Shown piece by piece: positions 1-34,954 of a DNA stretch of 34,954 nt (within the stretch, counting starts at the first letter, position 1; each line of letters opens with the position of its first letter). The translations under genes were made by a program, and so were the position numbers. The stretch is from Cenarchaeum sp. SB0675_bin_21 (GTDB taxonomy: Archaea; Thermoproteota; Nitrososphaeria; Nitrososphaerales; Nitrosopumilaceae): assembly GCA_009843815.1 (NCBI GenBank), contig VYCS01000045.1, positions 1 to 34,954 on the forward strand. The letters run 5' to 3'. Below the pieces are notes generated by a model. It did not search any database. It was not told where the DNA came from and was given only the letters and a program-made list of their open reading frames with translations.

Positions 1-24
1 AATAACTTAATTTAATTAAATTAA

Positions 25-130
25 ATTAAACTACTTTTACATAGATTGACACTAATATATTTCACATTACAAATACTTGCAATTAATTTGACATGATTAA
101 TTACAGTTAGATTAAACTACTTTTACGTAG
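25..130. repeat. Pair of imperfect 20-bp direct repeats in AT-rich spacer
   Basis: The sequence attaaactacttttacatag at 25-44 recurs at 111-130 with one change (acatag to acgtag), a spacing of 86 bp. The whole stretch 1-302 is very AT-rich and holds no gene I can support. The repeats could be binding sites or debris of an older duplication. They lie beyond the 3' end of the flavoprotein gene, so they are not its promoter. Confidence 0.6.
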
Positions 131-302
131 CCTGATGTATAGAGTAATTTTATTATGTGAATTAATCAAAAATATTAATAAATCCACTCATTATGTACTA
201 TGATTATTCTATTTGTACACAACATTTAGTGGATGCACAACTTGAGTATTTAATTCCTATTATTGCGATTAATTCCAGACAAAAAAATACATCATATTAG
301 CA

Positions 303-1499
303 TTAATGCTGTACAAGCTTGAATAACTGCCGTACAGCCAGACGTGGATGGCGTACAGTCATCTTTATTATTTTAGACATTGTAAAATCAGCACGCACAA
401 AGTCTAGAAATTCATCAACGCTCAACTCTTTTATTATATTTAGCTCTTTGTCCCACCCTTCATCGGATAGGGCAAGCCAGCGGTTCTGTACTTTGTATGC
501 CGAACGGATGCGAGCTTCGGCCATCCTCCGCCAATCCGTCTCATATGATGATAGTATGGGCTTTGTGTTATTAGGGTCATGTATGGCGGCGGCAGCCGCA
601 TCACCCGCCATGCGACCAAACCGTATGGCAAACCGTATTCCTTCCAATACTAACGGATTTGACTGGCCGGCGCTATCCCCCACCAAAATCATACCATCAT
701 ATACGCTCTTTCTGTCGATACCGCTATTGGGTATCAGACCATAATGATACTCAGAGATCTTAAGATGTCCCAGGTTGGCCACTGGCCCTATCTTCTTTTG
801 CAGAATATTATCAAGTACCTCCCGTGGATCCACCGACGATTCAGGCTTTGCTATACCTACACCTATTCTGACCAGGTCGCCACCCACTGGAAATATCCAT
901 GCATAACCTGCAGGCGAGTACATGCTTCCCACCATGAGCCACCAGGTTTCCGCATCTATATCTTCTGCATGCATCTCATATTCGGCGCCAACACCAAATC
1001 GTCTCCACTGTTGGGTCGCCCCTAAACTCTGCGCAACTACGCTAGAGAAGCCACTGGCATCAACTATTATTTTACCCTGTGCCATAGTGTTATCGGTACC
1101 ACTTATTGTAATTGTATTATCATTATTTCGAGTGGCTTTTTTTATTGCAACACCAGTTTGTATTGTAACGCCGGCCTTCTCTGCTTGTGTGGCCAGCCAT
1201 CTGTATGTAGAGCGCACATCTAGAACAACTGCTCGATGAGTTTTATCATGTAATATTACCGAATTATTGGGGGAGCAAAATCCATAATTTTTGATGGGAT
1301 TGTAGCATCTTTTAGGAATTTCAAACTCTGTTACAGTATCCATCCATGTGACGCCACTGGTGCGCACAGTTGTGGCAATCTGGGGCTCCTTCTCAATCAT
1401 CAGAACCGACGCCCCACCATTGGCAGCCTGCAAGGCTGCCGACGAGCCTGCCGGACCGCCTCCGACAACTATCACATCGTACCTTTGTATATCTGACAT
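303..1499 (-). CDS. Geranylgeranyl reductase family FAD-dependent oxidoreductase
   Basis: The N-terminus carries a Rossmann FAD-binding fold (YDVIVVGGGPAGSSAA), followed by an acidic residue after the second strand (MIEKE). A second FAD-contact motif (GMILVGDSAGQSNPLVLEGI) sits in the second half. This is the arrangement of the geranylgeranyl reductase/menaquinone-modifying flavoprotein family, which in archaea saturates isoprenoid chains of membrane lipids or quinones. About 398 residues is normal for the family. The reading frame opens at 1520, but I prefer the ATG at 1499, because an AT-rich TATA-like element (about 1521-1534) lies about 26 bp upstream and the FAD motif then begins close to the N-terminus. 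The exact substrate cannot be told from sequence alone. Confidence 0.88.
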   Translation of the reverse strand: MSDIQRYDVIVVGGGPAGSSAALQAANGGASVLMIEKEPQIATTVRTSGVTWMDTVTEFEIPKRCYNPIKNYGFCSPNNSVILHDKTHRAVVLDVRSTYRWLATQAEKAGVTIQTGVAIKKATRNNDNTITISGTDNTMAQGKIIVDASGFSSVVAQSLGATQQWRRFGVGAEYEMHAEDIDAETWWLMVGSMYSPAGYAWIFPVGGDLVRIGVGIAKPESSVDPREVLDNILQKKIGPVANLGHLKISEYHYGLIPNSGIDRKSVYDGMILVGDSAGQSNPLVLEGIRFAIRFGRMAGDAAAAAIHDPNNTKPILSSYETDWRRMAEARIRSAYKVQNRWLALSDEGWDKELNIIKELSVDEFLDFVRADFTMSKIIKMTVRHPRLAVRQLFKLVQH

Positions 1500-1775
1500 C
1501 TGGTATGAAACAGATGACACATCATATAATTTGTTACAGGATGAGTTATGAATTATTATGTTTTTATCAACCGTATTGATATTTTAAAAATACATATTTT
1601 TCTGCATCTTTATTGAACTATAAAGCTACACCTGTATTATTTACTCATAACCTGTTGTATGATGTTTTCTCATATATCATGTGCATGAACAGGAATGATT
1701 CAGGCATGGTGCTGTATAGATGTCTCCTTAATGGTTACATATATGAATAAATACGGAAAACCTTTTCCATATACC
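1500..1775. promoter_or_regulatory. Divergent intergenic region between flavoprotein and SBDS operon
   Basis: About 275 bp without a supported gene. It should contain the promoters of the flavoprotein (leftward) and of the exosome operon (rightward). TATA-like stretches occur at about 1521-1534 for the leftward gene and at about 1744-1753 (ATAAATAC), roughly 26 bp before the SBDS ATG at 1776. The SBDS frame is open back to 1695, so part of this stretch could be coding if an upstream start is used. Confidence 0.45.
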
Positions 1776-2462
1776 ATGGTGGACTATACACTGATACGAT
1801 ACTCACATGGCGACCTAAAGTTTGAGATACTAGTAAAACCAGATCCTGCCTTGGAGTATAGGAGTGGCAAGAAGATCTCCCCGTCATCGGTACTTGTATC
1901 TGATGACATATACACTGATTCTGGTCAGGGAACACGCGCATCGGATGAAAATCTGCAGAAGGCGTTTGGAACATCAGATACAGTGGAGGTGGCTACCATA
2001 ATACTGAATAAAGGTGTAATGAATTTAACTACTGAGCAGCGCCGTCGCATGACCGAGGCCAAACGACTGCAAATAATAGAACGTATAGCAAAATCATATG
2101 TGGACCCGCGCACACACCTGCCCCATCCGCCTCTGCGTATACAACAGGCTATACGGGATGCCCGGGTTGTTATCGATCCCCAAAAACCTGCTGAGGAGCA
2201 GATACCTGGTGTGGTGGAGCGACTACGATCCATAATACCACTAAAAACAGAGCAGATGCTACTTGAAGTTAGCATACCTGCACAGTTTGCCTCTCATTCA
2301 TACTCTGTCCTACAGTCAGTGGGAACTTTGAAGACGTCTGACTGGCTACCCAATGGATCTCTAAAAGCAATACTAGAAATATCAGCAGCTACCAAGCAAA
2401 ATGTGATAGACAAATTGAACCAAATTACCCGGGGGGCTGCCTCTGTGGAGATCTCACGATGA
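1776..2462 (+). CDS. Ribosome maturation protein SBDS (Sdo1 homologue)
   Basis: The protein aligns by eye with archaeal SBDS along its length. The N-terminal FYSH domain includes FEILVKPDPALEY and VLVSDDIYTD. The central helical domain includes LTTEQRRRMTEAKR and the hallmark YVDPRTHLPHPPLRI. A C-terminal ferredoxin-like domain follows. SBDS acts on the large ribosomal subunit. The frame is open from 1695, with Met codons at 1731, 1743 and 1776. I chose 1776 because family members start just before the first FYSH strand and a TATA-like element lies about 26 bp upstream. The stop overlaps the start of rrp4 by 4 bp. SBDS upstream of exosome genes is a conserved archaeal arrangement. Confidence 0.92.
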   Translation: MVDYTLIRYSHGDLKFEILVKPDPALEYRSGKKISPSSVLVSDDIYTDSGQGTRASDENLQKAFGTSDTVEVATIILNKGVMNLTTEQRRRMTEAKRLQIIERIAKSYVDPRTHLPHPPLRIQQAIRDARVVIDPQKPAEEQIPGVVERLRSIIPLKTEQMLLEVSIPAQFASHSYSVLQSVGTLKTSDWLPNGSLKAILEISAATKQNVIDKLNQITRGAASVEISR

Positions 2463-3133
2463 GTGAAAAACGAAAACACGTCATTCCTGGCGATGTTGTT
2501 ACCACTGGTCCTTACAGAGCTGATCAGAATACAGTCTTAGATGGACGTCTTATCATATCCACGACTGTGGGCGTATCTGAGATAGCTGATGGTGCAGTAC
2601 GTGTGATACCTCTGACTGGCATGTATATGCCTCGCATAGACGACATGGTTGTGGGTAAAGTAACTACACATACATCGTTAGCCTGGGAGCTGGACATAAA
2701 CTCATGCTATGTGGGATTTTTGCCCGCCACAGATGTGTTTGGTCGTGACTTTTCTGCCCGTTCTGATGAGTTGAACACGCGCCTCAAACGAGGTGATTTG
2801 GTGGCTGCCCGCATAGCCAACTCTGACAGAAGTCGGGATCCGCTACTGACTATTGTGGATAGGGATTTGGGCAAGATAGACTCTGGTGAGCTGATAGAGA
2901 TATCTTCTAGTAAGATACCTAGACTCATAGGTAAGCGTGGCACAATGATACAGATGATTGAATCCCAGACTGACTCAATGATAACCGTAGGTCAGAATGG
3001 CTGGGTGGTTGCCTCCAGCGAAGATTCAAATGGCTTAATAAAGGCAAAAAAAGCAATTCGTATGGTTGAAAGAATGGCTCATATGCACAACTTGACAGAT
3101 AAAGTTAGAAAGATGTTGGAGGCCGAAAAGTAA
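2459..3133 (+). CDS. rrp4: Exosome RNA-binding subunit Rrp4
   Basis: The 224-residue product has the Rrp4 order of domains. An N-terminal domain (HVIPGDVVTTGPYR) is followed by an S1 RNA-binding domain around residues 55-135 and a C-terminal KH domain with the GxxG-type loop IPRLIGKRGTMIQMIE. Rrp4 forms part of the trimeric cap over the Rrp41-Rrp42 hexameric ring and recruits RNA for 3'-5' degradation or tailing. The start overlaps the SBDS stop by 4 bp and the stop overlaps the rrp41 start by 1 bp (TAATG), so translation is probably coupled through the operon. Confidence 0.95.
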   Translation: MSEKRKHVIPGDVVTTGPYRADQNTVLDGRLIISTTVGVSEIADGAVRVIPLTGMYMPRIDDMVVGKVTTHTSLAWELDINSCYVGFLPATDVFGRDFSARSDELNTRLKRGDLVAARIANSDRSRDPLLTIVDRDLGKIDSGELIEISSSKIPRLIGKRGTMIQMIESQTDSMITVGQNGWVVASSEDSNGLIKAKKAIRMVERMAHMHNLTDKVRKMLEAEK

Positions 3134-3867
3134 TGGGTGGACGCGACACCGATATGGTGCTTTTAGATGAGAATGGAATTCGGTGTGATGGTCGTAAGGT
3201 AGATGAACCCCGCCGTATCACGATAAAGGCTGGTGTACTCAAGAATGCCAACGGCTCTGCGTATATAGAATTTGGCGATAACAAGATTTTGGCAGGAGTG
3301 TATGGTCCCAGAGATGTTCACCCAAAGCATATGTCAAATGCAGATACCGGCATACTACGATGTCGCTACCACATGGTGCCGTTTTCAGTCTCCGAGCGAA
3401 AGAATCCTGCACCCAGTCGTCGTGAGATAGAGATATCCAAGGTTATCCGTGAGGCGTTAGAACCAGCTGTAATGCTAGAAAGGTTTCCCAGAACTGCTGT
3501 TGATGTATACATGGAGATACTACAGGCCGATGGCGGTACCCGTTGCGCAGCCTTGGATGCTGCCGCCGTAGCTTTGGCCGATGCAGGCATTCCCATGAGG
3601 GATATGGTCTCTGCATGCGCAGCAGGTAAAGTGGCCGATACGGTAATTTTAGATGTAAACAACGAAGAGGACCAGGCAGGTCAGGCTGATATGCCCATAG
3701 CGTATATGCCGAATCTAAATCAGATCACCCTACTGCAACTAGATGGTATCATGTCACTTGAAGAGTACAACAAGTGTATTGAGATTGGCATAAAGGGCTG
3801 TAAAATCGTATATGAACTGCAAAAGAAGGCATTGGCAGAGAAGTACTTTCCCGAGGAGCAATCATGA
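3133..3867 (+). CDS. rrp41: Exosome catalytic subunit Rrp41
   Basis: An RNase PH-fold protein of 244 residues. It shows the family signatures IRCDGRK near the N-terminus, an Arg-rich segment around RRIT and RREIEISKVIREALE, and the active-site region VILDVNNEEDQAGQADMPIA with the acidic residues that bind the catalytic metal in archaeal Rrp41. It is the phosphorolytic subunit of the exosome ring. Translation may begin at 3133, directly overlapping the rrp4 stop, or at a Met ten residues in (MVLLDENGIRCDGRK), which resembles the usual family start more closely. The stop overlaps the rrp42 start by 4 bp (ATGA). Confidence 0.96.
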   Translation: MGGRDTDMVLLDENGIRCDGRKVDEPRRITIKAGVLKNANGSAYIEFGDNKILAGVYGPRDVHPKHMSNADTGILRCRYHMVPFSVSERKNPAPSRREIEISKVIREALEPAVMLERFPRTAVDVYMEILQADGGTRCAALDAAAVALADAGIPMRDMVSACAAGKVADTVILDVNNEEDQAGQADMPIAYMPNLNQITLLQLDGIMSLEEYNKCIEIGIKGCKIVYELQKKALAEKYFPEEQS

Positions 3868-4673
3868 CTGTATTCACTACGATGGATGAGCTTAAGCGTA
3901 ATCGTATTATGGATTTACTGCAAGAGGGTAAACGTATAGATGGTCGCGCCTTGGACGAGTACCGTTCTATAACAATTGATACTGGTGTTGTACCAAAGGC
4001 CAATGGCTCTGCGCGTGTACGTTTGGGCGACTCTGAAGTTATCTGTGGCATTAAAATACAACCAGACCGTCCTTTCTCGGATGTGGGTGAGAAGGGCATC
4101 TTTATCTGCACTGCAGAACTACTTCCATTGTCGCATCCAACAGTGGAGACTGGCCCACCCAACGAATCTGTTATTGAGCTGGCGAGGGTAGTTGATAGGG
4201 GTATCCGAGAGAGCCACATGATAGACCTAACACAATTGGTCATAAAGAAGGATGAGTCTGTTGTGGGGGTATTTGCAGATAATGTGGTACTAGATTATGA
4301 TGGCAACCTATTTGATGCCTGCTCGTATGCTGCCACATCTGCCATACTTACGGCTCAAATGCCTCGCTGGGAGTATGGCGATAACGGGCCTGAACTACAA
4401 GAAGGTCTGGAACCACTACCTACCACTACATTACCTGTATCTGTAACAATGGCAAAGATTGGCAGTCACATCATTGCTGACCCCAACTCGGATGAGTGGG
4501 ACTGCATGGATGCGCGCATCACAATTACCACAAACTCTGAGGGAAATATCTGCGCCCTCCAAAAGGGAGGCAAGGGCGGCTTTACTGTGGATGAGCTGGC
4601 CACCTGTGGTGAGATAGCAATAAACTCTTCCAATAAAATACGTGACATACTGCAGGCGGTGGTTCCAAAATGA
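3864..4673 (+). CDS. rrp42: Exosome non-catalytic ring subunit Rrp42
   Basis: A second RNase PH-fold paralogue of 269 residues, with the characteristic KRIDGRALDEYRSI near the N-terminus, a central VVDRGIRES segment and a C-terminal PH domain. In archaea Rrp42 forms heterodimers with Rrp41, lacks the full catalytic set and contributes to RNA binding. Its position immediately after rrp41, overlapping by 4 bp (ATGA) and overlapping the L37Ae start by another 4 bp, matches the standard archaeal exosome operon. Confidence 0.95.
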   Translation: MTVFTTMDELKRNRIMDLLQEGKRIDGRALDEYRSITIDTGVVPKANGSARVRLGDSEVICGIKIQPDRPFSDVGEKGIFICTAELLPLSHPTVETGPPNESVIELARVVDRGIRESHMIDLTQLVIKKDESVVGVFADNVVLDYDGNLFDACSYAATSAILTAQMPRWEYGDNGPELQEGLEPLPTTTLPVSVTMAKIGSHIIADPNSDEWDCMDARITITTNSEGNICALQKGGKGGFTVDELATCGEIAINSSNKIRDILQAVVPK

Positions 4674-4879
4674 AGAAGAAAAAGTCACTAAAAGGCCTGG
4701 GCGCTAGATATGGTATCAAGCCTCGAAAGCAGTACACCAAAGTGCACTTTACACTCAAGAAAAAGAGGGTCTGCCCGGACTGCGGTTCTAAAAACTTTCG
4801 TCGGATTGCCGTGGGAATATGGTCCTGTAAAAAGTGCCCACACAAGGTAGCCGGCATGGCATATGACATCAAAGTATAA
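4670..4879 (+). CDS. rpl37ae: Ribosomal protein L37Ae (eL43)
   Basis: A 69-residue basic protein with the zinc ribbon CPDC (residues 36-39) and CKKC (54-57) typical of L37Ae in the large ribosomal subunit. The N-terminus KKSLKGLGARYG matches the family. It overlaps rrp42 by 4 bp and overlaps the next gene by 17 bp. Linkage of L37Ae with exosome and KEOPS genes is widespread in archaea. Confidence 0.94.
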   Translation: MKKKKSLKGLGARYGIKPRKQYTKVHFTLKKKRVCPDCGSKNFRRIAVGIWSCKKCPHKVAGMAYDIKV

Positions 4880-5111
4880 GACTGATATTGTAATAGATGC
4901 AGGTCCATATACAAAATCCGTATACGAGTCAATTCTTGTGGATAATGAATACTATGATGGCCCCGATAGTATCGATATTTCATATAATGATGGCTCCATA
5001 AAAATAACCGTAACGGCTAAACGTCTGGCCCATATGCGCGCAGGTATCAACTCTGTACTTCGATTGGTCCAAGCTGCGCATGACACGTTGAGCACTAATG
5101 AAGAAAATTAA
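4863..5111 (+). CDS. pcc1: KEOPS complex subunit Pcc1
   Basis: An 82-residue protein with the Pcc1/CTAG-family pattern: a short first strand, then SIDISYNDGSIKITVTAKRLAHMRAGINSVLRL, where the DxxxxRA-like helix (here KRLAHMRAGINS) is diagnostic. Pcc1 is the small dimerising subunit of the KEOPS complex that makes t6A37 in tRNA. Its position right after L37Ae is the common archaeal order. In other archaea prefoldin beta usually follows immediately; here about 900 bp of non-coding or decayed sequence comes between. Confidence 0.85.
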   Translation: MTSKYKTDIVIDAGPYTKSVYESILVDNEYYDGPDSIDISYNDGSIKITVTAKRLAHMRAGINSVLRLVQAAHDTLSTNEEN

Positions 5112-5397
5112 TTTTAATACAAAAATTGTACTAATATGACAGCACAGATAATGCCTGATATTGTCAGTCTACGTAAATGTACCACCATTTCGCATTACCA
5201 AAATTGTATGTTAAATAAAATATTATTGCATAAAATTCAAAATTTTAGGTAATAAATTTACACTCTGAACAAAAACACCATAAATCCAAAATGTTTTGTG
5301 TATACAACACCGAATACAATTTTGCCCGTCAAATCCAACAGAAATTCTAAAACACACACAAACGATTTTTCCGAGTCTGGACAGCTCTGGCATAAAG

Positions 5398-5670
5398 TCA
5401 TGCGCAACATACTACACGCTGTTCTGGACAAAAAAATGTCATTTTTTTATACACATAACCATTATTAATCAAGTTTAATGGGAAACGTCTGATACCTGTA
5501 TGCCAATTTTGTATATGATGTCGATTATTTACCGCAACAAATGTATCTTGAAGAACTCTCGTTATGGTCTAGATGATTATACCATCTTTGGCATCTGCAG
5601 CAAGATTTTTTATTATCTGATGGTTTTTTATAGTGTTATCATTACGGTATAACAAGTCTAGAATATGCAT
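5398..5670 (-). pseudogene. Possible decayed ORF, unknown family
   Basis: Starting from an ATG at 5670 on the minus strand, one frame stays open for 90 codons except for a single TAG at codon 34 (5569-5571), and ends in TGA at 5398-5400. The predicted peptide on both sides of the TAG has protein-like composition (MHILDLLYRNDNTIKN before it; TRVLQDTFVAVNN and RRFPLNLINNGYVYKK after it), unlike translated AT-rich noise. I do not recognise the family. It may be a pseudogene, or the stop could be a sequencing error. The call rests only on composition and frame length. Confidence 0.3.
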
Positions 5671-5787
5671 AAATCCCGGCTTTATTTGTTGATTTTAAAT
5701 GGCAGAATTAATTATTATATGAACGGCCAAGTAAATCCAATCGGATGTCATACATTAAGAACTAGATTACGTACGTGAAAAAACAAA

Positions 5788-5922
5788 ATAATCATTGTAG
5801 AAAGAGATCAAAGCATTCCAGATGACATAAAGTATGTACCTGTCGATGACCATATACACAAATCTGACTTTGTTAAATTGTTTGAAAACATTCATCAGAT
5901 GTGCCAGAGGAGTATCTTTGAG
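5788..5922 (+). pseudogene. Possible coding remnant, unknown family
   Basis: One plus-strand frame reads IIIVERDQSIPDDIKYVPVD and continues through HIHKSDFVKLFENIHQMC to a stop at about 5922, without an obvious start codon. A neighbouring frame then continues with VSLSKYMPRKLRLCGTLAVL up to about 5990, as if one frameshift separated two parts of one gene. No family is recognised and no conserved motif is clear, so this is a weak call based on amino-acid texture alone. Confidence 0.22.
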
Positions 5923-5982
5923 TAAGTATATGCCTAGAAAGTTGAGGTTATGCGGAACACTTGCTGTCCTTGTGGGGGATAG

Positions 5983-5990
5983 CTTATAAT
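5983..5990 (+). promoter_or_regulatory. TATA-like box for prefoldin beta
   Basis: The element cttataat is centred about 27 bp upstream of the prefoldin beta ATG at 6014, the spacing expected for a leaderless archaeal transcript. Because the gene is separated from the Pcc1 end of the upstream operon by 0.9 kb, it plausibly needs its own promoter. Confidence 0.5.
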
Positions 5991-6013
5991 GGCATGACAT
6001 TATACAGTCTGTA

Positions 6014-6379
6014 ATGTCACAAACAATACCGCCATGGTTGGAGGAGAAGGTAAAAGCCTACCAAAAATCCCAAATTAACCTAGAGAATGTACAGGCACAA
6101 CTACAACAACTAGAACTTGATGTTCAAACCACCAAAAATGCACTTGAAACACTAGAAAAGACACCAGATGACAAGGCTATCTACAAAGAGGCAGGCTCCA
6201 TATTGGTAGAGTCGGATAAAGCCACAATGACCGAACATCTCAAAGAGCAACAGGAACTATCAAAGACACAGATTGCCGTATTAACTAAACATAAAGAAAA
6301 GATTGAAAAGACAATTCGTGAACAAGGAGCTAGTCTCAACCAAGCCATACATGGTGGCGCCATGAAACCGGGATCCTGA
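6014..6379 (+). CDS. pfdB: Prefoldin subunit beta
   Basis: A 121-residue protein made of two long coiled-coil helices separated by the short beta-hairpin region around DDKAIYKEAGSILVESD. This is the layout and signature of the beta class of prefoldin. It assembles with alpha subunits into the hexameric, jellyfish-shaped holdase that delivers unfolded proteins to the thermosome. The following nuclease gene starts directly after its stop codon (TGA then TTG), implying co-transcription. Confidence 0.92.
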   Translation: MSQTIPPWLEEKVKAYQKSQINLENVQAQLQQLELDVQTTKNALETLEKTPDDKAIYKEAGSILVESDKATMTEHLKEQQELSKTQIAVLTKHKEKIEKTIREQGASLNQAIHGGAMKPGS

Positions 6380-7081
6380 TTGTCGCTTAAAGATTTACGT
6401 ATAATTGCCGATGATCGGGAACGCAAATCTGGAATCCCTAATCTTTTAAAGAAAGCAGGTATAAGCTTGGAGATCAAGACCCTGCAAATTGGAGATTACA
6501 TAGTATCAAATGAGACTGTCGTGGAGCGTAAGAGCATACATGACCTGATCTCGTCGGTCTTTGATGGCAGACTGTTTGATCAATGCTCCCGTCTCAAAGA
6601 GAACTTTGAGCGGCCCATACTGGTGGTGGAGGGCAACACTGATGAGCTGACCAATATAGTCGAGAATCCCCTAATATTCTATGGGGCCTTGATAAGGGTG
6701 GCCTTTGACTTTCACATATCCATCATACCCACACCAGACGCTGATCATACGGCCCGCTTGCTGGTGGCAATGGCAGCGCGCAAGAACAGATCATCAGGAC
6801 CATATCTAAAAAAGATTCGAAAACGCAAAGACCTAGAACAACAACAGCTAGTCATTCTGAGCAGCCTGCCGGGAATCGGAGAGAAACTGGCCATTAGAAT
6901 CTTGGAGCGCTTTGGCACCCCTTCGGCAGCCCTGAGTGCGCCGCTGCCAGATTTGAGCAAGGTTCCTGGACTGGGCAAGTCCCGCGCTGAACGCATAAAA
7001 AAGATACTAAACACACAGTATACAGAGTCAAAATCTACTCAGGAGAGTTTAGTCTTGGATGATGAGACGATCACGCAGTAA
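6380..7081 (+). CDS. XPF/ERCC4-family structure-specific nuclease
   Basis: The 233-residue protein begins with an ERCC4 nuclease domain. It has an early acidic motif (IIADDRER), then IGDYIVSNETVVERKSIHDL carrying the GDY...ERK active-site pattern. The C-terminal part (about residues 155-215) has two helix-hairpin-helix motifs (SLPGIGEKLAIRIL and VPGLGKSRAERIKKIL) for DNA binding. This is the short, helicase-less XPF form found in crenarchaea and thaumarchaea, which cuts branched DNA such as 3' flaps and stalled forks. The start is TTG directly after the prefoldin stop. No canonical PCNA-binding box is evident at the C-terminus. The 3' end overlaps the converging flavoprotein gene by 11 bp. 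Confidence 0.93.
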   Translation: MSLKDLRIIADDRERKSGIPNLLKKAGISLEIKTLQIGDYIVSNETVVERKSIHDLISSVFDGRLFDQCSRLKENFERPILVVEGNTDELTNIVENPLIFYGALIRVAFDFHISIIPTPDADHTARLLVAMAARKNRSSGPYLKKIRKRKDLEQQQLVILSSLPGIGEKLAIRILERFGTPSAALSAPLPDLSKVPGLGKSRAERIKKILNTQYTESKSTQESLVLDDETITQ

Positions 7082-8366
7082 TAATATCTGAGAATCTCCA
7101 AGGCCCACAGGTTGCATCCTGTTGTTTTATATTATACATTCCCTGCTCATTCATACCATTTATCAGATGTGCGGCAAAGGGCAGAGCGCCGGTGGCTCCA
7201 GGTGAGTTGTAATTTAATACATGCACCGAGCTATTCTCGTATAGTATTATGGGACCTGTAACAAAGCGACCATTCTGGTTTATTACACTTGATCTTATAC
7301 CGGCCGTACCGCGACTCTTAAAGAGTCCCGCATCCAATGCTGGTAGGAACCTCTTTACACGATTTATCATGGCGTGCTTTGATATGGACGACCATGCCTC
7401 GTTGACTACCAAGTTGCGGAACTGGCTATCCAGTAGAATTTTGTGGGCGCCCGACTCTAAAATCTCACGCGTCTTTGGCAGTATATTTAGTATATTCTCT
7501 TTTGTGTCATACCCGTATGGACTAAAGACCAAGACGGCGTTGGGGCCAACCTCGCAGGTACCATCGTATCGCAGTATCCAGTGGGGGTCCAAGAAAGGAT
7601 ATTGTATATTCTGTGGAACCGAATAGATGCTTTTACTGGTTAATCTGTGATATCTCTTTGGGGCTTGCCAGTACTCTCCTCGAAAGTGAATATCAGTATA
7701 CTCTTGACCGACATTCATACTATGTGCTATATCTACTGCCTCTCCGCCACCGGCATTTATCAAAAGATTTGCTCGTATTGGCGTGGCATCACTCAATGAT
7801 ACTATATGGTATCCGTTCTTTGTGTTTACAGTCGATGGCTCTCCATACAGAAATTTTATGCCGCATGATGCTGCATCATCTGCCAGACTCTGTGTCAGTA
7901 CACGATAGTCCACCGATGCGTCCTTGTCGCATATCAAGGCAGCGACACACTGCACATTGGGCTCATCTTTATGAAACGATACGCCATCGACCACTCGTAT
8001 ATCCTCATCGCTCAAACCATTCTGCAGACCCCACTTTTGATATCTCTCCAATGTGTGGACCTGCGCACTGTCTAGTGCGACCTCTGCAACTCCGTCTTTT
8101 TTAAAGGGCAGTCCCTTTATACCTGCATACTTCTCCCACATATCATATCCCAGTAGGGCCGACTTGGCCGAGAGTCTGTTTTTATCTGGTTCGTATCTGT
8201 ACGGGGCATGAACCTTGCCTGTATTTCTACCACTGGCATGGTACGCTACACCCTTCTCTCTTTCTATCACTACAATATCTGCATCCGGACTTAGAGATGC
8301 TAGAAAGTATGATATGGATACTCCCAGTATGCCGCCACCAATGATTACTATATCGTACTCTCTCAT
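7071..8366 (-). CDS. FAD-dependent oxidoreductase, DAO/L-2-hydroxyglutarate oxidase-like
   Basis: The N-terminus has the dinucleotide-binding motif YDIVIIGGGILGVSISYFLA followed by VVIERE. A family-typical GRNTGKVHAPYRYEP stretch and a C-terminal GATGALPFA FAD-contact segment follow. This pattern fits the DAO superfamily, closest by eye to L-2-hydroxyglutarate oxidase (LhgO), which oxidises L-2-hydroxyglutarate to 2-oxoglutarate. The substrate remains an inference. The frame is open to 8441, but starts at 8366 or 8375 put the FAD motif at the N-terminus and leave room for the divergently transcribed small gene. Its 3' end overlaps the nuclease gene tail by 11 bp. Confidence 0.83.
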   Translation of the reverse strand: MREYDIVIIGGGILGVSISYFLASLSPDADIVVIEREKGVAYHASGRNTGKVHAPYRYEPDKNRLSAKSALLGYDMWEKYAGIKGLPFKKDGVAEVALDSAQVHTLERYQKWGLQNGLSDEDIRVVDGVSFHKDEPNVQCVAALICDKDASVDYRVLTQSLADDAASCGIKFLYGEPSTVNTKNGYHIVSLSDATPIRANLLINAGGGEAVDIAHSMNVGQEYTDIHFRGEYWQAPKRYHRLTSKSIYSVPQNIQYPFLDPHWILRYDGTCEVGPNAVLVFSPYGYDTKENILNILPKTREILESGAHKILLDSQFRNLVVNEAWSSISKHAMINRVKRFLPALDAGLFKSRGTAGIRSSVINQNGRFVTGPIILYENSSVHVLNYNSPGATGALPFAAHLINGMNEQGMYNIKQQDATCGPWRFSDIITA

Positions 8367-8411
8367 CAAATGCATATTGATATATCTTGTAGTATTATGT
8401 GTAATAGTGAG

Positions 8412-8684
8412 ATGCTTCCCGATAGATGCGCCATCATACATAACAAGCGGCGGTGCTCAAACCCGCCCGAGTTTGTGGTGTCTGTAACAAGTGATAATGA
8501 TGAATACATGGTGGGGGTGACATGTGCTACACATAGAGATGATGTCTCCAAAAAGGTCACATACTTACAACTACATAACAAAATACCAAAGGGTGTGATA
8601 AAATTTGTAAAACTACATCCTGTTGGTACCGACTGTATCCGCGCAGACCCAGACGATCGCATTCAGCTGGACCCATTTAAATAA
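8412..8684 (+). CDS. Small conserved-looking protein, unknown function
   Basis: About 90 residues starting MLPDRCAIIHNKRRCSNPPE and ending in RADPDDRIQLDPFK. Three or four cysteines and two histidines (C6, H10, C15, C36/H39 region) could bind a metal, but no named family is recognised. The frame is open from 8370; I chose the ATG at 8412 because a TATA-like tatatctt (about 8380-8387) lies 26 bp upstream. It is divergent from the flavoprotein gene, with almost no space between the starts. It converges on the 42-residue gene at 8697. Confidence 0.62.
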   Translation: MLPDRCAIIHNKRRCSNPPEFVVSVTSDNDEYMVGVTCATHRDDVSKKVTYLQLHNKIPKGVIKFVKLHPVGTDCIRADPDDRIQLDPFK

Positions 8685-8696
8685 TAATGAAAAAAG

Positions 8697-8825
8697 TTAA
8701 AATTCTATTATACTTTGGCCATATTTACTCTTCTTTTGGCCTTGCCGTACAGTGGGGTCATCGCCACCCTTGGCCTCAAGCCTTGCTTGTTCCAACTCAT
8801 CATTTGTATGCTTAAATTTCTTCAT
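8697..8825 (-). CDS. 42-residue charged microprotein
   Basis: A minus-strand ORF beginning MKKFKHTNDELEQARLEAKG and ending KYGQSIIEF. It is highly charged and likely partly helical. A TATA-like tatttata (8849-8856 on this strand) lies 24-31 bp before the ATG, which fits leaderless transcription. It converges with the small gene ending at 8684. No family is recognised. The good composition and well-placed promoter are the support. Confidence 0.55.
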   Translation of the reverse strand: MKKFKHTNDELEQARLEAKGGDDPTVRQGQKKSKYGQSIIEF

Positions 8826-8912
8826 AATGCTAATGGCATAATCTCACATATAAATATACAAATTCTCTATTTACCTCGCCGATATGCTGGCCAGACCAAA
8901 TTATGTATCGTA

Positions 8913-8918
8913 TTTATA
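8913..8918 (+). promoter_or_regulatory. TATA-like box for the microprotein/OFOR operon
   Basis: TTTATA sits about 24-27 bp upstream of the ATG at 8940, the position expected for a leaderless transcript starting at the 45-residue cysteine-rich ORF that precedes the oxidoreductase genes. Confidence 0.5.
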
Positions 8919-8939
8919 CGGTAATGCCCATAATGATAT

Positions 8940-9077
8940 ATGGATGATGATGATGCATTTGCAATTTGTATCAATTGTGGGCTTTCAATAGAGAAGTGTG
9001 AATGCGTCTGTCCATACTGTGGAGAGCGTGACAAGTGTGAATGTGCACTGTTTGATTCTGCAACCGGTGGTGGATAG
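8940..9077 (+). CDS. 45-residue microprotein with eight cysteines
   Basis: An ORF starting with Met and four Asp residues and containing eight cysteines at positions 10, 13, 20, 22, 24, 27, 33 and 35 (CINCG, CECVCPYCG, CECAL). This could bind two zinc ions or Fe-S clusters. The TAG stop (9075-9077) is one base before the GTG start of the oxidoreductase alpha subunit, so the two are probably coupled. A TATA-like element is well placed upstream. I do not recognise a family. An accessory role for the adjacent ferredoxin-dependent enzyme is inference from position. Confidence 0.58.
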   Translation: MDDDDAFAICINCGLSIEKCECVCPYCGERDKCECALFDSATGGG

Positions 9078-9078
9078 T

Positions 9079-10977
9079 GTGACTGACTTTACATGGTTGA
9101 TAGGCGGTCCACAAGGAAGTGGGGTAGAGTCCGCCGCCGTAATATTCTCTCAGATATGCGCAAAGGCGGGATACTTTGTATTTGGAAAACGGGAGTTTCA
9201 CTCAAATATCAAAGGCGAGCATAGCTACTTTGCCGTAAGACTATCGGACAAGATGATACGATCCAGCTCCAGTGGTGTGTCGCTGATGGTCTCTTATGAT
9301 GCTGAGACAATATTTCGACACTACTCTACAATAACAAAAGGTGGAGCTATAATCTATGATTCGGATCTAAATCACATAAAGGCTGAAGATGTAAGTACGC
9401 TGGACAAGTACTACTTTAAGCGAATGTGCGCCGACTTGGACAATGACCACCCCACAGTTGAAGACGTACTGCGTAAAGTCGCAGACAACGATGTAGTCGC
9501 CTACCCGGTATCATTCAAAGAACTGCTTGCAGATATGGCAGAGAGTCACAACAATCCCAGACTAAGAGTCATGAAACGCATGTATAACGTTATGGGCGTC
9601 TCGCTGGCAGCAGGACTGATACAACTTCCCAAAGAACTTTTAATCGATGCAGTAAGAGGCGTCTTTGCCAAAAAGAGGGTTATCGCTGATCTGAACGCAG
9701 ATGCGGCAACACACTCGTATAATGTGGCATCTAATACGATGACCTCGACCCCCTTCACACTACATGCAATAGAGAAGACGCCCAATCTGATGCTGGTACA
9801 GGGACACCTGGGAACGTCACTGGGAAAGCTGGCAGCAGGATGCAGATTCCAATCGTACTATCCCATCACACCTGCTTCTGATGAGAGCGTCTACCTTGAA
9901 GCCAATGGCACACTGCCGAACGATACGGGCCAATCTGATGCGGTAGTTGTAGTTCAAACCGAAGACGAGATATCTGCCATCGGGATGATGATCGGCGCAG
10001 CTCTTACTGGCGTTCGGTCATCCACATCCACATCCGGACCCGGCTTTTCGCTTATGGCCGAGGCCTTGGGCTGGGCGGGAATAAACGAGGTTCCTGTTGT
10101 ACTGACATTATACCAGAGGAGCGGCCCGTCCACAGGCCTGCCTACCCGGCATGGTCAAGATGATCTACTCTTTGCTGTCTTTGCTGGTCATGGTGAGTTT
10201 CCACGAATAGTGTATGCGTCTGGCGATATTGAAGAGTCGTTCTATGATACGTGTTCCTGCTTTAATTACTCGGATGTGTATCAGCTTCCTGTCATACACA
10301 TGATGGACAAATTTCTGTCCAGTACCACAATGACCTGCCCTGCCTTTGATCCATCCAAGGTTACCATAAACCGCGGCAAACTATTAGATGGTGTTGAGGG
10401 TGAATACAAACGATTTCAATTGGGCGGGGATGGGATATCTCCCAGATCCTATCTGGGCCTAAAGGATGGTATATTTTGGAATACGGGTGATGAGTCCGAC
10501 GAGGTGGGTCATATCACCGAAGATCCAGTGGTGCGCCAGATGATGATGGATAAACGTCTGGACCGACTGGATTTGATTCTACAGCAGGTGCCAGATGCGG
10601 AGCAGGCCGTATCTCATGCCACAGGCGAGTATACTATAATATCTTGGGGTTCTACAAAGGGTCCCATACTTGACGCTCTAGAGATGTTGCAGCAAGAAGG
10701 CATAACAGTGGGATTTGTACAGATAAAGATGCTACACCCGTTCCCGACAGAGTGCGTCCAGCGACTACTAAATGGGGCCCGTGTTATAATAGATGTAGAG
10801 TCGAACCAGACGGCTCAGATGGGAAAACTGTTTGCGCAGAACCTGAACATCCCCATAAACCATTATATCTTAAAGTATACAGGCAGAGCAATGACCTGTG
10901 AAGAGATACGTGACTCACTACTAGACATAATACATGGTACATCACCCAAGAGGAGGATACTGATGCATGGCGCTTAA
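9079..10977 (+). CDS. 2-oxoacid:ferredoxin oxidoreductase, fused gamma-alpha subunit
   Basis: About 632 residues. The N-terminal gamma domain begins FTWLIGGPQGSGVESAA. The alpha domain contains the SYYPITPASDES motif, matching the YPITP signature used in 2-oxoacid recognition by archaeal enzymes. Together with the beta subunit it catalyses CoA-dependent oxidative decarboxylation of 2-oxoacids (2-oxoglutarate and/or pyruvate), reducing ferredoxin, or the reverse carboxylation. The frame is open from 8998, but the preceding residues overlap the cysteine-rich ORF; the GTG at 9079 places the gamma-domain motif at the N-terminus. The end overlaps the beta gene by 11 bp. Confidence 0.93.
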   Translation: MTDFTWLIGGPQGSGVESAAVIFSQICAKAGYFVFGKREFHSNIKGEHSYFAVRLSDKMIRSSSSGVSLMVSYDAETIFRHYSTITKGGAIIYDSDLNHIKAEDVSTLDKYYFKRMCADLDNDHPTVEDVLRKVADNDVVAYPVSFKELLADMAESHNNPRLRVMKRMYNVMGVSLAAGLIQLPKELLIDAVRGVFAKKRVIADLNADAATHSYNVASNTMTSTPFTLHAIEKTPNLMLVQGHLGTSLGKLAAGCRFQSYYPITPASDESVYLEANGTLPNDTGQSDAVVVVQTEDEISAIGMMIGAALTGVRSSTSTSGPGFSLMAEALGWAGINEVPVVLTLYQRSGPSTGLPTRHGQDDLLFAVFAGHGEFPRIVYASGDIEESFYDTCSCFNYSDVYQLPVIHMMDKFLSSTTMTCPAFDPSKVTINRGKLLDGVEGEYKRFQLGGDGISPRSYLGLKDGIFWNTGDESDEVGHITEDPVVRQMMMDKRLDRLDLILQQVPDAEQAVSHATGEYTIISWGSTKGPILDALEMLQQEGITVGFVQIKMLHPFPTECVQRLLNGARVIIDVESNQTAQMGKLFAQNLNIPINHYILKYTGRAMTCEEIRDSLLDIIHGTSPKRRILMHGA

Positions 10978-11929
10978 AGTAGCAGACTACAAGACTGGTG
11001 TACACAACGATTGGTGTCCGGGGTGTGGCGACTTTGGTATAGTGAACGCACTACAGATGTCTCTGGCCGAGATGGGTATTGAACGTGACAGAACAGCAAT
11101 CTTTTCTGGTGTGGGTTGTTCTGGCAAGACAGTTCATTTTGTCAATACATATGGTATTCATACGTTACATGGCCGTGTACTGCCCTTTGCGCAGGGAGCC
11201 AAAGTGGCAAATCCAGATTTGACGGTTGTAGCCGTGGGAGGTGATGGTGACGGTCTGGGAATTGGCGCTGGTCATTTTGTAGCTGCAGGGCGTCGTGATA
11301 TAGACTTTACATATATTGTGTTTGACAATGGTGTTTATGGCCTGACAAAGGGCCAGGCATCTCCTACACTGAAACTCTGGGAGCAACCCAAATCGCTGCC
11401 CAAACCCAACATAAACTATAATGTAAACCCGATAGGTCTGGCCATAACGTCTGGATACACCTTTGTGGCACGCGCCTACTCGTATGACATACGACACCTA
11501 AAAAGCATGATAATGCAGGCCATAGCGCATAAGGGCACATCGTTTTTGGCTGTTCTGCAACCATGCCCAACGTATAATGATATCAATACACGCGACTGGT
11601 ATGCGGGCCTTGACATGGAGGATGCTGTCTCACGTCACTCTAGAATATACAAGCTTGAAGATACCGGATACGATCCCGTAGTACATTATGCCAGTGAGTC
11701 TGAGATGGATGAGAAGCTGTCTCAGGCCCTGATCAGATCACTAGACTGGGGTGATAAAATACCCACTGGAATATTTTATAAAAATGAAACAATATCGACA
11801 TTTTCACAGCGTATACAGACCAACATACCCAACTATCCAGAGAATCCTCCATCCCGCCAATCGATATCCAAAGATGGCAAACCTACTGTTGATATATCAA
11901 ATATCGTCCAGTCCATGCTAATATCATAG
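10967..11929 (+). CDS. 2-oxoacid:ferredoxin oxidoreductase, beta subunit
   Basis: A 320-residue beta subunit with the thiamine diphosphate/Mg motif GDGDGLGIGAGHF and FDNGVYGLTKGQ. Cysteines at residues 17 and 20 (WCPGCG), residue 51 (GVGCSGK) and one near residue 200 (LQPCPTYND) match the four ligands of the single [4Fe-4S] cluster in archaeal two-subunit enzymes. It pairs with the gamma-alpha subunit encoded immediately upstream, which it overlaps by 11 bp. Confidence 0.95.
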   Translation: MALKVADYKTGVHNDWCPGCGDFGIVNALQMSLAEMGIERDRTAIFSGVGCSGKTVHFVNTYGIHTLHGRVLPFAQGAKVANPDLTVVAVGGDGDGLGIGAGHFVAAGRRDIDFTYIVFDNGVYGLTKGQASPTLKLWEQPKSLPKPNINYNVNPIGLAITSGYTFVARAYSYDIRHLKSMIMQAIAHKGTSFLAVLQPCPTYNDINTRDWYAGLDMEDAVSRHSRIYKLEDTGYDPVVHYASESEMDEKLSQALIRSLDWGDKIPTGIFYKNETISTFSQRIQTNIPNYPENPPSRQSISKDGKPTVDISNIVQSMLIS

Positions 11930-11983
11930 TGGCAGATAAAAACGATGATTACACATCAGGGATGTGTATGATTTGATGTGAAC

Positions 11984-12077
11984 CCTCTCCCACACAATAT
12001 GACACATAACTTGAGGATCAACCATGCTGACAGACCATCTCAAATATGTGGCATCACCCAAACTTATGTGTGAGAGG
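11984..12077. ncRNA. Candidate structured RNA with nested stems upstream of TBP
   Basis: The 284-bp gap 11930-12213 has no supported gene but contains nested complementary segments. CCTCTC(C)CACAC at 11984-11995 pairs with GTGTGAGAGG at 12068-12077. Inside it, CACATA (12003-12008) pairs with TATGTG (12045-12050), and TTGAG (12011-12015) pairs with CTCAA (12039-12043). The combined stem-loop would be about 94 nt. The strand is unknown; it could be a small RNA, a terminator-like 3' end of the oxidoreductase transcript or a leader. There is no family match that I recognise. Confidence 0.35.
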
Positions 12078-12182
12078 AACCCAAGACAGTCTATAGGGCG
12101 GTACAGCATCATTGTATATATCAGAACGGCCTTTGTGTCATGATGTTTAGTATTGATGATATGATCAGTTGCTATATCAATA

Positions 12183-12188
12183 TTTATA
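12183..12188 (+). promoter_or_regulatory. TATA-like box for the TBP gene
   Basis: TTTATA lies 26-31 bp upstream of the TTG start at 12214, fitting a leaderless transcript. A second TATATAAA (12194-12201) is too close unless the start is further downstream, for example at the later Met codon. Confidence 0.45.
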
Positions 12189-12213
12189 GAGTGTATATAA
12201 ATCATCATCTATA

Positions 12214-12774
12214 TTGCCACAGACAAAACCCGTTGTCAGTATAGAGAATGTTGTAGCATCGGCATCTGTAGAACAAAAAATGGATCTCAACGAGATTACG
12301 CGAACATTTACTGATGTAGAGTATCACCCGGATCAGTTTCCAGGTCTGGTCTTTCGGTTAGCTACACCAAAGACGGCCACATTGATATTTACATCCGGCA
12401 AGATGGTCTGTACAGGCTCCAAGTCTGAAGATATGGCCCGTCGTGCCGTCAAGACTGTAGTGGATAGACTGCGAGCCGGCGGCATAGAGGTAAAGCAGGA
12501 TGCCATAGTTGAGGTACAAAACATTGTTGCGTCCATAAATTTGGGCGGCCGCATACATTTGGAGCAGGCAGCTAGAACACTTCCCCGAAGCATGTATGAA
12601 CCAGAGCAGTTTCCAGGTCTCATACACCGCATGTTGGACCCAAAGACCGTCATACTGTTATTCTCATCAGGCAAGCTAGTCTGTACTGGAGCCAAAAGAG
12701 AACCAGACGTATATAGATCAGTGAACAACCTGCACTCCATGCTGGAAGAGAAAGATTTGATGCTGTACAGCTAA
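12214..12774 (+). CDS. tbp: TATA-box-binding protein
   Basis: A 186-residue protein made of the two direct repeats of the TBP saddle. Repeat one contains FPGLVFRLATPKTATLIFTSGKMVCTG (given only as a position guide: roughly residues 43-70), and repeat two contains FPGLIHRMLDPKTVILLFSS with GKLVCTGAK. The paired Phe residues that kink DNA and the IENVVAS/VQNIVAS strands are present. It recruits TFB and RNA polymerase to TATA boxes. The start is a TTG; the first Met codon is well inside repeat one, so TTG is the sensible choice. The next gene begins 9 bp downstream. Confidence 0.96.
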   Translation: MPQTKPVVSIENVVASASVEQKMDLNEITRTFTDVEYHPDQFPGLVFRLATPKTATLIFTSGKMVCTGSKSEDMARRAVKTVVDRLRAGGIEVKQDAIVEVQNIVASINLGGRIHLEQAARTLPRSMYEPEQFPGLIHRMLDPKTVILLFSSGKLVCTGAKREPDVYRSVNNLHSMLEEKDLMLYS

Positions 12775-12783
12775 GGAGTAGTA

Positions 12784-13899
12784 ATGAACCTCACTGAGTT
12801 TGATGAGCTTCTGAGTTTTGGTGATGACACCAGCACACTTATGATGCTGGTGTGGGTGCTGCCACTAATACTCTTTGTATTTTATGGGCAGAGAATTCAG
12901 TTACTGATAACTTCTTATGAGATTAAAAAAGAGATCAAAAAACTAAATGATTTTGGGGTGCAGTCCATAAAGGAGACGCTTGCGTATGTGGATAAACTAC
13001 CAGGCGCAGACTCACTCGCAAAACAGAATATAGAGTCCATGATAGATTATTTTGTTGTACCTCCCCAAGATATGGATACATCCGGAATAGTGCCCAAGGT
13101 TCGTGCTGTATTATGGAATAAAGAGTCGTACACCAGAAACAGAATTGAAACAATACTGTCACAGGCCAATGAAGTGGAGCGGGCAAGAGTGCAGACACTG
13201 TTGGAGATAAGCTCCACATTAAAGATGATACACAAGGTTGTAAGTCATCTATATTTGACTGCAAAGAAACAAAAGAACTATCCACTCATACTGCCACTAC
13301 AGATGGAACTGCCCTTTGTGATGGAGCAGGCCGAAGCTTTGCGCGATGGCATGACAGCATTTACAGAAGGGCAGCCTGTGGGGGACGGTATAGGGCCAGC
13401 AGTTGTGGGATACATGATGTGTAATATACCGCACAAACCGATATCATATAAGATGATATATGCCGAGTCTGAGATTGAGGGGAGGCGTACGATACTTTTA
13501 AAACCCAAAGGCCCTGAACCGGTAACCGGAAAGCCCGATGAGGCTCTTAAGTCAATCATAAAACAGTATGATATAGATGTAATAATAATGGTGGACGCTG
13601 CATTAAAGATGGAGGGTGAAGAGTCTGGTTCTGTATACCGGGGTTTTGGTGCGGCCATAGGTGGGAGTGGCGTGGAGCGCTTTGGTATAGAAGAGATAGC
13701 CACCAAGAATAATATTCCAATATTTTGCGTTGTCATAAAACAGTCCATAAAAGAGTCCATATCTTTAATGACCGATACAATATACAAGAGCATACCTGTA
13801 TCTATAAGACACATACAAGACACAATAGTAGAGAACACATCACAAGATGATACCGTACTTGTAATCGGTGTTGGAAATACCGGAGGCGTTGCGCAATAA
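12784..13899 (+). CDS. DUF1512 family membrane-anchored protein
   Basis: A 371-residue protein with one N-terminal transmembrane segment (about residues 18-36, LMMLVWVLPLILFVFYG), then a helical region and a large cytoplasmic domain. The domain has a GVGNTGGVAQ-like Gly-rich C-terminus and a central VGDGIGPAVVGYMM segment. I recognise it as the archaeal DUF1512 family, of unknown biochemical role. It follows TBP by 9 bp, with a ggag ribosome-binding-like sequence before the ATG. Its stop overlaps the next small ORF (TAATG). Confidence 0.78.
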   Translation: MNLTEFDELLSFGDDTSTLMMLVWVLPLILFVFYGQRIQLLITSYEIKKEIKKLNDFGVQSIKETLAYVDKLPGADSLAKQNIESMIDYFVVPPQDMDTSGIVPKVRAVLWNKESYTRNRIETILSQANEVERARVQTLLEISSTLKMIHKVVSHLYLTAKKQKNYPLILPLQMELPFVMEQAEALRDGMTAFTEGQPVGDGIGPAVVGYMMCNIPHKPISYKMIYAESEIEGRRTILLKPKGPEPVTGKPDEALKSIIKQYDIDVIIMVDAALKMEGEESGSVYRGFGAAIGGSGVERFGIEEIATKNNIPIFCVVIKQSIKESISLMTDTIYKSIPVSIRHIQDTIVENTSQDDTVLVIGVGNTGGVAQ

Positions 13900-14078
13900 T
13901 GTTTCAAAAGAAGCGTATAACAGTAGTGTATACTGTGTCGCGTTGTGACTCCTGCGAAACAGACAACAAAGAGCGGTTTGTTTCAGGTGATTACGTGTAC
14001 AAGAGATTTGACTGTGCAAAGTGTGACGGCAAAGCAGTGATATATGGTATATTCGGGCAAGAGGAAATAGTGCAATAA
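13899..14078 (+). CDS. 59-residue zinc-ribbon microprotein
   Basis: The ATG overlaps the DUF1512 stop (TAATG), giving a coupled 59-residue ORF. It starts MFQKKRITVVYTVSRCDSCE and has CDSC (residues 16-19) and CAKC (39-42), a standard two-knuckle zinc ribbon. A run of beta-type residues lies between the knuckles (ERFVSGDYVYKRFD). The family is not named by me. The cysteine spacing and operon overlap make it very likely real. It might act as a nucleic-acid- or protein-binding accessory of the upstream genes. Confidence 0.72.
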   Translation: MFQKKRITVVYTVSRCDSCETDNKERFVSGDYVYKRFDCAKCDGKAVIYGIFGQEEIVQ

Positions 14079-14111
14079 TGTACATTACACTAGGCAGTAA
14101 TGATGGTATGT

Positions 14112-15023
14112 CTATTTGTTCGCATATGTGGTTATTAGGGGGCCGTCCGTCTGTGGTATGAACGTGTGTTCTGCCTGCGCAACCACCTTACCATGAACCT
14201 CTACTAACACGGCATACGCCTTTACAACCTTCTTGCTCACCAGAAAGTCTAATGTTTGTCGGGCATTATCACCAAACTCTTTTGTGAGCCAACGCAGGGC
14301 AAAGGGAAGCGAATTAAAGTTATCCCATATGTATTGAGCCATACTGTCGGCCTCATCATTCTTTGTTCTCTTACGGTTAACCAAGGCAAAAATATTCTTT
14401 GTCTTTTCATTTCTGACAAAGCCCCCGCCATCAGAATAGGTACAGAAGGGTTCGCATGCATAGGCAGATTCCTCTGACAACGAAAATCCTCCAAACGACC
14501 ATATGTTTGGGATTGTCTTGCCGGCATGAATTGTATATCTGTCCAATGAGTGACCACTTAGATTTGCTATGGGTTTGAATCCCGCACTCTTAATCACTCG
14601 TTCTATGGCTTTACCTATATTGCTGGCTTTGGTACCTGCTGAGCACAAGCTCATGGCCTTCTGCAGGGCCAACTCGGCAGTCTGTACTAGAGTGTCGTGT
14701 TTGTCGTTAAACGATATTGTCACGGCAGTATCTGCTATGTATCCATCTATGTGAGCTCCTAGGTCCACTTTTAGTACATCTCCACTCTTTACTGTGAGTG
14801 TATCGTCCGGCTCTGCCGTATAATGGGCAGCAATCTCATTTATGCTGGTGTTTACAGGAAAGGCGCACTTTGCACCTCTGGTCCTGATTTGATCTTCGAC
14901 CCATTCACATATGTCATATACGGTCTTGCCTGTCCAGTCCCGACTTCGTACCATCTCGCGTACTTCACCAGCAACCTTGCCTGCCTGCACATAGGAATCT
15001 TGCTCCATTATGTATATACTCAT
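14112..15023 (-). CDS. map: Methionine aminopeptidase, type 2
   Basis: A 303-residue M24 metallopeptidase. The five metal ligands are visible: Asp in VDLGAHIDGYIAD (two Asp), His in the region GHSLDRYTIHAGK, Glu in CEPFCTYSDG and Glu in AQAEHTFI. The helical insertion before the last strands is characteristic of type 2 (archaeal/eukaryotic) enzymes. It removes the N-terminal Met of nascent proteins. A second Met at residue 6 (MEQDSYVQAGK) may be the true start. It converges with the zinc-ribbon ORF across a 33-bp gap. Confidence 0.95.
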   Translation of the reverse strand: MSIYIMEQDSYVQAGKVAGEVREMVRSRDWTGKTVYDICEWVEDQIRTRGAKCAFPVNTSINEIAAHYTAEPDDTLTVKSGDVLKVDLGAHIDGYIADTAVTISFNDKHDTLVQTAELALQKAMSLCSAGTKASNIGKAIERVIKSAGFKPIANLSGHSLDRYTIHAGKTIPNIWSFGGFSLSEESAYACEPFCTYSDGGGFVRNEKTKNIFALVNRKRTKNDEADSMAQYIWDNFNSLPFALRWLTKEFGDNARQTLDFLVSKKVVKAYAVLVEVHGKVVAQAEHTFIPQTDGPLITTYANK

Positions 15024-15175
15024 GATACAAGGCGATTTAAGTCATATCATGATATGCTATTTCCATAACAGAATGGCAACAACATGCCCCGTAATTTTGC
15101 GTACAGGTGAAATTTACTGTGGTTTTAATCCTAATTACACTGAAGGTTTATTACCCCATAACCATAAATGAAATT

Positions 15176-16396
15176 ATGCAACTTTATGTCTGCACCATTC
15201 TGTTGGCGGGACTTATTGTTGGTGGTACCATGGCACCTGCTATGGGGGCGCAGTTGGAAGCTATACTGAACCCTGACACAGATTCATCTCCATTTAAGAT
15301 TACATATCAGAGAACCGCATTTATAGAATATCCAGCTGGCAGTTCACTGTCTGAGTTCATGCAGACAAATTCGTGGGTTCTAGAGGGGTTTGCTGACCTT
15401 GATGATCCAGCAGTGCAGCATCTGCAAGACAGTCTGAATGAAAGTATACGTAATGATGGCGCAATATCTTCGGTTGATGACCTGACAGTATCGTACAAGT
15501 TTCAGTTGACAGGGCGCAATGTCAACACATCATTGGACTTTAAGGTGCAACTAGAAGGATACATTGCGAATTATGTGATTACACGGGATCAGGTTCGCAC
15601 ACTGATAGATATGGGGTGGCGCGGACTCAGTACAGATGAGTCTATTGTAATTGATGGCGTAGATGTTAATATTCCATTAAACATGCTACAGGAGAATGAA
15701 CCTGTACTGTATGATTTAGTTCAAAATACTGAAGCTGGTGATATACTATCTGTGCCAATGATAAACGCAGACTTTATACTGGAACAGCCACTAGAGAATT
15801 GGCACTTTCTATTCGACCCGACTGGAATAAACGCTGATGCTAATCTGTATGGAATATCTGATGAGCTGGCAGGCCAAGTTCGCTCGTCTTGGACGATGGG
15901 TGAGAGTAGCATTCGTGAGGGCAGGCAGATAGAGACGGAATGGCATGCTTCTGTTACTGGCAATACACATCCGGACATACCAGGCTCAATATCATTTGAT
16001 CTTCGAGCTGTGCAGTCAGCAGATCAAGCCAATCTCCACGCCTTGGGATTTGGGGCTATTGATAGGCTAGAGGGGGTAGAGATTATAGGAGTTACTCCTA
16101 CTGCACCTGATGACTTTGCAACGACATCTACTGGGAACTTTCCAGTCGTTATAATATACGGTATGGCTGGCTTGGCTGCCGTAGGAGGTGTTGCATTCTT
16201 TATAATCAGTAATCGTACGCTAAAGAATGAGGCAAAGGGTCAACAGGGCATAGATCCAGCTAATTTAGTGGGATATCAGACTAGTGCAGCATCTGGCGGA
16301 TATCAAACCAATAGAGGTGAGGCTCAGCTGCGAGATGACTCTGATTATCAACAGACCCGTAGCTATTATGAGCGGGAAGATACAGATTCAAGATAA
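15176..16396 (+). CDS. Secreted or membrane-anchored protein, unknown function
   Basis: Starting at the ATG at 15176 the protein has a clear signal peptide (MQLYVCTILLAGLIVGGTMA, then PAMGA). A roughly 300-residue extracytoplasmic region rich in beta-type and acidic sequence follows. Next comes one transmembrane helix near the C-terminus (FPVVIIYGMAGLAAVGGVAF) and a polar tail rich in Gln, Tyr, Asp and Arg. The frame is open from 15107, but the upstream residues would bury the signal peptide; a TTTATTA at about 15147 fits a start at 15176. It looks like a conserved thaumarchaeal envelope protein of type I topology; no domain name is recognised. Confidence 0.72.
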   Translation: MQLYVCTILLAGLIVGGTMAPAMGAQLEAILNPDTDSSPFKITYQRTAFIEYPAGSSLSEFMQTNSWVLEGFADLDDPAVQHLQDSLNESIRNDGAISSVDDLTVSYKFQLTGRNVNTSLDFKVQLEGYIANYVITRDQVRTLIDMGWRGLSTDESIVIDGVDVNIPLNMLQENEPVLYDLVQNTEAGDILSVPMINADFILEQPLENWHFLFDPTGINADANLYGISDELAGQVRSSWTMGESSIREGRQIETEWHASVTGNTHPDIPGSISFDLRAVQSADQANLHALGFGAIDRLEGVEIIGVTPTAPDDFATTSTGNFPVVIIYGMAGLAAVGGVAFFIISNRTLKNEAKGQQGIDPANLVGYQTSAASGGYQTNRGEAQLRDDSDYQQTRSYYEREDTDSR

Positions 16397-16623
16397 AATA
16401 ACTGATCAATGTTATGCTTGATGCATGATGAGCCATACAATTTGGCTGTTGTGCGCCAAAATACCATCAACGGTGAGCAAACTTGGTGATGGTTCTTGCG
16501 TCCCACACCTGCCGATCCGGCAGAGTGTTTAAGATCGTAGTGACAAATCGTCCAATTCATCACCCGCCTTTGTGAGGAGATAACCAAATTAGACTTAAAT
16601 TATACAATAACTACTGATAAAGC
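16397..16623. other. Non-coding gap with a small hairpin
   Basis: About 227 bp without a supported gene. It contains a short perfect hairpin, CTGCCG-ATC-CGGCAG (16509-16523), and a weaker inverted pair around ACCATCA/TGATGGT (about 16460-16493). These could be terminator or regulatory structures. I see no tRNA-like T-loop motif. Confidence 0.4.
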
Positions 16624-17571
16624 GTGACTGAAGGAGATATAGCACTTATAGTTGTCGGCGTTATCACGGCGATAGTAGTCCTAGCAGGCATACGCGTCAT
16701 TCGGCCGACACATGTCGGCGCCATAGAGACACTGGGCCGCTTCTCGGGATTCCGGCGCTACGGCATTACGTACGTGTTCCCCGCAATTCAAAAACTCTAC
16801 AAGGTGAACGTGACCGAGCAACTCGTTGACGTTACAAAACAGGACGTGATAACCAAGGACAACCTGAACTGTACAGTTGATGCGCAGGTCTATTTCCGCG
16901 TTGGCAAGTCCGACGATGATGCCCAGGCAGATCTTTTGAAGAGGGTGAGAGAGGAGGATCTAAAAGCCGCGCTCTACAATGTGAACAACTATTATAGACA
17001 GGTGGTGGAGCTGGCGCGCACCACGCTGCGGAACGAGATAGGGCGGACTGATTTTAAGCAGGTCAACTCCAACAGGGCCGGCCTGAACAAGGCCATACAC
17101 AAAAGCATGACCGAGGAGACCAAGAACTGGGGGATAGGAATAGTCCGGGTCGAACTAAAAGAGGTTCGGCCGCCGGAGGACGTCCAAGATGCCATGAATA
17201 TGGTCATCAAGGCTGAGAATGAGAAGCAGGCAGCATTGGATTTTGCCACGGCCGCCGAGACCAAGGCAGACGGCGAGAAGCGCGCCGCAATAAAGATAGC
17301 GGAGGGGGAGGCCAAAGCGATAACCACCGTCGCCGAGGCCAAGGCCAAGGAGATACAACTGGTCAACGACGCCGCCGACGAGCACTTCACCGGCAACGCG
17401 CAGATGCTGGAGAGACTGCGCGTCACCGAGGAGGCGCTAAGAGAAGGCACCAAGTTCGTGATAGCTCCCGACAACCAGATACCCACCATCATAGTCAACG
17501 AGACGCCCGCCACGGCAGTTCCGGTGCAGCCAAAGAAATCGACCAAGATGGGCGAGCCGAGCACAGTATAG
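16624..17571 (+). CDS. SPFH/Band 7 (stomatin/slipin-like) membrane protein
   Basis: A 315-residue protein. It has an N-terminal transmembrane helix (IALIVVGVITAIVVLAGIRV), an SPFH domain beginning IRPTHVGAIETLGRF, and a long charged Ala/Glu/Lys-rich coiled coil (AENEKQAALDFATAAETKAD and onward) ending in a Pro-rich tail. SPFH proteins oligomerise at membranes and organise microdomains or proteases. No NfeD partner gene is adjacent. The start is GTG at 16624. The codon choice is strikingly richer in G and C at third positions than in neighbours on both sides, suggesting transfer or a different selective regime. Confidence 0.9.
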   Translation: MTEGDIALIVVGVITAIVVLAGIRVIRPTHVGAIETLGRFSGFRRYGITYVFPAIQKLYKVNVTEQLVDVTKQDVITKDNLNCTVDAQVYFRVGKSDDDAQADLLKRVREEDLKAALYNVNNYYRQVVELARTTLRNEIGRTDFKQVNSNRAGLNKAIHKSMTEETKNWGIGIVRVELKEVRPPEDVQDAMNMVIKAENEKQAALDFATAAETKADGEKRAAIKIAEGEAKAITTVAEAKAKEIQLVNDAADEHFTGNAQMLERLRVTEEALREGTKFVIAPDNQIPTIIVNETPATAVPVQPKKSTKMGEPSTV

Positions 17572-17691
17572 CGCCCCGACTACAGATGATGAGCCGCGCA
17601 GTCGTTCTCATTTATGGGCGACAGAACCCGATCGCTGGCCGCCGACCATATATGATAACATAATTATACCAGATAGGTGGAGTATAGGGTT

Positions 17692-18114
17692 ATGGGTACG
17701 GCAGAATTACGTTCAGGAATACTATCGGATGTCGTGATGATGGGCATTCGAGCCACACTCGGTGTTGTCTTTATAGTTCACGGTTACGGAAAATTCTCTC
17801 CTGGATTTGCCGGCTTTATGGAGTCTTTTGGTGCACCAGCAGCGATGCAGATACCAATAGCTTTGGGCGAAGTGGTACCAGGAGTGTTGTTACTGATAGG
17901 AGTTTTGACACGTATTTCATCAAGCTTACTATCGATATACATGCTAGGTGCAATATTCTTGATAAAGGGTGCGCAGGCGTTCTCTAGTAGGGAAGGACCT
18001 AGTACGGAGTTTGACATAATATTGCTAGCCGCTGCTCTGCTAGTGATAGTAATGGGCCCTGGACGAATATCGCTATCTCATATAGTTGGTAGGATTCCAA
18101 GATTCCTGCATTAG
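17692..18114 (+). CDS. DoxX family membrane protein
   Basis: About 140 residues with four hydrophobic segments. It shows the DoxX pattern IRATLGVVFIVHGYGKF followed by FGAPAAMQIPIALGEVVPGV and a polar turn between helices three and four. DoxX-like proteins are small quinone- or redox-linked membrane proteins; the function here is unassigned. The frame opens at 17677 (MEYRV), but the Met at 17692 (MGTAELRSG) is also a good start; the choice is uncertain. The stop lies 6 bp from the converging M20 peptidase gene. Confidence 0.82.
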   Translation: MGTAELRSGILSDVVMMGIRATLGVVFIVHGYGKFSPGFAGFMESFGAPAAMQIPIALGEVVPGVLLLIGVLTRISSSLLSIYMLGAIFLIKGAQAFSSREGPSTEFDIILLAAALLVIVMGPGRISLSHIVGRIPRFLH

Positions 18115-18120
18115 ATATTT

Positions 18121-19446
18121 TCAGACTGAATTTAGTAGATGCATCATGGTACTCGCAGTCTTCTCCAGCAAGTCTATGCGGGCAAACTCATTTGGCGAAT
18201 GCATGTGAGAGTGTATGTGGGTACCTCCTACCAAAACACAGGGCGCATTGAGCGCATTTGAAAACTGCCATATGGGCCCGGTCTCTGGATACATGACATT
18301 TAGTATATGTCTGCCATACGCAACATCCACTGCCTTGCGGACTGCCTGTACAAAGGTATGTGATGGCGATGCTCTTATGCCCTGCTGACCATGCTCTGTA
18401 CTTATTGATATGTCGCCAAATCCACGTACATGCAGATACTCTTGTAGCATACGTGATTGTACAGATGGAACCATCCCGGGCAAAAGACGCAGATCTAGTT
18501 TGGCAGTAGCCACAGATGGCAGTATGGTCTTTGTACCATCTCCCGTATAACCAGATATTATACCGGCTATGTTACATGTGGCCACCTTGGTCAAATCTTG
18601 CTTGACGGACTCTGTATTTACATTCTGAACAAACCCCGACACTCCCAACTCCTCCTTGATGGTGCCCTCATCAAACGGCATCATGTTTATTATATCGATT
18701 TCATCTTGAGAGAAGGGTTGGGCATGCTTGTACCAGTCAGGTATTGTGATGCGGCCATCCGGAGTAGCCAAGACAGATAGTGCTCCCACCAATCGCCAGA
18801 TGGGATTCTGTATTATTGGAGCCATACCAGAATGGATGTCGCGTTTGGGCCCCTGCGCCTTCAATGTAACGTATAGCATGCCTTTCATACCAAGTCCGAC
18901 TATTGGAGTATCGTTGTTGTCCACATACCCAAACTCCCACACAATACCATCACACTTTAGCATCTTTCCATATTTCTTTAGGTATGATGGTATACCTCTA
19001 CTGCCATTCTCTTCCTCACCCTCGATGGCAAACTTTACGTTATATTGTAAGCCATCTGATTCGGCCAGGGAACGCACAGCCTCGATACGTGCTACCAGCT
19101 CCCCCTTGTCGTCAGTGGCGCCCCGCCCATACACCTTGTTGTCGTGTATGTTGCCGCCAAAGGGGGGATGCTCCCACATATCTAATGGCTCTGCAGGTTG
19201 TACGTCATAGTGGTTGTAGAATAGTACTGTTCTTGGGAGACCCTTGTTTATTTCGCCGTATATGAGGGGAGCATGGCCTTCCATGTGTAGTATTTTGGAG
19301 TCTATGCCGTTCTCCTGTAATGTGTTATGTACCAGATTGGCACACTCTTCTATTCCCTCACCGGTCGCTGACACGCTAGGCTGCCTTATCAGACTTTGCA
19401 GAGTCTGTATCATTCTATATCTGTTTATTGTATTCAGTATGATCAC
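18121..19446 (-). CDS. M20 family metallopeptidase (dipeptidase/deacylase-like)
   Basis: A 441-residue zinc hydrolase with the M20 metal ligands in order: His in FYNHYDVQPAEP, bridging Asp in YGRGATDDKGE, Glu-Glu in AIEGEEENGS and a C-terminal His in GGTHIHSHMHSPNEF. A dimerisation domain is inserted in the middle. The family includes ArgE/DapE/carnosinase-type enzymes; the substrate is not determinable by eye. The start is a GTG at 19446 overlapping the stop of the upstream NAD(P)HX dehydratase gene by 4 bp; an internal ATG at 19413 (MIQTLQSLIRQPS) matches the usual family start and may be used instead. Confidence 0.9.
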   Translation of the reverse strand: MIILNTINRYRMIQTLQSLIRQPSVSATGEGIEECANLVHNTLQENGIDSKILHMEGHAPLIYGEINKGLPRTVLFYNHYDVQPAEPLDMWEHPPFGGNIHDNKVYGRGATDDKGELVARIEAVRSLAESDGLQYNVKFAIEGEEENGSRGIPSYLKKYGKMLKCDGIVWEFGYVDNNDTPIVGLGMKGMLYVTLKAQGPKRDIHSGMAPIIQNPIWRLVGALSVLATPDGRITIPDWYKHAQPFSQDEIDIINMMPFDEGTIKEELGVSGFVQNVNTESVKQDLTKVATCNIAGIISGYTGDGTKTILPSVATAKLDLRLLPGMVPSVQSRMLQEYLHVRGFGDISISTEHGQQGIRASPSHTFVQAVRKAVDVAYGRHILNVMYPETGPIWQFSNALNAPCVLVGGTHIHSHMHSPNEFARIDLLEKTASTMMHLLNSV

Positions 19447-20303
19447 CCAGATGTATGATCAAAGCCCTTCATAACTTTGGGTATATACTGTATCATGTCT
19501 GATGCTATAACATGCAAACCCAAGTCGTACTGCGCCAGCATTCCAACCTGCTTGTTTATGTATGCTGCTGTACTGGCGGCCTCTATACCTTTACGGTTTT
19601 TGGCAAATATGCCTGCCGTCACGCCACACAATACATCTCCGGTACCACCTGCCGTCATTGCTGGAACTCTACCTGTATTGTATAATGTATGTGTGCCATC
19701 TGATATCACATCTGTACTTCCCTTGAGTAGTATGGTGGCACCACACTTTGTTGACATCTGACTTACCATTTTGGCACGTTCTGTCAAGTTGTCTGGTGGT
19801 GTCTCTTTGAATAATCTGTAAAACTCGCCGGCATGCGGTGTCAGTATGCAGTCTGTATCGTGCACCTCATCAACTATATCTGGTTTGAGGGCTCCTGCGT
19901 CTAGTACAACTCTCACATTCATGTCGCGTAACTGTCGTAATAATATAGGCAGACCTTCGGTAAACTCCAACCCCATACCGATTGCCGCCACATCAACCCC
20001 CAGTGGTATGGTTTTAGATAGTTTGATTGCTGCGCCCCGGGTGAGTTTTTGGTCGACCAACGGCATTACTATTATGTCACACGAGGCGGCACGTACTGCA
20101 TCTACTATGTTTTTTGGTACGGCTGCATATGCCAAGTCTATACCGGTTCTTAGGGCAGCCAATGATGCTAGTATGGGAGCACCGTGGTATATGCGACTCC
20201 CGCCTACAATCAGAACCTTCCCATTCTGTCCTTTACGGGAGTTTATGTGACGAGGCGGTATGAACCCACTCACCATATCTGATGTTATGTTTTGTATCAC
20301 CAT
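19443..20303 (-). CDS. nnrD: ADP-dependent NAD(P)H-hydrate dehydratase
   Basis: A 286-residue ribokinase-like fold with the YjeF C-terminal family motifs. These are GQNGKVLIVGGSRIYHGAP near the N-terminus, LTPHAGEFYRL in the middle and the nucleotide-binding AMTAGGTGDVLCGVTAG near residue 235. It repairs hydrated NADH/NADPH. The epimerase half (YjeF N-terminal domain) is not fused here and not present in the window. A TATA-like CTATAAATCC (about 20320-20331) lies 26 bp upstream, so it probably has its own promoter even though it follows trmI on the same strand. It overlaps the peptidase gene by 4 bp. Confidence 0.92.
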   Translation of the reverse strand: MVIQNITSDMVSGFIPPRHINSRKGQNGKVLIVGGSRIYHGAPILASLAALRTGIDLAYAAVPKNIVDAVRAASCDIIVMPLVDQKLTRGAAIKLSKTIPLGVDVAAIGMGLEFTEGLPILLRQLRDMNVRVVLDAGALKPDIVDEVHDTDCILTPHAGEFYRLFKETPPDNLTERAKMVSQMSTKCGATILLKGSTDVISDGTHTLYNTGRVPAMTAGGTGDVLCGVTAGIFAKNRKGIEAASTAAYINKQVGMLAQYDLGLHVIASDMIQYIPKVMKGFDHTSG

Positions 20304-20377
20304 GTACCTTGTGCACCCTTAAGGATTTATAGCGTTTTAGGTGTGCTGCATGCCTATGACTGATACACCTTGGATAC

Positions 20378-21172
20378 TCACTCTTCTGGAGAATCATCAA
20401 AGTATGCCTTTCTTGCATAACACAAGTATGCAGTATGTCCTATTCCCTGAAATGAGTGTCTTGTCTTTCCCTCCCGGGCCTCTATGGTACGTAGTATCCT
20501 CTCAGAGCACTCTATATCTGTAAACTGATTTTGCGTCAGTATGCCCACAAGCTTCTCCAACTGGTTCATAGTGGGACATACGGCAAAGACAGAACCACTT
20601 CCTTTTAGCATGCGTCTGACCTGCGGTATTACGCTCCACGGATCCCCCAAATCTATAATCGCCAAATCCGCATCCTGTATGGATACATCGTCTGAGTCTC
20701 GGATGTCTCTATTCTCTTGTATTATGTACTTTTGTAGACCAGCTCGACGTATATTCTTCTCTGCAATCTTGATGAATCTGTCATCTACATCAAATGTATG
20801 TACGCGTCCTCGAGGTCTAACTACTCCTGCCAGGGCTGTTGTAAGGGCACCACTACCTGTACCTATTTCCACTACCGTCTGACCGCTCTGCAGGCCTGAT
20901 CGGGCCAATATGTATCCTATATCCTTGGGGTATACTATCTGTGTACCATGTTGTATCTTCATGATATAGTCGTATGTTGTAGGCTTCAATACGTAGACGT
21001 ACTTTTCCTTATTGGTTGTTATACGCGAACCATACTTTCTTCCTATGGCATCTGCGTGCCGTATTATGCCTATATGCGTATGTAGTACATCATCTCCAGA
21101 TATTGTGGTGAGCCACTTTTTGGTCTGATTATACTGAAACAAGACCGGAGACCCCTGCTTTATAATGTCCAT
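20378..21172 (-). CDS. trmI: tRNA (adenine-N1)-methyltransferase TrmI
   Basis: A class I SAM-dependent methyltransferase of about 264 residues. A small N-terminal beta domain is followed by YPKDIGYILARSGLQSG, the SAM motif VVEIGTGSGALTTALA, the acidic motif FDVDDRF and the catalytic-region motif IDLGDPWSVI. This matches TrmI, which makes m1A at position 57/58 of archaeal tRNA. The frame is open to 21190 (MRRSSLMDII); I chose the Met at 21172. It leads the trmI-nnrD-peptidase group, with a 74-bp gap before nnrD. Confidence 0.92.
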   Translation of the reverse strand: MDIIKQGSPVLFQYNQTKKWLTTISGDDVLHTHIGIIRHADAIGRKYGSRITTNKEKYVYVLKPTTYDYIMKIQHGTQIVYPKDIGYILARSGLQSGQTVVEIGTGSGALTTALAGVVRPRGRVHTFDVDDRFIKIAEKNIRRAGLQKYIIQENRDIRDSDDVSIQDADLAIIDLGDPWSVIPQVRRMLKGSGSVFAVCPTMNQLEKLVGILTQNQFTDIECSERILRTIEAREGKTRHSFQGIGHTAYLCYARKAYFDDSPEE

Positions 21173-21305
21173 AAGACTACTCCGCCTCACAACCTCTACG
21201 CGTCAATGGGGAGATGAGTCCACACTCCAAATTTAAACTAAAAGAATTGTATCTAGTACATACTAATGGCGTATTGATACGTATTAAGATGTATGGTACG
21301 GTACA

Positions 21306-21313
21306 TTTATAAA
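21306..21313 (+). promoter_or_regulatory. TATA-like box for the 61-residue zinc protein
   Basis: TTTATAAA is centred about 26 bp upstream of the ATG at 21335. It decides that ATG over the earlier in-frame ATG at 21293. Confidence 0.55.
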
Positions 21314-21334
21314 GCATTACTTCCTAGTATTACT

Positions 21335-21520
21335 ATGCGAAAACGTAGTGACCCAAAGTCCTCACTATTCTACATGTACAAGCCTGTGGTATACACCAAA
21401 GTCAGGCCTGCTGAGTGCCAACACTGTGGACGTGGACCTGAGGATGGATTTAGAGTATCTGCACGAGCAATGCCTGATGGTACCAACGGATTTTTCTGCA
21501 AGATACATTATCCTTTATAA
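21335..21520 (+). CDS. 61-residue putative zinc-binding protein
   Basis: The ORF starts MRKRSDPKSSLFYMYKPVVY and contains CQHC in the middle and a C-terminal FFCKIHYPL. This gives a likely CxxC plus CxxH zinc site. It is small and basic with a good promoter. No named family is recognised. It is the last gene with native base composition before the GC-richer island. Confidence 0.62.
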   Translation: MRKRSDPKSSLFYMYKPVVYTKVRPAECQHCGRGPEDGFRVSARAMPDGTNGFFCKIHYPL

Positions 21521-21547
21521 CACTTTCTATAATTGTGAGCTGTAAAG

Positions 21548-21894
21548 TTATTGGCGCCTGTAAAGAACGCCGTCCGACAGGACTTTTTCACTGTCTTGCT
21601 CCAGAGATGTCGAACCCACCAGCTCCCGGAATACTTCGATCTTCCCTGTGTCCAAGGATATAGTTTCCCGCATTGAGTACGGTAGTTTGGCGCCGGGTCG
21701 GTATAGTTAGTCACGAAGGGAGATGGAGCGGTTGACTCACCGGTTATCTCCTCATTGCATTCTTGGCAATTGGTTATTGTTTTCGCTCCACAATCAGGAC
21801 AGTGTTTTCTGTTTTTCCAAGGCATGCTCCTGAACTCTGTGTTGATGACATACCCTCTCAGACAAACCTGCGCCACGTCGTACCCATCACGCAT
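21548..21894 (-). pseudogene. Frameshifted DUF2321 family gene
   Basis: Reading leftward from the ATG at 21894, the frame gives MRDGYDVAQVCLRGYVIN, then HCPDCGAKTITNCQECNEEI and QCGKLYPWT. This is the zinc-ribbon layout of the DUF2321 family (YDVAQVC, CGAKTI, CGxxYPWT). Right after PWT (about 21649) the family-like sequence moves to another frame, which reads GKIEVFRELVGSTSLEQDSE and continues to a TAA at 21548-21550. A one-base deletion would explain the shift. The uncorrected frame instead runs on to 21508 with an unlike tail. It is either a pseudogene or a sequencing error. Function of the family is unknown. Confidence 0.72.
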
Positions 21895-21987
21895 ACGCCA
21901 CGGATGCCTACGTTGGTATTTGGAGGTTCCGGGAAGAGGGGTGGTCTCACACACTCATCTGGTCGTTGTGACTCCCCAGAATGTCGC

Positions 21988-22407
21988 ATGGTAAAATGCG
22001 TGGATGGTAACGAGATGTACCAACCAACAGATTTTGCAATGGAACCACAGGTCGTAGTAGAGGCGGATGCCACACAGCCCGGCGCGCATCCGGAGACGGC
22101 CGAAAAGCGGGTGCTGGAGGCGTTCCTGTCGGGGAGGCGGTCAAGCAACGATTGTGCAGATGAGAAGTCTAGATGCATACACGTCGACTTGATACACGAA
22201 CACGGCTTGGAGCTTTGCCGAGATTGTTATGCTGGCAGTCCTATACCTAACCGTGGTACCCAATATCCAAAAGCGCCCGAATATAACCAGTTCAACACAA
22301 TATATTTATTTTATAACAGGCCACTTCCAGCCGTGTCGCAGAATAGATACGTCGTTTTAAGTTACCAGCGCTACTCGGGCAGTAGTCGGGGAGGGCGGTG
22401 GGCATAA
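21988..22407 (+). CDS. Hypothetical protein with Cys pairs, upstream of helicase
   Basis: A frame open from 21763 ends with a TAA that overlaps the helicase ATG by one base (TAATG), suggesting translational coupling. The part upstream of about 21900 overlaps the divergent DUF2321 gene, so I place the start at the ATG 21988 (MVKCVDGNEMYQPTDF). The product has CADEKSRC and CRDC in the middle, a possible zinc ribbon. Its last 40 residues are of doubtful quality. An AT-rich tatatttattttata inside the 3' part (about 22298-22312) could be the helicase promoter instead. No family is recognised. Confidence 0.42.
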   Translation: MVKCVDGNEMYQPTDFAMEPQVVVEADATQPGAHPETAEKRVLEAFLSGRRSSNDCADEKSRCIHVDLIHEHGLELCRDCYAGSPIPNRGTQYPKAPEYNQFNTIYLFYNRPLPAVSQNRYVVLSYQRYSGSSRGGRWA

Positions 22408-24353
22408 TGAGTGAGGATAATTCCGTACCGTGGCTGTCTGGAATCACCGACGACAACGCGAGAAGACTTATTGAGTCCGATTCGCCGATTATACGCGTAG
22501 TAGCGGGCCCGGGGTCAGGCAAGACTACCTGCCTCGAGCGTCGCATTCAACGGCTCATAAAAAAAGACCGGGTAGACCCAAAGAAAGTATTTGTCGGGAC
22601 GTTCACAAGAGCCATTACTAAAGAGTTAAGAGACAAACTTGATCCACAAATCAAAGTCTCAACCATACATTCGCTTGCTTTCGAGTTGTTGCGTGAATAT
22701 CCGGCTGCATGCCAAGGAATGCAACTGCGCTTCCTGCTCCAGTACGAAGAGGACGTATTACTTTACGATATTAAGGATGCCGTCCCAAATGTGGGCAGCA
22801 TACACGATTACAGAAAAGAATTAAAAAATTTGCAGGCGAGTAGATCCAAACGAGAGGAAGTACCGAATGCAAGATTCGGCGAGGCTGTTCGGCGTTGGTT
22901 GCGGAGACACCGTGCAATGCTAATCGGAGAGACCGTCTATCTCTGCGTGGTCGGACTGGAAAGCAAAGACATCCAATCAAAACTGTACGATTACGTCGTG
23001 ATTGACGAGTATCAGGATTTAACGGCCGCGGAGCAGGAACTTGTACAATACATATGGTCAGAAACCGGTGCGCTCACGGTGATGGGCGACGATGACCAGT
23101 CAATATACGGGTTCCGCTTCAACCACCCGGGAGGAATTCAAGAATTTCATACGAGTTGGCCCCAATGCGAAGATTTGACACTAGCCAACAATTATCGGTG
23201 CGGGGAATGCATCCTCCACATATCCAATCTAATGATGGCCGAAGCCAACAGTGCTAAACAACCAATGGTATTGAAAAACAATTACGCTGGCAAATTAAAT
23301 GCGGTTCACTGGGATACTCTTGATGACGAGATCGCGGGCTTGGCAAAGCACATACGCGACCATGCACAAGAGTCGTTTCTGGTTCTTGTCCCACGCCGCT
23401 TTATCGGCTACCGTTTAGCTGAAGCGATAGGCGCCGATGCTAGCACCGCATTCACGGAAGAAATACTGGAACACCCTGTTGCCCAAGAGTCCTTTGCCAC
23501 CGCATCCCTCTTGGCAGATCCGGAAGACTTTGTAGCTGCGCGAACGTACCTTAGCTACCATGGAACAAAGCACGAGTATGCGTCGCGCCGAAACGCAGAC
23601 GCCTACAGCAAAATTCCGACGGATGTTGGCGGTCATGACCTTATCTACGGGATAGCGAATGGTAAAATTTCAGTGTCTGGCCATGGCAAGAGCCACATCA
23701 AAGGCCGGGCGGCGAAGGCCGTAGAATTGTTCCAGCGCTCCTTAACGGCAGACGAAATTATTGATATTTCATTTAAAGAGGAATTGGCTGAGAGTGAAAG
23801 CAATGAAGAAAAACGCCGCTGGCTGATTGATGACCTCCAGGAGCTTCGCAGCACGGCTCACGAGCTGCTCGATCTGCAAGACCATCCCGACCTGTCTAAA
23901 GTGATGGCAACGTTGCGGCATCGAATAGCTACCCGCGTGCCGCTGCGCGACTCTGAACTAGCAGAGCCGCGAGTGAAGATCATGACACTACATTCCGCCA
24001 AAGGCCTTGAGGCCGACAACATCATAATTTCCGGCGTTGCGGATGAGATTTTACCCGGCATAGTGACAGACCAAGAAGATTACGAAGAGAAGAGAAGGTT
24101 GCTGTATGTGGCCGTAACGCGCGCCCGAGACAGTTTGATTATTTCGTGGCCCAGACGCATACAACTGAATGACTTGGCTACGAATGCAGGCAGACGCAAT
24201 GGCAACATAGTAACCTATAACGGTGTCCGCTGGGTCAGGACTACGCGTAGTGCCCTACTTCCGCAGGGTCTAAGGGGTGTGACTGAGGGACATCGATTAT
24301 TCCTTAAGGTGGGCAGTGGACCGGGCGCAGGATCTAGCCGTCCAGATTCCTAA
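22407..24353 (+). CDS. UvrD/Rep-like superfamily 1 DNA helicase
   Basis: A 648-residue SF1A helicase with all core motifs: Walker A VAGPGSGKTTCLERR (near residue 36), motif Ia FVGTFTRA, motif II VVIDEYQDLTAAEQEL, motif III VMGDDDQSIYGFR, motif IV LANNYRCGE, motif V KIMTLHSAKGLEADNIII and motif VI EKRRLLYVAVTRARDSLII. It unwinds DNA 3'-5' in repair, replication restart or defence. It is shorter than full bacterial UvrD. UvrD-type helicases are uncommon in thaumarchaeal core genomes, and base composition here is unlike the neighbours, both consistent with transfer. The start is the ATG overlapping the previous stop; a GTG at 22398 is also in frame. Confidence 0.93.
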   Translation: MSEDNSVPWLSGITDDNARRLIESDSPIIRVVAGPGSGKTTCLERRIQRLIKKDRVDPKKVFVGTFTRAITKELRDKLDPQIKVSTIHSLAFELLREYPAACQGMQLRFLLQYEEDVLLYDIKDAVPNVGSIHDYRKELKNLQASRSKREEVPNARFGEAVRRWLRRHRAMLIGETVYLCVVGLESKDIQSKLYDYVVIDEYQDLTAAEQELVQYIWSETGALTVMGDDDQSIYGFRFNHPGGIQEFHTSWPQCEDLTLANNYRCGECILHISNLMMAEANSAKQPMVLKNNYAGKLNAVHWDTLDDEIAGLAKHIRDHAQESFLVLVPRRFIGYRLAEAIGADASTAFTEEILEHPVAQESFATASLLADPEDFVAARTYLSYHGTKHEYASRRNADAYSKIPTDVGGHDLIYGIANGKISVSGHGKSHIKGRAAKAVELFQRSLTADEIIDISFKEELAESESNEEKRRWLIDDLQELRSTAHELLDLQDHPDLSKVMATLRHRIATRVPLRDSELAEPRVKIMTLHSAKGLEADNIIISGVADEILPGIVTDQEDYEEKRRLLYVAVTRARDSLIISWPRRIQLNDLATNAGRRNGNIVTYNGVRWVRTTRSALLPQGLRGVTEGHRLFLKVGSGPGAGSSRPDS

Positions 24354-24388
24354 TATTTGCCGGGTACTGTCCCATCTGCGAGTGATAA

Positions 24389-25315
24389 CCAATCAAAACA
24401 AGCATAGATGTTATACTTGGACTACCTTCAAGCGCTAACGTTAAACTCGTCAAGCCATACGCTGCCACCAACAATATGCTCATACTCAGCTGTTGCTCTA
24501 CATCCCCAACTTTGTCCATTGCCGACGATAGTGTCTTTAGGGTGGCTCCTGATGGTGCTACACAAGCCCGTACCCTCGCTAAATTGATGGAAACTTCAGG
24601 CATAGAAAATCTAGTTATAATACACAGAGGAGATGACTATGCAGATACATTGGCTGATCAAACCGCAGAAAACTTTATGCGATTTGGTAATGTGGAAGAA
24701 CCGATCCGTTACATTGAAACATCGGAATACTTCAGTTCAGTATCATTACTGGCAGATGAAGTACAAAAACTAGTGGATGCACATGGCACAGACAAAGTTG
24801 CAGTATTGATGATATCATTCGATGAATCTGTAAATATTGTTCAAGGTGCATCCTCATATGACATTCTAGATGATGTTAGATGGTTTGGTGCTGAAACACA
24901 CGTCGGGGTATCGTACTTTGCAGAAGATGCGATTGCCGATGAGTCTATCAATTCGGTAGACTTTACGGCATTGTTTGTGTCTGATGAGGGTAATGAAGGT
25001 GGTGCGACTGAACGTGTTGTACAACACATACGAGACGAATTTGGTACGGATCCTGCTTCATACGTGAAGCAAGCATATGATGCTGCATGGCTCATAGGAC
25101 TGTCCATACTTGCAAGCGACTCTGACGATACATCTGTATTAAAAGAAACCTTGCCTATTGTGGCATCAACGTATGGTGGTGTTCTGATTTCTACTGAAAT
25201 GAACGAGCATGGCGACTTGCTACCACTAGACCTTGCAGTATGGCAAATAGTTGATAGCGAATGGGTAGAACAAGGTACGTATTCACTGTCCACAGGTACG
25301 ATTATCCCAAAATAA
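24389..25315 (+). pseudogene. 5'-truncated LIV-type ABC solute-binding protein gene
   Basis: The frame is open from 24389 to 25315, with an in-frame TAA at 24386-24388. Its translation matches type I periplasmic binding proteins for branched-chain amino acids or related ligands: VILGLPSSANVKLVKPYAAT, then ILSCCSTSPTLSIADDSVFR, ENLVIIHRGDDYADTL and SYVKQAYDAAWLIGLSIL. The recognisable sequence extends upstream of the first available ATG (24476), with no start codon between, so the signal peptide and roughly the first 70-100 residues of a normal protein are missing. The break lies about 35 bp after the helicase stop, at the island edge. It is probably a relic; expression from 24476 cannot be excluded. 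Confidence 0.8.
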
Positions 25316-25317
25316 GA

Positions 25318-25334
25318 TTTTTTTACTTTTTTTG
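25318..25334 (+). terminator. Oligo-T terminator after the solute-binding protein gene
   Basis: Two T-runs (TTTTTTT and TTTTTTT separated by AC) begin two bases after the TAA stop. Archaeal RNA polymerase terminates at oligo-T stretches, so this is a plausible terminator for the upstream frame. Confidence 0.55.
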
Positions 25335-25519
25335 AACCATAATGCACGAAAAATTATATCGGTTGATCATCTAAATCTGTATACATCTAGAATGATATAT
25401 GGCCAGATGATCAATCTGTACATAAATGAAAATATCTACAGCACATGTTTGTAGTACAATTCGTCGACCTTAGGATGACGTGTAAGATGTCGCATCAACC
25501 GCATTCGCGCCAGAACCCA
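25335..25519. other. Intergenic region downstream of the XPD-like gene
   Basis: About 185 bp between two converging genes. On the minus strand the frame of the helicase continues in register for 27 codons past its TAA before a TAG (about 25439-25441), with protein-like content (ARMRLMRHLTRHPKVDELYY). It may be a tiny ORF from an ATG inside it, or a former C-terminus. The motif TGATCATC/GATGATCA occurs at about 25364 and 25405 in inverted orientation. Confidence 0.3.
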
Positions 25520-27136
25520 TTATGAGAACAAAACATCATGGTATGCAGCAGGTATCATGTCTTTGTTCTGATTTAACAGTGACTGCACAGATGAGTCCAT
25601 CACATATGTGGTGGCATAATCATCACTATCTCGGACACTCCTTCCAAACCCCTGCAGTAATTTTATTATGGTCTGATATATGTACCAACTTCTATTTGCC
25701 TGGGTCTTGGCCTTGACACGTCTATCTCCTAGATATGGGTAGGGACATTTCTCTATAATCTGGAATCTGGACAAGTCTCCCTTGAGATCAATGCCCTGCC
25801 AGAGGGAAGATGACAACAAGACTCCATTGGGCATCTCAGAATGATACTTTAGTACCTCATCTATGGTGGAGTTGTCCTCGTTTTTGCTGTGTGCCAGCTG
25901 TATGCGCCGGGCCTGCTCAGAGCTGAGTCGCTTCTGCAGACTATGACATCTATACTTTGAAGATGTCAGTATGAGTCCACGGGAGTCTGGATGCATAGAC
26001 ATTATCGAGTCTATTACCTTGGCAACTGCAACATCATCAGATTCAGGAGACCTGCTACTCAGACGGGCCACGTTATTAAATCCAATACGACGATTCTGTG
26101 GCAGAAACGGGGATTTTGGTACATCGATAAATCCACAGTCCTGAAAGCCCATAATCCTTGAAAAGTTCTTTTTGTCTATTGTGGCTGACATGTACACTTG
26201 TATCTCTGAGTCGAACAACTCCTTTGTATATCTGGATATGTCCAGGGGTGCGACCGAGACGCGCCGCAACGACCCTTGATTGTCAAACTCGGGCTCCTGC
26301 ATTATAAAGTTCTGAGAGTTTGTTCGTATCTCCCTACTGGCGGCAACTATTCCATCAAGTCGCTGTTCCATACGTTTTTGTGCCATTATCTCTTTTGGAG
26401 TGTTAGGCTTGGAGTTTTGTTGCAGCATATCTTTGTATCCGACCTGTAGGGATTCTAGCAGGTCTAGCATACCGTCTATACTCTCCAACTCAAAATTTTT
26501 TTGATCAAGGCCGGTCTCCATCAGATAACTTCCCCAGACGTCATACCCTATGAACCGAACAACCTCGTTCTCTATGGTGTGGGCTTCATCAAATATTATG
26601 ACCCTTCGATCAACACCTGGCAGATCCGACTGGTATGCCTTTAGATAAAAGTACATTGCATAATTCAGTATAGTTTGGTTGTATGCCAGCCCTGCATCCT
26701 TCTGTTTATAGTATACACATTGCTTGCCATCACCTCGAGGCTCCCTGTACTCGCAACTTGATACTATTTTACCATTCTCCTTTATGATACATCTTCCTTT
26801 ATCACAAGTCAGACCCTTCAAAAGTGCCCGGGCTTTGTCCTCTATGTGACTCTTTTCCATGAGCTGGCGGCACTCAAAGTTGGACTTGCCTTTTATAGAC
26901 TTTAATTCTATAAAGTCGCTCTTGTATTGGTCTTGTAGTAGTTTTGTTGATGTTATAATGAATGCCTCGCCTAGTGTGTCAGCTATGGCTTTTGCTACGT
27001 GACTCTTACCTATTCCTGTGGGGGCTGATATTATAATCTGGGTATGACCGGACTTGATCAGAGACTCTATCTGGCTTAGTATGTATTTTTGGCCCTCTCT
27101 GGGTGTGACACCCTGGCGGAAGTTCTCAACAAACAT
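25520..27136 (-). CDS. XPD/Rad3/DinG-type Fe-S DNA helicase
   Basis: A 538-residue SF2 helicase. Walker A is SAPTGIGKS (residues 38-46) and the DEAH box is at 183-186. Cysteines at 89, 111, 116, 128 and 140 lie between them, where the [4Fe-4S] cluster of XPD-type helicases is ligated. The Arch-type region follows, then the C-terminal helicase domain with GLILTSSKYR, LLSSSLWQGIDLKGD (motif V) and LLQGFGRSVRDSDDYA (motif VI). It unwinds DNA 5'-3' in excision repair. The ATG at 27136 gives the typical short N-terminus with a Q-like motif (PREGQKYIL). Confidence 0.93.
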   Translation of the reverse strand: MFVENFRQGVTPREGQKYILSQIESLIKSGHTQIIISAPTGIGKSHVAKAIADTLGEAFIITSTKLLQDQYKSDFIELKSIKGKSNFECRQLMEKSHIEDKARALLKGLTCDKGRCIIKENGKIVSSCEYREPRGDGKQCVYYKQKDAGLAYNQTILNYAMYFYLKAYQSDLPGVDRRVIIFDEAHTIENEVVRFIGYDVWGSYLMETGLDQKNFELESIDGMLDLLESLQVGYKDMLQQNSKPNTPKEIMAQKRMEQRLDGIVAASREIRTNSQNFIMQEPEFDNQGSLRRVSVAPLDISRYTKELFDSEIQVYMSATIDKKNFSRIMGFQDCGFIDVPKSPFLPQNRRIGFNNVARLSSRSPESDDVAVAKVIDSIMSMHPDSRGLILTSSKYRCHSLQKRLSSEQARRIQLAHSKNEDNSTIDEVLKYHSEMPNGVLLSSSLWQGIDLKGDLSRFQIIEKCPYPYLGDRRVKAKTQANRSWYIYQTIIKLLQGFGRSVRDSDDYATTYVMDSSVQSLLNQNKDMIPAAYHDVLFS

Positions 27137-27272
27137 TATTGAAGTGTCATGGTTGTGAAATATAACCTATTGGCGGTAATCTTGGGTTCTTGTGGCTTGG
27201 TATGTTACATGCAGATATGTAGCTCTGCATCTTGAGTGTCTTTGTTGTTATAATGTGTGGCGGTTTTCTATA

Positions 27273-27280
27273 ATTTGTAA
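27273..27280 (+). repeat. Left copy of 8-bp target duplication
   Basis: ATTTGTAA immediately left of the element, identical to 28751-28758 immediately right of it. A perfect direct duplication flanking inverted repeats is the mark of a transposition with staggered cuts 8 bp apart. Confidence 0.85.
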
Positions 27281-27302
27281 GGGAATTATATACAAAAGTA
27301 CA
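27281..27302 (+). repeat. Left terminal inverted repeat
   Basis: A 22-bp sequence starting GGGAATTATATAC and ending AAAAGTACA. It is the reverse complement of 28729-28750 apart from one base (A/G at the twelfth to thirteenth position). The tnpB stop codon (27286-27288) and its last four to five codons lie within this repeat. Confidence 0.88.
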
Positions 27303-28641
27303 CAGCCCCGGCTGCACACTCAAGCCTTTTCTGACGACCTTGTTGTATAGAACGGAGCATGGCGGGTGTTGGTTTGTAGCCCTCCTTATGCCCCGGCCGT
27401 CTTAGGACGACCTTCCCAGCCGCCCGATGCAAAATATTCCAGGCGGCATTAATATCCGCGTGGAATACCCTGGTACAATTAGTGCAAATGAATTTGTCGC
27501 GCGTGATACGCGACTCTGAGTCTACGTGTCCGCACATATGGCACGTCTGGCTCGTATATTTGGCCATCACCCCGCATAGCGGAATTCCCTCCCTCTCACA
27601 TCGCTGCGCCAACTTCCTTAGAAACTCACCAAGTCTGTTCTCCCGCATGGAGCGATTCATGGCGCGTTTGTAATTCCCGCCATGTGTAGTCATGTCCTGT
27701 ATAGATAATATCTCGGCTATGATGGCATCCGCACCTTGTACGATATATGATACCGTCTGGTTTATGGTGTTTACGGCGATGCCATCAGCCTTCCTGTATA
27801 ATTGCTTTATTTGGTAGTTTAAAACACACCACTTCCGGCCATGCCGTACCTTGTGGTCGCGTATACTCTTGAGAGCGTCTATCTCCCGCAGTATTTCTCT
27901 GTGGCGCGTGTTGTGTATTGTGACATTGCCGTTTGTGTCAACAGTGACTGCCAAGTGCTTACCTCCCACATCCACACCCCGTACTACACCCGTATTACGG
28001 TGCGGCTTTACCGGTTCATGCACTGCGATATGTAATTCAAACATGTGGTCGGACGGCTTTGTATGCTTGTCCACCCGTTTGGTGACATCAACTATCTTGA
28101 ATGACCGCATATCCAATGATGTATTGATTGGCTTGGCGGTCTTTACTATACCATATCCGGGTATTCGTACAGTATGATCATCCTTCCGTACAGGTGGGTT
28201 TGCGCAACTAAGTATGATACGGCCGTCTTTACGGCGGTATGGAGCGTGGTTGGAGTTATCATCCATAACTCTTCTACATGCGATGGAGGCATCCTGTATG
28301 GCGCCACGGCCAAACGATACAGGACATTCGCGCAGCCATGTATGTTTGGCGCGCCACTTCGTAAGCTGTTTATACATGCCGTACTTTAGTCTCCTCTTTG
28401 ATGGACCAAAGTCATATACCTGGTAGTAATCGTCCAGTGTACTGGATGTAAAACTATCTAGTGTGTTTGGTAGTTTGAATGGCTGCAGGATATCAACTAC
28501 CACCCTCTCCATATATTCGCCATCAAACAAATACTCTGAAACGGCGCGGTTGTACACATACCGTGTAACATGGCCCATGCGGTGCGCCCACTCTACAAAC
28601 AACTTATCCCTTCGCAATGGTACCTTGACTATCCGTATCAT
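27286..28641 (-). CDS. tnpB: TnpB-like RNA-guided RuvC nuclease (OrfB)
   Basis: A 451-residue OrfB/TnpB protein with an intact active site. RuvC-I Asp is D224 (GVDVGGKHLAV), RuvC-II Glu is E310 (AIIAEILSIQDM) and RuvC-III Asp is D396 (FHADINAAWNI). The zinc ribbon is C367/C370 (TCHMCG) and C386/C389 (CTNC). The N-terminal wedge region is present. TnpB proteins cut DNA under guidance of an omega-RNA made from the 3' end of the gene. A TATA-like TTTAA (about 28664-28668) lies 26 bp upstream of the ATG. The C-terminal codons run into the left inverted repeat. A GC-rich hairpin CAGCC-CC-GGCTG at 27303-27314 sits just inside that repeat and could belong to the guide-RNA scaffold. Confidence 0.95.
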   Translation of the reverse strand: MIRIVKVPLRRDKLFVEWAHRMGHVTRYVYNRAVSEYLFDGEYMERVVVDILQPFKLPNTLDSFTSSTLDDYYQVYDFGPSKRRLKYGMYKQLTKWRAKHTWLRECPVSFGRGAIQDASIACRRVMDDNSNHAPYRRKDGRIILSCANPPVRKDDHTVRIPGYGIVKTAKPINTSLDMRSFKIVDVTKRVDKHTKPSDHMFELHIAVHEPVKPHRNTGVVRGVDVGGKHLAVTVDTNGNVTIHNTRHREILREIDALKSIRDHKVRHGRKWCVLNYQIKQLYRKADGIAVNTINQTVSYIVQGADAIIAEILSIQDMTTHGGNYKRAMNRSMRENRLGEFLRKLAQRCEREGIPLCGVMAKYTSQTCHMCGHVDSESRITRDKFICTNCTRVFHADINAAWNILHRAAGKVVLRRPGHKEGYKPTPAMLRSIQQGRQKRLECAAGAVYFCI

Positions 28642-28728
28642 AATGTGTAATACGGTATTGTGGTATTTAAGGGGATTGATGTATCACGAAATCTGTGTTG
28701 GGTCAACATTGACTCTCAAAACAGAGAC

Positions 28729-28750
28729 TGTACTTTTGTATGTAATTCCC
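28729..28750 (-). repeat. Right terminal inverted repeat
   Basis: TGTACTTTTGTATGTAATTC plus CC, the inverted partner of 27281-27302 with one mismatch. It lies about 88 bp upstream of the tnpB ATG. Confidence 0.88.
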
Positions 28751-28758
28751 ATTTGTAA
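28751..28758 (+). repeat. Right copy of 8-bp target duplication
   Basis: ATTTGTAA, identical to 27273-27280. The match stops at eight bases: the next outer base differs on both sides. Confidence 0.85.
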
Positions 28759-28846
28759 CTGTCTTGTTATACTGCGCTACAATAATACCCGTCATTATTA
28801 TAGTAAAACCGAATAAACTATAACAAATAATCGTATACTGAACCAA

Positions 28847-28974
28847 GGTTCTTGTGCAAACGCGGGTATTTCCCGATGCGCACCTTACATGTCATGCCAG
28901 GAAACGATGGTGCGTGCAGCGCCCCGCCCTCTGCTCGATGCTTGATGGTTCACAGGGGAGCTGACACAAGAACC
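28847..28974. ncRNA. Candidate 128-nt structured RNA
   Basis: The gap 28751-29059 has no supported gene but a locally GC-rich block. It is closed by a perfect 10-bp inverted repeat, GGTTCTTGTG (28847-28856) with CACAAGAACC (28965-28974). Inside are a hairpin CGGG/CCCG (28863-28866/28872-28875), a stem CGCACC/GGTGCG (28879-28884/28909-28914) and a CCCT/AGGG stem near 28928/28954. A closing stem around several hairpins, standing out from AT-rich flanks, suggests a folded RNA. I checked for 5S rRNA, SRP and tRNA hallmarks and did not find convincing ones. The strand is unknown. Confidence 0.38.
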
Positions 28975-29059
28975 CTCCGCATCCAGGCGCAAAACACCTG
29001 CATTTGCACGCGAATCTAATCTTGCAAGCATTAATTAGCTGATTGTAAACTATTGTAGT

Positions 29060-29428
29060 ATGATGCTGACTATACACTGTGATGATGTCAAGTCCATACG
29101 GCATGAGCTGGCAGTATATGTCTCTGATCAGATAGGTGCCATTCCCACACTAAAGACATCTGAATTTATACTCTCTCCTGTGGATGATGAACCCATCGAC
29201 AAAGATTTGGCGGTGACCGCAATACGTGAATATTTAGAATCACTGGGAGAGATTCATAACTTTGATGTCGTTCCTGTACAGAATGAAATCTTCATAAGAT
29301 CCATTGCCGGTAAGAGATTGGAGCGTGGCTCTAAGTCGGATCCGGGCATGTTTTCGTGCCCACACTGTGGGTTTTTAACCAAATATGAGGAAGAGTATCA
29401 CATACACACAAGAATCCACTATTTGTGA
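29060..29428 (+). CDS. Small protein with C-terminal C2H2 zinc finger
   Basis: A 122-residue protein. The first 90 residues form an unrecognised alpha/beta domain (LTIHCDDVKSIRHELAVYVS at the N-terminus). The C-terminus is a single classical C2H2 finger, CPHC, then FLTKYEEEYHIHTRIHYL with His at the end. Adjacent ATGs at 29060 and 29063 are both possible starts. Such single-finger proteins in archaea are often small DNA- or RNA-binding factors. Its 3' end overlaps the converging 83-residue gene by 10 bp. Confidence 0.75.
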   Translation: MMLTIHCDDVKSIRHELAVYVSDQIGAIPTLKTSEFILSPVDDEPIDKDLAVTAIREYLESLGEIHNFDVVPVQNEIFIRSIAGKRLERGSKSDPGMFSCPHCGFLTKYEEEYHIHTRIHYL

Positions 29429-29670
29429 GCATCTTTTTTCAGCGCATTGCAATACTCTTTGAGCATCTCTTCTATGTTCACTGTATCACTATTCTTTACC
29501 TTTTCGACCAAAACCGGCTCGGCTATCTCATAACAGTTTAAAAATTTCTGCTCATCTACAAAGAATAATAGAATGACATCTTTGTATATGCAGTGGTATA
29601 TTTGCTCTGGCTCCATCAGTTCGGGTTTGATCTTTGGCCCCTCATCATCTACCGTAACTGCATCGCTCAC
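29419..29670 (-). CDS. 83-residue acidic protein, unknown function
   Basis: Begins MSDAVTVDDEGPKIKPELME and contains IYHCIYKDVILLFFVDEQKF, then a helical Lys/Glu-rich C-terminus. It is a compact, protein-like sequence with no recognised family. It converges with the C2H2 gene, overlapping by 10 bp, and diverges from the membrane protein gene at 29847 across a 176-bp AT-rich spacer that must hold both promoters. Confidence 0.62.
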   Translation of the reverse strand: MSDAVTVDDEGPKIKPELMEPEQIYHCIYKDVILLFFVDEQKFLNCYEIAEPVLVEKVKNSDTVNIEEMLKEYCNALKKDAHK

Positions 29671-29846
29671 ACTCAGTCATCATTATCTGCTGAATATAAG
29701 TTCCACCAGGTAGATGTAGCGTATATGAGATGGCAGAATCATCATATTGTTGCAGATTTTTGGACAAGCCATTTACGCCCAATTATTAGTTACGTACCAA
29801 TCTCCAAAATCAACAACCCTTATTTCTCTATTATATGTGATATTGT

Positions 29847-30323
29847 ATGATGATTGCGATTATACGAATGGTCTTTACTCCCAAATATCTGGCAATGTCT
29901 GTTGCCATCACCGGTGTGATGTTGTTTGGTCTGTTACTCCTCTCTGAGTTTCTGTTTCTTGAGCCATATGTGATAGGGCACATTCCACCTGGTACTGAGG
30001 TTGGGTTTATTCTTATAGTGTTGATATCTACACTATCTGGATTTGTTATACCCATGAACATATACCGAATTGCCATGCTACAGACATCCAAAACCAAGAT
30101 GGGTCGAGGTCTTGTGGGTACAATAATTGGAACGGCGGCGGGTGCCTGCGGTTGTGGACCTGTAGGGTTTGCCATAATATCTACCTTTGGCAGCGTGGGT
30201 AGTGCAGCATCATCGTTTCTTACCAACTATGAGATTCCAATTCGTATAGCTGCAGTCTGTGTGTTGGCGCTTACAATATACACCACACATCGCTCGCTAA
30301 AGACAGAGTGCTCTTTGGAATGA
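29847..30323 (+). CDS. Small polytopic membrane protein, unknown function
   Basis: About 158 residues with four predicted membrane helices: around residues 13-35, 50-70, 85-105 (GTIIGTAAGACGCGPVGFAI) and 130-148. The Gly/Cys-rich ACGCGPVG turn followed by STFGSVGSAASSFLTNYEIP is distinctive and may be a functional loop. I do not assign a family. The stop overlaps the Nre start (ATGA), so the two genes are probably co-transcribed. Confidence 0.72.
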   Translation: MMIAIIRMVFTPKYLAMSVAITGVMLFGLLLLSEFLFLEPYVIGHIPPGTEVGFILIVLISTLSGFVIPMNIYRIAMLQTSKTKMGRGLVGTIIGTAAGACGCGPVGFAIISTFGSVGSAASSFLTNYEIPIRIAAVCVLALTIYTTHRSLKTECSLE

Positions 30324-31480
30324 TAACCACATCCAGAGATGCCAGGTTGGCAGCACTAGAGAGATGGAACAAGATGCTCTCTAATAATCCAGGTTTATTC
30401 TCATCAAATAATATACAGGGATCAAGTCCACCATCAGTATTTGTGGGGTCTTATGGGTATCCACATGTATTGGCAGGACCACTGGTTCCGCCAAAGTTTG
30501 GCGATACGTCAATACTGGACTCGCCGGAGAGTTGGACCGGCAGACCAATCTCGGATATAATACAGTATAGAATGAATCTGGTTCGAGGGATAAAGAGTGT
30601 ACCTGCAAAGGTGACAACCTCAAGATATGTAGAGGACTTGCAAGACTTGGCAATGGGTGGTTCTCCCACCGATGCAGACATTACATTTTCAGGATCCCTG
30701 CGCGGAGTTGGTCTGGCCGATGGTCACAGCGCCCCGTATGGACCTGCTGGAAAGATTCAAGAGTCGCACATATCAAACATCACTCCAGATAAGAGAATAC
30801 AGAGGTGCTACTATGATACGGACCTTAAAGCATCTGAAGCCATCACACACCTGTACCGAACCGGGACCAGCATATCCAGCATACAAAAATGCTTCAGCGT
30901 TGGCATGTTTGGCACAGAGCGCCGACTGGTCCCCACAAAGTGGAGCATAACTGCCACAGATGATATTATATCCAAACATATGATACAGAAGATACAAGAG
31001 TACCATATGATAGACTCGCATCGCGTATTTGCATTCGCCCACATGGGAAACTCATACTCGGTTATTATTTGGCCCCGCCGGTGGGCGTTTGGGTTTTCAG
31101 AGGCGTGGTTTGTTGATGGTAATGCATTATTTGGCTCGGACTGCGAGTTGGGCAGAGGTTTTGTAGGTCCGCCAAATACTGCGGGCGCATACTATGCCGC
31201 CAGATTGGCGGTTGCCGAGTACATGGAGCAGAACCAGTTTCAGGGTGGCGCCGTAGTCATCCGGGAGATCTCTCCAGACTACTCCATACCCGTTGGAGTC
31301 TGGCAGGTTCGAGAAGGCATACGGGCGGCTTTGCAGAGTGATTGCACAATCTGCCACTCCATGGATGAGTCATGGAATGTGTCGTGTAGTAGAATGAGCA
31401 TACCAAAGGATGCATGGCAGTCTCAGGAAGGTATATCCAGAGTAGTTCGACAAAAGACCATATCAGACTACATACTGTAG
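30320..31480 (+). CDS. nre: Archaeal DNA repair protein, Nre family
   Basis: A 386-residue protein with the Nre N-terminal signature PSVFVGSYGYPHVLAGPLVP followed by GDTSILDSPESW and a basic RMNLVRG. A large C-terminal domain (IIWPRRWAFGFSEAWF, QGGAVVIREISPDY) follows. Nre proteins take part in archaeal DNA damage tolerance and bind PCNA. The extreme C-terminus RQKTISDYIL fits a PCNA-interacting (PIP) box. The Cys-rich zinc motif found at the N-terminus of some Nre proteins is not present here. I chose the ATG at 30320, which overlaps the upstream stop; a GTG at 30308 is in frame. Confidence 0.85.
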   Translation: MITTSRDARLAALERWNKMLSNNPGLFSSNNIQGSSPPSVFVGSYGYPHVLAGPLVPPKFGDTSILDSPESWTGRPISDIIQYRMNLVRGIKSVPAKVTTSRYVEDLQDLAMGGSPTDADITFSGSLRGVGLADGHSAPYGPAGKIQESHISNITPDKRIQRCYYDTDLKASEAITHLYRTGTSISSIQKCFSVGMFGTERRLVPTKWSITATDDIISKHMIQKIQEYHMIDSHRVFAFAHMGNSYSVIIWPRRWAFGFSEAWFVDGNALFGSDCELGRGFVGPPNTAGAYYAARLAVAEYMEQNQFQGGAVVIREISPDYSIPVGVWQVREGIRAALQSDCTICHSMDESWNVSCSRMSIPKDAWQSQEGISRVVRQKTISDYIL

Positions 31481-31510
31481 TTTTTATTGATATAGCCAAA
31501 TTATTCATAT

Positions 31511-32431
31511 GTGCAACATGCAATGATGCTTGGCATTGGAGTAGCGGCATCTCCCATACTATTTGCCCTGGCCGCATACCCGGACAGCTTCAGTTTGAGT
31601 TGGAATCAGGGACGGGGCGGCTTTCTATTTGCGCTGGTATTTTTGGTTGCTGAATTGATTGGGTTGCGGTTGGCGCCCTCAATCAAACGCGTCATGCTGT
31701 CAATACCCATCGCAGGTGCAGTCATCATATATCTGATAGTGATGGAGTCTGGATTTCAGGATGTATTGACAGCTACTGCACCTGAGTACGGCGTACAGTT
31801 GGTATACTCTTGGATATGGATGTGGGACTTTGTAGTGATGTCGCTGTTTTTAACAGCGGTCTTTGTGCTATACTTTGGCAAAAGATGGATTCGGATAGCG
31901 CCTGCAGCACCCATGTTTTTGGGCGGCAGCGCAGTCATACTATCACTGGATGCATTCTTTCCATACGACACGTTAGGACCTCTACAGTATGTGGTACCAT
32001 ATCTGGTACAAGCCAATGTGGGACTGATACAGTTGTTGGATCTTGGTACTGCGACTGCCCGTGACAACATAATGTTTCTTCGTGGGGACCATGGCCCCAT
32101 GGTACTGCAGGTCTTTTGGCCTTCTGCAGGTGTGCACAGTGTCATTATATACTCGCTGGTTATGGGTGCATTTCTGTTAAAGATGAACATACCTCGTAAT
32201 CGCAAGGCCATCTACTTTGGCTTGGGCATACTGGGTACGATAGTTGTCAATATGATTCGAATATTTTCACTGTCATGGTATGCCTTGAAGGTTACAGCAG
32301 ACCCGCAACGGTGGGAGGAGTTCCATTCGGTGGCCGGCGAGATAATGTTTCTACCTTGGCTGTTTGTGTTTCTATTTATAGTGATGATTGTTGAGACACG
32401 ACGCGTGCGCAAAGTTAAAAATAATTCCTAA
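31511..32431 (+). CDS. Archaeosortase/exosortase-family membrane protein
   Basis: A 306-residue protein with about eight membrane helices. The exosortase-like core is visible in the last third: FWPSAGVHSVIIYSLVMGAF, IVVNMIRIFSLSWYALK and EEFHSVAGEIMFLPW. In the superfamily these regions supply the catalytic Cys, Arg and His; here the positions are Ser205, Arg250 and His272. Such enzymes process C-terminal anchors of surface proteins. Start GTG 31511 is given; ATGs at 31523 and 31526 are alternatives. The end overlaps the converging polymerase gene by 17 bp. The Ser replacement may be a family feature of thaumarchaeal members. Confidence 0.8.
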   Translation: MQHAMMLGIGVAASPILFALAAYPDSFSLSWNQGRGGFLFALVFLVAELIGLRLAPSIKRVMLSIPIAGAVIIYLIVMESGFQDVLTATAPEYGVQLVYSWIWMWDFVVMSLFLTAVFVLYFGKRWIRIAPAAPMFLGGSAVILSLDAFFPYDTLGPLQYVVPYLVQANVGLIQLLDLGTATARDNIMFLRGDHGPMVLQVFWPSAGVHSVIIYSLVMGAFLLKMNIPRNRKAIYFGLGILGTIVVNMIRIFSLSWYALKVTADPQRWEEFHSVAGEIMFLPWLFVFLFIVMIVETRRVRKVKNNS

Positions 32432-33506
32432 TGTCTTGTTGACCTCGGGCCTCACCTAGTTCACTGACCTTTACGCCCAAACGGCGAACTGTTCTCTTCT
32501 CGTGTAGCGCCTCTTTTAGTAGAGCCGTCGCCGTCTCCTTGAGTACCATTAGACTGGCTGTATGCTTGCGCACTGTTTTAGAGCGAGAGCGTCCTGACAT
32601 ATCAGAGTGTATGAACTGTACCCCCACCGTACGGTATTGCAACTCCCTCTCAGATATTACATTGTGTAATGTATCACACAAAGTAGACAATACAGGATAT
32701 AGTTCCTCAAAACTGCTGGTATCCTGACTTAGAGTGACCATCTTGCTGTACTGGACATTGGGGGATCTCTTTTGGACCATACTATCATCCGCGCCCCGGA
32801 CCGAATTGTATAGCGCAGTTCCTGCCTTTCTACCAAACATCTTTTGCACATCAAAGATATCTATCTTTTGCGCATCAGGTATGGTGTGAACATTTATGGA
32901 CTCGAGTCTTTTGAGTGTCTTTTTGCCCAAACCATGTATGTCCTTTAGCGATATATTGTTTAGAAAGTCCTGCGTCTTATCTGGATGTATGATGGTCAAC
33001 CCATCGGGTTTTTTGTAGTTTGATGCCATTTTGGATAGCAGTTTGTTGCGTGATATGCCTACCGAGCATGTCATGCCAAGACTCTTGCGAATCTCCACCT
33101 TGAGCTGTTGTCCTAGATGGGCTGCTATCTTGAGTGAGCCGTCAGTACGTGCGGTTACATCCAGATATGCTTCGTCCCTGCCCACATACTCAAACACATC
33201 TGCATACCCCTCCATGATATTCATGGCACGCTCAGATATGTCCGAGACATACTCAAAGTCTACCGGTATAAAGTGACTATCTGTATCCTCCAGCAGACTC
33301 CGGGCCCTGTATATTGATAGTCCAGAGCGTACACCATACTCTCTTGCCACATAGTTGGCAGTTGCCACCGCACCACTATCATCACCTCTATTCGAATATA
33401 TGCACACACAGAGAGGTTTGTTTTTGAATTGGGGATTGCGTATCTCCTCACACTGTGCATAAAAGTAGTCAAAGTCTACATGTATTACGCATCTATCCTC
33501 GGCCAA
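32415..33506 (-). CDS. dbh: Y-family DNA polymerase IV (Dpo4/DinB)
   Basis: A 363-residue translesion polymerase with CVIHVDFDYFYAQCEEI at the N-terminus (metal-binding Asp and steric-gate-region aromatic), the palm motif GRDEAYLDVTA, TCSVGISRNKLLSKMAS, helix-hairpin-helix DIHGLGKKTLKRL and a C-terminal little-finger domain. The last residues GQQDIRNYF form a PIP box (Q-x-x-I-x-x-Y-F) for PCNA binding. It copies past lesions. It converges with the archaeosortase-like gene. Confidence 0.95.
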   Translation of the reverse strand: MAEDRCVIHVDFDYFYAQCEEIRNPQFKNKPLCVCIYSNRGDDSGAVATANYVAREYGVRSGLSIYRARSLLEDTDSHFIPVDFEYVSDISERAMNIMEGYADVFEYVGRDEAYLDVTARTDGSLKIAAHLGQQLKVEIRKSLGMTCSVGISRNKLLSKMASNYKKPDGLTIIHPDKTQDFLNNISLKDIHGLGKKTLKRLESINVHTIPDAQKIDIFDVQKMFGRKAGTALYNSVRGADDSMVQKRSPNVQYSKMVTLSQDTSSFEELYPVLSTLCDTLHNVISERELQYRTVGVQFIHSDMSGRSRSKTVRKHTASLMVLKETATALLKEALHEKRTVRRLGVKVSELGEARGQQDIRNYF

Positions 33507-33678
33507 CTACCTTGATTGGTACATATGCCTAAAAAGTCTTGGAATTCTGTATATTCCACCATGTTGCGTGTTGCATGTTATGTGCACAGACAATGACAAG
33601 ATGTCTGGTAAATCTGTAAAATCACCTGCAATATGACCCCAACAATGGTTTATTGATGGCGCAGTCAATAAGGATCAG

Positions 33679-34387
33679 ATGAGAATCTGGGACATGCCGC
33701 CAGAGACTGTGCAGAAATCATCTACTTGGAGAGTGCCGCGAGCCTCACGCCATATGGTCGGTTATAACCCAAAGAAAGGATATACTGCGCATCCAGAGAT
33801 TATTATAGCGGCGCGCAAAAGTTCTTGCACAATTGAAAATCGCCTAGGCACGCATACCGTTCAGGTTGACAGGACTATGCGCGCTGCCCCGTACAACAGC
33901 GCCACACCGGAGGAGCAGAATGAGTTCATCAAGAAGGGAGGGTGACCGCCGCCTGGTGGCGGTCGGAGGGCTACCCTGTGTGATTCACCGGTATACTGCA
34001 GGGGGATCAGGCGCCGGGGGAGGGGAAACGGCTCCAATCAAACAATCCCTCCACATGATCTATGCTCTGGTGGATGGCACCTTGTATCTACAGTGTCATA
34101 ACTGTCTACCTGTGGGCAGATACGTTGAGATCATCAAGCACCTGCAACGACGTTACAAGAAGGTGGGCATCATCATTGACAACGCCAGTACCATCATCTG
34201 TATTGCCATGCGAAAGTGTCTGGACTACTTGGACGGTGACATGGAGACGTCACACCTACCGCTACATCTCCAGCAACTCAACCCCATCAAGACAGAATGG
34301 GGGCGGATCAAGGCTGCCATAGCCAACACCCCCTTTGGGGACTTGGACAAGATGCAGTACGCCATAAGGCAGATGATCCACAATTGA
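33679..34387 (+). pseudogene. IS630-type DDE transposase remnant
   Basis: Two frames carry one transposase. The first (33679-33945) ends with AAPYNSATPEEQNEFIKK, matching the linker before the catalytic domain. The second frame continues from about 33945 with IHRYTAGGSG, IKQSLHMIYALVDGTLYLQC, IIIDNAST and LNPIKTEWGRIKAAIANT. A frameshift near 33945 separates them. The catalytic set is damaged: the first Asp region reads VAVGGLP, and the usual NPIE motif reads NPIK. The N-terminal 60 residues of the first frame are not clearly transposase. Clear terminal repeats were not found. Confidence 0.75.
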
Positions 34388-34748
34388 GAAGTACAGATCG
34401 TCAAAATGTTTGACTGACTGCTGGCCACATAGCGCCCGATATGGCTTGGAACGATCACGGGGACGGAAGCGGCCTGACTACATTGCCGTTCTTTACAAAT
34501 CATAATTCCAGCAGACTCACCCGTCTTCTGCATCCGGTTCACGACAGGCGATGAGGCGGTAATGTCCATCTATTTATCATGAATTTTTCCATTCTTTTTG
34601 ACTAGTATTATGCGCATGACCGTGCAGGTCATACCACTCCGTCGGTAAAAACACGGCGGAGTATGTGAGAGAACAAGATCAGATGGAATTACGCAACAAC
34701 TCCACCCGTTCAGCAATAGTTATCACTTATGGTGAAAAAATCCTATTC
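34388..34748. other. Spacer with three hairpins before the LVIVD-like gene
   Basis: No gene is supported. There is a hairpin GTCAAA-ATG-TTTGAC (34400-34414) just after the transposase remnant. Two tandem ones follow: ATGACC/GGTCAT (34616-34621/34627-34632) and a 9-bp ACTCCGTCG/CGGCGGAGT (34636-34644/34654-34662, one G-T pair). These may be termination structures, transposon-end debris or a structured leader. Confidence 0.45.
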
Positions 34749-34954
34749 ATGCAAAAACGTCGTACGCTAACAATGATAGCCATGGTGATTGTGATGGCCC
34801 TAGCGACAATTGGCTTTGTTATTGGTGAGGCCGAGGCGAATCTGGTCGTTTCTCCGGTAGCCGCCATCTCCGACGGGATAGATGGGTTCACGGCACTGGA
34901 CGGGGCCGATGGTGTTGCGATAGCTGAGATATCCGACAGGACGTACGCGGTGGT
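34749..34954 (+). CDS. Start of secreted LVIVD-like repeat protein (partial)
   Basis: The window ends inside this gene. The first 68 codons give a signal peptide (MQKRRTLTMIAMVIVMALAT) followed by mature sequence containing FTALDGADGVAIAEISDRTY and then AVV. The pattern of a Leu-Asp-Gly-Ala segment, then VAIAEI, then TYAVV resembles the first blade of LVIVD-type beta-propeller repeats common in thaumarchaeal surface proteins. The frame is open upstream to an ATG at 34683, but that start would bury the signal peptide. Codon use is GC-richer than most of the window, like the SPFH gene. Confidence 0.6.
   Translation, partial: MQKRRTLTMIAMVIVMALATIGFVIGEAEANLVVSPVAAISDGIDGFTALDGADGVAIAEISDRTYAV

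What the first reader, a model, noticed from the sequence alone, without database searches (positions are those of the whole stretch)
27281..28750. A TnpB nuclease gene as sole cargo of a transposon with terminal inverted repeats and an 8-bp target duplication
Seen directly: 22-bp inverted ends (21/22 match, starting GGG) and perfect ATTTGTAA duplications immediately outside both, around one catalytically intact tnpB. Established: TnpB normally travels in IS200/IS605 and IS607 elements, which have no inverted repeats and make no target duplication; Fanzor relatives in eukaryotes do ride in inverted-repeat DNA transposons. Several DDE families make 8-bp duplications (for example IS6, IS66, IS256, IS1595). 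Inference: here is a prokaryotic case in which an RNA-guided nuclease has been captured by, or replaced the transposase of, a cut-and-paste element, and is moved in trans.
Basis: partly seen in the sequence, partly recalled or inferred. Interest (0 to 1): 0.88.

Follow-up and report, generated by a model that had tools for sequence, protein, structure and literature searches.

The report
RNA-guided nuclease riding archaeal inverted-repeat transposons
In a sponge-associated archaeon, many genes for TnpB (an RNA-guided DNA cutter related to CRISPR enzymes) sit alone inside small transposons with inverted ends, apparently moved by a separate transposase, and sequence marks at their insertion sites suggest that the cutter helps the transposon keep its place.

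Summary
Window 27281-28750 is a 1470-bp unit with 22-bp inverted ends (21/22), a perfect 8-bp duplication and one intact tnpB. It is not unique. The genome holds at least seven further copies whose two ends match and many partial ones. At least 21 tnpB units, in six or so tnpB/end families, show inverted ends plus 7-8 of 8 duplicated bases; other genera of the same archaeal family show none. No IS200/IS605 (Y1) transposase occurs in the genus. IS1595-family DDE transposases in a congener carry the same GGGAATTATA ends; one has an 8/8 duplication. In a congener, three occupied loci are unoccupied. So IS1595-type mobilisation in trans is well supported.

New: oriented by tnpB, the base just before the duplication is G in 14/14 family-A left ends, but not on the right side nor at TnpB-less elements. 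Family T4 has TA (7/7) and family T3 has TTG (4/4). The motif follows the tnpB family, not the ends. That fits a TnpB target-adjacent motif, with the guide starting at the duplication. TnpB is under purifying selection (dN/dS about 0.19) with depressed synonymous change over a predicted guide RNA. Movement, cutting and RNA expression are untested.

The parts
27273..27280 (.). target duplication at the tnpB 3' side (right end); with the flank it is the predicted start of the guide
   Evidence: ATTTGTAA, identical to 28751-28758
28751..28758 (.). target duplication at the tnpB 5' side (left end)
   Evidence: ATTTGTAA
27281..27302 (-). terminal inverted repeat, right end (tnpB orientation); supplies the tnpB stop codon (TATATAATTCCC)
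   Evidence: 22 nt, 21/22 with the other arm; stop codon 5 nt from the end in all 14 family A and B elements
28729..28750 (-). terminal inverted repeat, left end (tnpB orientation)
27286..28641 (-). tnpB, 451 aa RNA-guided endonuclease, RuvC D224/E310/D396 and zinc finger intact
   Evidence: Pfam PF07282 and NCBIfam NF040570; catalytic residues; dN/dS about 0.19 among copies
27281..27430 (-). predicted guide (omega/re) RNA scaffold overlapping the tnpB 3' end and the inverted repeat
   Evidence: synonymous divergence falls to about 0.36 from about 0.96 upstream; conserved helices with 94.8% of cells paired, modest covariation. Prediction only; no RNA data
27261..27280 (-). predicted guide: duplication TTACAAAT followed by flank TATAGAAAACCG
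   Evidence: inference from the position of the conserved motif 5' of the duplication
28759..28763 (-). putative target-adjacent motif GACAG (G immediately 5' of the duplication)
   Evidence: G at this position in 14/14 family-A left ends; not on the right side

Best explanation
The unit is a non-autonomous DNA transposon whose only gene is tnpB. Its GGGAATTATATAC ends are recognised by an IS1595-family DDE transposase supplied in trans, which inserts it with an 8-bp target duplication. TnpB is loaded with an RNA made from the 3' end of its own gene, running through the terminal repeat into the duplication and flank. The guide is therefore duplication plus right flank. The intact target carries a short family-specific motif (G for family A) just before the duplicated bases, so TnpB can cut an unoccupied copy of the site and repair from an occupied copy restores the element. 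The occupied site is spared: at the left end the guide matches only 8 bases, and at the right end the element's terminal CCC replaces the motif. Shown here: ends, duplications, matching IS1595 ends, unoccupied loci, selection on TnpB, asymmetric motif. Inferred: trans-mobilisation, guide RNA, cutting, retention.
For: Family of copies with the same ends and different duplications: window ATTTGTAA, C8 TACAGAAG, C10 ATAAGTAT, C41 ACATCTTA, C38 GACAAATT, C44 CAACTTAG. IS1595 transposases in congener G002 begin GGGAATTATATAC (13/13 in two) or GGGAATTATA 54-61 nt before the gene match (NCBIfam NF033547 at 174.5 and 157.4 bits). One complete IS1595 element has perfect 24-nt ends starting GGGAATTATA and the duplication AAACATAT. 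No Y1 transposase in the three genomes of the genus while the controls ring. Unoccupied loci in G002 for C10, C38 and C44. G before the duplication in 14/14 family-A left ends against 2/13 on the right side (p 6e-6) and 1/6 at TnpB-less ends (p 4e-4). Family T4: TA 7/7; family T3: TTG 4/4. Families A and B share end cores but differ in motif, and so do T3 and T4. Because the two ends are nearly identical, a motif that follows tnpB orientation is hard to attribute to the transposase. dN/dS about 0.19 and reduced dS at the 3' end. Conserved foldable 3' region.
Against: No intact IS1595 transposase with GGGAATTATA ends was found in the window's own genome: one broken remnant on C29, and one open frame on C37 with unrelated ends. 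So trans-mobilisation there is past, or its source is missing from a 48-contig draft. The family-A motif is a single strong base, weak for a TAM. Family B has no clean motif. Covariation in the RNA is modest. There are no expression, excision or cleavage data.
Confidence: 0.72

Rival explanations
1. tnpB is passive cargo. The element is an IS1595 miniature transposon that happens to carry tnpB, and the motif next to the duplication reflects transposase target choice.
For: IS1595 elements in this genus carry other passenger genes (methylase and an Eco47II-like enzyme in L174); IS1595 members make A/T-rich 8-bp repeats (PMC12561309).
Against: The motif follows tnpB orientation although the ends are nearly identical, is absent at TnpB-less ends, and differs between tnpB families that share ends. 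TnpB is under purifying selection and synonymous sites are constrained at the guide-RNA end.
Confidence: 0.15
2. TnpB directs insertion: an RNA-guided homing or targeting step in which the nuclease chooses the site and the transposase follows.
For: A family-specific motif sits at a fixed distance from the insertion.
Against: The duplications and flanks are all different, and a guide copied from the donor flank can only point back to the same site. Retention after insertion explains the same motif more simply.
Confidence: 0.06
3. Two events: an IS200/IS605- or IS607-type tnpB unit once jumped into a miniature inverted-repeat element, and this composite has since multiplied.
For: tnpB of several families occurs with different ends, so capture must have happened somehow; a tree puts the TIR-borne tnpBs in at least two groups, with weak deep support.
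Against: The element ends supply the tnpB stop codon 5 nt from the edge, with no leftover spacer. This is a rival for origin only, not for present function.
Confidence: 0.05

Closest known systems
IS200/IS605 and IS607 elements with tnpB (including tnpB-only relatives)
   Same: Same nuclease family, tnpB alone in many copies, predicted guide RNA at the 3' end reading out of the element, motif on the 5' side.
   Different: Those elements have no inverted ends and no duplication; here both are present and no Y1 transposase is found in the genus.
IS1595 family (ISApl4/IS1016-type, archaeal members)
   Same: Ends starting GGG, A/T-rich 8-bp repeats (PMC12561309); the terminal 10-13 bp is identical to IS1595 elements of a congener.
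   Different: Carries no transposase; the cargo is an RNA-guided nuclease. No such member was found in the held literature.
Fanzor elements of eukaryotes and their viruses
   Same: TnpB relative as sole or extra gene of an inverted-repeat, target-duplicating DNA transposon; non-autonomous forms known (Bao and Jurka 2013 PMC3627910; Yoon 2023 PMC10711439).
   Different: Archaeal, not a Fanzor. In Fanzor1 the duplication is reported as part of the RNA scaffold; here the motif position predicts that the duplication is the first part of the guide.
IS6 family
   Same: 8-bp duplications; the ends of families T2, T3/T4 and the G001 element GGTTCCGTTGCAAA resemble the IS6 pattern of GG tip, TGT and CAAA described in PMC7986276; IS6-like DDE genes are present.
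   Different: No IS6-like transposase with those exact ends and a duplication was found, so this link is only a lead.

Membership tests
TnpB (RNA-guided endonuclease) protein family | RuvC D-E-D triad and zinc finger; family model above cut-off | tested here: met
   NF040570 130.6 bits over 100; D224, E310, D396 kept in 14/14 A and B copies
TnpB (RNA-guided endonuclease) protein family | guide RNA from the element's 3' end | tested here: inconclusive
   synonymous-site constraint and a conserved fold; no RNA data
TnpB (RNA-guided endonuclease) protein family | RNA-guided DNA cleavage next to a TAM | not testable with these tools
   only the insertion-site motif supports it
IS200/IS605 | Y1 HUH transposase in the element or genome | tested here: not met
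   PF01797 absent from 3 genus genomes, rings in 5 of 14 controls
IS200/IS605 | no inverted ends, no target duplication | tested here: not met
   both present in many copies
IS607 | serine recombinase TnpA | not tested
IS607 | no inverted ends, no target duplication | tested here: not met
IS1595 | ends starting GGG and 8-bp duplication shared with autonomous members | tested here: met
   GGGAATTATA(TAC) ends of IS1595 genes in G002, duplication AAACATAT
IS1595 | encodes a DDE_Tnp_IS1595 transposase | tested here: not met
   only tnpB inside; would be a non-autonomous derivative
IS1595 | is actually moved by the IS1595 transposase | not testable with these tools
   inferred from shared ends
Fanzor | Fanzor1/2 clade membership, eukaryotic or viral host | not tested
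   archaeal host by relatives; no Fanzor sequences were placed in a tree

The most novel reading that the evidence does not exclude
A general prokaryotic alliance in which TnpB nucleases of several lineages moved from IS605/IS607-type transposition to DDE inverted-repeat transposons (IS1595, perhaps IS6). There they act as TAM-dependent retention devices whose guide begins with the target duplication: a prokaryotic counterpart of Fanzor elements.
Probability: 0.55. Interest if true: 0.9.

Novelty: new variant of a known kind. Interest (0 to 1): 0.82.

Why it matters
TnpB is the ancestor of Cas12 and is known in prokaryotes as a partner of IS605/IS607 transposases. If it also serves DDE transposons, RNA-guided retention is a portable service that any transposon can use, as already suspected for eukaryotic Fanzors. 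The set found here gives many natural insertion sites per nuclease, so the TAM of each TnpB can be read from the genome and then checked in a standard assay. It also turns the question of why TnpB persists without a transposase into a testable one.

Tried and rejected
Weak pattern hits for the ends in genera g9, g15 and g18 lie in housekeeping genes and are chance. IS481-like genes next to two elements lie outside the element edges and were rejected as the transposase. IS6-like genes were searched for T2/T3 ends; only a one-sided match and no duplication was found. The intact IS1595-like frame on C37 has unrelated inverted ends. Single-strand folding alone was not convincing (z -1.3 to -2.6), so weight was put on dS and on the alignment. 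Structure prediction was not run because catalytic residues and curated models already settle the protein family. Held literature gave no earlier report of prokaryotic tnpB in IS1595-type elements, but most subscription papers, including one large TnpB classification paper, are not held, so novelty is not proved.

Full report
The observation. The window holds at 27281-28750 a 1470-bp unit with 22-nt inverted ends (21/22), ATTTGTAA on both sides and one tnpB of 451 aa on the minus strand. The protein passes the curated TnpB model. It keeps the RuvC triad and zinc finger; the triad D, E and D is present in all 14 aligned family A and B copies.

It is a family. The window's genome (1.6 Mb, 48 contigs) has 23 DNA matches to the element, eight of them full or near full length. 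The terminal 22-mer occurs 24 times with up to 3 mismatches, and never when read backwards. Copies end at the same base, and several have their own perfect duplication: TACAGAAG, ATAAGTAT, ACATCTTA. One copy (C28) lacks a duplication, but its two flanks pair with single ends on C20 (AAAAGATA) and C15 (GTTCTTAA). That means recombination between copies or a misassembly, not a failure of the rule.

It is more than one family. A blind scan around each tnpB, asking for inverted ends and a 7-8 of 8 duplication, found further sets. Family B tnpB (about 31% identical to A) lies between ends sharing the GGGAATTATATAC core. T1 lies between TGGGCTGTGACGTTATCT ends, T2 between GGAACTGTCAAAAAGTAGG ends, and T3 between GGTTCCT ends. 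T4, a 520-aa TnpB, lies between GGTTCCTCCCGCAAAGTCGGG ends. By my count at least 21 units in this genome have 7 or 8 of 8 duplicated bases (the C15 family-B and some T4 duplications were read from printed flanks). Shuffled controls gave 0.01 hits per locus. The same scan on tnpB loci of other genera in the family gave no convincing case (only 1500 nt of flank on each side). Congener G001 has four such family-B-like or T4-like units.

The mobiliser. No Y1 transposase exists in the three genomes of the genus, while the control genomes ring. IS1595-family DDE genes do exist: 12 matches in G002, 4 in G001 and 2 in the window's genome. In G002, two begin exactly GGGAATTATATAC 56 nt before the gene, and two more begin GGGAATTATA or GGGAATTATATGG. 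One is complete: 2694 bp, perfect 24-nt ends starting GGGAATTATA, duplication AAACATAT, with a methylase and an Eco47II-like gene as passengers. Published IS1595 members have GGGG-starting ends and A/T-rich 8-bp repeats (PMC12561309), as here. On G002 C69, an IS1595-type left end and broken transposase lead into the 3' part of a family-A tnpB and its right end. The window's own genome has only a broken IS1595 remnant of this type, so the source there is lost or unassembled.

Unoccupied sites. Joined flanks of the C10, C38 and C44 elements were searched in the genus. G002 holds all three loci without the insertion. For C10 the alignment runs through the junction. For C38 both flanks are found about 217 nt apart. 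For C44 the match runs through the duplication. No end sequence occurs nearby.

The asymmetric motif. Reading in tnpB orientation, the base before the duplication is G in 14 of 14 family-A left ends (11 in this genome, 3 in G002). On the right side the equivalent base is G in 2 of 13 (Fisher p 6e-6). At IS1595 or miniature ends without tnpB it is 1 of 6 (p 4e-4; one further end, read later, is T). T4 has TA in 7 of 7 and T3 TTG in 4 of 4 (one rearranged T3 copy left out, one T4 copy read with a one-base shift). Families A and B share the end core but differ in motif; T3 and T4 likewise. The motif was noticed in the data first and tested afterwards; a correction for positions and letters leaves p about 5e-9, 1.5e-5 and 1e-4. 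A transposase working on near-identical ends should not sense tnpB orientation, whereas a guide read out of the right end would. The natural reading is a target-adjacent motif followed by a guide made of duplication plus flank. This differs from Fanzor1, where the duplication is reported to belong to the RNA scaffold (PMC10711439).

Function of TnpB. Among copies dN/dS has a median of 0.19, so the protein has been kept working. Mean dS drops from 0.96 to 0.36 in the 3' part of family A and from 1.17 to 0.26 in family B, starting before the inverted repeat, as expected if an RNA is encoded there. The 3' region folds into helices with 94.8% of cells paired, against 34-53% for slid controls; cells with changes on both sides exceed shuffles (2 of 500 shuffles as high), but pairs and pair types do not. 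In families A and B the end itself supplies the tnpB stop codon.

Conclusion. The element is best described as a non-autonomous IS1595-type transposon whose single gene is an active-looking TnpB. Mobilisation in trans and RNA-guided retention are inferences with good sequence support and no experiment. Relatives place the host near sponge-associated Cenarchaeum.

Noticed in passing
window 28846-28988: A 140-nt sequence starting GGTTCTTGTGCAAA, right beside the element, is repeated about a dozen times in the genome, partly inside T3 elements; 10-bp inverted ends, no duplication seen.
   Followed up: partly
L062, L064, L086, L094-L098, L235-L241 (G000): Several other tnpB families in one 1.6-Mb genome lie in inverted-repeat units with 8-bp duplications, about 44 TnpB-domain matches in all.
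   Followed up: yes
L013 with L017 and L023 (G000 C28, C15, C20): Flanks of one copy are exchanged with those of two contig-end copies, indicating recombination between copies or misassembly.
   Followed up: partly
L174:2740-5433 (G002 C160): IS1595 transposon carrying a DNA methylase and an Eco47II-like restriction gene.
   Followed up: partly
L176:1313-2771 (G002 C69): Unit with an IS1595-type left end and broken transposase fused to the 3' part of a family-A tnpB with its right end.
   Followed up: partly
L053:1651-2030 (G000 C12:47450-47829): 380-bp miniature element without tnpB, same type of ends, duplication TAAATTTA.
   Followed up: no
L019, L057, L062 (G000 C14:12818-13011, C18:51411-51601, C44:15086-15355): Remnants that keep only the right end with the predicted guide RNA region.
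   Followed up: no
L103, L105, L107 (G000): IS6-like DDE proteins, two of them (L103, L107) with SWIM zinc fingers; a T2-like end GGAACTGTCAAAAA lies downstream of one, unpaired.
   Followed up: partly
L112:1501-2554 (G000 C9:4808-5861): 1054-bp unit with T1-type ends and no tnpB beside, and probably cutting, an IS481-like integrase gene.
   Followed up: no
L058 (G000 C33:23364-23403): A 40-bp sequence made of two facing GGGAATTATATA-type ends, possibly an extreme deletion product.
   Followed up: no
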